From Comamonadaceae bacterium (GTDB taxonomy: Bacteria > Pseudomonadota > Gammaproteobacteria > Burkholderiales > Burkholderiaceae_C): DNA of 60,317 nucleotides. The stretch spans positions 1 to 60,317 of the forward strand of contig JAJTGB010000003.1 in assembly GCA_021298995.1 (NCBI GenBank), given 5' to 3'. Shown in pieces: positions 1-60,317 of the stretch. Position 1 is the first letter of the stretch. Every line of letters starts with the position of its first letter. Both the position numbers and the translations under genes were made by a program. The notes beneath the pieces are model-generated. The model made no database searches and was not told where the DNA came from. It worked only from the letters and a program-made list of their open reading frames with translations.

Positions 1-23
1 TACAAGCTGAGTTTTTCACGCAT
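1..23 (-). CDS. Possible 5' end of ubiA (4-hydroxybenzoate polyprenyltransferase), cut by window edge
   Basis: On the minus strand an ATG at 23-21 opens a frame reading MREKLSL before the window ends. UbiA proteins of Comamonadaceae begin with a similar short stretch, and I recall ubiA lying beside oxyR and recG in this family. That is memory and synteny, not a motif. No clear ribosome binding site precedes the ATG. The 40 bases between this ATG and the oxyR stop show nothing else. Confidence 0.25.
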
Positions 24-63
24 GGCAGATGATGCTTTTAAATGAGAGCCGCTTGCGATGCAC

Positions 64-1029
64 TTAGGAAAGGCGCGTTACACCAGGCAGCTCGCACGCA
101 TAAATGGCATTGCGAAGCGCAGCAATGGCTTCATAGCGCGTGAAGCTTTTGCGCCAGACCAAGACCACTCGGCGTGTGGGCGGCAAACCGCCCGCTTCAT
201 CGATGATGGGCAAGTACGCAATGTCGGGGTCTTCGTGTTTTTTGCGCTTGGCTTCTTTGGCAAGGGCCTCGGCAGGCACCGACAAACGCGGCACCAAGGT
301 CACGCCCATGCCAGCGGCCACCATGTGCTTGATGGTCTCGAGCGAAGAGCCTTCGAAGCTTTTGCGAATGCCTTCTGCATTGCTAGAAAACCGCGCAAAC
401 TCTGGACACACTTCCAACACGTGGTCTCTAAAACAATGGCCATTGCCCAGCAGCAATATGGTCTCGTTTTTAAGTTGCTCGGCAGTGATTGATTTTTTCT
501 TGGCCAGCCCATGTTTGACCGGCAACGCCGCCATGAAAGGCTCATCGTATAAAGCAGCGGTGGCCAAGCCCATGTCTGGAAAAGGCTCTGCCAAGATGGC
601 GCAATCGATCTCACCGGCGCGCAACATTTCCATCAGTTTGACGGTGAAGTTTTCTTGCAGCATCAAAGGCATTTGCGGCGTCTTTTTCATGATCTGACGC
701 ATCAAATCGGGCAGCAAGTAAGGCCCAATGGTGTAGATCACGCCCAAACGCAGGGTGCCAGCCAAGGGGTCTTTGCCGCGCTTGGCAATTTCTTTGATTT
801 CTGCAGCTTGCTCCAACACCCCTTGTGCATGGCGAATGATTTCTTCACCCAATGGTGTGGTGCTGACCTCGTTGGCACTGCGCTCGAACAACTTCACATC
901 GAGTTCTTCTTCGAGTTTTTTGATGGCCACCGACAAGGTGGGTTGCGACACAAAGCACGCTTCGGCCGCTTTGCCAAAGTGCCGCTCGCGGGCCACCGCC
1001 ACAATGTATTTCAGCTCTGTCAGGGTCAT
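64..1029 (-). CDS. oxyR: OxyR-type LysR family peroxide sensor and regulator
   Basis: LysR-type transcription factor of 321 residues. The N-terminal winged helix-turn-helix (about residues 1-60) carries the usual AAEACFVSQPTLS recognition segment. The effector domain follows from about residue 90. The two redox cysteines are present in OxyR spacing: C199 in the GNGHCFRD motif and C208 in LEVCPE, the same numbers as in E. coli OxyR. Peroxide is known to join this pair in the family and switch the protein on. It lies 9 bases downstream of recG on the same strand, so the two are probably cotranscribed, an arrangement common in Burkholderiales. No catalase or peroxidase gene lies beside it in this window. 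Confidence 0.93.
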   Translation of the reverse strand: MTLTELKYIVAVARERHFGKAAEACFVSQPTLSVAIKKLEEELDVKLFERSANEVSTTPLGEEIIRHAQGVLEQAAEIKEIAKRGKDPLAGTLRLGVIYTIGPYLLPDLMRQIMKKTPQMPLMLQENFTVKLMEMLRAGEIDCAILAEPFPDMGLATAALYDEPFMAALPVKHGLAKKKSITAEQLKNETILLLGNGHCFRDHVLEVCPEFARFSSNAEGIRKSFEGSSLETIKHMVAAGMGVTLVPRLSVPAEALAKEAKRKKHEDPDIAYLPIIDEAGGLPPTRRVVLVWRKSFTRYEAIAALRNAIYACELPGVTRLS

Positions 1030-1038
1030 GCCAATTTC

Positions 1039-3120
1039 TCAAGCTTTCAAAAACTCTGATTTTCCACCCAACCAGCGAGCAATGTGTCGCTCGGCCATGT
1101 CGGGGTATTTTGCTAGCAGCAAGGGTGCTGTTTGCCTGGCCCAATCGAGCAAATGCTCGTCTGTGGCCAAATCGGCAAATCGCAACAGGGCGGCCCCCGA
1201 TTGTCGCGCACCCAGAAACTCGCCAGGGCCTCTGATTTCCAAATCGCGTCTGGCAATTTCAAAACCATCGTTGGTGTCCACCATGGCACGCAATCGCTCG
1301 CGTGCCGTTTCACTCAAGCGGCCACCGTCCGGGGTGCCGTAAAGCAAAACACAGGCCGATGCAGCGGCGCCGCGCCCCACGCGCCCACGCAACTGGTGCA
1401 ACTGACTCAGGCCAAAGCGCTCGGCGTGTTCGATCACCATCAAGGAGGCATTGGGCACATCAACGCCCACTTCAATCACGGTGGTGCTGACCAACACGCC
1501 CATGCTGCCTTGTGTGAACTGGGCCATGACCTCGCGTTTTTCAGTCACCGACATGCGGGAATGCAACAAGCCCACCGTCACGCCTGGCAACACGGCAGAC
1601 AACTCTTCGTGGGTGGCCGTGGCATTGGTTAAATCTAAGGCTTCACTTTCTTCAATCAGAGGACACACCCAATAAACCTGTCGCCCCTCGGCCAATTGGG
1701 CGCCAATGCGCCCGATGACTTGATCGCGCCGGCTGTCTGAAATCACTTTGGTCACCACAGGGGTGCGGCCGGGTGGCAGTTCGTCAATGACCGAGACATC
1801 CAAGTCGGCGTAGTAGCTCATGGCCAAGGTGCGCGGAATGGGCGTGGCCGTCATCATGAGCAAGTGCGGCTCCATGCCCGCATCTTGCATCTTGTCTCTG
1901 AGCGCCAAGCGCTGTGCCACGCCAAAGCGATGTTGCTCGTCAATGATGGCGAGCGCCAGATTTTTAAACTTCACCTGCTCTTGAATCACAGCATGCGTGC
2001 CCACCACCAAAGCGGCTTCGCCCGATTCAATCAAGGCCAGCATTTCAGTGCGTTCTTTTTTCTTCTGACTGCCAGTGAGCCAGGCCACGCGCACACCCAA
2101 AGGCGCCAGCCAACCCACCAACTTGGCAAAATGTTGTTGAGCCAAAATTTCGGTGGGCGCCATCAGGGCACACTGCCAGCCGCCATCAATGGCCAACATG
2201 GCCGCAAAAGCGGCCACCACGGTTTTGCCAGCGCCCACATCGCCTTGAAGCAGCCGGTGCATGGGCACAGGTCGTGCCAAATCTTGCGCAATTTCTTGGC
2301 CCACTCTGTGTTGTGCCGCTGTTAACTCAAAGGGCAAAACCTTTTTCAATTTGTCGTGCCATCCATCCGCTTTCAAATGAAGGGCGGGGGCTCGCAAGGT
2401 GTCGCGCTCTTGTTTGGCCATGCGCTGTGAAAGTTGCTGCGCCAGCAGTTCTTCGGCTTTCAGCCTTTGCCAAACAGGATGCGAGCGGTCTTCAAGGGCT
2501 GCAATAGAAACCTCTGGCGTGGGATGGTGCAAGTAGGTCAGGGCTTGGCGCAAACTGGGGGCCAATTTGCCGTTGGGCGTAGAAGGCCAGCTGATGGCTG
2601 CAGGCAATGACTCGCCCAAATCGGCGCGCGACAAGGCGCTGGCTATGGCGCGGCGCAAATAGGTTTGCGGCAAGCCCGCAGAGACCGGGTAAACCGGCGT
2701 GAGTACCGATGGCAATTCACCCGATGCGGCCTTGAACGAAGGGTGCATCATGGTGAAACCCATCATCCCGCCCTTGACTTCACCTCTGGCCCTGATCACC
2801 TGGCCAACCGCCATGGCCTTTTGCTGGGCCGGATAGAAGCTGAAGAAACGCAACACACAAGTGTCGGTGCCATCATCCACCCTGACCAAGAGCTGGCGAC
2901 GCGGGCGCAACTGCACCTCGGATGAAACCACGGTGGCTTCTATTTGAACGGTATCACCCTCTCTGGCATCGCGCAATTTGACGATGCGCGTTTCGTCCTC
3001 GTAACGCAAAGGGATGTGCAGCGCCAGATCGATGTCGCGCACCAAGCCCATCTTGCGCATGGCTTTTTGCGGCGCTGACAAGGGCTTTACAGAGGAATTT
3101 GAGGATGCGTTGGCTGGCAT
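1039..3120 (-). CDS. recG: ATP-dependent DNA helicase RecG
   Basis: RecG remodels stalled replication forks and Holliday junctions by branch migration. The 693-residue protein matches family length. An N-terminal wedge/OB domain (about residues 45-200) precedes two helicase domains. Walker A is GDVGAGKT at residues 293-300, the DEQH box is at 394-397, followed by the MMTATPIPRTLAM segment. Domain 2 carries STTVIEVGVDVPNA and the QLRGRVGRG motif. The ATG start follows a 43-base gap from the upstream HTH gene. It heads a probable two-gene unit with oxyR. Confidence 0.96.
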   Translation of the reverse strand: MPANASSNSSVKPLSAPQKAMRKMGLVRDIDLALHIPLRYEDETRIVKLRDAREGDTVQIEATVVSSEVQLRPRRQLLVRVDDGTDTCVLRFFSFYPAQQKAMAVGQVIRARGEVKGGMMGFTMMHPSFKAASGELPSVLTPVYPVSAGLPQTYLRRAIASALSRADLGESLPAAISWPSTPNGKLAPSLRQALTYLHHPTPEVSIAALEDRSHPVWQRLKAEELLAQQLSQRMAKQERDTLRAPALHLKADGWHDKLKKVLPFELTAAQHRVGQEIAQDLARPVPMHRLLQGDVGAGKTVVAAFAAMLAIDGGWQCALMAPTEILAQQHFAKLVGWLAPLGVRVAWLTGSQKKKERTEMLALIESGEAALVVGTHAVIQEQVKFKNLALAIIDEQHRFGVAQRLALRDKMQDAGMEPHLLMMTATPIPRTLAMSYYADLDVSVIDELPPGRTPVVTKVISDSRRDQVIGRIGAQLAEGRQVYWVCPLIEESEALDLTNATATHEELSAVLPGVTVGLLHSRMSVTEKREVMAQFTQGSMGVLVSTTVIEVGVDVPNASLMVIEHAERFGLSQLHQLRGRVGRGAAASACVLLYGTPDGGRLSETARERLRAMVDTNDGFEIARRDLEIRGPGEFLGARQSGAALLRFADLATDEHLLDWARQTAPLLLAKYPDMAERHIARWLGGKSEFLKA

Positions 3121-3163
3121 CCTGACATTGTGCCGTGGATGCAGGCCTTAGTTGGCCCAAGGC

Positions 3164-3580
3164 TTAGGACGCTTTTTCAACCACCTTGGCCAACACAAAT
3201 GCAGTCACCACATCTCGAATGGTCTTGCGCTCTGTCTGTGGGAGCGACAAGTAACGGTCGATCATTTCGCGATCGGCCAGTGCCATTTCAATGGGGCCTG
3301 CATTCATTTCATAAACATAAGTTTTGCCAGGTGCGCGACCAAAGCGAAGTTCGTCAGGGCTTACTTGCAACCACTCAGCCAATACACGCAATTTGTCTTG
3401 CGTGGGCATGACTTTGCCCAAAAGCCAGTTGCGGGCCGTGTGCGGGGTAATGCTGCGTCCGTGGTAGCGAAGGTTGAAGGCGTTGGCCACCAAGGTCGGT
3501 GAAGCACGCACGCCAGCACTTTCCAACGCGCTGCGCAACCGATCAGCGAATTGTTGGGATTCGGATACTACTTTTGGCAT
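3164..3580 (-). CDS. Small helix-turn-helix transcriptional regulator
   Basis: A 138-residue protein with an XRE-like DNA-binding region at about residues 10-75. The ITPHTARNWLLGKVMPTQDKL segment reads as the recognition helix region, followed by a LAEWLQVSPDELRFG stretch typical of lambda-repressor-like domains. The C-terminal 60 residues are helical and may dimerise. No cofactor domain is visible. It is transcribed away from queA, and a 10-bp perfect palindrome lies just upstream of its ATG, which suggests autoregulation. Related proteins occur in Comamonadaceae genomes and on prophages, but nothing else phage-like is nearby. The regulon is unknown. Confidence 0.8.
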   Translation of the reverse strand: MPKVVSESQQFADRLRSALESAGVRASPTLVANAFNLRYHGRSITPHTARNWLLGKVMPTQDKLRVLAEWLQVSPDELRFGRAPGKTYVYEMNAGPIEMALADREMIDRYLSLPQTERKTIRDVVTAFVLAKVVEKAS

Positions 3581-3586
3581 GAACGT

Positions 3587-3596
3587 ACAGTACTGT
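3587..3596. promoter_or_regulatory. Candidate operator palindrome upstream of the HTH regulator
   Basis: The perfect 10-bp palindrome ACAGTACTGT ends 6 bases before the start codon of the minus-strand HTH gene. Its position would block transcription or initiation, as expected for an autorepressor site. Function is inferred. Confidence 0.45.
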
Positions 3597-3638
3597 CTTG
3601 GGTTTGCGTGATGTTGAATAAAGATAGATAGTTTCTTA

Positions 3639-3662
3639 AATGCGCTTTACATAATGCGCTTT
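3639..3662. repeat. Pair of AATGCGCTTT direct repeats in the HTH/queA intergenic region
   Basis: Two identical 10-mers start at 3639 and 3653, 14 bases apart, in the AT-rich 180-bp region between the divergent HTH gene and queA. They could be a tandem regulator site or leftover duplication. Nothing else is evident in this gap. Confidence 0.5.
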
Positions 3663-3763
3663 GTTACAAAATTTAGAAACATTTATTTGGCAAAGCTTTG
3701 CGCTATGTCATGGGACAATCAGTTTCTTTCACTTGGAACGGGTCTGGTTCGGCCCTCAAGACC

Positions 3764-6104
<2,341 letters not shown>

Positions 6105-6125
6105 GCAGGGCCTGAGGCCGCATAC

Positions 6126-7376
6126 TCAAGCCACATCTTCGGGCGTGGTGAAGACCGTCAACACACCGGTGTAGCCATACAAGTGGTGATGGGCAATTTC
6201 GCCGCTGGCAAAAAAGCCCACCAAAGGCACATCGCCCAGGGCATGGCGTATCCACTGCAGCTCAGCACTGGGGCCACCAAAGTGCGGGCCACCTCGCCCA
6301 GAGCAACTGACGTACACAGCACCTGCAATGCGCCGCGCAAGGTGCGGCGCAGCTTCTGCTTCACTGGCGGCCAAGGCATTGGCTATTTCTAGGCTCAAAG
6401 TTTCGGGCTCTAGCTCTTCTCGAATCTCTGAACAAATGCGCCGAAGATCAGACTTGGCGGCTTGCAAACTCATCTGACAAAAAGCCAATTTTTGTCCCAC
6501 CGCCAAATGGTCGGCAATGGCCACACCTTTTCGCGCAGGGTCTAGGCCGATGATGTGCCGCACGCGCACATCGGCACCCAAGCTGCCCGTTCGGCCAACC
6601 CCTTGCTGACCTTCCGACGTGATGCCAACCAAGGTTGACCTGACCGCTTTGAGTGCCGTTTGGGGTTCTGAGAGTGACACTTTCAAATCGGCCATGAGCA
6701 CGTCCAGTGCGGGCAAACCATCGAGTTGGTAAACCACATGGCCTTCCGCTTCTGTGATCTGGCGCTCTTTGCCAATGGGTGCACAACCTTGCGTCACGCG
6801 CGACAAAATTTGAACCTCTGGCGCCCACGCGACGCCGCTTAAGCCACCCGAGAAAACGCCTTTCTGAGCAGGCTCTGAGTCGTGCCATGCAAACTGCACA
6901 GCCTGCTTGCGGCTGGCAGTGAGGCCGCCAAACAAATACCCCTTATGTGTTCGGCTTGCCATTTCTGCAATGAGTTCTGCCAGATCGGGGGTTTGTGGAT
7001 CGGCATGCACAAGCGCGCTGGCCGCTTGAAAGCTGGGTGGCAAGGGCTGTGCGCCCGAAAAAACACGGTACTGATTGGCAGGCAAATCACACAACATCAG
7101 GGCCATGCCCGGTTCGTCAAAATACTCTGCGTTGTTGGCGGCCACCCCCACACCCACTGTGCCGGCCCAATCTTTCACCATGGGCAATTCTTGCTGGAGG
7201 TGCGCCAGAATAGCTTCGGCGTCATTGGCGTAGAAGTCGGTGATGTACAGCAGACCTAAACGCGGGCTGGTCGCATGGCCGGGCAAGGTCATTTGGGCAC
7301 GCAACTGGGCAATCACCAAGCCTGCTGCCATGGGCCACTGCGGGTGCGTGGCATGTCCGAAGGGAAACAAATTCAT
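6126..7376 (-). CDS. FIST domain sensory protein
   Basis: A 416-residue soluble protein with the FIST_N and FIST_C arrangement. FIST domains are thought to bind small ligands, perhaps amino acids, in signalling proteins. The central HKGYLFGGLTASR and the C-terminal GGPHFGGPSAELQWIRHAL, VPLVGFFASGEIAHH and LYGYTGVLTVFT segments are the family's conserved blocks. There is no transmembrane segment or output domain, so it would act alone or with partners. Its ATG overlaps the phaM stop as ATGA at 7376-7373, which implies translational coupling to phaM. Function is known only at domain level. Confidence 0.85.
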   Translation of the reverse strand: MNLFPFGHATHPQWPMAAGLVIAQLRAQMTLPGHATSPRLGLLYITDFYANDAEAILAHLQQELPMVKDWAGTVGVGVAANNAEYFDEPGMALMLCDLPANQYRVFSGAQPLPPSFQAASALVHADPQTPDLAELIAEMASRTHKGYLFGGLTASRKQAVQFAWHDSEPAQKGVFSGGLSGVAWAPEVQILSRVTQGCAPIGKERQITEAEGHVVYQLDGLPALDVLMADLKVSLSEPQTALKAVRSTLVGITSEGQQGVGRTGSLGADVRVRHIIGLDPARKGVAIADHLAVGQKLAFCQMSLQAAKSDLRRICSEIREELEPETLSLEIANALAASEAEAAPHLARRIAGAVYVSCSGRGGPHFGGPSAELQWIRHALGDVPLVGFFASGEIAHHHLYGYTGVLTVFTTPEDVA

Positions 7377-7995
7377 GGAGCTGGTTTTTTGGCGCGCGGT
7401 GCACGCGGCTTGCTGACTTTGCCAGACGTCGTTGTTTTCTTTGCGCTTGTTTTTGTTGTTGTCTTAGCCGTTTTTTGGCCAGGCTGAGCGCCCTCTTTCA
7501 TGGCCTTGGCAGCCACATCTTTCACAGCCGCCGCCGCAATGTTTTGAAACTGTTGGGTGAGCGATCCCCACCACTGCATGGGGTCAACGGCAGGGCCTTT
7601 TGCGGCATCTTGTTGGGGCTCGGCTGCCTTGGCCTCTGGCTGAAGGTCTGGCTGGGGGTCTGGCTGGAAGTCTGGCATTTTGGCGGTGAAGGCTTTGGAG
7701 CCATGTTGACATTCATGCCTTGCAAGGTCGACAAGGTCATTTTTTGCACTTCCAAAGCCTGAATGGTGGCCTTGAGCGCATTGGTGTTTTGCTCCAGCCA
7801 AAACTGAACCGTTTTGAGTTCTTGAATGCGCTTGTCGAGTTCTTCAATGTTCAAGGTGGGCGCCACCCAACTGGCCATGTTGGGCATGCCCTGTGGCGAG
7901 CCTTTGGCGCCGGGGTTGGCGGCTTGTCCCAAGTTTTGCAAGAAGTCAAAACCAGGCACAAATTTTCCAAATCCGAAAGCTGAGGTGTCGCTCAT
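7373..7995 (-). pseudogene. phaM: phaM, polyhydroxyalkanoate granule-associated regulator, frameshifted
   Basis: PhaM links PHB granules to the nucleoid and activates PHB synthase. The N-terminal half starts at the ATG at 7995, behind an AGGAG site, and includes the conserved LNIEELDKRIQELKTVQFWLEQN helix. The rest continues in another frame: a Gln/Pro repeat, DPMQWWGSLTQQFQNIA, then a Lys/Ala/Thr-rich histone-like tail ending at 7373. The frames fit if one base is missing near 7695-7704, just before a slippage-prone run of 12-bp repeats (about 7643-7679). Unrepaired, the first frame would run out of frame to 7522 and lose the basic tail. The ATGA overlap with the FIST gene supports 7373 as the original stop. 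It could be a real mutation or a sequencing error. Confidence 0.8.
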
Positions 7996-8148
7996 GGGGG
8001 CTCCTAGGGGTGTGTGAGGCTCAAGCTTAACGCATACCGTGAACAAAGCCACCGCAAACACAGCGTGGCGTCAACTGCGCGACCCACCAAGACACGATCA
8101 AAAGTTAAGCTCTGGCTTTATCTCAATACCTCTACAGGAAGACCCAAC

Positions 8149-8799
8149 ATGCTCACACTCTGCGGCTTTGGTGCCAGCAACTATCACAACAAAGTCAAAT
8201 TGGTGCTGCTGGAAAAGGGCCTTGCCTTTGAAGAAGAATTGGTCTGGGTGGGGCAGACCGATCCAGACGCTAGCCCCTTGGGCAAAGTGCCCTATTTGAA
8301 AACTGCACAAGGCTTCCTGTGCGAGTCAGCGGTCATGGTGGAATACATTGAGCAGCAATACCCTGAGCATCCCCTGTTACCCAAGGACGCCTTCCAAGCT
8401 GCCAAGGTGCGTGAACTCGTCGTTTTTTTAGATTTGCACTTGGAGTTGGTGGCACGAAACCTCTACCCCGAGGCCTTCTTTGGCGGCAAGGTGAGTGATG
8501 CAGTCAAGGAAAAGGTGGGCGCTCAACTTGAGAAGAATGTGGCAGCATTTGCCAAGCTTGCGCAATTCAAACCCTTCATTGCAGGCACTGAAATGAGCAT
8601 CGCCGACTGCACCGCAGCCGTTCATTTGCCATTGATCACGGCTGTCAGTAAAACCATGTACGGCCGAGATTTTCTGGCCGACTTGCCCGTCAAGGACTAC
8701 ATGAAAATGTGGTCGGAGCGACCCAGCATGCAAAAAGTGCAAGCGGATCGCAGAGCCAACAATGAGCTCTTCTTGGCACGCATGAAAAGCAAGGCTTAA
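8149..8799 (+). CDS. Glutathione S-transferase
   Basis: A cytosolic GST of 216 residues. The N-terminal thioredoxin-like domain has the S-N-Y-H active-site region near residue 10, the cis-proline motif LGKVPYLKT, and the glutathione-binding [11 protein letters not shown] segment. The helical C-terminal domain has the [12 protein letters not shown] motif, where the buried aspartate caps a helix. The start at 8149 follows an AGGAAG site; the frame is open further upstream but without homology. It converges with and overlaps the enoyl-CoA hydratase by four bases. Beside the hydratase and the FAH-family hydrolase it may help in aromatic or thioester catabolism, but that is only context. Confidence 0.9.
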
Positions 8800-9614
8800 A
8801 AGTGGGGTGGGCGGCGCTCTCGGAGGCTGGCCAAACCCTCTTGCACATCAGGCCCTGAAAAGCCCATGAACTCCAGCGCCAAAGAAGCATCAAAGCTGGG
8901 GCCGGCTTGGCGCAGCCAATTGTTCAGCGCATACTTGGTCCAGCGAATGGCAGTTTGGCTGCCATTGGCCAAGCGATCGGCCACCTCATAGGCCTTAGGC
9001 AATAGCTGGTCTTCTTCAACCGCCAATGACACCAAGCCAATTCGCTCGGCTTCTTCGCCACTTACAGGCTCACACAACAACAAGTAGTACTTGGCTTTGG
9101 CCATGCCACAAAGCAGTGGCCAAATGATGGCCGCATGGTCGCCCGCTGCAACCCCCAAACGGGTGTGGCCATCCACAATTTTGGCGGTCTTGCTGGCAAT
9201 GGAAATGTCTGCCAACAATCCCGCCACCAACCCAGCGCCTACTGCCGGTCCGTGTATGGCACTCACGATGGGCTTGTCGCAGTTGATCACGTTGTAGACC
9301 AGGTCGCGGGCTTCTTTCCAGACCCTGCTGCGAATCTCAAAATCGCGCGCCATGTCTTCCACCAACGCCAAGTCGCCACCGCCCGAAAAGCCCAAGCCTT
9401 CACCCCGCAGCACCGCAGCGCGCACGCTGTCATCGCGCGACACATCGCGCCAAATTTCGGCCAACTCCCAATGACCTTCGTGACCCGCTGTGGGCAACTT
9501 GCCATTGCCACCAGGGCCGCCGGCTTTCATCTGAATGTCGAGCACCGTTTGATTGGCACCCCGACGCGTGATTTGCAGTGTTTGGTAGCGACTGTAGTCA
9601 ATGACTTGGCTCAT
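8796..9614 (-). CDS. Enoyl-CoA hydratase/isomerase family protein
   Basis: Crotonase-fold enzyme of 272 residues. The oxyanion-hole segments are visible: [12 protein letters not shown] and the [21 protein letters not shown] block. A glutamate at the usual first acid position is not obvious in the [10 protein letters not shown] segment, so the reaction may not be simple hydration. It is 21 bases downstream of an FAH-family gene on the same strand, so the two are probably cotranscribed in a small catabolic unit. The substrate is not evident from sequence. Confidence 0.85.
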
Positions 9615-9635
9615 GAAGGTCTCCAGAAAAAGGAA

Positions 9636-10649
9636 TCACGCTTTGTCGAAAGGCGCAATTTTCTGGTCAATGGCGCCAAACACACTTTGCCCATCTTTGC
9701 CCTTCATTTCAATGCGAATGCTGTCGCCGAATTTCATGAACTCGGTGCTGGGTTTGCCATCCAAAATGGTTTCAATAGCCCGCTTTTCCGCAATGCAGCT
9801 ATAACCTTTGGGCCACTCAGGCTTGCCATTGACGTCGACGCTTTTGTTGCTGACCGTGCCACTGCCCACAATGGAGCCCGCGCGCACGTTGCGCGTTTTG
9901 CCCATGTGCGCAATGAGTTGTCCGAAGTGGAAGGTCATTTCAGGACCCGCCTCACACATGCCCACCTTGCGGCCGTTCCAAGTTGACTGCATGGTCAGGT
10001 GCACACGGCCGTGATCCCAGGCATCGCCCAGTTCATCCACGGTGACCGCTACAGGGCTGAAAGCAGTTGCAGGTTTGCTTTGGAAAAAGCCAAAACCTTT
10101 GCCCAGTTCGTTGGCAATCAAGTTTCGCAAACTCACGTCGTTGGCAAGCATCACCAAACGGATACCGTCCAAGGCATTTTCGGGGGAGACCCCCATGGGC
10201 ACATCGCCAGTGATGACGGCAATTTCGGCCTCAAAGTCAATGCCAAAGGCTTCGTCGCGGCAAAGCACAGGGTCGCAAGGCCCCATGAAATCATCACTGC
10301 CGCCCTGGTACATGAGTGGGTCGGTGTAAAAACTGTGCGGCACTTCAGAGCTGCGCGCTGCGCGCACCAACTCCACATGGTTCAAATAGGCTGAGCCGTC
10401 TGCCCACTGGTAGGCTCTGGGCAAAGGGGCCATGCATTGTTGGGGATCGAAGGGAAAGGCATGACGGGCTTTGACACTGTTCAGTGTTTGGTAAAGGTCT
10501 TCGAGTTGGGGCGACAAAAAGTTCCAGTCGTCTAGCACCTGCTGCATGCGCAAGGCGATGCCAGTCGCATAATGTGCTGTGCTCAAGTCACGCGAGACCA
10601 CAATCAATTGACCGTCACGTGATCCGTCTTTGTAAGTCGCTAATTTCAT
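9636..10649 (-). CDS. Fumarylacetoacetate hydrolase family protein
   Basis: A 337-residue FAH-fold protein with an N-terminal extension and a catalytic domain from about residue 125. Metal-binding acidic residues lie in the FGIDFEAEIAVITGDVPMG segment, followed by DVSLRN, and then RAGSIVGSGTVSN, typical of FAH enzymes. The family includes fumarylacetoacetase, hydratases and oxaloacetate decarboxylases, so the reaction is open. It heads a two-gene unit with the crotonase. A 160-base spacer separates it from the divergent DUF3108 gene; I see no clear promoter or other feature there. Confidence 0.88.
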   Translation of the reverse strand: MKLATYKDGSRDGQLIVVSRDLSTAHYATGIALRMQQVLDDWNFLSPQLEDLYQTLNSVKARHAFPFDPQQCMAPLPRAYQWADGSAYLNHVELVRAARSSEVPHSFYTDPLMYQGGSDDFMGPCDPVLCRDEAFGIDFEAEIAVITGDVPMGVSPENALDGIRLVMLANDVSLRNLIANELGKGFGFFQSKPATAFSPVAVTVDELGDAWDHGRVHLTMQSTWNGRKVGMCEAGPEMTFHFGQLIAHMGKTRNVRAGSIVGSGTVSNKSVDVNGKPEWPKGYSCIAEKRAIETILDGKPSTEFMKFGDSIRIEMKGKDGQSVFGAIDQKIAPFDKA

Positions 10650-10809
10650 GGGGAAGCCTCAAAATAGAATCTCAATGATGTTTCAAGCTGGATGCAAAAG
10701 ATGCAAAGCGTGTCTTCAGTTTAACCAATCTCAATCACCCTCTATTTTCCGACACTCAAGATCGCTAGATAATTTTCAGATAACCCCTGCCCTCGCCTAA
10801 CGCTCTGAC

Positions 10810-12027
10810 ATGCATGCTTCTCGTTTTTTAACCCAAGACAACAACCAGCAGCCCCATGGCAGTTTGGTCATGTTGGGCGCATTGGTATTGGGGGTTTTGG
10901 GCGTTCACCTTTGGCTGCTCTGGGCACCTGGCATCGATATCTGGAAAACTCAAGCAGATCCGCAAAAGTTAGGCCCCTTGCAAACCCGCATTGTGCCGAG
11001 CCCTGTTTCCGCCCAGCCCAGGCCGCAAGCACAACCACCCGCTCAACCACCCGCTCAACCAAAACCAAGGCCATCGCAAGCCTCGATGTCGCCCAGCTCA
11101 CTGCCCCCCGCCAACATCACAGCCTTGCCCTCCGAAGCCTTGCCGGCACCAGAGGCCAATGCCATCGAGACCAGTGCAACTGAGGCCCTTGAAAAGCAAG
11201 CCAGTGCACCTGCACCAAGCCCTTTACCGGAGATTGGAATTGCGGCCACTTCACCGCCTGTCCAGCCAGCCACAGAAGCACCACCGATGGCCGCTGAAAC
11301 ATCATTGCCCATTCCCCAAGCAACGTCGCCTGCGTCGAATGCACTCACGGCCAAAACAGGCGACTTTCCCCCCAATACCCAAATCAATTACAAACTGGTC
11401 GGGCAAGAGCGCGGTTTGATTTACAACGCATCCGGCTCACTCAAATGGCAGGTCCAAGCTGCCAATGACAAGGGCGCCCCTAGAGCGTACGAGGCAGAGC
11501 TTCAGGTCAGGGCATTTTTAGTGGGCAGCCGTATTTGGCGAAGTACAGGTGCGCTGACCGACAACGGTTTGGCACCGCTTCGATACGCCGACCGCTGGCG
11601 GGGTGAACGCGCAGCCCATTTTGAAACCGCGAATCAAAAAATCAGTTTCAGCGGCAACATGCCCAGTGCCCCGTTACAAGCAGGCGCACAAGATCAAGTG
11701 AGCTTGTTCATTCAAATGGCGGCGGCCGTGACTGCAAAAAATTACGAGCCAGGCTCACAACTCATGGTGCAAACTGCCACCGCCCGAGATGCAGTGAACT
11801 GGACGCTCACATTCCAATCGACTGAAGAGATCGTCGTGGATGGCAAACAGCTTGAAACCCAACGTTGGGTTTGCTTGCCCAGGGGCAAGTACGACAGTCA
11901 AATTGAACTCTGGCTTTCACCAGCGCATGGCGGTCTGCCCTTGCGGATCAAGATCAGCCAAGTCAATGGCAACTTCATTGACATGGAAATGCGCAACACT
12001 GAAACGCTACCCGCATTGCCCTCTTGA
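10810..12027 (+). CDS. DUF3108 periplasmic protein with TonB-like proline-rich linker
   Basis: A 405-residue protein. One N-terminal transmembrane segment lies at about residues 18-38. A long Pro/Gln/Ala linker (about 60-175) contains tandem PAQP units and resembles the linker of TonB proteins. A DUF3108 domain follows (about 190-395), recognisable by INYKLVGQERGLIYNASG near its start and WVCLPRGKYDSQIELWLSP near its end. The layout suggests an inner-membrane-anchored protein reaching across the periplasm. No biochemical function is known for the family. DUF3567 follows 54 bases later. Confidence 0.82.
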   Translation: MHASRFLTQDNNQQPHGSLVMLGALVLGVLGVHLWLLWAPGIDIWKTQADPQKLGPLQTRIVPSPVSAQPRPQAQPPAQPPAQPKPRPSQASMSPSSLPPANITALPSEALPAPEANAIETSATEALEKQASAPAPSPLPEIGIAATSPPVQPATEAPPMAAETSLPIPQATSPASNALTAKTGDFPPNTQINYKLVGQERGLIYNASGSLKWQVQAANDKGAPRAYEAELQVRAFLVGSRIWRSTGALTDNGLAPLRYADRWRGERAAHFETANQKISFSGNMPSAPLQAGAQDQVSLFIQMAAAVTAKNYEPGSQLMVQTATARDAVNWTLTFQSTEEIVVDGKQLETQRWVCLPRGKYDSQIELWLSPAHGGLPLRIKISQVNGNFIDMEMRNTETLPALPS

Positions 12028-12081
12028 AAAAATTTACAACAGCCCCATCTAAATGAGACAGACTTCAGTCAGAATGTCACT

Positions 12082-12363
12082 ATGAACTTGTTGTACGAAT
12101 CCGAATCTTTTGCCGTCATGCACGTGTTGGCCAACGACACCGGCGAGGCTGCACCCCTCTCAAAGCCCCCCACGCTAGAGCGTCACGGCTTTGAAATCGT
12201 CGACAAACGCTCGGGCAAAGAGGTCTACCTCGATGGCTCTTGGGCAGAGATGTTTCAAATGCACATCCAGGCCTGGCAACAAAACACCCCCACGCAAGAA
12301 GAGGTGGAAGACACCCTTGAGCGTTATACAGGCTTGGCACAGCAGCCTGTTGTTGTTCACTAG
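12082..12363 (+). CDS. DUF3567 family small protein
   Basis: A 93-residue acidic protein found widely in Burkholderiales. The conserved core is RHGFEIVDKRSGKEVYLDG followed by the SWAEMFQMHIQAWQQNTPTQ segment. There is no transmembrane segment or signal peptide. It is separated from the convergent AbrB-family gene by 38 bases without an obvious terminator. Function is unknown. Confidence 0.82.
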   Translation: MNLLYESESFAVMHVLANDTGEAAPLSKPPTLERHGFEIVDKRSGKEVYLDGSWAEMFQMHIQAWQQNTPTQEEVEDTLERYTGLAQQPVVVH

Positions 12364-12401
12364 TTGTCGTTCACAAGTTGCTACTCAGTTAGCTTGCACC
12401 A

Positions 12402-13478
12402 TCAATCGGGCACTGCCACCCTGCGGTAAAGCGGCCCCACAATCAGCAGCACTGCCATCAAGCGGCAAACCTGAAAAGCCGTTACCACGGGCGCGCCCAG
12501 TTCTAGCACTTTGGCCGTGATGGCCATCTCGGCAATGCCGCCCGGCGAAGTACCCAAAATCAAAGTGGCTGGATGCAAACCGGTACCCAAGGCCAAGGCC
12601 CAACCAAAGGCCACCGATGCCAGCATCATGCCCACGGTACCGATGGCCACAGATGACAGCCATTGCGGTGCGGTGCGAATGAACTCTTTCTTAAAACGCA
12701 CACCCAAACTGATGCCAATGAAAAGCTGCGCCATGTTGGACATTTCGGGCGGAATGGCAGTCCACTGAATGCCAGCCAAAGTCAGCCCCATAGACACCAA
12801 CAAAGGACCCATGAACCACGGGTTGTTGCGCTTGATGAGCACCATCATGAGTGCGCCCACCAAAGTGGCCAGCCCCAAATAAAAGATGCCTGGCCACTGC
12901 AAAATTCTGGGCCCTGGCAGCAGGCTGGAATTCACATTCAAGCCAAAGTGCGATTGAAACCACTGCATGGCAAAGGGCAAACAAATGACCACCATCACAA
13001 GGCGCAAGCTGTGCGAGGCGGCCACCAAGTCTGACCTCGCATGGTGACGGTCGGCCATCATGGTCATTTCCGAGGCACCACCAATGGCGCCTGCAAAATA
13101 CGAAGTGGCGCGCATGTCTTTGGCGGAAAGCTCTGGCAGCAAAGGGGCATTGCGCCACTGAAGCCACAGCCCAAAACCAAAGCCCAAGGCCAAGGCCCAA
13201 ACAATGCCGAGCAAAATGGCCCACCACAAGCTCAGCACCAACTGCCCCACTTCGGCCGTGAAATACAAACCCAAAGCGGCACCAATAACCCATTGCCCCA
13301 CATTGCGCAAGTAGCCTGAGCTCTTGGTGGGCACACCCGACACCGACAAACAAGCCGTGGCCAACAAAGGGCCAAGCATCCACGGAATGGGCGTGTGAAG
13401 CCACTCACACAGCAGCGCCGCCGCTGTGGCCACCAGCAGGGTCAATGACAACTGAAAAAAGTAAGGCAACGCGCGCAA
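12402..13478 (-). CDS. AbrB-duplication family membrane protein
   Basis: A 358-residue inner-membrane protein with about ten hydrophobic segments and an internal duplication, as in the family often labelled AbrB or ammonia monooxygenase. Diagnostic blocks are the IPWMLGPLLATA segment in the first half, WFMGPLLVSMG in the second, and the late GTSPGGIAEMAITAKVLELGAP motif. The family label is misleading: it is not a DNA-binding AbrB. A transport role is likely but untested. It lies 5 bases after the omega-aminotransferase on the same strand, so it may be a partner transporter. Confidence 0.85.
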   Translation of the reverse strand: MRALPYFFQLSLTLLVATAAALLCEWLHTPIPWMLGPLLATACLSVSGVPTKSSGYLRNVGQWVIGAALGLYFTAEVGQLVLSLWWAILLGIVWALALGFGFGLWLQWRNAPLLPELSAKDMRATSYFAGAIGGASEMTMMADRHHARSDLVAASHSLRLVMVVICLPFAMQWFQSHFGLNVNSSLLPGPRILQWPGIFYLGLATLVGALMMVLIKRNNPWFMGPLLVSMGLTLAGIQWTAIPPEMSNMAQLFIGISLGVRFKKEFIRTAPQWLSSVAIGTVGMMLASVAFGWALALGTGLHPATLILGTSPGGIAEMAITAKVLELGAPVVTAFQVCRLMAVLLIVGPLYRRVAVPD

Positions 13479-13483
13479 AAAAC

Positions 13484-14845
13484 TCAGGCGTGTTTTCGAA
13501 TGCTGTCTGCCAGCGTGTTGACCATCTGATCAATGTGCTCTTTTTCCACAATGTAGGGTGGGCACAGGACCAAATTTTCTCCGGCCGAACGCACCAACAC
13601 GCCCTTGTGAAAGCAATCTAAAAAGATGTCGTAGGCACGTTTTCCGGGGGCCCCTGGGATGGGGGCCAGTTCAACCGCACCGGCCAGCCCCAAGCTGCGG
13701 ATGCCAATGACATTGGGCAAGCCCTTGAAGGCGCTGTGCATGGCATCGCCCAACACCGGGCTCATCTCACCAGCACGGGCAAACAGCTTTTCTTCTTTGA
13801 GCAATTTCAAAGTGGCAATGGCCGCTGCGCACGATACCGGATGGCCTGAGTAGGTGTAGCCGTGAAAAAACTCTACCGCATAGTCGGGCGCGCCAGCGTT
13901 CATCATGGCGTCGTAAATGAAGTCGCGGCAAACCACGCCGCCCAAAGGAATCACGCCATTGGTGACACACTTGGCAAAGTTGAGCATGTCGGGCACCACG
14001 CCGTAGTAGTCGGCGCCAAAGTTGGTCCCCATGCGGCCAAAGCCTGTAATGACCTCGTCAAAAATGAGCAAGATGCCGTGCTTGTCACAAATTTCACGCA
14101 GACGCTTCAGGTAGCCTTTGGGCGGCAAATACCATCCCGCAGAACCGGCCACAGGCTCCACGATGATGGCCGCCACATTGCTGGGGTCGTGCAAGGCCAA
14201 GATGCGACCTTCCAGTTCTAGGAGGGGGTCTTCCTGCCAAACGGGCTCTTGGTTGTGGATGTAAGCATGGTTCACAGGGTCGTGAATGAAGCGCATGTGG
14301 TCGACACGTGGCAGCAGCTGCGCGCCATAGACCTTGCGGTTGGCAGGCAAGCCGCCCACGCTCATGCCGCCAAAATTGACGCCGTGATAGCCTTTTTCAC
14401 GGCCAATGAACACATGGCGATGGCCTTCACCCCTTGCGCGGTGATAAGCCAATGCCACCTTCAAAGACGTGTCAGCCGCCTCAGAGCCCGAATTGCAAAA
14501 CAAGACTTTGTTGAGGTCGCCGGGGCACAAATCGGCAATCATCTGGGCCGCTTCAAAAGCCTGATCGTTGCTGACTTGAAAGGCCGTGGCGTAATCGAGG
14601 GTGTCGAGTTGCTTTTTGATGGCTTGGGCAATGGGTTGGCGGTTATGACCCGCGCCCACACACCACAGACTGGAGATCCCATCGACCACTTTTCGGCCAT
14701 CGTGGGTGGTGAAGTGCATGCCGTCAGCCGCCACAAAAACACGCGGATCTTGCTTGAAATGCCGGTTGGCCGTGAAGGGCAACCATTGGTGGTCCATGTT
14801 GATTTGAAAGGCGCCGGTTGCGCGCGGAGTTTCCTGAGAAGACAT
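13484..14845 (-). CDS. Class III omega-aminotransferase (beta-alanine/omega-amino acid:pyruvate type)
   Basis: PLP-dependent fold-I aminotransferase of 453 residues. Features are WLPFTANRHFKQDPRVF near the N-terminus, FCNSGSEAADTSLKVA for phosphate binding, EKGYHGVNFGGMSVGG, the LLIFDEVITGFGRMG segment with the cofactor aspartate, and the Schiff-base lysine region NFAKCVTNGVIPLGG. The SGHPVSCAAAIATL block is typical of omega-amino acid:pyruvate transaminases. The start at 14845 has a GAGG site; an in-frame ATG 30 bases upstream lacks one. It is divergent from purU across about 100 bases. The exact amine donor cannot be read from sequence. Confidence 0.9.
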   Translation of the reverse strand: MSSQETPRATGAFQINMDHQWLPFTANRHFKQDPRVFVAADGMHFTTHDGRKVVDGISSLWCVGAGHNRQPIAQAIKKQLDTLDYATAFQVSNDQAFEAAQMIADLCPGDLNKVLFCNSGSEAADTSLKVALAYHRARGEGHRHVFIGREKGYHGVNFGGMSVGGLPANRKVYGAQLLPRVDHMRFIHDPVNHAYIHNQEPVWQEDPLLELEGRILALHDPSNVAAIIVEPVAGSAGWYLPPKGYLKRLREICDKHGILLIFDEVITGFGRMGTNFGADYYGVVPDMLNFAKCVTNGVIPLGGVVCRDFIYDAMMNAGAPDYAVEFFHGYTYSGHPVSCAAAIATLKLLKEEKLFARAGEMSPVLGDAMHSAFKGLPNVIGIRSLGLAGAVELAPIPGAPGKRAYDIFLDCFHKGVLVRSAGENLVLCPPYIVEKEHIDQMVNTLADSIRKHA

Positions 14846-14944
14846 GTGATCGCCTCGCTTCAAATAAAGTGCCAAAAGCTTGATAAAAACAGTGTAACCC
14901 CGTCAAAGTCTCCGTTTCGGCAAAAAGGTCTCGTCCCTGCGACA

Positions 14945-15802
14945 ATGTCGCTTATGAATCACGCATTTATTCTCACGCTATCCTGCCCCGACAGAACGGG
15001 CATCGTGCACGCTGTTTCGGGCTTTTTGCTAGAGCGCGGCGGCAACATCGAAGAAGCCGCCCAGTACAACGACCACGACACTGGCCTTTTTTTCATGCGC
15101 ATGCAATTTGCCTGCGACCAGGTGAGCGAGGCCGACTTGCGCAGCCAATTGGCCAGTTTTGCAGTCCCCTTCCAAATGACATGGAACTTGCACAACACCC
15201 AGCAACCCATGCCTGCGGTCATTTTGGTCAGCAAAGAAGGGCATTGTTTGAACGATTTGCTGTTTCGCTGGAAAAGCGGCTTGCTACCCATCGACATTCG
15301 CGCCATTGTGAGCAACCACCGCGAGTTCTACCAACTGGCGGCCAGCTACAACGTGCCCTTTCACCACATTCCCGTCACAGCAGCCAACAAAGCCGAAGCC
15401 GAAGCCAAACAGTACGAGATCATTCAGTCTGAAGGCGCCGAGTTGGTGGTGCTGGCGCGTTATATGCAAATTTTGTCGGACGACTTGTGCCGCAAACTGT
15501 CGGGCCGCGCCATCAACATTCACCACTCTTTCCTGCCCAGCTTCAAGGGCGCCAAGCCTTATTACCAAGCGCACGATCGGGGTGTCAAATTGATTGGCGC
15601 CACGGCGCACTATGTCACCGCAGACCTTGACGAAGGCCCCATCATTGAACAAGATGTGGCCCGTGTAGATCACTCTAAAACCGTTGAAGACCTCACCACC
15701 CAAGGGCGTGATACCGAAAGTCAGGTGTTGGCACGTGCCGTGAAGTGGCACAGCGAACACCGCGTGCTCTTGAACGGCCACAAAACTGTGATCTTCAAAT
15801 AA
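14945..15802 (+). CDS. purU: Formyltetrahydrofolate deformylase
   Basis: PurU hydrolyses 10-formyl-THF to THF and formate, balancing one-carbon pools. An N-terminal ACT domain (about residues 8-85, with CPDRTGIVHAVSGFLLERGGNI) precedes a formyltransferase domain. The latter carries IVSNHREFYQLA, LARYMQILSDDLC, and the catalytic INIHHSFLPSFKGAKPY and GATAHYVTADLDEGPIIEQD motifs. The length of about 285 residues is normal. ATG at 14945 or the in-frame ATG at 14954 are both possible. The frame stays open far upstream, but that part is antisense to the aminotransferase and has no homology. Confidence 0.95.
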   Translation: MSLMNHAFILTLSCPDRTGIVHAVSGFLLERGGNIEEAAQYNDHDTGLFFMRMQFACDQVSEADLRSQLASFAVPFQMTWNLHNTQQPMPAVILVSKEGHCLNDLLFRWKSGLLPIDIRAIVSNHREFYQLAASYNVPFHHIPVTAANKAEAEAKQYEIIQSEGAELVVLARYMQILSDDLCRKLSGRAINIHHSFLPSFKGAKPYYQAHDRGVKLIGATAHYVTADLDEGPIIEQDVARVDHSKTVEDLTTQGRDTESQVLARAVKWHSEHRVLLNGHKTVIFK

Positions 15803-15830
15803 ATTTGATTTGTCTTTTGCAAAGATTGCC

Positions 15831-17324
15831 ATGAACGCACTCACCAACTTCGAAGCGCTGTCGCGCGCCGATCGTCAAGCGCAAGTAGTGCACGCCTTAA
15901 GCGCCGTGCTGCCTGCACATACTTTGCTGTACACCCTCGAGGACACCGTGCCCTACGAGTGCGACGGCCTCACGGCCTACCGCGAGCGACCTTTGGTGGT
16001 GGCTCTGCCCGAAACAGAAAGTCAAGTGCAAGCTGTTTTGAAAACTTGCCATGCCTTGGGCGTGCCGGTGGTGGCGCGTGGCGCTGGCACCGGTTTGTCG
16101 GGAGGCGCTATGCCGCACAAATTGGGCGTCACTTTGTCGATGGCCAAGTTCAATCAGATTGTCAAAATGGATGCGCATTCCAGAACAGCGGTGGTGCAAT
16201 GCGGTGTGCGCAACTTGGCCATTTCGGAAGCCGCATCACCGCTTGGCTTGTATTACGCACCCGACCCCTCCAGCCAAATTGCATGCACCATTGGCGGCAA
16301 CGTGGCAGAAAATTCAGGCGGCGTGCACTGCCTCAAATACGGCCTCACTTTGCACAATGTGCTGAAGGTCAAGGGCTTCACCATTGAGGGCGACGCCATC
16401 ACCTTTGGCAGCGATGCGCTAGACACCTCCGGTTTTGATTTGCTGTCGGTGTTGGTGGGTAGCGAAGGCATGCTGGCCATCACCACCGAAGTGACTGTCA
16501 AGTTGGTGCCCAAACCACAACTGGCACGCTGCATCATGGCCAGCTTTGACGACATTCGCAAAGCGGGCGACGCTGTGGCGGCCGTCATTGCTGCCGGCAT
16601 CATTCCCGCGGGCCTTGAGATGATGGACAAGCCCATGACCGCTGCAGTGGAAGATTTTGTGCACGCGGGCTATGACCTCAATGCTGCAGCCATTTTGTTG
16701 TGCGAAAGCGATGGCACGCCCGAAGAGGTAGAAGAAGAGATTGGCCGCATGAGCGATGTGCTGCGCGGCTGCGGCGCCACGGCCATTGCCGTGAGCAAAG
16801 ACGAAGCCGAGCGCTTGCGTTTTTGGAGCGGCCGCAAGAATGCATTTCCGGCTTCAGGTCGCATCAGCCCCGACTACATGTGCATGGATTCCACTATTCC
16901 GCGCAAACGCTTGGCCGATATTTTGCTGGCCATTGCCGAGATGGAAAAGAAGTACCAGCTGCGCTGTGCCAATGTGTTTCATGCCGGCGATGGCAACTTG
17001 CATCCGCTCATTTTGTTTGATGCCAACGACCCCGACCAGCTGCACCGCTGTGAATTGTTCGGCGCCGACATTTTGGAAACCAGTGTAGCCATGGGCGGCA
17101 CGGTCACGGGCGAGCATGGTGTGGGCATTGAAAAACTCAACAGCATGTGCGTGCAGTTTTCAGCAGAAGAAAATGCACAGATGTTTGCGTTGAAAAAAGC
17201 CTTTGACCCGATGGGCTTGCTCAATCCAGGCAAGGTCATTCCAACTCTCAACCGCTGCGCTGAGTACGGCAAGATGTTGGTTCGCGGTGGCCAAATATCG
17301 CACCCCGATCTGCCGAGGTTTTAA
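15831..17324 (+). CDS. FAD-linked oxidase, GlcD-like (glycolate or D-lactate dehydrogenase)
   Basis: A 497-residue flavoprotein of the GlcD/D-lactate dehydrogenase group. The N-terminal FAD-binding domain has VPVVARGAGTGLSGGA, PDPSSQIACTIGGNVAENSGG and the LLSVLVGSEGMLAITTEVT blocks. The C-terminal cap carries NVFHAGDGNLHPLILFD and TVTGEHGVGIEK, with the histidines of the active site. The start at 15831 fits the family. The usual glcE and glcF partners are not adjacent, so it is either a stand-alone D-lactate/2-hydroxyacid dehydrogenase or has partners elsewhere. Confidence 0.88.
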   Translation: MNALTNFEALSRADRQAQVVHALSAVLPAHTLLYTLEDTVPYECDGLTAYRERPLVVALPETESQVQAVLKTCHALGVPVVARGAGTGLSGGAMPHKLGVTLSMAKFNQIVKMDAHSRTAVVQCGVRNLAISEAASPLGLYYAPDPSSQIACTIGGNVAENSGGVHCLKYGLTLHNVLKVKGFTIEGDAITFGSDALDTSGFDLLSVLVGSEGMLAITTEVTVKLVPKPQLARCIMASFDDIRKAGDAVAAVIAAGIIPAGLEMMDKPMTAAVEDFVHAGYDLNAAAILLCESDGTPEEVEEEIGRMSDVLRGCGATAIAVSKDEAERLRFWSGRKNAFPASGRISPDYMCMDSTIPRKRLADILLAIAEMEKKYQLRCANVFHAGDGNLHPLILFDANDPDQLHRCELFGADILETSVAMGGTVTGEHGVGIEKLNSMCVQFSAEENAQMFALKKAFDPMGLLNPGKVIPTLNRCAEYGKMLVRGGQISHPDLPRF

Positions 17325-17360
17325 AGGCGCGGTTTTAAAGGCGTATTTTTAAAGGCGCGA
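17319..17360. repeat. Three tandem 14-bp units spanning two convergent stop codons
   Basis: TTTTAAAGGCG begins at 17319, 17333 and 17347, each followed by three variable bases. The first copy contains the stop of the GlcD-like gene and the third contains the stop of the YggS gene on the other strand. Each copy has a TTTAA/TTAAA core, so each holds stops on both strands. Confidence 0.85.
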
Positions 17361-18035
17361 GCCAAAAATGGCCGTGCCAACTCGCACGCACGTACTGCCT
17401 TCAGCAATGGCCGCCTCCAAATCGGCGGTCATGCCCATCGACAGGGTGTCCAACTTCAAGCCCGCTGCATTCAAGCTGTCAAAAAGTTCTTTGGCTTGAT
17501 GGTGCACGGCGCGCGCCGCCGCTTCGGTTTCTGCGGGTTCTGGAATGGTCATGAGGCCGCGCAATTGCAGATGCGGCAACTTGGCAACAGCCTCTGCCAA
17601 GCCCAAGAGATCTTGCGGCGCAATGCCCGATTTGTTCAGACCCCCATCGACATTGACTTGCAAACAGACCTGCAGCGCAGGCAGGTGCGCTGGCCGTTGC
17701 GCAGACAAACGCTCGGCAATTTTCAAACGATCAATGCTGTGCACCCAGTCAAAATGCTTGGCCACGAGTTGGGTCTTGTTGCTTTGAATAGGCCCGATGC
17801 AATGCCACTCTAAGGGCAGGTCTGCCAAGGCCTCAATTTTGTCGACGCCTTCTTGAATGTAGTTTTCGCCAAAAGCCAATTGGCCGGCTGCATAGGCTTC
17901 GCGAACAGCTTGGGCTGGCATGGTTTTGGACACCGCCAGCAATGTCACAGCATCTGCTGGGCGTCCCACCGCGGCAGCGGCGCGCCCGATTCTTTGGCGC
18001 ACTTGCTGGAGCTTGTCTGAAACTTGGGTACTCAT
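17349..18035 (-). CDS. YggS family PLP homeostasis protein
   Basis: A 228-residue single-domain TIM-barrel protein that binds PLP and is known in the family to buffer PLP and affect amino acid metabolism. The PLP lysine is K37 in LLAVSKTMP. Other blocks are LAFGENYIQEGVDK, WHCIGPIQSNKTQLVAKHFDWVHS as two segments, LRGLMTIPEP, and the C-terminal LSMGMTADLEAAIAEGSTCVRVGTAIFG region. I chose the ATG at 18035, which gives the normal N-terminus; the upstream extension overlaps the divergent dehydrogenase and is not conserved. No enzyme activity is known. Confidence 0.93.
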   Translation of the reverse strand: MSTQVSDKLQQVRQRIGRAAAAVGRPADAVTLLAVSKTMPAQAVREAYAAGQLAFGENYIQEGVDKIEALADLPLEWHCIGPIQSNKTQLVAKHFDWVHSIDRLKIAERLSAQRPAHLPALQVCLQVNVDGGLNKSGIAPQDLLGLAEAVAKLPHLQLRGLMTIPEPAETEAAARAVHHQAKELFDSLNAAGLKLDTLSMGMTADLEAAIAEGSTCVRVGTAIFGSRL

Positions 18036-18116
18036 GAGCCCAAGGTTACCAAAATTCTCAATCTGGTGGACAATCACCAGCTGGATCCATTCTTCAACCC
18101 ACTCACATAGACAAAC

Positions 18117-19031
18117 ATGAGCAGCCTGAACGCAAAAACCTACGAATCCGCTCCTTCCCAACATGTGGCCTTTTTGGGCTTAGGCGTCATGGGCTATCCC
18201 ATGGCGGGTCATTTGGCCCGCGCTGGCCACGCCGTCACGGTCTACAACCGGAGTGCTGCCAAAGCAGCAGCTTGGTGCCAAGAATTTGCAGATACGAAAC
18301 AACCAGCTCACGCCGCCACACCGCGTGAAGCGGTGGCCCATGCCGACATCGTTTTTTGCTGTGTTGGCAATGACGACGATTTGCGCGCAGTGGTACTCGG
18401 TGCAGACGGCGCATTGGCCGGCATGAAAAAAGGCGCTATTTTGGTAGACCACACCACCGCCTCAGCCAATGTGGCGCGCGAACTCTACCAAGCCGCCAAA
18501 GCGCTAGGTTTGCATTTCATCGATGCACCCGTGTCGGGCGGTCAAGGCGGCGCGCAAAATGGTTTGCTCACCGTCATGTGCGGTGGTGATGCCGCTATTT
18601 TTGAAGCCACCAAGCCTGCCGCCATGGCTTTCTCACGCGCCTACACCTTGATGGGCGAATCGGGCGCTGGCCAACTCACCAAAATGGTCAATCAAGTTTG
18701 CATTGCAGGTTTGGTGCAAGGCTTGTCCGAAGCCATTGCCTTTGGTCAAAAAGCCGGTCTTGACATGAACTTGGTACTCGATGTCATTGGCAAAGGCGCA
18801 GCACAAAGCTGGCAAATGGACAACCGCGGCAAAACCATGGTGGCCAACAAATTTGACTTTGGTTTTGCAGTCGATTGGATGCGCAAAGACTTGGGTCTGG
18901 TGATGGACGAGGCCAAGCGCAATGGTGCGCGCCTGCCTGTGACCGCCTTGGTTGATCAGTTTTATGCCGATGTGCAACAAATGGGCGGCAAGCGCTGGGA
19001 CACCTCCAGCTTGATCAAACGCTTGGGTTGA
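18117..19031 (+). CDS. NAD(P)-dependent beta-hydroxyacid dehydrogenase (3-hydroxyisobutyrate / tartronate semialdehyde reductase type)
   Basis: A 304-residue member of the 3-hydroxyisobutyrate dehydrogenase family. The Rossmann motif is FLGLGVMGYPMAGHLARAGH near residue 18. The substrate-binding block is FIDAPVSGGQGGAQNGLLTVM. The catalytic lysine lies in GQLTKMVNQVC, and the cofactor-interacting segment is FDFGFAVDWMRKDLGL. Likely substrates are 3-hydroxyisobutyrate or tartronate semialdehyde. The second would fit a glycolate route with the nearby GlcD-like oxidase, but that link is only proximity. Confidence 0.87.
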   Translation: MSSLNAKTYESAPSQHVAFLGLGVMGYPMAGHLARAGHAVTVYNRSAAKAAAWCQEFADTKQPAHAATPREAVAHADIVFCCVGNDDDLRAVVLGADGALAGMKKGAILVDHTTASANVARELYQAAKALGLHFIDAPVSGGQGGAQNGLLTVMCGGDAAIFEATKPAAMAFSRAYTLMGESGAGQLTKMVNQVCIAGLVQGLSEAIAFGQKAGLDMNLVLDVIGKGAAQSWQMDNRGKTMVANKFDFGFAVDWMRKDLGLVMDEAKRNGARLPVTALVDQFYADVQQMGGKRWDTSSLIKRLG

Positions 19032-19051
19032 TAACCCCTCGCCCAAACCCT

Positions 19052-19702
19052 TTAAGGTTTGGGCTGCGCTTGGGGCGACAAAGGCTGAGCACTGATTCGC
19101 TTCAACTCTTCTTCGGTGATGCTTTCAAACACCCGAACCACTTTGACCACACCACTCACGCTGCCGCTGCGAGCAATTTCAGAGGCGCGCTGCGCTTCAC
19201 GGGGTGTGACGCGGCCCATCAAATAAACCACGCCGCGCTCAGTGACGACTTTGAAGGCATTCGATTGCAAGTCTTTGGCATCCACCAACAAGGCCTTGAT
19301 CTGGCCCGTGGTGATGGCGTCTTTAGAACGCTGAGTGAGTGAGCTGGCGGGCTCAATGGCCAAGTCGTTGACCACAGAGTTGACATTTTCTTGACTCTTG
19401 GCCAGTCTTTCGGCGCGCTCTTTTTCAGCCGCTGAGCTGACCTCGCCAGTGAGCAAGACCATGCGGTTGTAGCTGGTCACATTCACATGGGCCGCATTGC
19501 TCAAGTTTTGGCGCAAGCCTTGGGCGGTGCGAAGCTCAATGCTCTCATCTTCCAATTGAATGCCCGCGGTACGGCGGTCAATGGCCACAAAGCCACCCAT
19601 GACAGCACTGCCCACCATCAAGGGCGCACAAGCCGAGAGGCTGGTGACCAAGGCGCTGATGGCCAAACCAGAAAGCATCCAACGATTGAGATTGAGTTTC
19701 AC
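19052..19702 (-). CDS. dolP: BON-domain outer-membrane lipoprotein DolP (YraP)
   Basis: A 216-residue lipoprotein with two BON domains. The signal peptide ends in a lipobox, LSAC, at about residues 21-24. BON domains span about 60-125 and 135-205, with GEVSSAAEKERAE and VYLMGRVTPREAQRASEIAR as matching motifs. I use the GTG at 19702, which puts the signal peptide at the N-terminus; the frame is open upstream but gives an implausible leader. DolP in E. coli supports outer-membrane integrity. The neighbours yraN and diaA match the E. coli order. Confidence 0.87.
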   Translation of the reverse strand: MKLNLNRWMLSGLAISALVTSLSACAPLMVGSAVMGGFVAIDRRTAGIQLEDESIELRTAQGLRQNLSNAAHVNVTSYNRMVLLTGEVSSAAEKERAERLAKSQENVNSVVNDLAIEPASSLTQRSKDAITTGQIKALLVDAKDLQSNAFKVVTERGVVYLMGRVTPREAQRASEIARSGSVSGVVKVVRVFESITEEELKRISAQPLSPQAQPKP

Positions 19703-19773
19703 TTGAAAAGTCCTTTGAGAATCTTTAAATATTTTAATCAGGATGAAATGGAAAGGAAATGCCCTTCTTTTCG

Positions 19774-20352
19774 TCATGCCCCTGAATCTTGATCGCCCAT
19801 GAGCTGGGCATCGACACCATCGCACAAACAGTGCAAAGCCAGTTGTTGAACTTCGCGAATGCGCACAGCGCGATCGTGGGGAACGCCCACATGCACGTCT
19901 GTTTCAAGCAGGGCTTTGGCCACAGCGCCGCCGCCTTTGCCCGTGAGGGCGATGACGGTCATGTCGCGTTCATGGGCTGCGTGCAAGGCCCGCATCAAGC
20001 CCTCTTCTTCACCGTTGGTGGTAAGCAGCAGAAGCACATCGCCGGCTTGCCCCAAGGCGCGCACTTGCCTGGCCAAACTGGCATAAGCAGGATCACCCAG
20101 GCCTTCGTGACGCAGCGCTATGGCAGCCAGCTCGGGTCGCTCGCGTTCAAATCCGCCGACAAACAAACTGGCGAAGTACTGCGCCAAAGCCGCCGAGCTG
20201 CCTTCACCGCACACCAGTACCTTGCCACCACTGGTGACGCAGGCCATGAGCGCCTGTACGCCCGCATCCAAGGGCTTGGCCAAGGTTTCGGCCGCTTGGT
20301 ATTGCAGGTCGGCGCTGTCGATGAAGTGTTGTTGAATGCGCAGGTCTAACAT
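19774..20352 (-). CDS. diaA: SIS-domain protein DiaA (DnaA-associating) / GmhA-like
   Basis: A 192-residue SIS-fold protein. The sugar-phosphate motif region is KVLVCGEGSSAALAQYFASLFVGG split around the glycines, followed by GDVLLLLTTNGEEEGLMRAL and VIALTGKGGG. DiaA binds DnaA and stimulates initiation; GmhA is the related heptose isomerase. The position between yraN and dolP favours DiaA. ATG at 20352 gives the normal N-terminus; an ATG 63 bases earlier overlaps the end of yraN. Confidence 0.82.
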   Translation of the reverse strand: MLDLRIQQHFIDSADLQYQAAETLAKPLDAGVQALMACVTSGGKVLVCGEGSSAALAQYFASLFVGGFERERPELAAIALRHEGLGDPAYASLARQVRALGQAGDVLLLLTTNGEEEGLMRALHAAHERDMTVIALTGKGGGAVAKALLETDVHVGVPHDRAVRIREVQQLALHCLCDGVDAQLMGDQDSGA

Positions 20353-20398
20353 GGGCTTGATGATACCCTTTGCCGATTCGATGGCACCAGAAAAGGCT

Positions 20399-20803
20399 TC
20401 AGTTAGAGGTGTCAAAAGCGGCCTTGACCCAAATCATGCCTTGCGGTTCCCAGGCAATGACGTCAAAACGGGCAGGTGGGAGGTGTTGCCAGCGCAACAA
20501 ATAATACCGCGCTGCAAAAATAATGCGCCGCTGTTTGATGGCGCTCACACTGCCCAATGCGCCGCCAAACCGACTTAAAGCGCGCTTTCGAACTTCCACA
20601 AACACCACCGTGCTGTCGGATTCTTGCAAAATGAGGTCAATTTCGCCACCACCCCGCCCGGGCGTTCGATAATTGCGCTGTAACAAGCGCAAGCCCTGTG
20701 CTTGCAGAAAATGCAGCGCCGCAATTTCTGCGGCATCGCCGGCTTCTTTGGTGCTTTGATGTGCCGAAGGTTTGCGTTGATTTGTTGGATTGAGGAACAC
20801 CAT
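20399..20803 (-). CDS. yraN: UPF0102 family protein YraN
   Basis: YraN proteins have a Holliday-junction-resolvase-like nuclease fold; no role is established. Visible are GDAAEIAALHFLQAQGLRLLQ split across the helix, NYRTPGRGGGEIDLI, and the VVFVEVRKRALSRFGG motif, matching the family's D...E-x-K-type site with R in place of K. The ATG at 20803-20801 has an AGAAGG site at ideal spacing. A longer upstream frame with ANQ repeats is antisense to the start of rsmI and not conserved. This start codon shares its first base with the rsmI TTG on the other strand. Confidence 0.85.
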   Translation of the reverse strand: MVFLNPTNQRKPSAHQSTKEAGDAAEIAALHFLQAQGLRLLQRNYRTPGRGGGEIDLILQESDSTVVFVEVRKRALSRFGGALGSVSAIKQRRIIFAARYYLLRWQHLPPARFDVIAWEPQGMIWVKAAFDTSN

Positions 20804-21849
20804 TGACATTACCTTCTGAACATTCTGAAGCGCCGCTCTTGCCAGCTGATTTGCCGCCTGATTTGCCGCCTGATTTGCCGGTGCCCAATGCCGTAGCCAC
20901 TGAGCTACCCAAAATTGGCGCCACGCTAACCTCGGTGTATGGCGCAGCCTTTCAGGCTGCCCGCGAGGCAGTGGGTCCGCAAAACCATCCCGCCAGCACA
21001 CTGTATGTGGTGGCCACCCCCATTGGCAATCTGGCCGACATCACCTTGCGCGCTTTGTATGTGATTGAAAGGGCCAACACCTTGGCATGCGAAGACACGC
21101 GGCACACACAGCAACTTCTGCGGGCTTATGGCTTAGACCGAAACAGCTCTCAACTGTTGGCCGTTCACCAGCACAACGAAGCCGAAGCGGCGGCCCAGGT
21201 CATCGCCCGATTGGCACAAGGTGAGCGCGTTGCTTATGTGAGTGATGCCGGCACACCCGCCATCAGCGATCCTGGCGCTCGCTTGGTAGCGGCCGTTGCA
21301 GCAGCGGGCTATCGGGTCATGCCTTTGCCTGGCGCCAGCAGTGTGACTACACTGTTAAGTGCAGCTGGCGTTGTGGGAGAAGCTGGCTTTGTGTTCACGG
21401 GCTTCTTGCCTTCCAAGGCAGCCGAAAGACAGCGCGCCATCGAAACGCTGAGCGGCGAGCCCCGTGCGGTGGTGCTGCTCGAGGCGCCTCATCGCATTGA
21501 AGCCCTGGCACAGGCTCTCAACATGTTAGGCAGCCGGCTCGTGACGGTCGGGCGTGAATTGACCAAACAATTTGAAACCGTGCACACCCTTGAAGCCCAC
21601 AAATTGACCGCTTGGTTTGCGGAACACACAGACCGTGTGCGAGGCGAATTTGCCTTGGTCATTCATGCGCTTGAAAAACCAAAAGCCGACCCCTCAGAGG
21701 CCTTAGACGCCGGCAGTTTGCGCACCTTGAAATTGCTGCTCACTGAACTGCCCTTGAAGACCGCCGTCAAAATGACCAGCGACATCACGGGCGCATCCAA
21801 AAATGTGCTTTATGACACTGCGTTGAGTTTGAAAAAGGGACTTGATTAA
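20803..21849 (+). CDS. rsmI: 16S rRNA 2'-O-ribose C1402 methyltransferase RsmI
   Basis: RsmI methylates the 2'-OH of C1402 in 16S rRNA using SAM. The tetrapyrrole-methylase fold is clear: LYVVATPIGNLADITLRAL, ACEDTRHTQQLL, VAYVSDAGTPAISDPGARLV and PLPGASSVTTLLSAAG. The start is uncertain. TTG at 20803 has a GAGGA site but gives about 65 residues before the fold, including a DLPP repeat, and collides with the yraN start. A GTG at 20935 gives a more usual N-terminus (304 residues) but lacks a good ribosome site. The product is secure; the start is not. Confidence 0.9.
   Translation: MTLPSEHSEAPLLPADLPPDLPPDLPVPNAVATELPKIGATLTSVYGAAFQAAREAVGPQNHPASTLYVVATPIGNLADITLRALYVIERANTLACEDTRHTQQLLRAYGLDRNSSQLLAVHQHNEAEAAAQVIARLAQGERVAYVSDAGTPAISDPGARLVAAVAAAGYRVMPLPGASSVTTLLSAAGVVGEAGFVFTGFLPSKAAERQRAIETLSGEPRAVVLLEAPHRIEALAQALNMLGSRLVTVGRELTKQFETVHTLEAHKLTAWFAEHTDRVRGEFALVIHALEKPKADPSEALDAGSLRTLKLLLTELPLKTAVKMTSDITGASKNVLYDTALSLKKGLD
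20848..20880. repeat. 12-bp tandem repeat at the rsmI/yraN divergence
   Basis: GATTTGCCGCCT occurs in nearly three tandem copies. In the rsmI frame it reads DLPPDLPPDLP. It lies either in a non-conserved N-terminal extension of rsmI or, if rsmI starts at 20935, in the promoter region between the two genes. Confidence 0.75.
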
Positions 21850-21886
21850 GCCCTCTGGATGCAAAAGGCCCGAACCATGTTGGCCT

Positions 21887-22795
21887 TCAGCGTTTGCGAA
21901 GACCCAGCCACATGACCGTGCCCACCACCAGCGCCGCGCCCATCAATTGAATGGGGGCAATGCTCTGGCCGAGCAGTGCCCACGCCAAGACCAAAGCGAA
22001 GATGGGCTCAACGTTCATGATGGCTGAGTTGCCCACCACGCCCAACTTGGGCAAAACGGTAAACAAAATGGTGAAGGCGGTGCCATACAAAAATGAGAGC
22101 ATGCCAAGGCCCCACCATCCTGCGGACGCCTGTGGCAAATGAAAGCCACCTTGGCTCATGGCAACCACCACTGCAAACACACCCACAATGCTCATCGAGG
22201 AAAAGGTGCGCAAACGGCCATCTAAGCCCGTGGTTTCATGTTGGGTGTAGACCAGCGCCAAACCAAAGGTGGCAGAAGCGGCCAATGCAAATGCCACACC
22301 ACTGCCAATTTGTGACCAGTGCTCGGCGGCGCCTAAACCAGACGCCGCGCCCATCACATCCAAAGCCAGGGCCAAACCCAGCAACAAAATGGGCATGCTC
22401 CAAAGCACCGCTTTTTCAGGTTGATGGCCATAAAGTACCCGTGCCCAAAAGGCTGTTGACAATGGGTAGGTGTTGAAAGCCAGCAAGGCCAAGGCCACAG
22501 GCAGTCTGGCCACCGAAGAGTACAAGCACACACTTTGAACGGCAATCAGAGCGCCAATGATGAGCATGTATTTTTTGTGATGCGCAGTCACTTGAATTTG
22601 TACTTTTTGCTGCCACAAAATCAAACCCACCACGATGGCGGTGAGCACGCTGCGAAAGGTCACCGCGGTGACCACATCGACACCATCGTTGAAGGCAAAG
22701 CGCGCAGCCACATGGTTGGCGCCCATCATGAAGGCGATGAGCAACAAGGTGACAAAGGCTGTGCTGGACAGCGATTTTGATGGTTCGGTCATACC
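21887..22795 (-). CDS. EamA/DMT family transporter
   Basis: A 302-residue inner-membrane protein with ten predicted helices in two EamA repeats. Typical features are MMGANHVAARFAFNDGVDVVTAVTFR split across helix 1-2 and NSAIMNVEPIFALVLAWALLGQ in the second repeat, where the conserved proline sits. Family members export or import metabolites; the substrate is not predictable. Its ATG lies one base past the stop of the PanE-like gene, so it is the last gene of the hpa operon as drawn. No terminator is obvious in the 37 bases before the convergent rsmI stop. Confidence 0.85.
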   Translation of the reverse strand, partial: GMTEPSKSLSSTAFVTLLLIAFMMGANHVAARFAFNDGVDVVTAVTFRSVLTAIVVGLILWQQKVQIQVTAHHKKYMLIIGALIAVQSVCLYSSVARLPVALALLAFNTYPLSTAFWARVLYGHQPEKAVLWSMPILLLGLALALDVMGAASGLGAAEHWSQIGSGVAFALAASATFGLALVYTQHETTGLDGRLRTFSSMSIVGVFAVVVAMSQGGFHLPQASAGWWGLGMLSFLYGTAFTILFTVLPKLGVVGNSAIMNVEPIFALVLAWALLGQSIAPIQLMGAALVVGTVMWLGLRKR

Positions 22796-22796
22796 G

Positions 22797-23798
22797 TCAT
22801 TGTGCAGGGTAGAGCCCGTGCACCCTGGCATGCAGGCGACTCAAGCCCAGCAGCGCATCGGTGTAAGGGGTACTGACTTGGGTGAGTTGACCCAACTCCC
22901 GCACCACACTGACCAAGGCATCGAGTTCGACGGCTTTGCCCGCTTCGACATCTTGCAACATGGATGTTTTGAAGGCGCCCAATTTGCGAGTGACCGCATG
23001 CCGGTCTTCAGGCGTTTGCGCAATGGGGATGCCGATCTTCTCGCCAATGAGCTTGGCCTCCAGCATGATTTGAGAAACAAAATTGCGCACCAAGTCGTCT
23101 TTCATGATCAGGTCGGTGGTGGCACCTGTGAACGCACTGATGGGATTGACCGTCATGTTGCCCCACAGCTTGTACCAAACATCTTTTTGAATTTGCGCCG
23201 ATGCGCTGGCGTTGAATCCAGCGGTTTGCAAATCGGCCACCAACTGCTGCACACGCAAACTCACGCTGCCTTGTTGCTCTGCAGGTTCGCCCAATATCAG
23301 GCCTTGGCCAAAATGATGGCGCACCACACCTGGCGCATCCAAAGAGCAACTGGCGTGCACCACACAACCCACCACATGCTGGCTTGGAATGGCGCGGCCA
23401 ATTTGGCCATCCGGGTCGATGGTTTTGAGACGAGTGCCTTGGAGTGCGCCACCAAAGCCGTCAAAAAACCACCAGGGCACACCGTTCATGGCCGGCATCA
23501 CCATGGTGTGGGGCGCCAGCAATGGCGCTATGTTGTTAGCAATATCGCGCATGCTTGGGGCCTTCACAGCCACAATCACCAAGTCCTGCGGGCCTAAATC
23601 GGCGGGGTTGGCGGATGCGCTGACTTGGGCACGGAGAATTTTTTCAGGGTCTTGCGTTTGAATGCATTGCAGCCCGTTTTTTTGCAGCGCTTGCAAGGTG
23701 TCGCCTCGCGCCACCACACTGATTGAATGACCCGTTTGGGCCAAGTGCACGCCAATCCAACCGCCAATGGCACCGGCACCGTAAATGCAAACTTTCAT
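22797..23798 (-). CDS. 2-dehydropantoate 2-reductase family (PanE-like) dehydrogenase
   Basis: A 333-residue NADP-dependent ketopantoate-reductase-fold protein. The nucleotide-binding motif is CIYGAGAIGGWIGVHLA at the N-terminus, followed by the VIVAVKAPSM segment. The catalytic-domain block is QKDVWYKLWGNMTVNPISAFTG, which holds the family lysine and asparagine. The ATG at 23798 overlaps the stop of the class II aldolase as ATGA, so it is coupled to that gene. In a catabolic operon it is more likely to reduce another 2-oxo acid than to serve pantothenate synthesis; that is inference. Confidence 0.85.
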   Translation of the reverse strand: MKVCIYGAGAIGGWIGVHLAQTGHSISVVARGDTLQALQKNGLQCIQTQDPEKILRAQVSASANPADLGPQDLVIVAVKAPSMRDIANNIAPLLAPHTMVMPAMNGVPWWFFDGFGGALQGTRLKTIDPDGQIGRAIPSQHVVGCVVHASCSLDAPGVVRHHFGQGLILGEPAEQQGSVSLRVQQLVADLQTAGFNASASAQIQKDVWYKLWGNMTVNPISAFTGATTDLIMKDDLVRNFVSQIMLEAKLIGEKIGIPIAQTPEDRHAVTRKLGAFKTSMLQDVEAGKAVELDALVSVVRELGQLTQVSTPYTDALLGLSRLHARVHGLYPAQ

Positions 23799-24604
23799 AA
23801 ACGATAACTTTCCTCGGGCTTGCACCACTGACGATCAACCTGTCGAATCAGGGCATCGAGCACATCGGTGCCGGCGCCGTGGTTGGGGTTGAATTGCAGT
23901 GCATCGCGTGTGCATTTGGCAGCGATCTCTTCGCGCACGGGTATGGCCTGCGAAGGGCCGCCCATGCTGAAGGTGGCCAATTGAATTTCGCAGGCGCGTT
24001 GCAAGGTCCAGAGAATGGCAAAGGTTTGCGGCAAGGTGGCGCCCCAAGACAGCAAGCCATGGTTGCGCAAAATCACAGCTTGTTTGTTGCCAATGCTTTG
24101 GAGCAGGCGGGGTGCTTCTTCTGAGTGGATGGTAATCCCTTCGAAGTCATGGTACGCAATCATGTTGTGCAACTGCGCCGTGTAAAAATTGGTTTGTTGC
24201 AAGCCGTCTTTCAGGCAAGCCACCGACACTCCTGCCGTGGTGTGGGTGTGCATCACACAATGTGCGTTAGGCAAGTTGTCGTGCAGCGCAGCATGCACTG
24301 TAAAGCCAGCAGGATTGACCGGGTAGGGAGAGCCGTCGAGTGCCTTGCCCTTCAAATCAATTTTCACCAAGTTGCTGGCGGTCACTTCGCTGTAGTGAAG
24401 GCCAAACGGATTGATTAAAAATTGTTTTTCTGTACCACTCACTTCTTTCGGCAAGCGCAAGGTGATGTGGTTGTAGATCATTTCGGTCCAACCCAGAAAA
24501 GCAAACACACGGTAGCAAGCGGCCAGCTGAACACGGGCTTCCCATTCTTGGGGATGCACATCGTGGCGCAATGAGCGCACAGGGGGCAGTTGGTGCGTCA
24601 GCAT
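23795..24604 (-). CDS. Class II aldolase/adducin family protein
   Basis: A 269-residue zinc-type aldolase/epimerase-fold protein. The metal-binding histidines are visible in the CVMHTHTTAGVSVACL segment (H-x-H) and in RNHGLLSWG. An N-terminal R-x-A-A-C-Y-R-V-F-A block matches the adducin-like subgroup. Members act as fuculose-phosphate-type aldolases or decarboxylases; many are uncharacterised. It follows hpaI by one base, so it is firmly in the hpa transcript, although the standard pathway needs no second aldolase. Confidence 0.85.
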   Translation of the reverse strand: MLTHQLPPVRSLRHDVHPQEWEARVQLAACYRVFAFLGWTEMIYNHITLRLPKEVSGTEKQFLINPFGLHYSEVTASNLVKIDLKGKALDGSPYPVNPAGFTVHAALHDNLPNAHCVMHTHTTAGVSVACLKDGLQQTNFYTAQLHNMIAYHDFEGITIHSEEAPRLLQSIGNKQAVILRNHGLLSWGATLPQTFAILWTLQRACEIQLATFSMGGPSQAIPVREEIAAKCTRDALQFNPNHGAGTDVLDALIRQVDRQWCKPEESYRL

Positions 24605-24605
24605 C

Positions 24606-25421
24606 TCAATACACCTGGCCTGACGTGGGCAAGGTCATGCCAGCGTCTGGTTTGAATTGGCGCACCAAGGCAGCTGTTTGGCGCACCAAAATTTGAGTGT
24701 CTAGGCCCACGGCCACAAACAAAGCGCCCAAGGACAAATAGTGTTTGGCTTGGGTCACATCCGAAGTCAAAATGCCGGGCGCTTTGCCTGCCTTCAAAAT
24801 GCAAGCAATGGCCTTTTCAATGGCATCTTGCACTTCAGGATGGTTGGGGTCGCCCACATGGCCCAAAGACGCCGACAAATCGGCAGGGCCAATGAACACG
24901 CCATCAACACCGGGCGTGTTGGCAATGGCTTCTAAGTTTTTCAAGGCTTCGCGGGTTTCGGCTTGCACCAACAAGCAAACCTGTGCATTGGCTTCTTTGG
25001 TGTAGTTGGGAAACATGCCCCAGCGTGAAGCCCGTGCGCCGCCCATGCCGCGCACACCACCTTGCCCATCGTTTTGCGGATAGCGCATGGCTTGCACACA
25101 TTGCGCGGCTTGCTCGGGTGTATCGATCATGGGGATGAGCAAGGTTTCAGCACCCAAATCCAAATACTGTTTGATCAGTGCGGTATCGCCCACCGGCACG
25201 CGCGCCACAGCGTGGTTGGCAGGATAGGCCGCAATGGCTTGGAGTTGTTGCTGAATGGTTTGCAAATTGTTGGGCGCATGCTCGCCATCAATCAGCAACC
25301 AATCAAAGCCCGCCATGGCGCACATCTCGGCGCTGTAACTGCTGGCCATGCCCAGCCACAGACCAATTTGGGCGCGGTTTTCAGTGAGGGCTTGTTTGAA
25401 ACGATTGACTGGCGTTTTCAT
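24606..25421 (-). CDS. hpaI: 4-hydroxy-2-oxoheptanedioate aldolase HpaI
   Basis: Class II pyruvate aldolase (HpcH/HpaI family), 271 residues. It splits 4-hydroxy-2-oxoheptanedioate into pyruvate and succinic semialdehyde, the last ring-cleavage step. The family blocks are [27 protein letters not shown] with the metal-site acids, [28 protein letters not shown] with the catalytic arginine, and [16 protein letters not shown]. It sits 10 bases after hpaH in pathway order. A succinic semialdehyde dehydrogenase is not in this window. Confidence 0.95.
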
Positions 25422-25431
25422 GATATCTCTT

Positions 25432-26247
25432 TCAAATGAATTTAAATTGCAAACGACCTAACGCGCCATAGTCGGCATCGAACACATCGCCGACTTTGGC
25501 TGGAACTGGTTTTGTAAAGGAGCCGGCCAACACAATTTGGCCTGCTTTCAAATGCTCGCCCCAGGGGGCCAACTTGTTGGCAAGCCAAGCAATGCCAACA
25601 GCTGGATGGCCTTGGACACCCGCCGCCAGACCCGTCTCTTCAACCACCCCATTCAACTTCAAAATGGCGCCGCACCAGGGCAAGTTGGTGGTGAGGGGGT
25701 CGACTTTTTCGGCGCCCACCACAATGCCTGCATTGGCGGCGTTGTCGCTGATGGTGTCAAAGACTTTGCGCATGACTTTGGTGTCGCGGTCAAATTGTTC
25801 GATGCGTGCATCGATGATTTCAATGGCCGGCGTGACGTATTCTGTGGCTGCCAAAACTTCTGCCACCGTCACGTTGGGGCCCTGTAGATCTTTTTTCAAC
25901 ACGAAGGCCAATTCAACCTCAACGCGGGGCACCACAAAATTGGTGTGCGCAATGTCAAGCACTTTGCCTGACGAGCAGGTGTAGAGCATGTTGTCGAGCA
26001 AGGTGCCGTAATCGGGCTCGTCAATTTGGCTGGCTTGCTGCATGGCACGAGACGTCAGGCCAATTTTGTGTCCAATCACTTGACGCCCTTCTGCCAATTG
26101 CAGCGCCACCCAAGCGCGGCTCACACGGTAGCCGTCTTCAATGGTCATTTCTGGAAAGCGCTTGGAAAAGTGTGCCACCTGTTGGCGTGTTCTCTGCGCT
26201 TGCTGCAATTCTGCGGCCAGTTCTGCGATGCGTTTTGAATCAAACAT
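25432..26247 (-). CDS. hpaH: 2-oxo-hept-3-ene-1,7-dioate hydratase HpaH
   Basis: HpaH adds water to 2-oxo-hept-3-ene-1,7-dioate to give the substrate of HpaI. The 271-residue protein belongs to the FAH-like hydratase family with MhpD. Blocks include [40 protein letters not shown] with the metal-binding glutamates, [11 protein letters not shown], and the C-terminal [20 protein letters not shown]. Its spacing to hpaF and hpaI is 20 and 10 bases, consistent with one operon. Confidence 0.95.
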
Positions 26248-26267
26248 TGTCTTCTTTTTCTATGCGC

Positions 26268-26723
26268 TTAAAGCGCTGCAAACAGGGGGTGGATGTTGTT
26301 GTGTTTGTTGTCAAACACTTCAGGGCCTTCATCAATTTGCAAAGTGATTCCAATGTGGCGTTTGGCAAACAAATCAGCAAAGTGTTTTTTCGTCACTTCG
26401 ACCAAAACTTCACCGACACGTTGATGCGTGGCCGCACTGCGTCCCTTGCCCATGCGAACATTCAAATAGACAAAGGCGTAATCTTCAGAGCCCCCATGCG
26501 GATTGCTGTCAAACATGGCAGCCTTTCGCCCACCAGCACCGCCATCGGCAACCGCGTAGTGCGGCGCCGGGTAAGCCAACACGCGGGTACCGCCAGTGGG
26601 GAAGACTTGTTTGCACGCTTCATCGACTACGCTCAACATGGCGTCGGCCAAGTCACGGCACAAGACTTTCATATTGGTTTCGGCGTCCAATTGACCGGTA
26701 TACAGAATGACCAAATGAGGCAT
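26268..26723 (-). CDS. hpaF: 5-carboxymethyl-2-hydroxymuconate isomerase HpaF
   Basis: HpaF tautomerises 5-carboxymethyl-2-hydroxymuconate for decarboxylation by HpaG. It is a tautomerase-superfamily protein of 151 residues. The N-terminal catalytic proline is in place: Met-Pro-His-Leu-Val-Ile-Leu-Tyr. Conserved blocks are YAFVYLNVRMGKGRS and the VEVTKKHFADLFAKR helix. It lies between hpaD and hpaH with short gaps. Confidence 0.92.
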   Translation of the reverse strand: MPHLVILYTGQLDAETNMKVLCRDLADAMLSVVDEACKQVFPTGGTRVLAYPAPHYAVADGGAGGRKAAMFDSNPHGGSEDYAFVYLNVRMGKGRSAATHQRVGEVLVEVTKKHFADLFAKRHIGITLQIDEGPEVFDNKHNNIHPLFAAL

Positions 26724-26744
26724 GAGAGTGCTTTCAAAAATAAA

Positions 26745-27692
26745 TCAGAGACGGCTCGCTCCCGCTGCGTAAACCGCGGCAGGATCTTTCAAGCTTTTGA
26801 GGTTGAGCGACTGCACTGACTGGCCCGCCTCGTCATGGACCGGGGTGACCGGAAACACTGCGTTGATTTGCCCGGTGCCAGAACTTGGGAAATAAGGCGT
26901 GACCACTTCGGCTTTGCCTTCATACCGATCCCAGCCCAAAACACCGAGCAACATGGCTGTGTCGTGCATGAAGCCTTCGCCATGGCCTTTGGCGGCGTAC
27001 TCAGGCAGCATGGCGCAGAAAGTTTTCCAATCGCCGCGCTGCCACATGTCAACCACGCCATGGTCTAACTGCTCTAGAAAAGGGCTCCACATTTTGTTGG
27101 CGTATTCGGGTGCCAAACCATTTTGTGCAAAGCGGTGCGACAAAGAACCGCTGGCAAAGAAGGCCACCTTGCCATCGTAGTGCTGCTCAACGGCACGGCG
27201 CATAGCCCAACCCAGTTGTGCACTTTCGGACAAAGAGTGCACCATGCACAGTGCAGACACCGAAATCACTTTGTAGTGCCTGTCGGCGTTCATGTAGCGC
27301 ATGGGCACCAAGGTGCCATATTCCAAAGCCAAGCTGGTGTGTTCGTGGGCCAAGGTGGTCACGCCCGCTTCATTGCAGGCTTTGGCCAAAATGTGTCCGA
27401 GTGCGGGATTGCCATCGTACTCATAGGGCATGTTGCTGATGAAATGCGGCAGTTCATTGCTGGTGTAGTTGCCCTTGAAGTGCACTGCGTTGTTCAAGTG
27501 GTAAGCCGAGTTCACCAGCCAATGCGTGTCAAACACCACAATGGTGTCAACGCCCATGGCGCGGCAGCGTCTGTCGATTTCATGGTGACCCTCAATGGCG
27601 GCTTGGCGAGTGCCTTTTTGCGGGCCGTCCAGCTCGCTCAAATACATGGACGGCACATGCGTGATTTTGGCCGCGAGTGAAACTTGACCCAT
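26745..27692 (-). CDS. hpaD: 3,4-dihydroxyphenylacetate 2,3-dioxygenase HpaD
   Basis: The ring-cleaving step: homoprotocatechuate plus oxygen gives 5-carboxymethyl-2-hydroxymuconate semialdehyde. It is a class III extradiol (LigB-fold) enzyme of 315 residues. Iron ligands are likely in THVPSMYLSEL near the N-terminus, VVFDTHWLVN, and the C-proximal DETGLxx-type glutamate region; LAHEHTSLALEYGTLVPMRYMN and FFASGSLSHRF are recognisable blocks. I use ATG at 27692 rather than 27707 because the later one lies 2 bases past the hpaE stop and matches the family N-terminus. Confidence 0.92.
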   Translation of the reverse strand: MGQVSLAAKITHVPSMYLSELDGPQKGTRQAAIEGHHEIDRRCRAMGVDTIVVFDTHWLVNSAYHLNNAVHFKGNYTSNELPHFISNMPYEYDGNPALGHILAKACNEAGVTTLAHEHTSLALEYGTLVPMRYMNADRHYKVISVSALCMVHSLSESAQLGWAMRRAVEQHYDGKVAFFASGSLSHRFAQNGLAPEYANKMWSPFLEQLDHGVVDMWQRGDWKTFCAMLPEYAAKGHGEGFMHDTAMLLGVLGWDRYEGKAEVVTPYFPSSGTGQINAVFPVTPVHDEAGQSVQSLNLKSLKDPAAVYAAGASRL

Positions 27693-27694
27693 GC

Positions 27695-29164
27695 TCAAAC
27701 TCCCCAATGTGGAATGTGGTGTGAGCCCATCGACACGGCCACGTTTTTAGGTTCGCAAAAAACCTCGTAGCTCCAAGTGCCGCCTTCACGGCCCGTGCCG
27801 CTGGCTTTGGTGCCACCAAAGGGCTGGCGCAAATCGCGCACATTTTGGCTGTTGACAAAACACATGCCAGCTTCAACGGCGGCTGCCACGCGGTGAGCGC
27901 GGCCAATGTTTTCAGTCCACACATAACTGGACAAACCATATTGAATGTCGTTGGCCAACTCAATGGCGTGCGCTTCGTCGCGAAATGGAATCAAGCAAGC
28001 CACAGGGCCAAAGATTTCTTCTTGGGCAATTTTCATTCGGTTGTCGACATCGGCAAACACCGTTGGCCAAACAAAGTTGCCTTTTTTCACACGGTCTGAA
28101 AGCTCAGGCGCATAAGAAGGTTTGTCCAAACCACCGCACAACAAAGTGGCGCCTTCTTTGGGCCCCAGCTCGATGTAGCTTTTGACTTTGGCCAAATGCG
28201 CTTGGCTGATCATGGGGCCCACAATGGTGTTCTCATCCAGTGGATCGCCTACAGAAATGCGTTTGGCACGCTCTGTGAATTTCTGTACAAAGTCGGCGTA
28301 AATACTTTGCTGTACCAAGATCCGGCTGCCCGCTGTGCAACGCTCGCCGTTGTTGCTGAAAATCATGAACACGGCGGCGTCCAATGCGCGTGGCAAATCG
28401 GCGTCTTCAAAAATCACGAATGGCGATTTGCCACCCAACTCCATGCTGAACTTTTTAAGGCCAGCGCTTTGCACAATGCGGTTGCCAGTGGCTGTAGAGC
28501 CCGTGAAAGAAATGGCGCGCACATCGGGGTGCGACACCAAAGGCTCGCCAGCGTCGCGGCCATAGCCGTGTACCAAATTCAAGACGCCTGGGGGCACGCC
28601 GGCCTCCAAGGCCAACTCGCCCAAACGCGCTGCCGACATGGGCGACAACTCGCTCATTTTCAACACCGCAGTGTTGCCAAAGGCCAGGCAAGGCGCCACT
28701 TTCCATGTGGCCGTCATGAAGGGCACATTCCAGGGGCTGATCAAGGCGCACACACCCACTGGGTGAAACAAGGTGTAGTTCAGGTGCGTGGGGGTGGGAT
28801 AGGTGTGGCCATCCACCCGTGTGCACATTTCTGCAAAGTAAGAAAAATTGTCGGCAGCACGTGGCACCAATTGCTTGCCTGTTTGCGAAATGGTTTGACC
28901 ACAATCGCGGGTTTCTGTTTCGGCAATGTCGGGCACATGCTTGGTGATGAGTTCGCCCAACTTGCGCATGATCTTGGCGCGCTCGGTGGCCGGCGTGGCA
29001 GCCCATTTGGGAAAAGCTGCTTTGGCAGCTGCCACGGCTTGATTGGCTTCAAGCTCACCACCCGACGAGACCTCGGCCAAGACTTCTTGTGTGGCCGGGT
29101 CAATGCTTTCGAAGGTGTGTGAGCTGGCCACCTTTCGGCCGTCAATCAAATGGTCAATGCGCAT
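27695..29164 (-). CDS. hpaE: 5-carboxymethyl-2-hydroxymuconate semialdehyde dehydrogenase HpaE
   Basis: NAD-dependent aldehyde dehydrogenase of 489 residues that oxidises the ring-cleavage semialdehyde to 5-carboxymethyl-2-hydroxymuconate. Features are LISPWNVPFMTATWK, the SFTGSTATGNRI cofactor segment, the catalytic glutamate in MELGGKSPFVIF, the catalytic cysteine in SNNGERCTAGSRI, and EEIFGPVACLIPF. ATG at 29164 fits the family; the frame extends upstream into a 12-bp tandem repeat that would add an unlikely leader. Confidence 0.95.
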   Translation of the reverse strand: MRIDHLIDGRKVASSHTFESIDPATQEVLAEVSSGGELEANQAVAAAKAAFPKWAATPATERAKIMRKLGELITKHVPDIAETETRDCGQTISQTGKQLVPRAADNFSYFAEMCTRVDGHTYPTPTHLNYTLFHPVGVCALISPWNVPFMTATWKVAPCLAFGNTAVLKMSELSPMSAARLGELALEAGVPPGVLNLVHGYGRDAGEPLVSHPDVRAISFTGSTATGNRIVQSAGLKKFSMELGGKSPFVIFEDADLPRALDAAVFMIFSNNGERCTAGSRILVQQSIYADFVQKFTERAKRISVGDPLDENTIVGPMISQAHLAKVKSYIELGPKEGATLLCGGLDKPSYAPELSDRVKKGNFVWPTVFADVDNRMKIAQEEIFGPVACLIPFRDEAHAIELANDIQYGLSSYVWTENIGRAHRVAAAVEAGMCFVNSQNVRDLRQPFGGTKASGTGREGGTWSYEVFCEPKNVAVSMGSHHIPHWGV

Positions 29165-29193
29165 GGTGCTTCCTAGTTGTTCTGATGCTGGCG

Positions 29194-29227
29194 TTTGTCT
29201 GAGTTTGTGTCTGAGTTTGTGTCTGAG
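29194..29227. repeat. 12-bp tandem repeat between hpaG2 and hpaE
   Basis: TTTGTGTCTGAG occurs twice in tandem (29204-29215, 29216-29227), preceded by the shortened copy TTTGTCTGAG. It fills part of the 74-base gap, the longest gap inside the core hpa operon. No stem-loop or promoter was recognised here. Confidence 0.75.
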
Positions 29228-29238
29228 ATTCATCTTGG

Positions 29239-30012
29239 CTATTCGCCCAAGGTATTGATCAAATCACCCACGCCTTCTATGCTGGTGACAATCACATCAC
29301 CCACTTCACAATTGACCACGCCATCGGGTGTGCCTGTCAAAATCAAATCGCCAGGCTGCAAGGTCATGAAGGCGCTGAAGTATTCGATCAAGGTGGGCAC
29401 ATCAAAAATCATGTCGCGTGTGTGCCCGCTTTGCGTCACTTTGCCGTTCACGGTGGTTTGCAAATTCAAATTCATGGGGCTGCCGTACTGGTCATGGATG
29501 TCTTTGGCATCCACCCACCAAGGGCCAATGGGCGTGCAGGTGTCGCGGTTTTTCACGCGGAGGTTGGGTCGGTACCAGTTTTCCAAATAGTCGCGAATGG
29601 CATAGTCGTTGGCCACGGTGTAGCCGCCCACATAATCCAAAGCGTTTTCTTTTTTCACATGCTTGGCTGTGCGTCCTATCACCACGGCCAACTCACATTC
29701 ATAGTGCATGTAAGTCACGCCTTGCGGTCTGCGTGTGAGGGCCTTGTGGCCAATGAGCGAGGCCTCGCCTTTGACAAACACCAAAGGCTCTTCGGGCGCT
29801 TTGAACGCCAATTCTTTGGCATGGTCGGCGTAGTTCAATCCCAAAGCCAAAATGGTTCTAGCCTGTGGCACTGGCTGCAAAGGCGGCAACCACACCACCT
29901 CGTCAAAGGACAAACGTTTGCCGGCCCAGGGGCTGCGCGTGAGCAACAACTGGCCCTCCGATTCCACCGCCTCGTGAATGGCGCCAGCCCATGCAATGCG
30001 TGCGTGCTTCAT
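29239..30012 (-). CDS. hpaG2: HpaG C-terminal-type subunit (2-hydroxyhepta-2,4-diene-1,7-dioate isomerase)
   Basis: FAH-fold protein of 257 residues, equivalent to one half of the fused E. coli HpaG. It handles the isomerase/decarboxylase steps between HpaF and HpaH. Visible blocks are ILALGLNYADHAKEL, the MHYECELAVVIGRTAK segment with metal-binding acids, GYTVANDYAIRDYLE, and LQPGDLILTGTPDGV. Its ATG overlaps the hpaG1 stop as ATGA at 30012-30009, so the two subunits are made in step. Confidence 0.92.
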   Translation of the reverse strand: MKHARIAWAGAIHEAVESEGQLLLTRSPWAGKRLSFDEVVWLPPLQPVPQARTILALGLNYADHAKELAFKAPEEPLVFVKGEASLIGHKALTRRPQGVTYMHYECELAVVIGRTAKHVKKENALDYVGGYTVANDYAIRDYLENWYRPNLRVKNRDTCTPIGPWWVDAKDIHDQYGSPMNLNLQTTVNGKVTQSGHTRDMIFDVPTLIEYFSAFMTLQPGDLILTGTPDGVVNCEVGDVIVTSIEGVGDLINTLGE

Positions 30013-30665
30013 ACAGCACCTCCTGTGAAGGCATTCACCAAAGTTTCAAAACCATCGGCTGAAATTTCTACCACATCACCTGCTTTGGCGCGAGGGCGTT
30101 TGCCATCGGGCAAGCAATCACTGCCCAGCAACAACACGTCGCCTTCTTGGAAGGTCATGAATTCAGAAATGTGGGCCAACAATGCTTGTGATTTGCGAAC
30201 GGTGTCTGCGTAATTCACACGTTGCACTTCTTTGCCATTCACCTTGACCGTCAACACCACCGCATCGGCATTGACCTGATCAATGCCTCGGGTGCTTGAG
30301 CCCACGCCCAAAAAACCATCGACACATTTGAACTTCACTGGCGGTCTGTAATAACTCTCATGCGGAATCGACACATCATTGACCAACACACACGCAACAG
30401 GTTGGGCAGATGCCCCAAAAATCCAAGCCAGGTTGGCACCGATATCGACTTCGGCCACAGCAGCTGGCAACGCGATGCGGCCACCAGAAGGCGTGTAGGT
30501 GTTGGCTGTTTTGATGAACAGCACGGGCGCTTTAGGCGCGCCTTTGTAGGGTGCCTCTGGCATTTGCGGCGCTCTGATTTGCCACTCTTGCTGAAAGTTG
30601 AGCAAGGCGCCATACACGGTGCCTTGAGGCCAATAGCCTGAGGCCATTGAAGCGTTCTGAGTCAT
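30009..30665 (-). CDS. hpaG1: HpaG N-terminal-type subunit (5-oxopent-3-ene-1,2,5-tricarboxylate decarboxylase)
   Basis: FAH-fold protein of 218 residues, the partner of hpaG2. Blocks include VYGALLNFQQEW near the start, APVLFIKTANTYTPSGG, AAVAEVDIGANLAWIFG (the metal-site region), NDVSIPHESYYRPPVKFKCVDG in two parts, and FQEGDVLLLGSDCLPDGKRP. In many enterobacteria both halves are one polypeptide; here they are separate but coupled. It is the first structural gene after hpaR. Confidence 0.92.
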   Translation of the reverse strand: MTQNASMASGYWPQGTVYGALLNFQQEWQIRAPQMPEAPYKGAPKAPVLFIKTANTYTPSGGRIALPAAVAEVDIGANLAWIFGASAQPVACVLVNDVSIPHESYYRPPVKFKCVDGFLGVGSSTRGIDQVNADAVVLTVKVNGKEVQRVNYADTVRKSQALLAHISEFMTFQEGDVLLLGSDCLPDGKRPRAKAGDVVEISADGFETLVNAFTGGAV

Positions 30666-30671
30666 TTTGAT

Positions 30672-31148
30672 TTAGTCCATTTCTGCGAAAGGTTCGTCGA
30701 TGGGAGATGTTTCCAACTGAATCAGCGTATCCAGCAGTTGGTACAACTGGGCCAATTTTTGTTTCCCCAATTCGCTTTCCATCCATTCGTAATGCGCCTC
30801 AATGGCATGCGACAACTGAGCCACCTTGGACAAGCCCAGGGGGGTTGCACGCACCACTGTTCGGCGCGCATCTTGGGGACAGCGGCGCCGCTCAATCAGG
30901 CCATCGCGCTCCATGCGCGTCAGTACGCCCGTCAAACTTGGCCCTAGTAAAAAGGCTTCCCTGGCAACCCGGCCAGTTTCCACACCGTCCGTGAAATGGG
31001 CATGCTCGCCCAGCACCCGCAAGACTCGCCATTGTTGGTCCGACAGACCGTGCTCTCGCAAACTGGGCCGGGTGTGCGCCATCACCGCCTCACGTGCTTG
31101 GAGCAGCAGCCGCGGCAAATTGCGATGAGCGAAGGTTTGAGATTTCAT
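30672..31148 (-). CDS. hpaR: MarR family repressor HpaR of homoprotocatechuate degradation
   Basis: MarR-type winged-helix regulator of 158 residues. The N-terminus FAHRNLPRLLLQAREAVM is characteristic of HpaR. The DNA-binding wing region is LGPSLTGVLTRMERDGLIERRR and the following basic segment. HpaR in E. coli represses the hpa meta-cleavage operon until the aromatic acid binds. The ATG at 31148 fits the family; one 21 bases upstream lies almost in the operator. It heads the operon here, six bases from hpaG1, so it should repress itself together with the pathway. Confidence 0.93.
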   Translation of the reverse strand: MKSQTFAHRNLPRLLLQAREAVMAHTRPSLREHGLSDQQWRVLRVLGEHAHFTDGVETGRVAREAFLLGPSLTGVLTRMERDGLIERRRCPQDARRTVVRATPLGLSKVAQLSHAIEAHYEWMESELGKQKLAQLYQLLDTLIQLETSPIDEPFAEMD

Positions 31149-31160
31149 GGGTTTGAATTT

Positions 31161-31176
31161 ATTTAACATGTTAAAT
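31161..31176. promoter_or_regulatory. Probable HpaR operator
   Basis: ATTTAACATGTTAAAT is a perfect 16-bp palindrome, 12 bases upstream of the hpaR start codon. Its size and symmetry suit a MarR dimer, and its place suits autorepression of the whole operon. Binding is inferred. Confidence 0.7.
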
Positions 31177-31197
31177 GAATTCCCAAAATCGACTCCA

Positions 31198-31211
31198 TCG
31201 GGTTAACCCGA
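31198..31211. promoter_or_regulatory. Second palindrome in the hpaR/nitronate monooxygenase spacer
   Basis: TCGGGTTAACCCGA is a perfect 14-bp palindrome centred 36 bp from the probable HpaR operator. The two share the GTTAA/TTAAC half-site element. It could be a second HpaR site or a site for another regulator of the divergent gene. Confidence 0.5.
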
Positions 31212-31274
31212 ACTTCCTTCAATATTGACGACATGGCTCATGAGAGGGGCCCGCTCTGAGGGAATAATTGGTAC

Positions 31275-32387
31275 ATGCGCATTTCATTTTTTGACGCCCA
31301 CTCGCTCCGACTGATTCAGGCCCCCATGGCTGGATCGCAAAACCACCGTCTGGCGGCTGCTGTCTATAAGGCTGGCGGCCTGGGCAGCATTCCTGCGGCC
31401 ATGCTCACCACCGAGCAACTGCAAAATGAATTGGCCGCCTTTGCCGATGCGATTGGCACTGATATAGACATTGGAGGAAACACCCGAAAGACCGACTCTT
31501 GGGGCCAGCTGTTGCCAGTGAATGTCAATTTTTTCTGTCACAAAGCGCCAGCCGCGCAAGCAGAAACAGAAGCTGCTTGGCGCTTAAAGCTCACGCCGGC
31601 TTATCAAGCCCATGGCATTGACCCCGCTGCTGTGGGCTCTGGTCCGGGCCGCGCACCGTTTAGCGAAGAAAGTTTGGCGATGTTGGAAAAGCTGGAGAAG
31701 TTGGGGCAATCCAAGCCTGCCGTCGTCAGCTTCCACTTTGGACTGCCCAAAGCCGAATGGGTGGCGCAACTCAAGGCTTGGGGAATTCAAATTTGGTCCT
31801 CTGCCACCACTGTGCAAGAGGCGCATTGGCTTGAACAAAATGGTGCCGATGCCGTCATTGCGCAAGGCCTTGAAGCGGGCGGTCATCGGGGGATGTTTCT
31901 AACAGAAGATATAAGCACCCAAATGGGCACCTTGGCGTTGCTGCCGCAAATCAAAAAAGCCGTGAACATCCCGGTCATTGCTGCTGGCGGCATTTCCAAT
32001 GCAGCGGCGGTGCGCGCCGCCAAGATGTTGGGCGCCAGCGCGGTTCAAGTGGGCACCGCTTTTTTAACCAGCCACGAAGCCACCACCAGCGCCTTGCACC
32101 GCCAAGCGCTCATGTCAGATGCTGCAAGGCACACCGCCCTCACCAATTTGTTCAGCGGCCGGCCCGCGCGCGGCATTGTCAACCAATTCATGCGCGACTT
32201 CGGCCCGCTCAATCCGATGGCACCGGCTTTTCCCTTGGCCACTGCGGCCGTTGCGCCTTTGCGAGCCGCTGCAGAAGCCAAAGGTCAGAGCGGGTATTCA
32301 CCCTTGTGGTCGGGTCAAAATGCATCTGACTGCGAGGCCTTGCCTGCCGCCGACATCGCGCACAAACTCTTACAAGCTTGGGCCTGA
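31275..32387 (+). CDS. Nitronate monooxygenase (2-nitropropane dioxygenase family)
   Basis: FMN-dependent TIM-barrel enzyme of 370 residues that oxidises alkyl nitronates or propionate-3-nitronate. Family blocks are LIQAPMAGSQNHRLAAAVYKAGGLGSIP in two parts at the N-terminus, VIAQGLEAGGHRGMF with the catalytic histidine in the usual place, VIAAGGISNAAAVRAA and GASAVQVGTAFLTSHE for FMN phosphate binding, and RPARGIVNQFMRD. It is divergent from the hpa operon, and the 126-base spacer contains both palindromes, so joint control is possible. Confidence 0.9.
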   Translation: MRISFFDAHSLRLIQAPMAGSQNHRLAAAVYKAGGLGSIPAAMLTTEQLQNELAAFADAIGTDIDIGGNTRKTDSWGQLLPVNVNFFCHKAPAAQAETEAAWRLKLTPAYQAHGIDPAAVGSGPGRAPFSEESLAMLEKLEKLGQSKPAVVSFHFGLPKAEWVAQLKAWGIQIWSSATTVQEAHWLEQNGADAVIAQGLEAGGHRGMFLTEDISTQMGTLALLPQIKKAVNIPVIAAGGISNAAAVRAAKMLGASAVQVGTAFLTSHEATTSALHRQALMSDAARHTALTNLFSGRPARGIVNQFMRDFGPLNPMAPAFPLATAAVAPLRAAAEAKGQSGYSPLWSGQNASDCEALPAADIAHKLLQAWA

Positions 32388-32434
32388 CACCCAACATGGC
32401 ACATTTGTCTTCTTCACAGTGTTAGGCTTGCGTC

Positions 32435-33820
32435 ATGGCCAAAGACAAAACCATTTTCACTTGTTCAGATTGCGGCGGCACCACGCCGCGTTGGTTGGGC
32501 AAATGCCCGGCCTGCGGCGCCTGGAACACCCTCATTGAAAGCACGCTCGATGCAGGTGGCAGCGCCAAAAACAGGTACACCAGCCAATTTCAAGCGCTGG
32601 CCAAAACGGCTGAGCTCACCAAATTGGGCGACATTGAAGCCACCGACGTCGACCGCAGCCCAACCGGCATCGAAGAACTCGACCGCGCCTTGGGCGGTGG
32701 CGTGGTGGAAGGCGGCGTGGTTTTGATTGGCGGCGATCCCGGCATTGGCAAGTCCACCTTGCTGTTACAAGCCCTCGACGCCCTCCAACGCAAAGGCATG
32801 AACACCCTTTATGTCACAGGCGAAGAAAGTGGCGCCCAGGTTGCTCTGCGCTCCAGACGCTTAGGGCTAGACCACAGCCAAGTGCAAGTGCTGGCCGAAA
32901 TTCAGCTGGAAAAAATACTGGCCACGCTGCAAAGCGAGCGCCCTCACATCGCGGTCATCGACTCTATCCAAACGGTGTATTCCGACCAACTCACCTCCGC
33001 GCCCGGCTCGGTGGCACAAGTTCGAGAATGCGCTGCTCACCTCACGCGCGCCGCCAAAGCCACCGGCACGGCCATTGTCTTGGTGGGCCATGTCACCAAA
33101 GAAGGGGCCTTGGCAGGACCGCGTGTTTTGGAACACATGGTCGACACGGTCTTGTACTTTGAGGGTGACACCCACAGCAGCTTCCGCCTCATTCGGGCCA
33201 TCAAAAATCGCTTTGGTGCCGTCAATGAAATAGGCGTTTTTGCCATGACCGAAAAAGGCCTCAAGGGTGTGTCCAACCCCAGCGCCATCTTTTTGTCGCA
33301 ACATGCAGAACCCGTGGCGGGCAGTTGTGTCATGGTCACTTTGGAGGGCACGCGGCCTTTGTTGGTCGAAATTCAAGCCCTTGTCGACAGCGGCGGGCCC
33401 AGCCCACGCAGACTCTCTGTGGGCCTGGAAAGAGACCGATTGGCCATGTTGTTGGCGGTCTTGCACCGGCACGCAGGGGTGGCATGCATGGACCAAGATG
33501 TGTTCGTCAATGCGGTAGGTGGCGTTCGCATCAGCGAGCCAGCAGCTGACTTGGCAGTAATGTTAGCAATCACTTCTTCACTTCGGGGCAAGCCTTTGCC
33601 CAAGGGATTTATTGCCTTTGGCGAGGTGGGTTTGGCGGGCGAAGTCAGGCCGGCACCGCGCGGCCAAGAGCGGCTGAAAGAAGCCGCCAAGCTGGGCTTT
33701 ACGGTGGCCGTGGTGCCCAAAGCCAATGCGCCCAAAAAGAACGACAAGAACTTTGAAGGCCTCACCATTTATCCGGTTGACCGCATTGAAGACGCCATGA
33801 ACTGCGTTCGAGGACTTTAA
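32435..33820 (+). CDS. radA: DNA repair protein RadA
   Basis: RadA is a RecA-like branch-migration ATPase. The 461-residue protein has the N-terminal zinc finger (CSDCGG and CPACGAW), Walker A GGDPGIGKST, Walker B-like HIAVIDSIQTVY, the RadA-specific KNRFGAVNE motif, and a C-terminal Lon-protease-like domain with KGFIAFGEVGLAGEVRP. The ATG at 32435 is the only sensible start. A small membrane protein follows 9 bases later and may share its transcript. Confidence 0.96.
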   Translation: MAKDKTIFTCSDCGGTTPRWLGKCPACGAWNTLIESTLDAGGSAKNRYTSQFQALAKTAELTKLGDIEATDVDRSPTGIEELDRALGGGVVEGGVVLIGGDPGIGKSTLLLQALDALQRKGMNTLYVTGEESGAQVALRSRRLGLDHSQVQVLAEIQLEKILATLQSERPHIAVIDSIQTVYSDQLTSAPGSVAQVRECAAHLTRAAKATGTAIVLVGHVTKEGALAGPRVLEHMVDTVLYFEGDTHSSFRLIRAIKNRFGAVNEIGVFAMTEKGLKGVSNPSAIFLSQHAEPVAGSCVMVTLEGTRPLLVEIQALVDSGGPSPRRLSVGLERDRLAMLLAVLHRHAGVACMDQDVFVNAVGGVRISEPAADLAVMLAITSSLRGKPLPKGFIAFGEVGLAGEVRPAPRGQERLKEAAKLGFTVAVVPKANAPKKNDKNFEGLTIYPVDRIEDAMNCVRGL

Positions 33821-33829
33821 GATCCCGCC

Positions 33830-34252
33830 ATGAACTTTTCCAAAATACTGATCCCGGTTGGCGTCATTGTCTTTGTCGCTGGCGCTTGGCATCAATACAA
33901 ATGGCCAGGGGTGGCGGTGGCCACTGGCGCTGTGGTGATGTGGATTTTGCTGCACTTCACCCGCATGGTGACCGTCTTGAGCCGAGCCAGCAACCGGCCT
34001 GTTGGACATGTCGACAGTGCGGTCATGTTCAATGTCAAGTTGAGGAAAGGCGTTAACCTGATGCACGTGATTGCCATGACCAAGTCTTTGGGCCAGCGAT
34101 TGTCGGAAGAAAATAAGCAGCCAGAAATTTTCAAATGGACCGATTCCGGCGACTCATTTGTCATCTGTACTTTCAAAGATGGCAAGCTTCAGAGCTGGGA
34201 CATGACGCGGCCCGCGCCAGAAGACACCGAAGAATCCCAGCCTTCTTCTTAA
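33830..34252 (+). CDS. Small membrane protein of unknown function
   Basis: A 140-residue protein. Two hydrophobic segments lie at about residues 5-20 and 26-44, then a soluble region with KLRKGVNLMHVIAMTKSLGQRL and WTDSGDSFVICTFKDGKLQSWD. The C-terminus is acidic. I believe similar proteins occur after radA in other Comamonadaceae, but I cannot name the family. Tight spacing to radA suggests cotranscription. Confidence 0.65.
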   Translation: MNFSKILIPVGVIVFVAGAWHQYKWPGVAVATGAVVMWILLHFTRMVTVLSRASNRPVGHVDSAVMFNVKLRKGVNLMHVIAMTKSLGQRLSEENKQPEIFKWTDSGDSFVICTFKDGKLQSWDMTRPAPEDTEESQPSS

Positions 34253-34334
34253 GACCTGCTGAAAGTCGGGCAAAACAAGCCCATAAGGCTCGTAAAATGA
34301 ACACTTTGCGAAACTGGCAACAAAGGACAAAACA

Positions 34335-35273
34335 ATGAGCACCGCAACACCCTCGATGGAAGACCGCGACGGCAAAATTTGGATGGACGGCAAGATGGTC
34401 GAATGGCGCGACGCCAAAATCCACGTCTTGACCCACACGCTGCATTACGGTTGCGGTGCCTTTGAAGGCGTTCGGGCCTACAAAACAGTCAACGGCACAG
34501 CCATCTTCCGTTTGCAAGAACACACCGACCGCCTGTTCAACAGTGCCAAAATTTTGCGCATGAAGTTGCCCTTCACCAAAGAAGAAGTGTGCGAGGCTCA
34601 AAAAGCCGTGGTGCGCGAGAACCATTTGGAAAGCGGCTACATCCGCCCCCTTACCTGGATCGGTTCAGAGAAATTGGGCGTCAGCCCCAAAGGCAACACC
34701 ATCCACCTGATGGTGGCTGCTTGGACATGGGGTGCGTACTTGGGCGAAGAAGGCTTGAAGCGCGGCATTCGCGTCAAAACATCCAGCTTCACGCGCCACC
34801 ACGTCAACATCACCATGACGCAAGCCAAGGCGGTGAGCAACTACACCAACTCCATTTTGGCCAACATGGAAGCCGTCGATGAGGGCTACGACGAAGCCTT
34901 GTTGCTCGACACCTCTGGCTTCGTGTCTGAAGGTGCTGGCGAGAATATTTTTGTCATCAAAGACGGCGTGATCTACACACCCGACCTGTCAGCTGGCGCA
35001 TTGAACGGCATCACTCGCAACACGGTGTTCCACATTGCCAAAGACTTGGGACTTGAGATTGTGCAAAAGCGCATCACACGCGATGAAATCTACATTTGCG
35101 ACGAAGCCTTCTTTACCGGTACAGCCGCTGAAGTCACGCCCATCCGCGAACTCGATCGCATCGAAATTGGTGCCGGTAGCCGCGGCCCCATCACTGAAAA
35201 AATTCAGACTGGCTTCTTCGACATCGTGAACGGCAGGAATCCCAAATACGCTCACTGGTTGACGCACGTTTAA
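34335..35273 (+). CDS. ilvE: Branched-chain amino acid aminotransferase IlvE
   Basis: Fold-IV PLP aminotransferase of 312 residues; last step of valine, leucine and isoleucine synthesis. Blocks are KIHVLTHTLHYGCGAFEGVRAY, IRPLTWIGSEKLGV, the PLP-lysine segment TMTQAKAVSNYTNSILA, DEALLLDTSGFVSEGAGENIF in parts, and FFTGTAAEVTPI. The ATG at 34335 has an AAAGGAC site. Normal length and no anomalies. Confidence 0.94.
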   Translation: MSTATPSMEDRDGKIWMDGKMVEWRDAKIHVLTHTLHYGCGAFEGVRAYKTVNGTAIFRLQEHTDRLFNSAKILRMKLPFTKEEVCEAQKAVVRENHLESGYIRPLTWIGSEKLGVSPKGNTIHLMVAAWTWGAYLGEEGLKRGIRVKTSSFTRHHVNITMTQAKAVSNYTNSILANMEAVDEGYDEALLLDTSGFVSEGAGENIFVIKDGVIYTPDLSAGALNGITRNTVFHIAKDLGLEIVQKRITRDEIYICDEAFFTGTAAEVTPIRELDRIEIGAGSRGPITEKIQTGFFDIVNGRNPKYAHWLTHV

Positions 35274-35293
35274 TTCCAAGAAAGATCTTGTTC

Positions 35294-35497
35294 ATGAGCC
35301 AAGCCATTGAACTTCTGGCCAAAGACTTAAACCCACAAGGTGGTGTTTTTTGCCCCAGCCCCAAGGCTGATATGAAAGTCTGGAACACCCACCCTAAGGT
35401 TTACTTGGATGTGGCCCGTGAAGGCCATGCCAAGTGCCCTTACTGCGGTACGGTGTACCAACTCAAAGCAGGCGAAACAGTCGGTCACGGCCACTGA
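35294..35497 (+). CDS. Small zinc-finger domain protein (CHCC-type)
   Basis: A 67-residue protein with a CHCC-type zinc site: GGVFCPSP, then NTHPKVYLD, and KCPYCGTVY. The arrangement resembles the zinc-finger protein related to the NDUFS6 accessory subunit, common in alpha- and betaproteobacteria. The role is unknown. The ATG at 35294 is preferred to the TTG six bases earlier. It follows ilvE by 20 bases. Confidence 0.82.
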   Translation: MSQAIELLAKDLNPQGGVFCPSPKADMKVWNTHPKVYLDVAREGHAKCPYCGTVYQLKAGETVGHGH

Positions 35498-35527
35498 TTC
35501 GACCGCTCTGCGCATTGTGCGAAACCT

Positions 35528-36468
35528 GTGCAAAAGGACTCACTCAACGTCCCGCGAGTGATTCACTTTGTGACAGGTGGTTTTTCGGGCGCCACCCAAG
35601 TTGCCGTTGATTTATGCCTGGCTGCCAACACCAGCCAAGCCATGTCGGTCAAACTGGTCTTGCGCCAAAAAAGAAGCACCGACGCGCTCAGAGTCAAAGC
35701 ATTGCAAGATCGCGGCATTGATGTTCAACTGGTGCCTGGCTGGTCACACTTGGCAACCATCTTGGCACTCAAGCGCATTTGCCACCAATGGCACGCTGAC
35801 ATTTTGGTCGCCCACGGTTTCAGTGAACACATCTGGGGACGCCTGGCTGGGCTTTGGGCCAAGGTGCCGGTCTTGGTTCATGTCGAGCACAATTCACGCG
35901 AACGCTACACCCCTTGGCGCTTGAAACTCTGCCAATGGTTGGCTGGCAAAACGGCCGCCATTGTGGGCGTCTCTGAGGGCGTGAAGTCCAGGTTGATTGA
36001 ACTGGGCTTTCCCATCAACAAGTGCATGGCCATTTCAAATGGCATCGATGGGTCTAAGTTTGAAACAGCGCCCAGCATGGCTTGGTCAGACCGCCAAGCG
36101 CATGTGATCATGGCCTCTCGATTTGCCAAGCAAAAAGACCAGCCGACACTGATACAAGCCATGCGCATCAGGGCATGCCTCTGGCGTTGATTGAAGCCAT
36201 GGCCAGTGGGTGTGCCTGCATTGGGACCGATGTGGTCGGCGTTCGGGAAGTTATTCAGCACGGCGTCACAGGTTTGTTGGTTCCCGAAAACAATGCGCCA
36301 GCTTTGGCAGAAGCCATTGCCATGCTCATCAGCGATTCAGAAAAAGCAGAAAATCTGGGCAAGGCAGCCAGGGTCAGCGTGCTGCAAAACTTCACGCTGA
36401 AAGTCATGAGTGAAAACTACGCTCGTCTGCTGTTAAATCTTTACCAACATCGCAAAGTGTCTTCCTAA
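35528..36468 (+). pseudogene. GT4-type glycosyltransferase broken by an internal deletion
   Basis: The first frame (35528-36190) gives a GT-B N-terminal half: VIHFVTGGFSGATQVAVDLCLA, VLVHVEHNSRERYTP, IVGVSEGVKSRLIELGFP and the start of the C-terminal domain at MASRFAKQKDQPTLIQAM. It then jumps, at about 36161-36174, into the glycosyl-donor motif GMPLALIEAMASGCACIGTD in another frame, which runs to 36468. Intact relatives have some 70-100 further residues between these motifs. Both the missing part and the frame change argue against a functional enzyme. It ends directly at the glf start, so it was part of the same polysaccharide operon. Confidence 0.85.
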
Positions 36469-37572
36469 ATGACCTCTCCTCGCAAATTTGATGTTCTGAT
36501 TGTGGGCGCTGGCTTTGCTGGCTGTGTCGTAGCCAGAGAGCTTGCCAACGCGGGTCGCAAAGTGCACGTGGTTGAAAAGCGGCCGCACATTGCAGGCAAT
36601 GCTTATGACCGGGTAGATGCCCATGGCCACTTGATTCATGACTACGGACCGCACATCTTTCACACCAACAGTGACATGGTCATTCGTTGGTTGTCACAGT
36701 TCACCAACTGGCGCTTTTATGAACACCGCGTGTTGGCCCAAGTGGGCGAACAATTGCTGCCCATCCCCATTAACCGCCAAACCTTGAACAAGCTCTACGG
36801 GCTTGAATTGGATGAGGCAGGTGCCGCTGAGTTTTTGGCCAAAGTGCGTGAACCCCGCGAGAGCAACAAAACCAGCGAAGACGTTGTGCTCAGCAGTGTT
36901 GGGCACGATTTGTGTGACAAATTCTTCCGCGGCTATACAAAAAAGCAATGGGGCCTGGACTTGTCAGAACTGAGTGCTGGTGTGGCAGCGCGAATTCCAA
37001 CGCGCACCAACGATGACGATCGGTATTTCACCGACACCTACCAATTGATGCCCGACCAAGGCTACACAGCCATGTTTCAAAACATGTTGAATCACCCGTC
37101 GATTGAAGTGAGTTTGTCGTTTGACTTTGCACTGGAACGGCCCAACTTGTCATGGAACACGCTCATCTACACCGGCCCCATTGATCAGTTTTACAACTGC
37201 CAATTTGGCAAATTGCCCTACCGCTCCATTCAATTTGAACACGGCCACCAAAGTGTCGATCAACTGCAAAGCGTGGGCACCGTCAACTATCCCAATGACC
37301 ACGCATACACCCGCATCACTGAATTCAAACACCTGACGGGTAGCCAAGCCAAGGGCACCTCCTACGTTTACGAGTTTCCAAGCAACGAAGGCGACCCCTA
37401 CTATCCCATTCCCCGTCAAGAAAACGAAGCCTTGTTCAAACAGTACGCCGCATTGGCTGAACAAGAAACATCGGTTTATTTTGTAGGCAGGTTGGCACAG
37501 TATCGCTACTACAACATGGATCAGGTGGTTGCAGCAGCACTCGCACTTTCTAAGAAAATCATTTCCGCCTAG
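36469..37572 (+). CDS. glf: UDP-galactopyranose mutase
   Basis: Flavoenzyme of 367 residues that converts UDP-galactopyranose to UDP-galactofuranose for cell-surface polysaccharide. Features are the FAD motif VLIVGAGFAGCVVARELANAG, VVEKRPHIAGNAYD, YGPHIFHTNSD, and the FFRGYTKKQWGLD segment. The C-terminal part has FVGRLAQYRYYNMDQVV, with the second FAD-binding motif. Its ATG follows the glycosyltransferase stop without a gap. It implies the surface glycan of the strain includes galactofuranose. Confidence 0.95.
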   Translation: MTSPRKFDVLIVGAGFAGCVVARELANAGRKVHVVEKRPHIAGNAYDRVDAHGHLIHDYGPHIFHTNSDMVIRWLSQFTNWRFYEHRVLAQVGEQLLPIPINRQTLNKLYGLELDEAGAAEFLAKVREPRESNKTSEDVVLSSVGHDLCDKFFRGYTKKQWGLDLSELSAGVAARIPTRTNDDDRYFTDTYQLMPDQGYTAMFQNMLNHPSIEVSLSFDFALERPNLSWNTLIYTGPIDQFYNCQFGKLPYRSIQFEHGHQSVDQLQSVGTVNYPNDHAYTRITEFKHLTGSQAKGTSYVYEFPSNEGDPYYPIPRQENEALFKQYAALAEQETSVYFVGRLAQYRYYNMDQVVAAALALSKKIISA

Positions 37573-37590
37573 GGCCAAAGAGCAGCCGTC

Positions 37591-38382
37591 ATGTCGATCT
37601 ATATCGTTTCGCACCTTCGCTTGAAACGTCCTTTTGACAAGGATTTTCGAGTGATCTATGTGGGCCCCATGTCGGGCCCAACTTCACCCGATGATTTTGC
37701 GGTGACCGATGCCATTCAAGCGCCGCACATTGCAGGCAAAAATAAAACTTTTTGTGAGCTCACCGCACTCTACCAAATGCTCAATTTGCATGCGGCATCC
37801 AAAGATGAGTTGATTGGTTTGGTGCACTACCGTCGGCCTTTTGTGCAGGGCCCTAAGTGGCTGTGCCGAATCATTCGAACCACACAAAAATCAAAATTCA
37901 CGCGCGGCATCTCCAATGCTTTGCTGGCCAATTTCAGCCTCACGCAAGACAAAGCCACGCAGTTGTTGCAATCTCACGATGTCATTGTGCCTGTGCCCGT
38001 TCGCCTCAAAAACTCAGTTGAGCAACGCTACATGCAAATGCACATTGCGTCCGATTGGGAAAAATTAAGGCGCGTGATTGCACAGCAACAGCCCGACTAC
38101 TATCAAGCTTTTCAGCAGCTGGCCAATGGCCAGACCTTGCACCACTTCAATATGTTTGTGGGCAGCACAGAATTGATGCACCGTTATGCCAAATGGTTGT
38201 TCCAAATTTTGGATGAGCTTGAAACACAAATCGATGTCAGCGGCCGCGACAACTTTCAGCAAAGGGTGTTTGGCTTTTTGGCAGAACGTTTGTTCAATGT
38301 GTATTTGATCAAACACACCGAACTCAAGGTGCTGCACCTGCCTGTGGTTCAGCTCTTCAATGAGTCGGTGGTGGCAAGCTGA
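37591..38382 (+). CDS. DUF4422 protein, probable capsule/LPS glycosyltransferase
   Basis: A 263-residue soluble protein. The DUF4422 pattern is visible: CELTALYQMLNLHAASKDELIGLVHYRRPF in parts, HDVIVPVPVRLKNSVEQRYMQMH in parts, and LHHFNMFVGSTELMHRYAKWLF followed by the FGFLAERLFNVYL block. Such proteins occur in polysaccharide clusters and some are glycosyltransferases. It follows glf by 18 bases. The last 34 bases overlap the 3' end of the convergent permease gene. Confidence 0.8.
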   Translation: MSIYIVSHLRLKRPFDKDFRVIYVGPMSGPTSPDDFAVTDAIQAPHIAGKNKTFCELTALYQMLNLHAASKDELIGLVHYRRPFVQGPKWLCRIIRTTQKSKFTRGISNALLANFSLTQDKATQLLQSHDVIVPVPVRLKNSVEQRYMQMHIASDWEKLRRVIAQQQPDYYQAFQQLANGQTLHHFNMFVGSTELMHRYAKWLFQILDELETQIDVSGRDNFQQRVFGFLAERLFNVYLIKHTELKVLHLPVVQLFNESVVAS

Positions 38383-39698
38383 GGCTGATAGTGCGCCGCC
38401 AGAGCAACCAAAACCAGCACGGGCAAACCTAGAAGGGCCGTGGCGTTGAAAAAGTCAGCATAGCCATGGGCATTGACAAAATCGCCAGAAAAGCCCGCAA
38501 TGAACTTGGGCAGCAAGAGCATCATCGAGCTCAGCAGTGCATATTGGGTGGCCGAATACTTGATGTTGGTCAAGGAAGACAAGTAGGCAATGAACGCGGC
38601 AGAAGCAATGCCACTGGCCAAGTTGTCAGCCGATACAACGGCAATCAGGGCATGCACGTCGTGGCCATGTCCGGCCAACCAGGCAAACAACAAATTGCTC
38701 AAAGCACTGAGCAACGCACCCAACATCAGAATGCGCATCACACCCCAGCGCAATGCCATGACACCGCCCACAAATGCGCCCAACAGGGTCATCAGCACCC
38801 CATAGACTTTGGTCACGCTGGCCACTTCGGTTTTGGTGAAGCCCATGTCGACATAAAACGGATTGGCCATGATGCCCATCACCACATCGCTGATTCGATA
38901 GACCGCAATCAAGCTCAAAATCAAAGCTGCCTGCCATTTGTAGCGCTTCACAAAGTCGACAAAGGGATCGATCAAAGCGCCTTGCAACCAAGCCTTCACA
39001 TTTTTAGCTGGCGGCAATTCGGCGGGCTTGGGTTCATGGGAACGCAGCACTGTGACCACACCGACGAGCATGCTGACAGCCATGACCAAATAGGCCGTCT
39101 GCCACGCCGCATGCATGTAGCCGCTGGCACTTTCGCCTTGGACCCAGGCCGCCACCCACAACACGCCCGCACCCGCCCAAATCATGGCCAAGCGATAGCC
39201 TGTTTGATAACTGGCGGCCAAAGCCGCTTGCTGCGTGGGGTCTGCGGACTCAATGCGAAATGCATCCAGCGCAATATCTTGGGTGGCTGAACCAAAAGCC
39301 ACCAACAAAGCGCACCAAACAACAGGGCCTAAAGTTTGCGAAGGGTCACTCAGGGCCATGCCCACCAAGCCCAGCATGACCATGGCCTGCGCTAGCAAGA
39401 GCCAGCTGCGTCTGCGGCCTAAAGAACGTGTGAGCCAAGGAATGGGCATGCGGTCGACCAGCGGCGCCCACACCCACTTGAATCCATAAGCCAGCCCCAC
39501 CCAGCTGAGGTAGCCAATGGTGCTGCGGTCGATGCCCGCCTCACGCAGTCGAAAGCTCAAAGTGCCCAGCACCAAAAGCAGCGGCAAGCCTGCCGCAAAA
39601 CCCAAAAACAGCATGCGCAAACTGGCCGCTTCCAAATAGATGCGCCAAGAGGCAAGCCAAGAAAAAGTGGGCTGATTGGAAACAGATTTTTCAGTCAT
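38349..39698 (-). CDS. AmpG-like MFS permease (muropeptide transporter family)
   Basis: A 449-residue MFS protein with about twelve to fourteen transmembrane helices. The AmpG signature is the helix-1/2 region MLFLGFAAGLPLLLVLGTLSFRL with GIDRSTIGYLSWVGLAYGFKWVWAPLVDR following in parts, then LGRRRSWLLLAQ. In E. coli AmpG imports anhydromuropeptides for recycling. The ATG at 39698 gives the normal N-terminus. No other cell-wall recycling gene is adjacent. Confidence 0.88.
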   Translation of the reverse strand: MTEKSVSNQPTFSWLASWRIYLEAASLRMLFLGFAAGLPLLLVLGTLSFRLREAGIDRSTIGYLSWVGLAYGFKWVWAPLVDRMPIPWLTRSLGRRRSWLLLAQAMVMLGLVGMALSDPSQTLGPVVWCALLVAFGSATQDIALDAFRIESADPTQQAALAASYQTGYRLAMIWAGAGVLWVAAWVQGESASGYMHAAWQTAYLVMAVSMLVGVVTVLRSHEPKPAELPPAKNVKAWLQGALIDPFVDFVKRYKWQAALILSLIAVYRISDVVMGIMANPFYVDMGFTKTEVASVTKVYGVLMTLLGAFVGGVMALRWGVMRILMLGALLSALSNLLFAWLAGHGHDVHALIAVVSADNLASGIASAAFIAYLSSLTNIKYSATQYALLSSMMLLLPKFIAGFSGDFVNAHGYADFFNATALLGLPVLVLVALAAHYQPQLATTDSLKS

Positions 39699-39778
39699 GC
39701 CAACATTATCCAAGCATCCATCCTGGTTTTGCGAGCCTTTTCCCTTGAAATCTGTGGGTGCGGCACTATGATTCAAAC

Positions 39779-40693
39779 ATGTGCTGGCAATGCTATTCAA
39801 ATTTAAATGCGTCCAATCCCTTAGAGGCTTCCGTCTCTGAAGCAGACGGGCCCTCTCGCCGCGTTTTTTTGAATCGCCTGGGTGGGGCGGGTTTGGGCTT
39901 CACTGCCCTGCTGGCAAGCCATGCACATGCGCAAGTCGATGTGGGGCAAGCCTCTGGTATTCGCAAACTCATACCGGCTGACACATTGGAAGCGTCTGCG
40001 CGGCAGCAGTATCGCCAAACCTTGGGGGAGGCCGAAAGCAAAGGGGCCTTGGCCCCAGACGACTACCCCCAACTCAAACGCCTGCGTGCCATCGCCGCCA
40101 AACTGATTCCGTTCACAGCCCAATGGAATCCCGATTCACGCAAGTGGAAATGGGAAGTCAATCTCATTGGCAGCAAACAAATCAATGCTTGGTGCATGCC
40201 CGGCGGAAAGATTGCGTTCTACACCGGCATTTTGGATCAACTGCAACTGACCGACGATGAAGTGGCCATGATCATGGGGCACGAAATGGCCCATGCTTTG
40301 CGTGAACACTCGCGCGAGCGACTGGCCAAATCAAGGGCCACAGGCATGGGATTGTCGGTGGCCTCCCAACTCTTGGGCCTTGGACAGCTGGGGGATGTGG
40401 CAGCCAACTTAGGCACGCAATTGCTCACCTTGAAATACGGCCGCGACGACGAAACAGAGGCCGATTTGGTGGGGCTTGAAATAGCAGCACGCGGGGGATT
40501 TAAACCCGAAGCCAGTGTGCAGCTTTGGAAAAAAATGTTGTCGGCTACAGGCGCTGGCAAAGGGCAACTCCCTTTTTTGTCGACACACCCCAGCGGCAAC
40601 AATCGCATTCAGGAACTAGAAGCCAACTTGCCCAAAGTGGCGCACCTTTATGCCCAAGCTATTCAGGGTAGAGGCACCGCGCCACTCAATTGA
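39779..40693 (+). CDS. Tat-exported M48 family zinc metallopeptidase
   Basis: A 304-residue periplasmic peptidase. A Tat signal starts at about residue 26 with SRRVFLNR, followed by a hydrophobic stretch and an AHA cleavage site near residue 51. The catalytic zinc motif is HEMAHALREH, and the third ligand glutamate is in DDETEADLVGLEIAARGG. The FLSTHPSGNNRIQEL block is typical of the M48/BepA-like group with outer-membrane quality-control roles. The C-terminal TPR domain of BepA is absent. ATG at 39779 is chosen because it starts the Cys-rich N-terminus seen before the Tat motif. Confidence 0.87.
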   Translation: MCWQCYSNLNASNPLEASVSEADGPSRRVFLNRLGGAGLGFTALLASHAHAQVDVGQASGIRKLIPADTLEASARQQYRQTLGEAESKGALAPDDYPQLKRLRAIAAKLIPFTAQWNPDSRKWKWEVNLIGSKQINAWCMPGGKIAFYTGILDQLQLTDDEVAMIMGHEMAHALREHSRERLAKSRATGMGLSVASQLLGLGQLGDVAANLGTQLLTLKYGRDDETEADLVGLEIAARGGFKPEASVQLWKKMLSATGAGKGQLPFLSTHPSGNNRIQELEANLPKVAHLYAQAIQGRGTAPLN

Positions 40694-40712
40694 GCTGAAG
40701 GGGCTTGAAGGC

Positions 40713-41351
40713 TTAGGTCCCACCCACATAAGGGTTGCTGCGACGTTCACGACCAAACGTGCTTTCAGGGCCATGGCCTGGAATGAACACTGTGTCATCG
40801 CCCATGGGCCACAAGCGCTGCGTGATGCTGGCAATCAAGGTGTCGTGGTCGCCTTGGGGGAAATCTGTGCGGCCAATGCTGCCGGCAAACAACACATCGC
40901 CAACAAACGCACGCCGGATCTCAGGTGAATGAAACACCACATGGCCGGGTGTGTGGCCAGGGCAGTGTCGAACGTTCAAAGTGTGCGAACCCAGGGTGAC
41001 GGTATCGCCATCGGCCAGCCACCGGGTGGGCGTGAAAATTTCTGCATCAGGAAACTGAAACATGCGACCTTGATCCGACAAACGATCAATCCAAAACTGG
41101 TCACCCGGGTGCGGCCCCACGATGGGCAAATTCAATTCACGCGCCAACACCGCTGTACCGCCTGCGTGATCAATGTGCGCGTGCGTGAGCCAAATTTGCT
41201 CCAGTTTCAAACCCCGCTTTTGCACCTCTGACAAGATCAAGTGCAGGTCACCGCCTGGATCGATCACGGCCGCTTGTTGGGTTTGGTCGTCCCAAATCAA
41301 AGAGCAGTTTTGTTGAAACGGCGTGACTGGAATGGTTTGGTACTGAAGCAT
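40713..41351 (-). CDS. MBL-fold metallohydrolase (glyoxalase II-like, YcbL group)
   Basis: A 212-residue hydrolase. The metal-binding motif is LTHAHIDHAGG, with further ligands in RHCPGHTPGHVVF and AFVGDVLFAGSIGRTDFPQGD, and the final histidine in FIPGHGPESTFG. It lacks the C-terminal domain of true glyoxalase II, as in YcbL-type enzymes. It is transcribed away from the peptide-export cassette; the 91-base spacer between them holds no clear feature beyond AT-rich stretches. Confidence 0.9.
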   Translation of the reverse strand: MLQYQTIPVTPFQQNCSLIWDDQTQQAAVIDPGGDLHLILSEVQKRGLKLEQIWLTHAHIDHAGGTAVLARELNLPIVGPHPGDQFWIDRLSDQGRMFQFPDAEIFTPTRWLADGDTVTLGSHTLNVRHCPGHTPGHVVFHSPEIRRAFVGDVLFAGSIGRTDFPQGDHDTLIASITQRLWPMGDDTVFIPGHGPESTFGRERRSNPYVGGT

Positions 41352-41442
41352 GCTGGTATTTCAAAGGGTTTCGCTTGCAAGGCAATGTAACAAAGTTTGC
41401 CTGTGAAACTCGTATTGTGAGGTCTTGTTCACTGACTCACAC

Positions 41443-42777
41443 ATGACCACACCCCTTTTTCGCACGGAGGTCACCCAATCCAAGCAGGCCTCTTGGATGG
41501 GCCCCATTCACCTCGCACACCATCCGCGCTTCAGCGTTGTGGCTGGTATAGCCTTGCTGTTGGCAGGTGCCTTGCTGGCTTACGGCGCATGGGGGCAAGT
41601 AGCTCGCAAAGTTCGCATACCGGGTGTCCTCATGCCGCAATGGGGCACTGTAGAGTTGAGTTCCGCCGTTTCAGGTGTGCTGCTCGAACAGCGCGTGAAA
41701 GAAGGCGACTGGGTTGAACAAGGCCAAGTTTTGTTTGTGGTCAACACCGACAAAGTCTCGGCTGAAGGCAGCACAGCAAGCTTGCTGGCATCGCATTTGG
41801 CACAACGCCGAAGCACGCTGTTGGCTGAGCGCCAATCCCGCGTTGCACAAAACCGCCAACGCGAAGCCCATCTGTCAGACCGCATTCGTTCCTTGTCGCT
41901 TGAAACAGCCCAGGCAAGCCAAGAGCAAGTGTTGGCTAATCGCAGGGTTGAATTGGCACAAAAAACATGGCAACGCTTTGAGCAAATGGCAGCCCAAGGC
42001 TTTGTCTCTGACATTCAAGCGCAAGGCAAGCAAGAAGAACTCATTGACCTCCAATCGCGCTTGGAAAATACACTGCGCAATGGCGTTGCTCTTACACGCG
42101 AACACCATTTAGCCCAAGCCGACTTGCGCCATCTTCAACAACAACTGGCCATCGACCTCCTCCAAATTGACCGCAGCCTGGCCAGCCTCGATCAAGAAAA
42201 AGCCGAAATTCAATCGCGCAAAACCAGCAGTGTGCTGGCGCCGCAGGCAGGCCAAGTTAGCACCATTCACTTAAGCCTAGGGGCTATGGCGCAGGCAGGT
42301 CAAACCATTGCCAGCTTGGTGCCGCAGGCCAGCACCATGGCATCCGATCCCTTGTCAGCCGACCCTCCGTCACCCAGCCCATCGGCACACACCTTGGTTG
42401 CCGCTCTGTTTGCGCCCACTCGCACCGCCGGCTTCATTCAACCCGGACAAGAGGTGTGGCTTCGCTTGGCCGCCTACCCGTATCAAAAGTTTGGACTGGC
42501 CAGAGGCCGCGTTTTGAAGGTGAGCGGCACACCCATTGCGCCACAAGATTTGCCGCATGGTCAGGGTACAGCCCTGATGGCTTCCACGCAAAGCAACGAG
42601 CCGCTCTACAGAATTCACGTCGAATTGGCATCCCAACATGTCATGGCTTTTGGCGAGGCACGTCCCTTGCGCCCTGGCATGACCCTCGAAGCCGACGTCA
42701 TCCACGATCTGCGCGGCATTTGGGAATGGGTCTTTGAGCCACTCTTGGCCATTCATGCACGTCAAAAAATATCATGA
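41443..42777 (+). CDS. HlyD/CvaA-type membrane fusion protein of the peptide export cassette
   Basis: Periplasmic adaptor of 444 residues for type I secretion. One transmembrane helix lies at about residues 33-52, after a short cytoplasmic N-terminus. A biotinyl-lipoyl half-motif follows (VELSSAVSGVLLEQRVKEGDWVEQGQ in parts), then a long coiled-coil hairpin (about 105-260), and the second lipoyl half SSVLAPQAGQVSTIHLSLGAMAQAGQ in parts. The C-terminus has LRPGMTLEADVIHDLRGIWEWV, typical of the CvaA/HlyD group. It opens the cassette and overlaps the next gene by ATGA. No TolC-like outer-membrane gene is present, so a chromosomal TolC elsewhere would be needed. Confidence 0.9.
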   Translation: MTTPLFRTEVTQSKQASWMGPIHLAHHPRFSVVAGIALLLAGALLAYGAWGQVARKVRIPGVLMPQWGTVELSSAVSGVLLEQRVKEGDWVEQGQVLFVVNTDKVSAEGSTASLLASHLAQRRSTLLAERQSRVAQNRQREAHLSDRIRSLSLETAQASQEQVLANRRVELAQKTWQRFEQMAAQGFVSDIQAQGKQEELIDLQSRLENTLRNGVALTREHHLAQADLRHLQQQLAIDLLQIDRSLASLDQEKAEIQSRKTSSVLAPQAGQVSTIHLSLGAMAQAGQTIASLVPQASTMASDPLSADPPSPSPSAHTLVAALFAPTRTAGFIQPGQEVWLRLAAYPYQKFGLARGRVLKVSGTPIAPQDLPHGQGTALMASTQSNEPLYRIHVELASQHVMAFGEARPLRPGMTLEADVIHDLRGIWEWVFEPLLAIHARQKIS

Positions 42778-43313
42778 ACTTCATCCAAAGCATCAGGGCC
42801 TCACCGCTCAATCGGCATGGCTTCATTGACGTGTTGGTTGGCATCAATCTGATCCAAGCCATCCATATCACTTTGATTGCCTTGCTTTTCAATTTAGATG
42901 CTGGCCCTGACAACGAAGAAACCATGCCGCTGATGGCCATCGCCATTTCAATGTTGTTGGCAGCGCCGCTTTTCGAAAATTTCTTGTTGGTGGTGCTGGC
43001 AGCCATTCACGAGAAACTGTTTAACAGGCGCTTGCTGTTTGTAGTAGCGCCTTTCATCATGGTGTTGCTTCACTTCACAACGCCACAAAACCTGCCATTT
43101 CCCATTGTGATCCGAGTCATTGCACTGTTTTTCTTCTTCTACTTTTTTTTAAAACAGTACGACTTGCACAAGTTGGAAATGGGCAAGGGCAAGGCGTATC
43201 TGTTGAGCTGCATTCTTCACTTTTCAGTGAATGCCACCGTGATTTTGGTCTTGTCTTTATTTGATTTTTATATCGCCGCTGAAACGATTTTTTCAGCACA
43301 ACCAGGAGAATGA
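42774..43313 (+). CDS. CPBP-like membrane protein, candidate immunity or accessory factor
   Basis: A 179-residue membrane protein with about five hydrophobic helices. It shows the three-part pattern of CPBP/Abi proteins in degraded form: APLFENFLL at about 64-72, where the canonical motif has two glutamates; FIMVLLH at 94-100; and HFSVN at 149-153, matching H-x3-N. The second glutamate of motif 1 is asparagine here, so protease activity is doubtful. CPBP-type proteins act as immunity or processing factors in some class II bacteriocin clusters. Its place between adaptor and peptide genes, with a four-base overlap upstream and one base downstream, suggests such a role. Family assignment is tentative. 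Confidence 0.6.
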   Translation: MNFIQSIRASPLNRHGFIDVLVGINLIQAIHITLIALLFNLDAGPDNEETMPLMAIAISMLLAAPLFENFLLVVLAAIHEKLFNRRLLFVVAPFIMVLLHFTTPQNLPFPIVIRVIALFFFFYFFLKQYDLHKLEMGKGKAYLLSCILHFSVNATVILVLSLFDFYIAAETIFSAQPGE

Positions 43314-43314
43314 A

Positions 43315-43527
43315 ATGAGAAATTTAAACATCGAAGAATTGAACCAAGTCGAGGGGGGCGGTATTGTGGCCCGATGGGCGTTCAAGATGGGCGAGGCCAT
43401 TGCCAACATGTATGCCGTGTATGAAGCGGCTGGATTATTTGATATTGACACCTCATCGCGTGAAACGCCAGATCCAATTGGCTACAACCCCATGGGCGAC
43501 TTCTCCAGCAACATGTGCGCCCGCTAA
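43315..43527 (+). CDS. Double-glycine leader peptide, candidate microcin or signal peptide precursor
   Basis: A 70-residue precursor with an AGGAG ribosome site 8 bases before its ATG. Residues 1-15 form a classic GG leader: Leu at -12, Glu at -8, Leu at -7, Val at -4, and Gly-Gly at -2/-1, with a third glycine at residue 16. The predicted core is 55 residues, starting GIVARWAFKMG. It contains an amphipathic helix (about 18-41), then an Asp/Pro/Gly-rich tail with one cysteine at residue 68. By count the core has about seven acidic and four basic residues, so it is net acidic, unlike most pore-forming bacteriocins. I recognise no homologue. It sits between the adaptor/CPBP genes and the C39 exporter that would cleave and export it. 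Confidence 0.8.
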   Translation: MRNLNIEELNQVEGGGIVARWAFKMGEAIANMYAVYEAAGLFDIDTSSRETPDPIGYNPMGDFSSNMCAR

Positions 43528-43542
43528 ATCTGGCCTGCAATA

Positions 43543-43567
43543 GCCTGCGCACCGGCGGTGCGCAGGC
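43543..43567 (+). terminator. Strong intercistronic hairpin between the peptide and exporter genes
   Basis: GCCTGCGCACC, a GGC loop and GGTGCGCAGGC form a perfect 11-bp GC-rich stem. No T-run follows, so it is more likely an attenuator, partial terminator or mRNA 3' stabiliser for the peptide message than a full Rho-independent terminator. This would give more peptide than exporter. Confidence 0.7.
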
Positions 43568-43599
43568 CTCTACATACATGCATTAGAAATGAGTTTCCC

Positions 43600-45690
43600 T
43601 TGAACCCTGTGTTGCAATTGCAAGCGTCTGAATGCGGCTTGGCTTGTTTGTGCATGATTGCCAACGCACATGGTCAACATTGGCAGCTCATGGATTTGCG
43701 GCACAAGTTTCCACAGTCACTCAAGGGGGCCAACCTCAAGCAACTCATCGATCACAGTCTAGTCTTGGGATTCAATGCCCGCCCCGTTCGCTTGGAGTTG
43801 GAAGAGCTGAGCCAACTGCGCTTGCCATGCATCTTGCATTGGGACTTGAATCACTTTGTGGTTATGCAAAAAATCAGGGGCAACAAAATCACTTTGCTCG
43901 ATCCCGCATTGGGTGTAAGGCTGGTTTCACGCTCTGAAATTTCGCAGCATTTCACGGGCATCGCTTTGGAGCTCACTCCCCAGCCCGACTTCAAAACCAT
44001 TCCAGCCCCCAAGGCTTTTCCGCTTTCCATGCTCACCGGCAAGCTTCAAGGCTTTGGCAAATCAGCACTCCAAATATTGGCGCTGGCGTTGGTCCTCGAG
44101 CTGTTTGCCATCCTCATGCCCATGTTCAACCAAGTCGTGGTAGACGATGTTTTAAGCTCGGGTGACCACGAATTGCTTTCTGTATTGGCCATCGGCTTTG
44201 CCATCATTCTCCTCATTCAATCGGCCCTGTCCTACGCGCGCAGTTGGTGGGTCATGGTGCTCAGTCAAAGTGTTTCTGTTCAATGGCTTGGCAATGTGTT
44301 TGCGCACTTGGTCAAGCTGCCAGCCGATTGGTTTGCCAAGCGCCACCTGGGCGACATCTCATCGCGCTTCAACGCTGTTCACGACATTCAAAAAACCCTC
44401 ACTCAAACCGCCATCGAATCACTTCTCGATGGCTTGATGGCCGTTGCAGCTCTGGTCATGATGTTCATTTACTCACCCACTCTCACTTGGGTGGTTGTGA
44501 GCGCTTGCGCCTTGTATGCTTTGGTGCGCTGGGTCAGTTATTCGCCGTTCAGGCATGCCGCCTCAGAACGATTGGTCTTGTCGGGTCAGGAGCAAAGTCA
44601 CTTCATTGAAACGCTTCGAGCCATGACACCACTCAAATTATTTTCCAGAGAAAATGAGCGGCGGGCGCGATGGCAAAGTCTCATGGTGGAAGTCATGAAC
44701 CGTGATTTTCAAACCGCCAAATTGAACATGGGTTTCAATGTTGCACGCACACTTATTTTTGGCCTCGAAAATTTATGCGTCTTCTGGTTAGGCGCCAAAA
44801 TCATTTTGCCATCGCAAGCGCACAACCAAAGTGCAAGCGTTTTCACGGTGGGCATGCTGCTGGCTTTCATCAGCTACAAAATTCAATTCACAGGTCGCGT
44901 CAGTGCGCTCATTAACCAAGGCATTGAACTCAAAATGCTCAATTTGCATCGCGACAGGTTGGCCGATATTGTGCTCACACCGCCTGAGCAAGATACACCG
45001 CAAGGAAACTTGCCTTTTCACGACTTGACCCACTTGCCCGCCAGTCTTGAACTTCGCAAGGTTTCATTTCGGTACAGCGAGGGCGAGCCTTGGCTGCTTT
45101 ACAACATGGACCTTTGCATTCAAGCGGGCGAACATGTCGCCATTTCGGGCGCCAGCGGTTGTGGCAAAACCACCCTGCTTAAAATTTTGTTGGGTCTGCT
45201 CACGCCAACCCACGGCATGGTCTTGTATGGGGGCGTGCCCATCAGCCAATTGGGCATGTCCAATGTTCGCCGCAAAATTGGGGTTGTCATGCAAGAAGAT
45301 GCGTTGCTCACCGGGAGCATTGCCGACAACATCGCCTTCTTTGATCTGTCGCCTCAGCTTTCCAGAATTGAAGCCTGCGCCCAATTGGCAGAAATTCACA
45401 AAGAAATTACACGCATGCCCATGGGCTATCAAACGCTCATTGGCGAGTTGGGCACGGGCCTCAGCGGCGGTCAAAAGCAGCGTCTTTTGTTGGCACGCGC
45501 GCTCTATGCTCAGCCTAGCGTTTTGGCCTTAGACGAAGCCACCAGCCATTTGGACATGCACAATGAAAGTGCCGTTTCCAGCACGCTGTCACAGCTCAAA
45601 CTCACGCGCATTGTGATTGCCCATCGTCCCGAAACCATTGCCAGGGCAGACAGGCATGTTCACTTTAGTTTGCCCGTGATTCCAGCTTGA
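43600..45690 (+). CDS. C39-peptidase ABC exporter (CvaB/PCAT type)
   Basis: Bifunctional transporter of 696 residues, close to the length of CvaB. The N-terminal C39 peptidase has Q6 and catalytic C12 in QASECGLAC, H85 in WDLNHFVV, and D101 followed by proline; these are the expected Cys-His-Asp set. A six-helix membrane domain spans about 145-440. The ABC domain has Walker A GASGCGKTTLL, signature LSGGQKQRLLLARAL, Walker B VLALDEATSHLD and the H-loop in VIAHRPE. The start is probably TTG at 43600, overlapping the stop of a 4-codon ORF; a GTG at 43558 lies inside the hairpin. It would cut the GG leader and export the core. Confidence 0.92.
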   Translation: MNPVLQLQASECGLACLCMIANAHGQHWQLMDLRHKFPQSLKGANLKQLIDHSLVLGFNARPVRLELEELSQLRLPCILHWDLNHFVVMQKIRGNKITLLDPALGVRLVSRSEISQHFTGIALELTPQPDFKTIPAPKAFPLSMLTGKLQGFGKSALQILALALVLELFAILMPMFNQVVVDDVLSSGDHELLSVLAIGFAIILLIQSALSYARSWWVMVLSQSVSVQWLGNVFAHLVKLPADWFAKRHLGDISSRFNAVHDIQKTLTQTAIESLLDGLMAVAALVMMFIYSPTLTWVVVSACALYALVRWVSYSPFRHAASERLVLSGQEQSHFIETLRAMTPLKLFSRENERRARWQSLMVEVMNRDFQTAKLNMGFNVARTLIFGLENLCVFWLGAKIILPSQAHNQSASVFTVGMLLAFISYKIQFTGRVSALINQGIELKMLNLHRDRLADIVLTPPEQDTPQGNLPFHDLTHLPASLELRKVSFRYSEGEPWLLYNMDLCIQAGEHVAISGASGCGKTTLLKILLGLLTPTHGMVLYGGVPISQLGMSNVRRKIGVVMQEDALLTGSIADNIAFFDLSPQLSRIEACAQLAEIHKEITRMPMGYQTLIGELGTGLSGGQKQRLLLARALYAQPSVLALDEATSHLDMHNESAVSSTLSQLKLTRIVIAHRPETIARADRHVHFSLPVIPA

Positions 45691-46478
45691 GCGTAAGATG
45701 GGTTGCATCAGACACAACCCGTGCCTGCCCGATTGTCTATCTGCCACATCACGCTTCAACACCCACACTGGGCCAGAACCTCCCACTGACACACGTCGAT
45801 GACGGCTATCAAACCAAGCACGAGTCCATCGCTGTTCAAGGCGTTCCCAATTTGCTCATTCGCTCTTTGCTCGACAAGCAACAGTTTTTTGACCCTGAGG
45901 GTGCTGCGCTTGCCCTTGGCATTTCTTCCGCTTTTTGGTCGCTGTTTGGTTTACTCTGGCCCTCAGGCTCAAAGTTGGCGGAGCGCTTAGCCATCCGGCC
46001 TGTCAGTGCACAAGAGCGCATCCTTGAACTGGGCTGTGGCTTGGCGCTGGCAAGCTTGGTTGGGCATCGCCGCGGTGCCAACATCACGGCATCTGACTGT
46101 CACCCACTGGCTGGTGAGTTTTTAAAAGAGAATTTGCGCCTCAACAACTTGGCCCCCATGAGTTACCAGCATGGTCAATGGGGCGAACACGCAACACAAC
46201 AACAAGACCCTGTTGTGAGCACCAAGTTCGACTTGATCATTGGCAGCGACATTCTTTATGAGCGCGATGAACGTGGCGACCTGGCGCACTACATCAACGC
46301 GCACATTGAAGACCATGCGGAGGTTTGGGTGGTTGATCCCAATCGGGGCAATCGCTCTCACTTTCATCGCAACATGGCCGCGCAAGGTTTTGCGCTCAAT
46401 GAAGAAACACTGATTGTTTCAGCCACGGAAAATAAAGCGGCCTACAAAGGCCGAATGCTCACCTATTTGCGCGATTAA
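45687..46478 (+). CDS. Class I SAM-dependent methyltransferase (METTL/NNMT-like)
   Basis: A Rossmann-fold methyltransferase with SAM motif I ILELGCGLALASLVGHRRGA, motif II ASDCHPLAGEFLKENLRLN, motif IV FDLIIGSDILYERD and DPNRGNRSHFHRNMAAQG. It resembles lysine methyltransferase-like proteins common in Comamonadaceae. The start is unclear: the frame opens at a TTG at 45687 that overlaps the exporter stop, and about 40 residues before the conserved part look unconserved. No in-frame ATG is nearby. It may simply read through from the cassette. Confidence 0.8.
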   Translation: MSVRWVASDTTRACPIVYLPHHASTPTLGQNLPLTHVDDGYQTKHESIAVQGVPNLLIRSLLDKQQFFDPEGAALALGISSAFWSLFGLLWPSGSKLAERLAIRPVSAQERILELGCGLALASLVGHRRGANITASDCHPLAGEFLKENLRLNNLAPMSYQHGQWGEHATQQQDPVVSTKFDLIIGSDILYERDERGDLAHYINAHIEDHAEVWVVDPNRGNRSHFHRNMAAQGFALNEETLIVSATENKAAYKGRMLTYLRD

Positions 46479-46492
46479 GCTAGGCGCAAAGT

Positions 46493-47284
46493 TCACAACG
46501 TCCAGTTGTAATCGATGGTCAAAGGCGCATGGTCGCTGAAGCGCGTGTCTTTGTAGATCTCAGCTTTTTGTGCACCGGCCGCCAATGCGGCAGTGGCCAA
46601 GTGATAGTCCAAGCGCCAGCCCACATTCTTGGCATAGGCTTGCCCGCGGTTGCTCCACCAGGTGTAGCAAGCGTCAGTGGCCTCAGGATGCAAGCGACGG
46701 TAAACGTCCACCAATGGACCTTCATTGGTCATGTGGGTCATCCAAGCGCGCTCTTCTGGCAAAAAGCCGCTGTTCTTGAGGTTGCCCTTCCAGTTCTTCA
46801 AATCGGCTTGCTGGTGCGCAATGTTCACATCGCTGCACACAATGAATTCACGCTGGGCACCCAAAGACTTCAAATGCGGCCCCATGTGGTCTAAGAAGCG
46901 GAACTTGGCTTCTTGCCGCTCAGGGCCTGACGAGCCACTGGGAAAATAAGCACTGACAATCGACAGCTTGCGCTGGGGTGTGTCAAAACGCAGCTCCACA
47001 AAGCGCCCCTCAGCATCAAACTCCTTGTGCCCCATCCCCACCACCACGTCACTCGGTTCGTGCTTGCTGTAAACAGCCACACCCGAGTAGCCTTTTTTCT
47101 CAGCAAAGTGAAAATGCCCTTTAAGACCTGCCAAAGTCTCAAATTTGCCGGCCACATCGGGCGCTTGTGCTTTAACCTCTTGCACGCAAATACAATCGGG
47201 ACTGTTTTGAGCAATCCAGGCCTCCACACCTTTGGTGGCCGCAGAACGAATGCCGTTCAAGTTCAAGCTGGTTAATTTAAACAA
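46493..47284 (-). CDS. xthA: Exodeoxyribonuclease III
   Basis: AP endonuclease/3' exonuclease of base-excision repair, 263 residues. Family blocks are TSLNLNGIRSAATKGVE, ICVQEVKAQ with the metal-binding glutamate, SAYFPSGSSGPER, CSDVNIAHQQADLKNW, WRLDYHLAT and the terminal FSDHAPLTIDY with the catalytic Asp-His. TTG at 47284 has a GGGGA site and gives the usual N-terminus. An ATG at 47296 also fits but would overlap the pyrE start codon. Promoters for xthA and pyrE must lie in each other's coding region. Confidence 0.92.
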   Translation of the reverse strand: MFKLTSLNLNGIRSAATKGVEAWIAQNSPDCICVQEVKAQAPDVAGKFETLAGLKGHFHFAEKKGYSGVAVYSKHEPSDVVVGMGHKEFDAEGRFVELRFDTPQRKLSIVSAYFPSGSSGPERQEAKFRFLDHMGPHLKSLGAQREFIVCSDVNIAHQQADLKNWKGNLKNSGFLPEERAWMTHMTNEGPLVDVYRRLHPEATDACYTWWSNRGQAYAKNVGWRLDYHLATAALAAGAQKAEIYKDTRFSDHAPLTIDYNWTL

Positions 47285-47294
47285 GGATTTCCCC

Positions 47295-47999
47295 ATGGTG
47301 ACTGGACACACACACCCAACCGACACAGCGGCCTTGGCGCAAGAGTTTGTTCAATTTTCCGTCGATGCGGGCGTACTCAAGTTTGGTGAATTCAAAACCA
47401 AAGCTGGTCGCATGAGCCCCTATTTCTTCAACGCAGGCTTGTTTGACGATGGCGCCAAACTCGGAAAACTCGCTCAATTCTATGCAAAAGCCTTGATGGC
47501 CAGCGGGATCGAATTTGACATGATTTTTGGACCTGCTTACAAAGGCATTCCTTTGGGGGCAGCGGTATCGATTGAATTGGCTCGTTTGGGCAAAACCGTG
47601 CCATTTGCCTACAACCGCAAAGAAGCCAAAGACCACGGCGAAGGCGGCACCTTGGTGGGTGCGCCCCTGCAAGGTCGCGTGCTCATTGTGGACGACGTGA
47701 TGAGCGCAGGCACTGCCGCGCGCGAATCGATTGAGCTGATCAAAAAAGCTGGCGCCACTGCGCACGCCATCGCCATTGCCCTAGACCGCCAAGAGATGGC
47801 CACCGAAGTTCAGTCCGATGGATCGGTCAAAGATGTGCCACACAGCGCCGTGCAATATGTGCGCAACACTTTGGGCATGAGCGTGTGCTGCATCGCAGAG
47901 CTGTCTGATTTGTTGGCTTACTTGTCGACACAAAGTGGTAACGAGATGGGCCAGCACCTGCTCAAAGTGCAAGCCTATCGCGATCGTTACGGCGTTTGA
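47295..47999 (+). CDS. pyrE: Orotate phosphoribosyltransferase
   Basis: PyrE joins orotate and PRPP to form OMP in pyrimidine synthesis. The 234-residue protein has KTKAGRMSPYFFNAGLFDDG in the substrate region, MIFGPAYKGIPLGAAVSIELA, the YNRKEAKDHGEGG catalytic loop and the PRPP motif VLIVDDVMSAGTAARESI. ATG at 47295 follows an AAGGA site. It starts ten bases from the divergent xthA start. Confidence 0.95.
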   Translation: MVTGHTHPTDTAALAQEFVQFSVDAGVLKFGEFKTKAGRMSPYFFNAGLFDDGAKLGKLAQFYAKALMASGIEFDMIFGPAYKGIPLGAAVSIELARLGKTVPFAYNRKEAKDHGEGGTLVGAPLQGRVLIVDDVMSAGTAARESIELIKKAGATAHAIAIALDRQEMATEVQSDGSVKDVPHSAVQYVRNTLGMSVCCIAELSDLLAYLSTQSGNEMGQHLLKVQAYRDRYGV

Positions 48000-48009
48000 C
48001 AGAAGGCCT

Positions 48010-48040
48010 GTGAAGCGTAAATTTGTATTTTACGCTTCAC
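48010..48040. promoter_or_regulatory. Inverted repeat upstream of the Fic gene
   Basis: GTGAAGCGTAAA and TTTACGCTTCAC form a perfect inverted repeat of 12-bp arms separated by 7 bases. It is the outer of two copies of the same element before the fic start, so a dimeric repressor site is likely. Confidence 0.7.
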
Positions 48041-48043
48041 ATT

Positions 48044-48072
48044 TGAAGCGTAAAAGCTTAAGATACGCTTCA
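48044..48072. promoter_or_regulatory. Second inverted repeat, running into the Fic start codon
   Basis: TGAAGCGTA (48044) and TACGCTTCA (48064-48072) form a second inverted pair with an 11-base spacer. The A of the fic ATG is the last base of the repeat. Binding here would block transcription or translation start. Confidence 0.65.
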
Positions 48073-49199
48073 TGTATCTTTGGCAATCTTCAAAATGGCC
48101 TCACTTCAAGGTCGACCTGGCAATGTTGCAACCCGCATTGGCGGCTACCCGCTTCTCTCAGGGCAAAGCCATGGGACTTGCTACACACCTTCAGCTACCC
48201 GACCTCGCCGCATTGGAGCTTCAAGGATGGTCAGATGAAGCTTTAGCGACGGCTCAAATTGAGGGCGAGATACTGCAACTTAACTCCGTCAGAGCTTCTG
48301 CTGCACGTCGGCTGGGTTTGTCCGATGACAAAAAAATCAAACGCGACGCGCGCGCTGAGGCCACACTCAATGTACTTCAAGGCGCATTACAAAACAGTCA
48401 CCGTGCGCTGAGCCACAACATCTTGTATGACTGGCAAGCTGCTTTGTTTCCAACCGGCCGCAGTGGCACACAAAAAATTCTCACGGGCGCTTATCGCACG
48501 CACACTGAACCGATGCAAGTTGTCACGCCGAAGATGGGCAAACCCGACGTCGTGCATTATCAAGCTCCGGCTTCTGCAGAAGTTCATGCCCACATGGAAG
48601 TATTTGTACATTGGTTCAACAGCAGTTTGGGTCAACAAGATGGTTTGGTCCGCGCCGCCATTGCACATCTGTGGTTTGAAACCATTCATCCGTTTGAAGA
48701 CGGCAATGGTCGAATTGGTCGCGCCTTGGTTGAGATGGCACTGGCACAAGACCTCCAAACTGAACAGCGGCTGTGGAGCTTGTCGCAACAAATTTGGCAA
48801 CAACGCAGCGGCTACTACGATCAACTTCAAGCGGCCACAGGTAGCGCCAACATGGACGTCACACCCTGGGTTCAATGGTTTGTAACTTGCATTCACAAGG
48901 CCGCCGATAGCAGCTGGGAGCAGATGCAATCGGCCATGCGCAAAACACGCTTTTGGGCAGAGCTGCGCGAACACCATCCCCTGCTGACGCCATCACAAAG
49001 CAAAGCCATCAACAAACTCTACGATGCGGCGCCTGAAGGATTCAGCGGCGGCATGAGCACCGAAAAATATGTGAACTTGTGCGGCGTGTCACGCGCCACG
49101 GCCTATCGCGAATTGACGTCACTTTGCGAGGCGGGCTTGCTAATGCAAACGGGCACCGGGCGAGGCACCCGGTACCAACTTTTGACTTCAGCCTTCTAA
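48072..49199 (+). CDS. Class II Fic adenylyltransferase with C-terminal winged helix
   Basis: A 375-residue Fic protein. The N-terminal DUF4172-type domain (about 1-85) includes the inhibitory helix motif T-A-Q-I-E-G at 60-65, matching the [S/T]xxxE[G/N] pattern that self-inhibits class II Fic proteins. The catalytic loop is HPFEDGNGR at 206-214, with the essential histidine intact. The C-terminal 45 residues form a winged helix, [18 protein letters not shown], ending GRGTRYQL. These proteins transfer AMP to target hydroxyls. The winged helix and the repeats at its own start suggest autoregulation. The gene overlaps the 3' end of gatB by 12 bases. Targets are unknown. Confidence 0.9.
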
Positions 49200-50645
49200 C
49201 TTCTTTTTCAACAACTCATTCACTTGCGCAGGATTGGCCTTGCCTTTGCTGGCTTTCATGATGGGGCCCACCAAGCCATTCAAGGCCTTGCTGTTGCCCG
49301 CTCTAAACTCTTCCACGTTCTTCGGATTGGCCGCCAGCACTTCGTCAATGATGGCTTCCAGCGCGCCGGTGTCGTTCATCTGCTTCAGACCTTTGGCCTC
49401 AATGAGGGCATCCACTTCGCCGCCTTCTGTCCACAGCGCATCAAACACTTGCTTGGCCGCGCTGTTGCTGATGGTGTTGTCGGCAATGCGGCCAATCATG
49501 GCAGCCAGTTGCGCTGCACTCACAGGCGCTTGATCGATGCCCACTTCGCCCGCATTCAAGCGACGTGACATTTCACCCATCACCCAGTTGCTGACCAACT
49601 TGGCTTGTCCGCAAGCCTTGGCGGCCGCTTCAAAGTAAGCCGCCATGGCTTTGCTTTGCGTGAGGGTGGTGGCATCGTATTCAGGCAAACCGTAGTCGGC
49701 CACAAAACGTGCCGCCATCACGCGAGGCAACTCGGTCATCTCTGATTGCACACGGGCTACCCAATCGCGACCAATCACCAGTGGCGGCAAATCGGGATCG
49801 GGGAAGTAACGGTAATCGGCTGCGTCTTCTTTGGTGCGCATGGCGCGTGTTTCGCCCGTATCGGGGTCGAACAGCACCGTGGCTTGTTGAATTTCAAAGC
49901 CATCTTCAATTTGTTCAATTTGCCAACGGACTTCAAAGTCGATGGCTTGCTGCATGAACTTGAAGCTGTTCAAGTTTTTAATTTCGCGGCGTGTGCCTAA
50001 AGGGTCGCCGGGCTTTCGCACCGACACGTTGGCATCGCAACGGAAGCTGCCCTCTTGCATGTTGCCATCGCAAATGCCAATCCAGGTCACAATTTTGTGC
50101 AGCTCTTTGGCATACGCTACGGCTTCTTCGCTAGACCGAATATCGGGCTCGGTCACAATTTCCAGAAGCGGTGTGCCTGCACGATTCAGGTCGATGCCGC
50201 TTTGACCAATGAAGTCTTCGTGCAAAGATTTGCCCGCGTCTTCTTCCAAGTGCGCACGTACCAAGCGAACGGTTTTTTTCTCATCGCCCACAAAGAACGA
50301 CACCTCACCGCCTTGCACCACAGGAATTTCAAACTGACTGATTTGATAGCCCTTGGGCAGATCGGGGTAGAAGTAATTCTTGCGCGCAAAAATACTTTCT
50401 TCTGCAATGTGCGCGCCCACCGCCAAGCCCAATTCGATGGCGCGTTCCACCGCACCTTTGTTCATCACGGGCAGTGTGCCTGGCAACGCCAAATCCACCG
50501 CACACGCTTGCGTGTTGGGTTCGGCACCAAAGGCAGTAGGCGCACGGCTGAAAATTTTGCTTTGTGTTGAAAGTTGGGCGTGGGTTTCAAAGCCAATGAC
50601 CACTTCATAGCCTTGGACCAACAACGTTTTTTGTTTCGTGCTCAT
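49188..50645 (-). CDS. gatB: Asp/Glu-tRNA amidotransferase subunit B
   Basis: GatB forms Asn-tRNA and Gln-tRNA from misacylated precursors with GatA and GatC. The 485-residue protein has [68 protein letters not shown] and the C-terminal YqeY-like tail region with [15 protein letters not shown]. Its ATG overlaps the end of gatA by four bases. Order gatC-gatA-gatB is as usual for Burkholderiales. Confidence 0.96.
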
Positions 50646-52117
50646 TTGGCGCCTCCTGGTTGACGGAGGTGAAAGTCAGTGGCTTGCTGCAAACGGTGTG
50701 CGGCATTGAGCAACTGCGCTTCTTTGAAATAATTGCCAATGAGCTGCAAGCCAACAGGCATGCCCTCTTCGCCAAAACCGGCTGGCACACTCATGCCCGG
50801 CAAGCCTGCCAAAGAAGCTGGCAAGGTGAAGATGTCGGCCAAATAATTGGCCACAGGATCGTCGGCTTTTTCGCCCAGTTTCCATGCCACAGTGGGCGCA
50901 ACAGGCCCAGCAATGACATCGCAAACTTGGAAAGCTTGCTGGAAGTCATCGGAAATCATGCGTCTGATTTTTTGCGCTTGCAAGTAGTACGCATCGTAGT
51001 AACCGTGCGACAACACATAGGCACCCGTCATGATGCGGCGCTTCACTTCTTCGCCAAAACCTTCGGCGCGTGAGCGCTTGTACATGGACACCAAATCGGT
51101 GTAGTCCTTGGTGCGATGGCCAAACTTCACACCATCGAAGCGGCTTAAATTGCTAGACGCTTCTGCCGGCGCAATGATGTAGTACACAGGAATAGAAAGC
51201 TCTGTGCGAGGCAAGCTAATCGGCACCAACTTGGCGCCCAGCTTTTCGTATTCTTTCAACGCAGCATCGACTGCTGCTCGAACGCCAGGTGCCAAACCCT
51301 CGCCAAAGAATTCTTTGGGAATGCCAATGCGCAAACCATCGAGCGAGGCATTTAAATCGCGCGCAAAGTTTTCTGCAGGCACATCAAGTGATGTGGAGTC
51401 ACGGTCTAAATCGGGACCACACATGGCAGACAACATCAGTGCACAGTCTTCTGCTGTGCGTGCCATAGGGCCGGCTTGGTCCAAGCTAGAAGCATACGCA
51501 ATCATGCCGTAGCGTGAGGCGCGGCCATAGGTGGGCTTGATGCCCGTTATGCCGCAAAAACTAGCAGGCTGGCGAATAGAGCCGCCGGTGTCAGTGCCGG
51601 TGGCAGCAGGCACCAAGCGTGCAGCAACAGCAGCCGAGCTACCGCCTGAAGACCCGCCTGGCACACGAGATATATCCCAGGGGTTGGTGACTGATTTGTA
51701 AGCCGAGTTTTCGTTGGACGAACCCATGGCAAATTCATCGCAATTGAGCTTGCCCACATTGACCATGCCCGCACCGCCAGACTGCACGCCCAATTTGCGC
51801 ACCACGGTGGCGTCAAACGGGGAGCGATAGCCCTCCAACATCTTGGAGCCAGCCGTGGTGGGAAAGTCGGTGGTGACAAAAATGTCTTTGTGTGCCATGG
51901 GCACACCCGCCAAGGGGCCGGCCGTGCCTGCTGCCAACTGGGTATCGGCCTCTTTGGCTTGCGCCAAGGTGGCTTCTGGGTTGAGGCTTAAAAAAGCACC
52001 CGACGTGTCCGCTTGGCTGCGCGCCAAAAAGTGCTGGGCGAGTTCTGTGGCGCTGACTTTTTTGGCGCGAAGGTCGGCTGCCAGGGCTGCAACGCTTAAA
52101 TCGTGTAAAGCTGTCAT
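50642..52117 (-). CDS. gatA: Asp/Glu-tRNA amidotransferase subunit A
   Basis: GatA is the glutaminase/amidase subunit, 491 residues. The Ser-cisSer-Lys triad is visible: lysine in [10 protein letters not shown] and serines in [17 protein letters not shown] and [14 protein letters not shown]. Further blocks are [26 protein letters not shown] and [14 protein letters not shown]. The gene sits between gatC (9-base gap) and gatB (overlap). Confidence 0.97.
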
Positions 52118-52126
52118 GACGGCCCC

Positions 52127-52426
52127 TTACTCGATCACTTTGGGAACCAAAAACAAACCACGCTCGACAGCGGGGGCGCTTTGTTGGTTGGCTTCGCGCT
52201 GATTGGGCTCGCTGGCCACATCGTCGCGCAGGCGCAAGGCCATCTCTTGGATGGTGGCAATGGGGTGTGGCAGAGGCTGGACACCGGTGGTGTCAACCGC
52301 GCGCATGGCGTCCACAATGGTGAAAAAGCCATTGATTTGGTCCAACATGCGTTGGCCCTCCTCTGGCGGGAGCTCTAACCGAGCCAGATTGGCAATTCGG
52401 TCGATATCTTGGGCAGTTAAGGACAT
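52127..52426 (-). CDS. gatC: Asp/Glu-tRNA amidotransferase subunit C
   Basis: The small linker subunit, 99 residues, with the family pattern [21 protein letters not shown] near the start and VQPLPHPI and LRDDVASE later. First gene of gatCAB. It is divergent from mreB across 198 bases, which contain a dyad near its start and otherwise no recognised element. Confidence 0.93.
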
Positions 52427-52443
52427 AAATAGAGACTCATGAC

Positions 52444-52460
52444 TGGCGCTTCAAGCGCCA
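52444..52460. promoter_or_regulatory. Dyad upstream of gatC
   Basis: TGGCGCTT and AAGCGCCA flank a single C, forming an 8-bp-arm dyad 17 bases upstream of the gatC start. It could be an operator or a leader hairpin in the gatC mRNA. The rest of the gatC/mreB spacer is AT-richer, with a TATTAT that might be a -10 element, but no matching -35 was found. Confidence 0.4.
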
Positions 52461-52522
52461 CAAATTTGGGCGCTCAATCCGCATTTTTTTCAAGTGATCG
52501 GTTATTATCGTGTGTTCGCTGA

Positions 52523-53668
<1,146 letters not shown>

Positions 53669-53682
53669 CGCTGGCGCGATTT

Positions 53683-54591
53683 ATGGCGCTAGAGACTCTT
53701 GATCGCTCTCCCCCACCCTTTTTCAGGGTGGGCTTTGCGCCTCTCACCAAACTCATCTTTTTTTCAGCTTTGTCCTTGTTGCTCATGTTTGGTGACAAGC
53801 AGCTGCAATTCACCAAGCCCATTCGCGCAGGGCTCTCCACACTCATTTTGCCTGTTCAGTGGTTGGTGCTTCAGCCTGGACAAGCATTGGACTCATTGGG
53901 CAAGTATTTTCAAAGCTTGACACAAGCCCAAGAAAATCTCAAGGCCGCAGATCTCAAAGCCCTTCAACTTTCTGTTCGCTCACAACAAGTCGAGCAATTG
54001 CAAATTGAAAATCAAACACTGCGCCAATTGATGGGACTGTCATCCAATATTCCTGTGCCCTCTCAAGCCGCCGAAATTTTGTTTGATATCCCAGATCCCT
54101 ATAACCAACGCCTAATGCTTAACAAAGGACAAGTCGATGGCGTCGCTTTGGGATCACCGGTCATTGATGCGGGCGGTGTGATTGGTCAAATCACGCGCTT
54201 ATTGCCCATGACGGCTGAAGTCACACTTTTAACCGACCACCAACAAAGCATTCCTGTTTTGAACAGCCGAACAGGCGCGCGCAATATCACCAACGGCGAC
54301 ATGCTAGAGGGCGTGCCAATGATTGAGTTGAAGTTTGTACCCGCCAGCGCCGACGTCAAAGAAGGTGACTTGCTCACCACCAGTGGCATCGATGGTGTTT
54401 ATCCAGCGGGACTTCAAGTTGCCCGCATTAGCCACATTGAAAGGCGTGTCGATATTTCTTTTGCGCGCATTCACGCCACACCGCTGGCAGAGCTTCAAGG
54501 TCGGCATGTCTTGATCCTTCAGCCCACTGGCGCCAATACTGCAGCGGCCGCTACAGCCGCTGCAACACCGGGTAAGGGTAAAGCGCCATGA
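53683..54591 (+). CDS. mreC: Rod-shape-determining protein MreC
   Basis: Bitopic periplasmic scaffold, 302 residues. A transmembrane helix lies at about 22-40, a coiled coil at about 75-115, then the two beta-barrel domains with NKGQVDGVALGSPVIDAGGVIGQI split in the first, LLTDHQQSIPVLNSRTG, and the EGDLLTTSGIDGVYPAGLQVA block. The C-terminus is alanine-rich. It overlaps mreD by ATGA. Confidence 0.94.
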   Translation: MALETLDRSPPPFFRVGFAPLTKLIFFSALSLLLMFGDKQLQFTKPIRAGLSTLILPVQWLVLQPGQALDSLGKYFQSLTQAQENLKAADLKALQLSVRSQQVEQLQIENQTLRQLMGLSSNIPVPSQAAEILFDIPDPYNQRLMLNKGQVDGVALGSPVIDAGGVIGQITRLLPMTAEVTLLTDHQQSIPVLNSRTGARNITNGDMLEGVPMIELKFVPASADVKEGDLLTTSGIDGVYPAGLQVARISHIERRVDISFARIHATPLAELQGRHVLILQPTGANTAAAATAAATPGKGKAP

Positions 54592-55109
54592 TCATGGAGC
54601 GACGCGAGGCCTTGTTGCTGCCTGTGAGCCCTTGGTTCATTGCGGGCAGTTTGATTGGCGCATTGCTTTTGAGCATGTTGTTGAGTTTTTCACAAGCTCT
54701 GTGGTTGCCCGACGTGTTGGCGGTCTACATATTTTTTTGGGGCATTCATCAACCCCGTAGAGTGGGCATGGCCATTGCCTTCTTCTTAGGTCTTTGGATG
54801 GATGTGCAGCATTCATCCTTGTTGGGTCAGCATGCCCTTTCTTATGTGGTGCTCAGCTATTTTGCGTTCAGCTTGCACCGGCGATTGCTTTGGTTCCCGA
54901 TCAAAGATCAAATGCTGCAAATTGCACCTTTCTTTATCTTGGCAGAAGCCATGGGCCTGCTCATTCGCCTAAGCACTGGCGATGACTTCCCTGGTTGGCC
55001 CATGTTGCTCGCACCATTTTTAGAAACCTTGTTGTGGCCCGTTGCCAATTTCATCTTGCTCGCGCCACAACGTCGGGCACATGACCCCGACGCCAATCGG
55101 CCGATCTAA
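54588..55109 (+). CDS. mreD: Rod-shape-determining protein MreD
   Basis: A 173-residue inner-membrane protein with about five to six helices. Blocks LPDVLAVYIFFWGIHQPRRVGM, AFFLGLWMDVQHSSLLGQHAL and YFAFSLHRRLLWFP are typical. It links MreC to PBP2 function. The ATG at 54588 overlaps the mreC stop; a second ATG two codons on is also possible. Confidence 0.92.
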   Translation: MIMERREALLLPVSPWFIAGSLIGALLLSMLLSFSQALWLPDVLAVYIFFWGIHQPRRVGMAIAFFLGLWMDVQHSSLLGQHALSYVVLSYFAFSLHRRLLWFPIKDQMLQIAPFFILAEAMGLLIRLSTGDDFPGWPMLLAPFLETLLWPVANFILLAPQRRAHDPDANRPI

Positions 55110-55112
55110 ACC

Positions 55113-56951
55113 ATGGCCTTTCATCTGCCCTCGTTAAGCGAGTTGCGCAACACCGAATTTGAAATTTTCAAATTTCAAACCCGCGTGATGGTGATACAAG
55201 GCGTTGTACTTTTGTGTTTTGCGTTGCTGGGCATGCGCACGCCCTCGCGCGTGAAGGACGTCGAAGCCACCATCGACAGATTGTCTGAAATCGTTGATAT
55301 TCCATTGCGCGACAGACGCCGCTTTAAGCGAATGCGCGAGGAGTCCAAAAACTTTGACTCGCTGCCCATTCGATCTCGACTCACCGACGAGGAAGTTGCC
55401 AAGTTCACAGCGCAGCAATTTCAATTTCCGGGCGTCGAGATCAAGGCCAGGTTGTTTCGCAACTATCCCTTTGGTCATTTGGGCAGCCACGTCGTGGGCT
55501 ACATCGGTCGCATCAACCAAAAAGAAAAAGAGCAACTTGAAGAAAGCGACGAAGAAGCCAATTACCGTGGTACGCAGTACATTGGCAAACTGGGCGTCGA
55601 GCAACGTTACGAACGTGAATTGCACGGCATCACTGGTGTTCAAGAAGTAGAAACATCTGCCGGCGGACGAGCCGTCAGAAGGTTGGCCAGCAAGCCTGCA
55701 ACGCCTGGTCAAAACGTGGTGCTCTCGATCGACATCAAATTGCAAAAGATGATTGAAGATCTCTACGGCGATCGGCGTGGGGCTTTGGTTGCGCTTGATC
55801 CTCGCACCGGTGAAATTTTGGCGTTTGTCAGCAAGCCCACTTTTGACCCCAACTTGTTTGTCGACGGCATTGACAGCGAGAGTTGGAAAATGCTCAGTGA
55901 GTCGATTGACAAACCGCTTCTCAATCGAGCCATGCGGGGCACCTATCCGCCTGGCTCCACCTACAAGCCCTTCATGGCGCTTGCTGCACTTGAAACAGGC
56001 AAACGCAGTGCCAGCGAAATCACCAACGACACCGGTTCTTGGACATATGGTGGTCACACCTTCAGAAGCCACGGCGATGGGGGTTTAGGGCCCGTCGACA
56101 TGGTTCGCTCCATCGTGCTGTCTAGCAATGTTTATTACTACTCATTGGCTAACACCATGGGGGTCGACACCATCCATGACTTTATGAAGCCCCTGGGTTT
56201 CGGTCAAATCACTGGGCTCGATTTGCCCGGCGAACTGCGCGGCACCTTGCCCAGCACCGAATGGAAAAAGAAGACTTATAAAAAACCAGAACAGCAACGT
56301 TGGTATGGCGGTGAAACAATTTCCTTGGGCATTGGACAGGGCTACAACGCATTCACCATGTTGCAATTGGCCAATGCAACCGCCATTTTGGCCAACGGCG
56401 GTACCTCCCACAAACCTCGCTTGGTCATGGCCACCCAAGATCCCATACAGCGGGTCGATCGCTCGGTGATGAGCGATGCGCCTGTCAATTTGGGTTACAA
56501 GCCAGAACACGTGGAAGTGATCAAACAAGGCTTGATTGGTGTTGCCAAAGACGGCACCTCAGCCCGTGTGTTTGCAGGCACGCCCTATCAAAGCGCTGGC
56601 AAAACTGGCACAGCGCAAGCGGTGACCATTGGTCAAAAAGACAAGTACAACGCCAGCAAGCTGGAAGAGCATCAGCGCGACCATGCTTTGTACATGGCTT
56701 TTGCGCCTGCAGACAATCCGCAAATTGCCTTGGCCATCGTGGTAGAAAACGCAGGCTTTGGTGCAGCCCAAGCAGCGCCCATTGCCAGACGCGTTTTTGA
56801 CTATTGGTTATTGGGCGACTATCCCAGCGTAGAAGACATCGAGGCCTCACAGAAAGGCCTGGCATCAACGCCCATTGGCAAACGCAGACGCAAAGAAGAT
56901 ATTCAGCTTGTGCCGAGTGAAGGCGTGGTGGGAGGCGTTAAAAATCGCTGA
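55113..56951 (+). CDS. mrdA: Penicillin-binding protein 2, with an apparent internal deletion
   Basis: PBP2 is the transpeptidase of the elongasome. The catalytic domain is intact: SxxK at S282-K285 in PPGSTYKPF, SSN at 337-339, KTG at 497-499. The N-terminal transmembrane helix lies at about 24-40. However, M41-R42 runs straight into TPSRVKDVEATIDRL. In relatives about 50-55 residues come between these, including the conserved PNRG-x-I-x-DRNG segment of the pedestal region. The frame is kept across the loss, at about 55236-55241, and total length is 612 where about 660 is expected. It is either a true deletion or an assembly fault. It starts 3 bases after mreD. Confidence 0.9.
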   Translation: MAFHLPSLSELRNTEFEIFKFQTRVMVIQGVVLLCFALLGMRTPSRVKDVEATIDRLSEIVDIPLRDRRRFKRMREESKNFDSLPIRSRLTDEEVAKFTAQQFQFPGVEIKARLFRNYPFGHLGSHVVGYIGRINQKEKEQLEESDEEANYRGTQYIGKLGVEQRYERELHGITGVQEVETSAGGRAVRRLASKPATPGQNVVLSIDIKLQKMIEDLYGDRRGALVALDPRTGEILAFVSKPTFDPNLFVDGIDSESWKMLSESIDKPLLNRAMRGTYPPGSTYKPFMALAALETGKRSASEITNDTGSWTYGGHTFRSHGDGGLGPVDMVRSIVLSSNVYYYSLANTMGVDTIHDFMKPLGFGQITGLDLPGELRGTLPSTEWKKKTYKKPEQQRWYGGETISLGIGQGYNAFTMLQLANATAILANGGTSHKPRLVMATQDPIQRVDRSVMSDAPVNLGYKPEHVEVIKQGLIGVAKDGTSARVFAGTPYQSAGKTGTAQAVTIGQKDKYNASKLEEHQRDHALYMAFAPADNPQIALAIVVENAGFGAAQAAPIARRVFDYWLLGDYPSVEDIEASQKGLASTPIGKRRRKEDIQLVPSEGVVGGVKNR

Positions 56952-56956
56952 TCAAG

Positions 56957-57032
56957 TGGTGCGGCTGGCGGGGATCGAACCCACGACCCTTGGCTTCGGA
57001 GGCCAATACTCTATCCACTGAGCTACAGCCGC
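56957..57032 (-). tRNA. tRNA-Arg (anticodon CCG)
   Basis: On the minus strand a 76-base cloverleaf reads from GCGGCTG (5' acceptor) to CAGCCGC, A and encoded CCA. The D arm has AGCTCAGTGGAT, the anticodon loop is CTCCGAA between TTGGC and GCCAA, giving anticodon CCG, and the T arm is GTGGGTTCGATCCC. It reads CGG codons. It ends 5 bases from the mrdA stop on the other strand. Confidence 0.96.
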
Positions 57033-57122
57033 GCCTGATTCATTGCTAACAGTAGCGGCCAATTATGGCATGCGCCCTCGCAATTCAGGGCTTGCCACGG
57101 CCAAGCGCTGGGTCTCGGAGGT

Positions 57123-57128
57123 TATAAT
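57123..57128 (+). promoter_or_regulatory. Candidate -10 element for the cytochrome c gene
   Basis: A perfect TATAAT lies 57 bases before the cytochrome ATG. No good -35 hexamer stands at the right distance, so the promoter would be activator-dependent or weak. The start site would fall near 57135, at the edge of the FNR-type box. Confidence 0.5.
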
Positions 57129-57134
57129 CGAAAG

Positions 57135-57148
57135 TTGATTCCGATCAA
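57135..57148. promoter_or_regulatory. FNR/ANR-type box upstream of the cytochrome c gene
   Basis: TTGATTCCGATCAA matches the consensus TTGAT-N4-ATCAA exactly. It lies 7 bases downstream of the TATAAT and 36 bases before the ATG. Bound there, an FNR-like regulator would be expected to repress the upstream promoter when oxygen is low; activation would need a different start site. Confidence 0.7.
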
Positions 57149-57184
57149 CCGGATACAGTTCTATAGAGATTCATTGAGGACGCT

Positions 57185-57709
57185 ATGAGCGACAAAAGCC
57201 ACGATCAAGCCCACGAAGACCACACTGGCCCGGTCAAAACCCCCAAGCAAATGTTGATGCTGAGCTTTGCCTCTTTCATCATTCCCGTTTTCATCATCAT
57301 TGGCCTGGTGTACTACGTCACCTCTGCCAACAAAACAGCCCCCGGCGGTGACACTGAGCGTGCTGTTGCAGAGCGCATTCAAAAAGTAGGCATGGTTGAA
57401 GTGCGCGATGCCAATCGGCCCATGAAGGCCGGCCAAGAAGTGTACAAAGCCCAATGCGCTGCTTGCCACGATGCGGGTGCGGCTGGTGCACCTAAGTTTG
57501 CCGATGCAGGTGCCTGGGCGCCTCGCCTCAAAACAGGTTATGACGCTTTGGTCAACTCTGTGCTCAAAGGCAAGGGCGCCATGGGTGCCCAAGGTGGCGG
57601 CGATTACAGCGACCTGGAAATTGCCCGCGCAGTGGCTTACCTCACATCGTCCGCTGGTGGCAAGTTCAAAGAGCCAGAAGCTCCTGCTGCACCTGCTGAG
57701 AAAAAGTAA
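57185..57709 (+). CDS. Membrane-anchored class I cytochrome c (c5-like)
   Basis: A 174-residue protein with one N-terminal transmembrane anchor (about 22-46) and a cytochrome c domain. The haem site is CAACH in VYKAQCAACHDAG, and the distal methionine is likely in KGKGAMGAQGGG. This fits the cytochrome c5 family of electron carriers. The start follows a TGAGGA site. It stands alone, with its own terminator downstream and an FNR-type box upstream, so oxygen control is plausible. Confidence 0.9.
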   Translation: MSDKSHDQAHEDHTGPVKTPKQMLMLSFASFIIPVFIIIGLVYYVTSANKTAPGGDTERAVAERIQKVGMVEVRDANRPMKAGQEVYKAQCAACHDAGAAGAPKFADAGAWAPRLKTGYDALVNSVLKGKGAMGAQGGGDYSDLEIARAVAYLTSSAGGKFKEPEAPAAPAEKK

Positions 57710-57747
57710 TTCTGTTTTGCCAGCCCCCTTTTAAGCGGGCTTGCTTC

Positions 57748-57787
57748 AAAACCGCTCGATGAACGTGATGCGCGTCAGAGCGGTTTT
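57748..57787 (+). terminator. Rho-independent terminator of the cytochrome c gene
   Basis: AAAACCGCTC (57748-57757) pairs with GAGCGGTTTT (57778-57787), and a T-run continues on the plus strand. The loop is 20 bases. The stop of the convergent minus-strand gene lies in the loop. Confidence 0.8.
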
Positions 57788-58320
57788 TTATTGTCTTCTT
57801 GTGGGCTGAGGGTGAACCCAAATTGAGACGGCATGTCAAAGCAGTCGATGGTTTCTAAGGGCCAAAGATGGTTCTCCAAACCTTCTGCCGCCATGGCCAC
57901 ATCCAATGTGTGAAGCAAGCCAAAGCCCAAGTCCGTTTGAAAATACACCCGTCCCGTTTGGTCGGTAAAGCAAATTTGGGCTGATGCTTCTTGACCGGTT
58001 TGTGAGGTCAATTTGAAGTCAGATGACAAGCGCCAAACAAAAGGCGTGGCGGCCAACTCCACATAAACACGCTGCGGTCCATTTTGAAAATACCAAGCGC
58101 CCTTTGCATCGACAGCGTAATTGCGGTGAATGAATTCGATCAGTTTATCGTGTTGAAGCAACGAGCCCTTAGAGCCAGGTAGGCCACTTTGAAAACGCCC
58201 ACATGCTTGCGCTTGGTCATCTCTGAGATACCAATGTCCGCGTTCATCCAAGCCCAACCAGCCAAAACAATGCGGCACATTGGGCCACTTGGTCATTGCT
58301 TGTTTGACAATATCGTCCAT
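57775..58320 (-). CDS. Conserved betaproteobacterial protein of unknown function
   Basis: A 181-residue soluble protein. Recognisable segments are WPNVPHCFGWLGLDERGHW near the start, FIHRNYAVDAKGAWYFQNGPQRVYVEL in parts in the middle, and LDVAMAAEGLENHLWPLE near the end. I believe it belongs to a DUF found in Burkholderiales but cannot name it with certainty. There is no signal peptide or membrane segment. It follows the hydrolase gene's upstream end in a separate position, 10 bases before the hydrolase stop. Confidence 0.75.
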   Translation of the reverse strand: MDDIVKQAMTKWPNVPHCFGWLGLDERGHWYLRDDQAQACGRFQSGLPGSKGSLLQHDKLIEFIHRNYAVDAKGAWYFQNGPQRVYVELAATPFVWRLSSDFKLTSQTGQEASAQICFTDQTGRVYFQTDLGFGLLHTLDVAMAAEGLENHLWPLETIDCFDMPSQFGFTLSPQEDNKKPL

Positions 58321-58330
58321 GGCTTAGATC

Positions 58331-59320
58331 TTAGGGGATGTGCTGCAAAAGCCATTGACCCACAGCCTGCGGCATGGCTTTCAAGTGTCCGGGCAATGCG
58401 CCGCTGGCAAACCCCACATGGCCCCCACCTGTTGGCTGCCACAGTTTTACGTGAGTGCTAACTTGCGCCTGCGTTGGTAAACTGCTTGATGGTATGAACG
58501 GATCGTTTTGAGCATTCAAAGCCAAAGCAGGTACAGCAACTTGGCCCATGAGGGGCAAAGCGGAGGCCCTCAACCAATAATCATCGGTGTTTTGAAAGCC
58601 ATGCAAGGGCGCAGTGAACACATCGTCAAACTCGTACAAATCTTTGGCGGCCATCAATTTGTGTGCATCAAAGAGGCCAGGAAACTGCTTGAGTTTGGCC
58701 ATGGCTTTGGGCTTCATGCTGCGCAAAAACATGCGCGTGTAAACCTGTCGATTAAAGCCTTCACCAATGGCTTTGCCGCTGGCTGTCAAATCTAAAGGTG
58801 AGCAAATGCTGGCGATGGCTTTCACAATTTGCTGTGCAGACTGACCATTCTCACCCGCCCAGCGCATCAAGGCATTGCCCCCCAACGACACGCCTGCCGC
58901 CACAATTCCAGGTCTGTTTTGTGCTTCTGCCTGTTGCTTGAAATGGCGCAGCAAATGGTCTACCTCCTCATGGTCACCCGAATGATATGCGCGGGGCATC
59001 ACATTCAAAGTACCACTGCATCCTCTGAAGTGAGGCACCGCCACATCGCAGCCGTTTTGCAAACCCCAGTCGGCAAAAGCTTGCGCATAGTGGCTGCTTG
59101 AAGAGCCTTCGAGGCCGTGAAACAGCACCAGCAAAGGTCGCTTCGATGTCGCTCTATCGGCTTCACAAAAATCAACATCGACAAAGTCAGCGTCGGGCGT
59201 GGGCCAGCGTTCGCGCCGCCAATGCGGTGCAAAGACCTCAAACCTGCGCGACCACAAGGCTGGCCAAATGGTTTGCAAATGACCGCCAGGCAGCCAAGGG
59301 GGGGCTGAATAGTCTGTCAA
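58331..59320 (-). CDS. YheT-family alpha/beta hydrolase
   Basis: Alpha/beta hydrolase of 329 residues in the YheT/EMB8 group. Typical are PPWLPGGHLQTIWPAL at the N-terminus, VLFHGLEGSSSSHYAQAF, FRGCSGTLNVMPRAYHSGD, and the nucleophile elbow VAAGVSLGGNALMRWAGE. The acid and histidine are likely in LNAQNDPFIPSSSLP and GGHVGFASG. I chose the TTG at 59320, which overlaps the stop of the upstream gene as TTGA and starts the conserved part; an upstream ATG adds residues antisense-like in composition. Substrates are unknown. Confidence 0.85.
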   Translation of the reverse strand: MTDYSAPPWLPGGHLQTIWPALWSRRFEVFAPHWRRERWPTPDADFVDVDFCEADRATSKRPLLVLFHGLEGSSSSHYAQAFADWGLQNGCDVAVPHFRGCSGTLNVMPRAYHSGDHEEVDHLLRHFKQQAEAQNRPGIVAAGVSLGGNALMRWAGENGQSAQQIVKAIASICSPLDLTASGKAIGEGFNRQVYTRMFLRSMKPKAMAKLKQFPGLFDAHKLMAAKDLYEFDDVFTAPLHGFQNTDDYWLRASALPLMGQVAVPALALNAQNDPFIPSSSLPTQAQVSTHVKLWQPTGGGHVGFASGALPGHLKAMPQAVGQWLLQHIP

Positions 59321-59766
59321 TGCAGTGTTGAAGGGCTGGAGGAAACTTCTGCAGGCGCATTGGGCGTACCCGGACTGGCGTGATGCGCCACCATGCGCCA
59401 ACCCTGGGGCGTCTTGTGATACACGTTGGTGGCCAATACATAGGCCGTCTGCGGGCCATCGGGGCCCAGCACTTCAACCCGCTCAACCAAGTGGTGCATG
59501 GCACTGGCCAAGGATTCAACCTTGTGCACTTGCGTTGGATGCGCTTGAACCGTGCCATTGGCAAACATGGCTTCAAAGGTGGCGCGGATGGCACCAGCCC
59601 CAATGAGTCTTGGGCCTCCTGGGTGCACGCACACAATTTCCTCTTCGTCCGCCCAGCAAGCCATCAAACGCTCAATGTCGCCTTCTTTCAGTGCGTCATA
59701 AAAAGCCGCCTCGATGTCGTCAGGGTTGCCGCCCAATGTGGCCGCTTGAAGTTTGGCTTTGCGCAT
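59317..59766 (-). CDS. SnoaL/NTF2-like fold protein
   Basis: A 149-residue cone-fold protein. The pattern IEAAFYDALKEGDIERLMACWADEEEIVCVHPGG in parts, then IRATFEAMFANG and the C-terminal TPQGWRMVAHHASPG, matches the nuclear-transport-factor-2-like/ketosteroid-isomerase-like family. A catalytic role is possible but not shown. It overlaps the hydrolase start, so the two are translationally coupled. Confidence 0.8.
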   Translation of the reverse strand: MRKAKLQAATLGGNPDDIEAAFYDALKEGDIERLMACWADEEEIVCVHPGGPRLIGAGAIRATFEAMFANGTVQAHPTQVHKVESLASAMHHLVERVEVLGPDGPQTAYVLATNVYHKTPQGWRMVAHHASPGTPNAPAEVSSSPSTLH

Positions 59767-59784
59767 GGTGTCCTTAGAAGCAAA

Positions 59785-59806
59785 AAACCCGGCGTGCGCC
59801 GGGTTT
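59785..59806 (-). terminator. Rho-independent terminator downstream of atpC
   Basis: AAACCCGGCG, a TG loop and CGCCGGGTTT form a perfect 10-bp stem. On the minus strand six T residues follow, so it ends the atp operon transcript 34 bases after the atpC stop. Confidence 0.88.
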
Positions 59807-59839
59807 CAAAAAACGAACAGCGCGTTCAACGCCATCATT

Positions 59840-60256
59840 TTATTTTTTAGTGCGGAACTTGCGCAAGGCCGCCAGTTGGGCAGCAAACACTGCCAACTCG
59901 CTTTGCGCACGCGCCATGTCGATTTCGGATTTGGCATTGCGAAGCGCGTCTTCTGCAGAAGCTTTTGCAGCGTTGGCTTTTTCTTCGTCCAAATCTTTAC
60001 CGCGAATCGCAGTGTCTGACAGCACGGTCACGTGGTCGGGTTGCACTTCCAAAACGCCGCCAGCCACGAAGACAAACTCTTCGGTGCCATCGGTTTTTTC
60101 GATGCGAACAGAGCCAGCCTTGATGCGTGAAATCAACGGTGTATGACGGGGGTAAATGCCCAACTCGCCAGCCTCACCAGGCAATGCCACAAAACGGGCT
60201 TCGCCTGAGAAGATGGACTCTTCGGCACTGACCACATCAACGCGGATGGTGTTCAT
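59840..60256 (-). CDS. atpC: ATP synthase epsilon subunit
   Basis: The F1 epsilon subunit, 138 residues. N-terminal beta-sandwich blocks are [36 protein letters not shown] in parts, and [26 protein letters not shown] in parts. The C-terminal helical hairpin (about 88-135) can inhibit ATP hydrolysis. It follows atpD by 34 bases and ends the operon. Confidence 0.96.
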
Positions 60257-60290
60257 AGTTTGTTCCTTGAAAAGGGTTTACAAAAATGGC

Positions 60291-60317
60291 TTACGCCATT
60301 TTCTTGGCCTTTTCGAA
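60291..60317 (-). CDS. atpD: 3' end of ATP synthase beta subunit gene
   Basis: The last eight codons on the minus strand read FEKAKKMA before TAA, the usual end of AtpD. The rest lies outside the window. Its place just upstream of atpC supports the call. Confidence 0.85.
   Translation of the reverse strand, partial: FEKAKKMA

What the first reader, a model, noticed from the sequence alone, without database searches (positions are those of the whole stretch)
41443..45690. Compact double-glycine peptide export cassette: candidate undescribed microcin or peptide-signal system
Seen: four tightly packed genes in the order HlyD/CvaA adaptor, CPBP-like membrane protein, a 70-residue GG-leader peptide, and a C39-peptidase ABC exporter of CvaB size with Cys12/His85/Asp101. 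Overlaps or gaps between the first three are -4 and +1 base. Known: this gene set secretes class II microcins such as MccV, with leader cleavage by the C39 domain. Inferred: the peptide is the cargo and the CPBP-like protein is immunity or accessory. No family name comes to mind for the core, and I am not aware of a described microcin in this lineage.
Basis: partly seen in the sequence, partly recalled or inferred. Interest (0 to 1): 0.88.

Follow-up and report, generated by a model that had tools for sequence, protein, structure and literature searches.

The report
Limnohabitans microcin-like toxin–immunity cassette
A freshwater bacterium carries a compact set of four genes that looks built to make, release and protect itself from a small peptide weapon; relatives carry the same export machinery with exchanged versions of the peptide and its presumed protector, which is what one expects of a bacteriocin.

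Summary
Window 41443-45690 encodes an HlyD adaptor, a CPBP-like membrane protein, a 70-aa GG-leader peptide and a C39-peptidase ABC exporter. Peptide and membrane protein occur side by side in the same 19 of 90 genus genomes. Best explanation: a class II microcin-like bacteriocin, secreted and matured by adaptor and exporter, with the CPBP-like protein as immunity.

Evidence beyond gene order: (1) peptide and membrane protein evolve faster than adaptor and exporter. (2) In 15 loci the N-terminal half of the mature peptide co-diverges with the membrane protein after controlling for adaptor and exporter (partial r 0.57, p 0.0005); leader and C-terminal half do not clearly. (3) In two closely related operon pairs the tract 'membrane protein + peptide N-half' is replaced while adaptor and exporter stay similar. 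(4) Two cis elements: a compensated hairpin after the peptide, and 12 codons before the peptide ribosome site with 0 of 1,374 synonymous differences.

Activity, target and secretion are untested. Closest known in logic: microcin S, whose immunity protein is also assigned to the CAAX family. A new family of a known kind, in a genus for which my paper searches found no described microcin.

The parts
41443..42777 (+). HlyD/CvaA-type periplasmic adaptor, 444 aa
   Evidence: Pfam HlyD_3 43.4 bits, Biotin_lipoyl; TIGR01843 100.4 bits, below its cut-off 208.65; 75-93% identical in the 16 other loci where it is complete or nearly so
42774..43313 (+). CPBP-like membrane protein, 179 aa; inferred immunity protein; E68, N69, H100, H149, N153 invariant in 18
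43272..43308 (+). Frozen nucleotide block at the 3' end of the membrane-protein gene (hairpin arms 43278-43284/43291-43297), running into the peptide ribosome-binding site
   Evidence: 0 of 1,374 same-residue codon pairs differ over alignment columns 172-183 (window residues 167-178), against 44% in the rest of the gene (17 loci); alignment of 19 loci; arms; bases kept in L026 and L036, where the ORF is broken or shortened
43315..43527 (+). Precursor peptide, 70 aa: 15-aa leader ending EGG, predicted 55-aa mature peptide (6.0 kDa, pI 4.4)
   Evidence: profile matches in 19 of 90 genus genomes
43360..43449 (+). Core-N: variable N-terminal half of the mature peptide (residues 16-45); inferred specificity segment
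   Evidence: mean aa distance 0.63 over 15 loci; covaries with the membrane protein, partial r 0.57; helix 15-41 in a low-confidence model
43450..43524 (+). Core-C: more conserved C-terminal part with invariant N58, M60, G61, D62 (N-x-M-G-D)
   Evidence: motif also in both peptides of the divergent locus L101
43543..43567 (+). Hairpin between peptide and exporter; inferred partial terminator or mRNA 3' stabiliser
   Evidence: a hairpin is predicted at this place in each of 18 loci; 7 of 11 pairs with compensatory changes, 93.9% of cells paired; fold_alignment
43600..45690 (+). C39-peptidase ABC exporter (PCAT), 696 aa, TTG start; Cys12, His85, Asp101; Walker A 517, LSGGQ 621, Walker B 641
   Evidence: 81-97% identical in the 17 other aligned loci (partial in L038), 73% in G408

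Best explanation
The cassette makes a class II microcin-like bacteriocin. The 70-aa precursor is docked by its 15-aa leader on the C39 domain, cut after GG, and the ~55-aa, 6-kDa acidic peptide is exported in one step through the HlyD adaptor and a TolC encoded elsewhere. It acts on close relatives; its N-terminal half (variable, helix-prone) carries the part that the immunity protein recognises and probably the part that meets the inner-membrane target, while the more conserved C-terminal part with NxMGD does a job common to all versions (perhaps uptake). The 179-aa CPBP-like protein sits in the inner membrane and protects the producer. Immunity is translated just before the toxin (4-base and 1-base junctions), and a frozen element just upstream of the toxin ribosome site, plus a hairpin after the toxin gene, set toxin dose above exporter dose. 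Shown: gene content, conserved catalytic triad, GG leader, co-occurrence, co-divergence, tract replacement, base-pair covariation in the downstream hairpin. Inferred: secretion, killing, immunity, target, and the roles of the two elements.
For: C39 triad and Q6 invariant in 18 loci. Peptide and membrane protein in exactly the same 19 of 90 genus genomes, adjacent in each. Mean aa distance over 15 loci: exporter 0.137, HlyD 0.192, membrane protein 0.393, peptide 0.492; pN/pS 0.15, 0.22, 0.42, 0.48. Core-N covaries with the membrane protein given HlyD and exporter, r 0.569 p 0.0005 (0.564, p 0.0002 with leader and core-C also controlled); leader 0.196 p 0.12, core-C 0.067 p 0.33, HlyD C-end and exporter N-end none. 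L032 vs L056: HlyD 97% and exporter 98% aa, membrane protein 61%, core-N 53%, core-C 92%, with sharp nucleotide boundaries; L028 vs L029 similar on the upstream side. CPBP-like fold. TolC-family protein present, 309 bits over cut-off 225. Presence/absence: hydrolase and methyltransferase adjacent in non-carriers and one loss scar (L102). Exporter relatives in the genus and order often sit beside other GG peptides.
Confidence: 0.8

Rival explanations
1. Peptide signal (pheromone) exported by a ComA-like C39 exporter, with the CPBP-like protein as receptor or processing protease.
For: Same export machinery; CAAX-type proteases also occur beside quorum-sensing loci (SilX paper, listing and start of abstract only). 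The conserved NxMGD end could be a receptor-binding part.
Against: Seven flanking genes (window 38.3-49.2 kb) are an MFS protein, M48 peptidase, MBL hydrolase, methyltransferase, Exo_endo_phos, phosphoribosyltransferase and a Fic protein with a regulator-like C-terminal match; no histidine kinase or response regulator. The mature peptide is long (50-56 aa). The variable half, not the conserved part, covaries with the membrane protein, and the pair is present in 19 of 90 genomes only.
Confidence: 0.09
2. The CPBP-like protein is a maturation or accessory protease for the peptide and immunity lies elsewhere or is not needed.
For: E68, H100, H149 and N153 are invariant in 18 and fall in the stretch aligned with the Rce1-like set; they resemble the catalytic residues of type II CAAX proteases (recalled). 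Co-divergence with the peptide also fits an enzyme and its substrate.
Against: The second Glu and the Arg of EExxxR are absent (motif recalled and seen in A4). Covariation is with core-N rather than with the leader as a whole. I saw no other small membrane protein in the cassette. Microcin S has a CAAX-family immunity protein shown by test (PMC3316575, passages).
Confidence: 0.1
3. Self-lysis peptide, as with the Neisseria gonorrhoeae Nap peptides, which look like bacteriocins but drive autolysis.
For: A precedent with GG peptides and a C39 peptidase (PMC11798529, passages); Neisseria is also betaproteobacterial (recalled).
Against: Naps are cationic; these mature peptides are acidic (pI 4.2-4.9). 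Tract-swapped peptide-immunity versions fit competition between strains better than self-lysis.
Confidence: 0.03
4. The small ORF is a chance reading frame beside an exporter with another cargo.
For: Single-sequence leader scores are below cut-off.
Against: Leader, GG/GS, NxMGD and ribosome site conserved in 18 loci; pN/pS 0.48; profile E-values to 2.9e-39 (members of the profile among them).
Confidence: 0.005

Closest known systems
Microcin S (mcsS-mcsI-mcsA-mcsB, E. coli G3/10; PMC3316575, passages read)
   Different: Gene order (here adaptor, membrane protein, peptide, exporter); precursor 70 aa vs 11.67 kDa; megaplasmid vs the window's contig; McsI is 216 aa and its authors predict no transmembrane helices, here 179 aa and helical membrane fold; sequence similarity to McsS or McsI not tested
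Microcin V / colicin V (CvaA, CvaB, CvaC, Cvi)
   Same: Export logic; C39 triad with identical spacing (CvaB Cys32/His105/Asp121 in PMC9746304 and PMC10233263, passages; here 12/85/101)
   Different: Immunity protein type, peptide sequence, no Cys pair (MccV disulfide recalled); not compared directly
Moraxella catarrhalis McbABCI (PMC2761928, passages read)
   Same: Four-gene adaptor, exporter, GG bacteriocin and immunity operon outside Enterobacteriaceae, killing of a strain that lacks the locus
   Different: Immunity factor is 74 aa with four predicted helices and no similarity to other proteins in that paper; gene order
SpdC (PDB 6u0o) and the CPBP/Abi superfamily
   Different: 15% identity; different role; SpdC's place in the Abi/CPBP family is recalled

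Membership tests
Class II microcin / GG bacteriocin | Precursor with N-terminal leader ending GG/GA/GS | tested here: met
   G14 invariant, GG in 16 and GS in 2 of 18
Class II microcin / GG bacteriocin | PCAT with Cys-His-Asp triad | tested here: met
   C12, H85, D101 in 18 of 18; PF03412 118.9 bits
Class II microcin / GG bacteriocin | Membrane fusion protein encoded alongside | tested here: met
   HlyD_3 43.4 bits
Class II microcin / GG bacteriocin | TolC in the genome | tested here: met
   TIGR01844 309 bits at G000:C26
Class II microcin / GG bacteriocin | Mature peptide about 5-10 kDa | tested here: met
   5.5-6.1 kDa predicted, 18 loci
Class II microcin / GG bacteriocin | Sequence similarity to a verified class II microcin family | tested here: inconclusive
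   No Pfam/NCBIfam family over cut-off for the window peptide; 7 of 18 members weakly Bacteriocin_IIc, best E 9e-4; verified microcins not compared directly
Class II microcin / GG bacteriocin | Adjacent immunity protein that protects | not testable with these tools
   Only co-occurrence, co-divergence and fold
Class II microcin / GG bacteriocin | Antibacterial activity | not testable with these tools
   none
Class IIb (siderophore) microcin | C-terminal Ser/Gly-rich siderophore site | tested here: not met
   C-termini end in NxMGD plus up to about 8 residues, not Ser/Gly-rich (by eye)
CPBP / type II CAAX protease superfamily (179-aa protein) | Fold | tested here: inconclusive
CPBP / type II CAAX protease superfamily (179-aa protein) | Profile similarity | tested here: inconclusive
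   hhalign E 3.6e-5 but probability 71%; 5 of 18 members weakly Rce1-like, best E 0.012
CPBP / type II CAAX protease superfamily (179-aa protein) | Full motifs EExxxR, FxxxH, HxxxN (recalled) | tested here: not met
   One Glu (E68) and no Arg in motif 1; H100 and H149xxxN153 kept, all invariant. So CPBP-like, not a canonical CAAX protease

The most novel reading that the evidence does not exclude
A polymorphic microcin: one fixed exporter and one nearly fixed peptide end serve an exchangeable specificity pair, made of the N-terminal half of the mature peptide plus a CPBP-like immunity protein that keeps protease-like residues and may cut or trap the incoming helix in the membrane. The pair is replaced as one ~0.6-0.7 kb tract by recombination in conserved flanks, and an element frozen at synonymous sites just ahead of the toxin ribosome site governs toxin synthesis, so each swap keeps its dosage control.
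Probability: 0.3. Interest if true: 0.75.

Novelty: new member of a known kind. Interest (0 to 1): 0.58.

Why it matters
[quoted passage not shown] The family gives a natural allelic series, two named strain genomes that carry it (MMS-10A-178, Rim11), natural non-carriers as possible targets, and a direct prediction of who immunises whom. It would also be a second Gram-negative case, after microcin S, of CAAX-like immunity, and offers a clean synonymous-site constraint that predicts an unknown control element.

Tried and rejected
Peptide versus plasmids, phages and viral contigs: no credible hit (one Bacteroides leader-only match, E 1; one E 0.8 match under an FtsK gene; 36 pattern matches, none confirmed). 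Membrane protein versus plasmids: none. PADLOC: none. Rfam on 41200-45800: none up to E 5. Sigma-70 and terminator scans gave fewer hits than shuffles, so no promoter is proposed. Foldseek against PDB gave nothing at E 0.001; Rce1 itself is not in the VIA list shown, which excludes nothing. PDB sequence search with both families: nothing credible. Peptide fold: too poor to search. The GG-pattern scan found no convincing GG peptide near the 46-47% and 36-37% exporters in L050, L051, L054 and L126, nor, by reading, in L098, where an ORF that I read as a transposase lies between adaptor and exporter. The idea that 3'-end conservation of the membrane-protein gene is protein constraint was rejected: L026 and L036 lose the frame or end early but keep the bases, and no synonymous change occurs there although pS in the rest of the gene reaches 0.63-0.70 between some loci.

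Rows dropped: the Mantel tests used 15 of 18 loci (without L026, broken membrane-protein ORF; L028, partial HlyD; L038, partial exporter); the synonymous test 17 of 18 (without L026). G408/L101 (divergent, two peptides) is in neither. The Rce1-like set A4 holds 9 of the 13 loci, those whose ORF matched my motif pattern.
Full report
What is there. The window lies in a 2.27-Mb, 79%-complete assembly (G000). The nearest named relative of the exporter is Limnohabitans sp. MMS-10A-178 (97%, L023), so I take the organism to be Limnohabitans (Burkholderiales). The four genes are confirmed at the stated coordinates. The exporter most likely starts at TTG 43600, which makes Cys12, His85 and Asp101 correct; Q6 and the triad are invariant in 18 loci. 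The spacing is the same as in CvaB (Cys32, His105, Asp121 in PMC9746304 and PMC10233263, passages). A TolC-family protein is encoded elsewhere in the assembly (309 bits, cut-off 225). Flanking genes are ordinary: MFS, M48 peptidase, MBL hydrolase on one side; methyltransferase, Exo_endo_phos, phosphoribosyltransferase and Fic on the other.

Family and distribution. I assembled 18 orthologous loci (window, L023-L036, L038, L039, L056). All 18 have adaptor, membrane protein, peptide and exporter in that order (adaptor partial in L028, exporter partial in L038, both at contig ends; exporter interrupted by a stop in L029). Profile searches of 90 genomes of the genus find the peptide in 19 and the membrane protein in the same 19, adjacent in each. 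In 299 genomes sampled from the family, 141 genera, only the window's own genome has the peptide. The exporter at E 1e-120 or better is in 30 of 90: the 19 carriers and 11 others. Of the 11, G005 and G394 have it at the same junction but cut by the contig end, and G022 has it within 16 bases of a contig end; G360, G398 and G017 have different GG peptides (61, 128 and 139 aa); G359 has an ORF that I read as a transposase in the interval and no GG peptide that I found; G011, G025, G389 and G034 show no convincing one by my pattern.

Insertion site. In carriers the cassette lies between an MBL-fold hydrolase and a methyltransferase gene. In non-carriers such as G034 and G363 these two are divergent neighbours 156 and 143 bases apart by match ends (L103, L104), and by my own count from the listings the same holds, within 300 bases, in 25 genomes. 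G020 keeps the first 28 codons of hlyD next to about 104 codons of the exporter's end (L102): a natural loss of the rest. The cassette is therefore accessory.

The peptide. The leader (M-R-x-L-N-I-x-E-L-N-x-V-x-G-G by majority) is fairly conserved (mean aa distance 0.29), the next ~30 residues vary strongly (0.63), and the end is intermediate (0.45) with invariant N, M, G and D. Predicted mature peptides are 50-56 aa, 5.5-6.1 kDa, pI 4.2-4.9, with no or one Cys. The divergent locus L101 (G408) has two peptides flanking the membrane protein, each with a GG leader and N-x-M-G-D near the end; the profile scores the second at only E 1e-7 and reports a stop within that match.

Why toxin and immunity. 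Over 15 complete loci mean aa distances are 0.137 exporter, 0.192 adaptor, 0.393 membrane protein, 0.492 peptide. With adaptor and exporter distances controlled, core-N covaries with the membrane protein (r 0.569, p 0.0005), the leader does not clearly (0.196, p 0.12; 0.31, p 0.02 with the protein's N-half alone), nor core-C (0.067, p 0.33), nor the neighbouring ends of adaptor and exporter. The leader lies between the membrane-protein gene and core-N, so simple closeness is a poor explanation, although the leader varies little. Against this, the membrane protein also covaries with the adaptor (0.37, p 0.002) and the peptide weakly with the exporter (0.27, p 0.058). Of 19 locus pairs with exporters at least 92.5% identical, six combine high adaptor identity (92-99%; only the last 135 residues where L028 is involved) with membrane proteins of only 59-61%: L032/L056 and five pairs with L028, that is, at least two events. 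In L032/L056, 100-base bins run at 93-100% to the start of the membrane-protein gene, fall to 52-68% through it and core-N (86% in the bin with the frozen block and leader), return to 99% in core-C and stay at 87-100% after it. L028/L029 shows 91-94% before the drop, 48-80% within it, and regains 82-96% only from the exporter start on. Replacement of one presumed specificity pair while the machinery stays is the pattern expected of bacteriocin-immunity modules.

Two cis elements. A hairpin at 43543-43567, between peptide and exporter, is predicted in each of 18 loci; 7 of 11 pairs show compensatory changes and 93.9% of cells pair; four of the five measures are reached by 0 of 500 shuffles, the fifth by 1, and slid controls pair at most 44%. 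A T-run does not follow in every locus, so partial terminator or mRNA stabiliser is an inference. Second, 12 codons near the end of the membrane-protein gene (window residues 167-178) that precede the peptide ribosome site show 0 synonymous differences in 1,374 same-residue codon pairs, against 44% in the rest of the gene. The bases persist in L026 and L036 where the ORF is broken or shortened, and nearly so in L101, whose membrane protein is 42% identical. They contain GCTGAAA-6-TTTCAGC (-6.6 kcal/mol for the 20-mer). The pattern with up to one mismatch occurs once in each of 17 of 90 genomes, all carriers and all at this place (the carriers G019 and G407 depart further); the reversed-pattern control rang once, in G368. 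Four of the 19 aligned loci differ in the stem (by eye): L027, L029 and L039 keep the pairs as G-U, L101 loses the loop-closing pair. No Rfam family matches. What it does is unknown; control of toxin translation or mRNA stability is my guess.

What is known. Microcin S is the closest in logic: its immunity protein McsI is assigned to the CAAX protease family and protects (PMC3316575, passages), although its authors predict no transmembrane helices for it. McbABCI of Moraxella is a tested four-gene GG bacteriocin operon outside Enterobacteriaceae (PMC2761928, passages). A 2022 review calls microcins outside Enterobacteriaceae unconfirmed as yet, and a 2026 paper tests candidates from Pantoea, Erwinia and Xanthomonas (PMC10233263, PMC13174018, passages). 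Searches for Limnohabitans with bacteriocin (17 papers, none about one by its title), Limnohabitans with microcin (1, unrelated title), 'class II microcin' with Betaproteobacteria (0) and related terms (listings only) showed no description of this family. Class II microcins are described as having an N-terminal uptake and a C-terminal antibacterial domain in one passage of PMC13174018, while another speaks of N-terminal antibacterial domains resembling MccH47; here the immunity-linked part is N-terminal, as in the latter.

Verdict. Real, well conserved, and best read as a bacteriocin-immunity cassette of a new peptide family; a new member of a known kind. The modular replacement and the frozen element are what a specialist would find of interest. 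Activity is untested.

Noticed in passing
L099 (G360:C42), 5709-8885, minus strand: Beside a 71%-identical exporter: 61-aa GG peptide with a Gly/Ser-rich end, 166-aa protein without a family match, HlyC-like acyltransferase (PF02794 28.8 bits, over cut-off) and a weakly SelO-like protein (below cut-off). Recalls (from memory) the HlyC-type enzymes of siderophore microcins E492/H47; possibly a modified microcin in the same genus..
   Followed up: partly
L101 (G408:C55), 3921-6247: Variant cassette with two different GG peptides on either side of the membrane protein, both ending in N-x-M-G-D; possibly a two-peptide system..
   Followed up: partly
L102 (G020:C30), 1463-1845: Deletion scar: hlyD codons 1-28 next to exporter codons from 589; peptide and membrane protein lost. 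A natural non-producer and predicted sensitive strain..
   Followed up: yes
window 43272-43308 and orthologues: Twelve codons with no synonymous variation in 17 loci, overlapping a small hairpin upstream of the peptide ribosome site; function unknown..
   Followed up: partly
L045 (G017:C8), 8495-9861, minus strand: A 60-61%-identical exporter of the genus sits with a 139-aa GG peptide and a TraB/PrgY/GumN-family protein (84.5 bits) in the interval where the window has the CPBP-like protein..
   Followed up: partly
L052 (G048), 2519-3959: Four GG- or GA-leader ORFs in a row upstream of the adaptor of a 45%-identical exporter, two with glycine-serine-rich, repeat-like cores..
   Followed up: no
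G000:C57:2400-4400: A second C39-domain ABC protein in the same genome (28% identity to the window's; C39 40.1 bits)..
   Followed up: no
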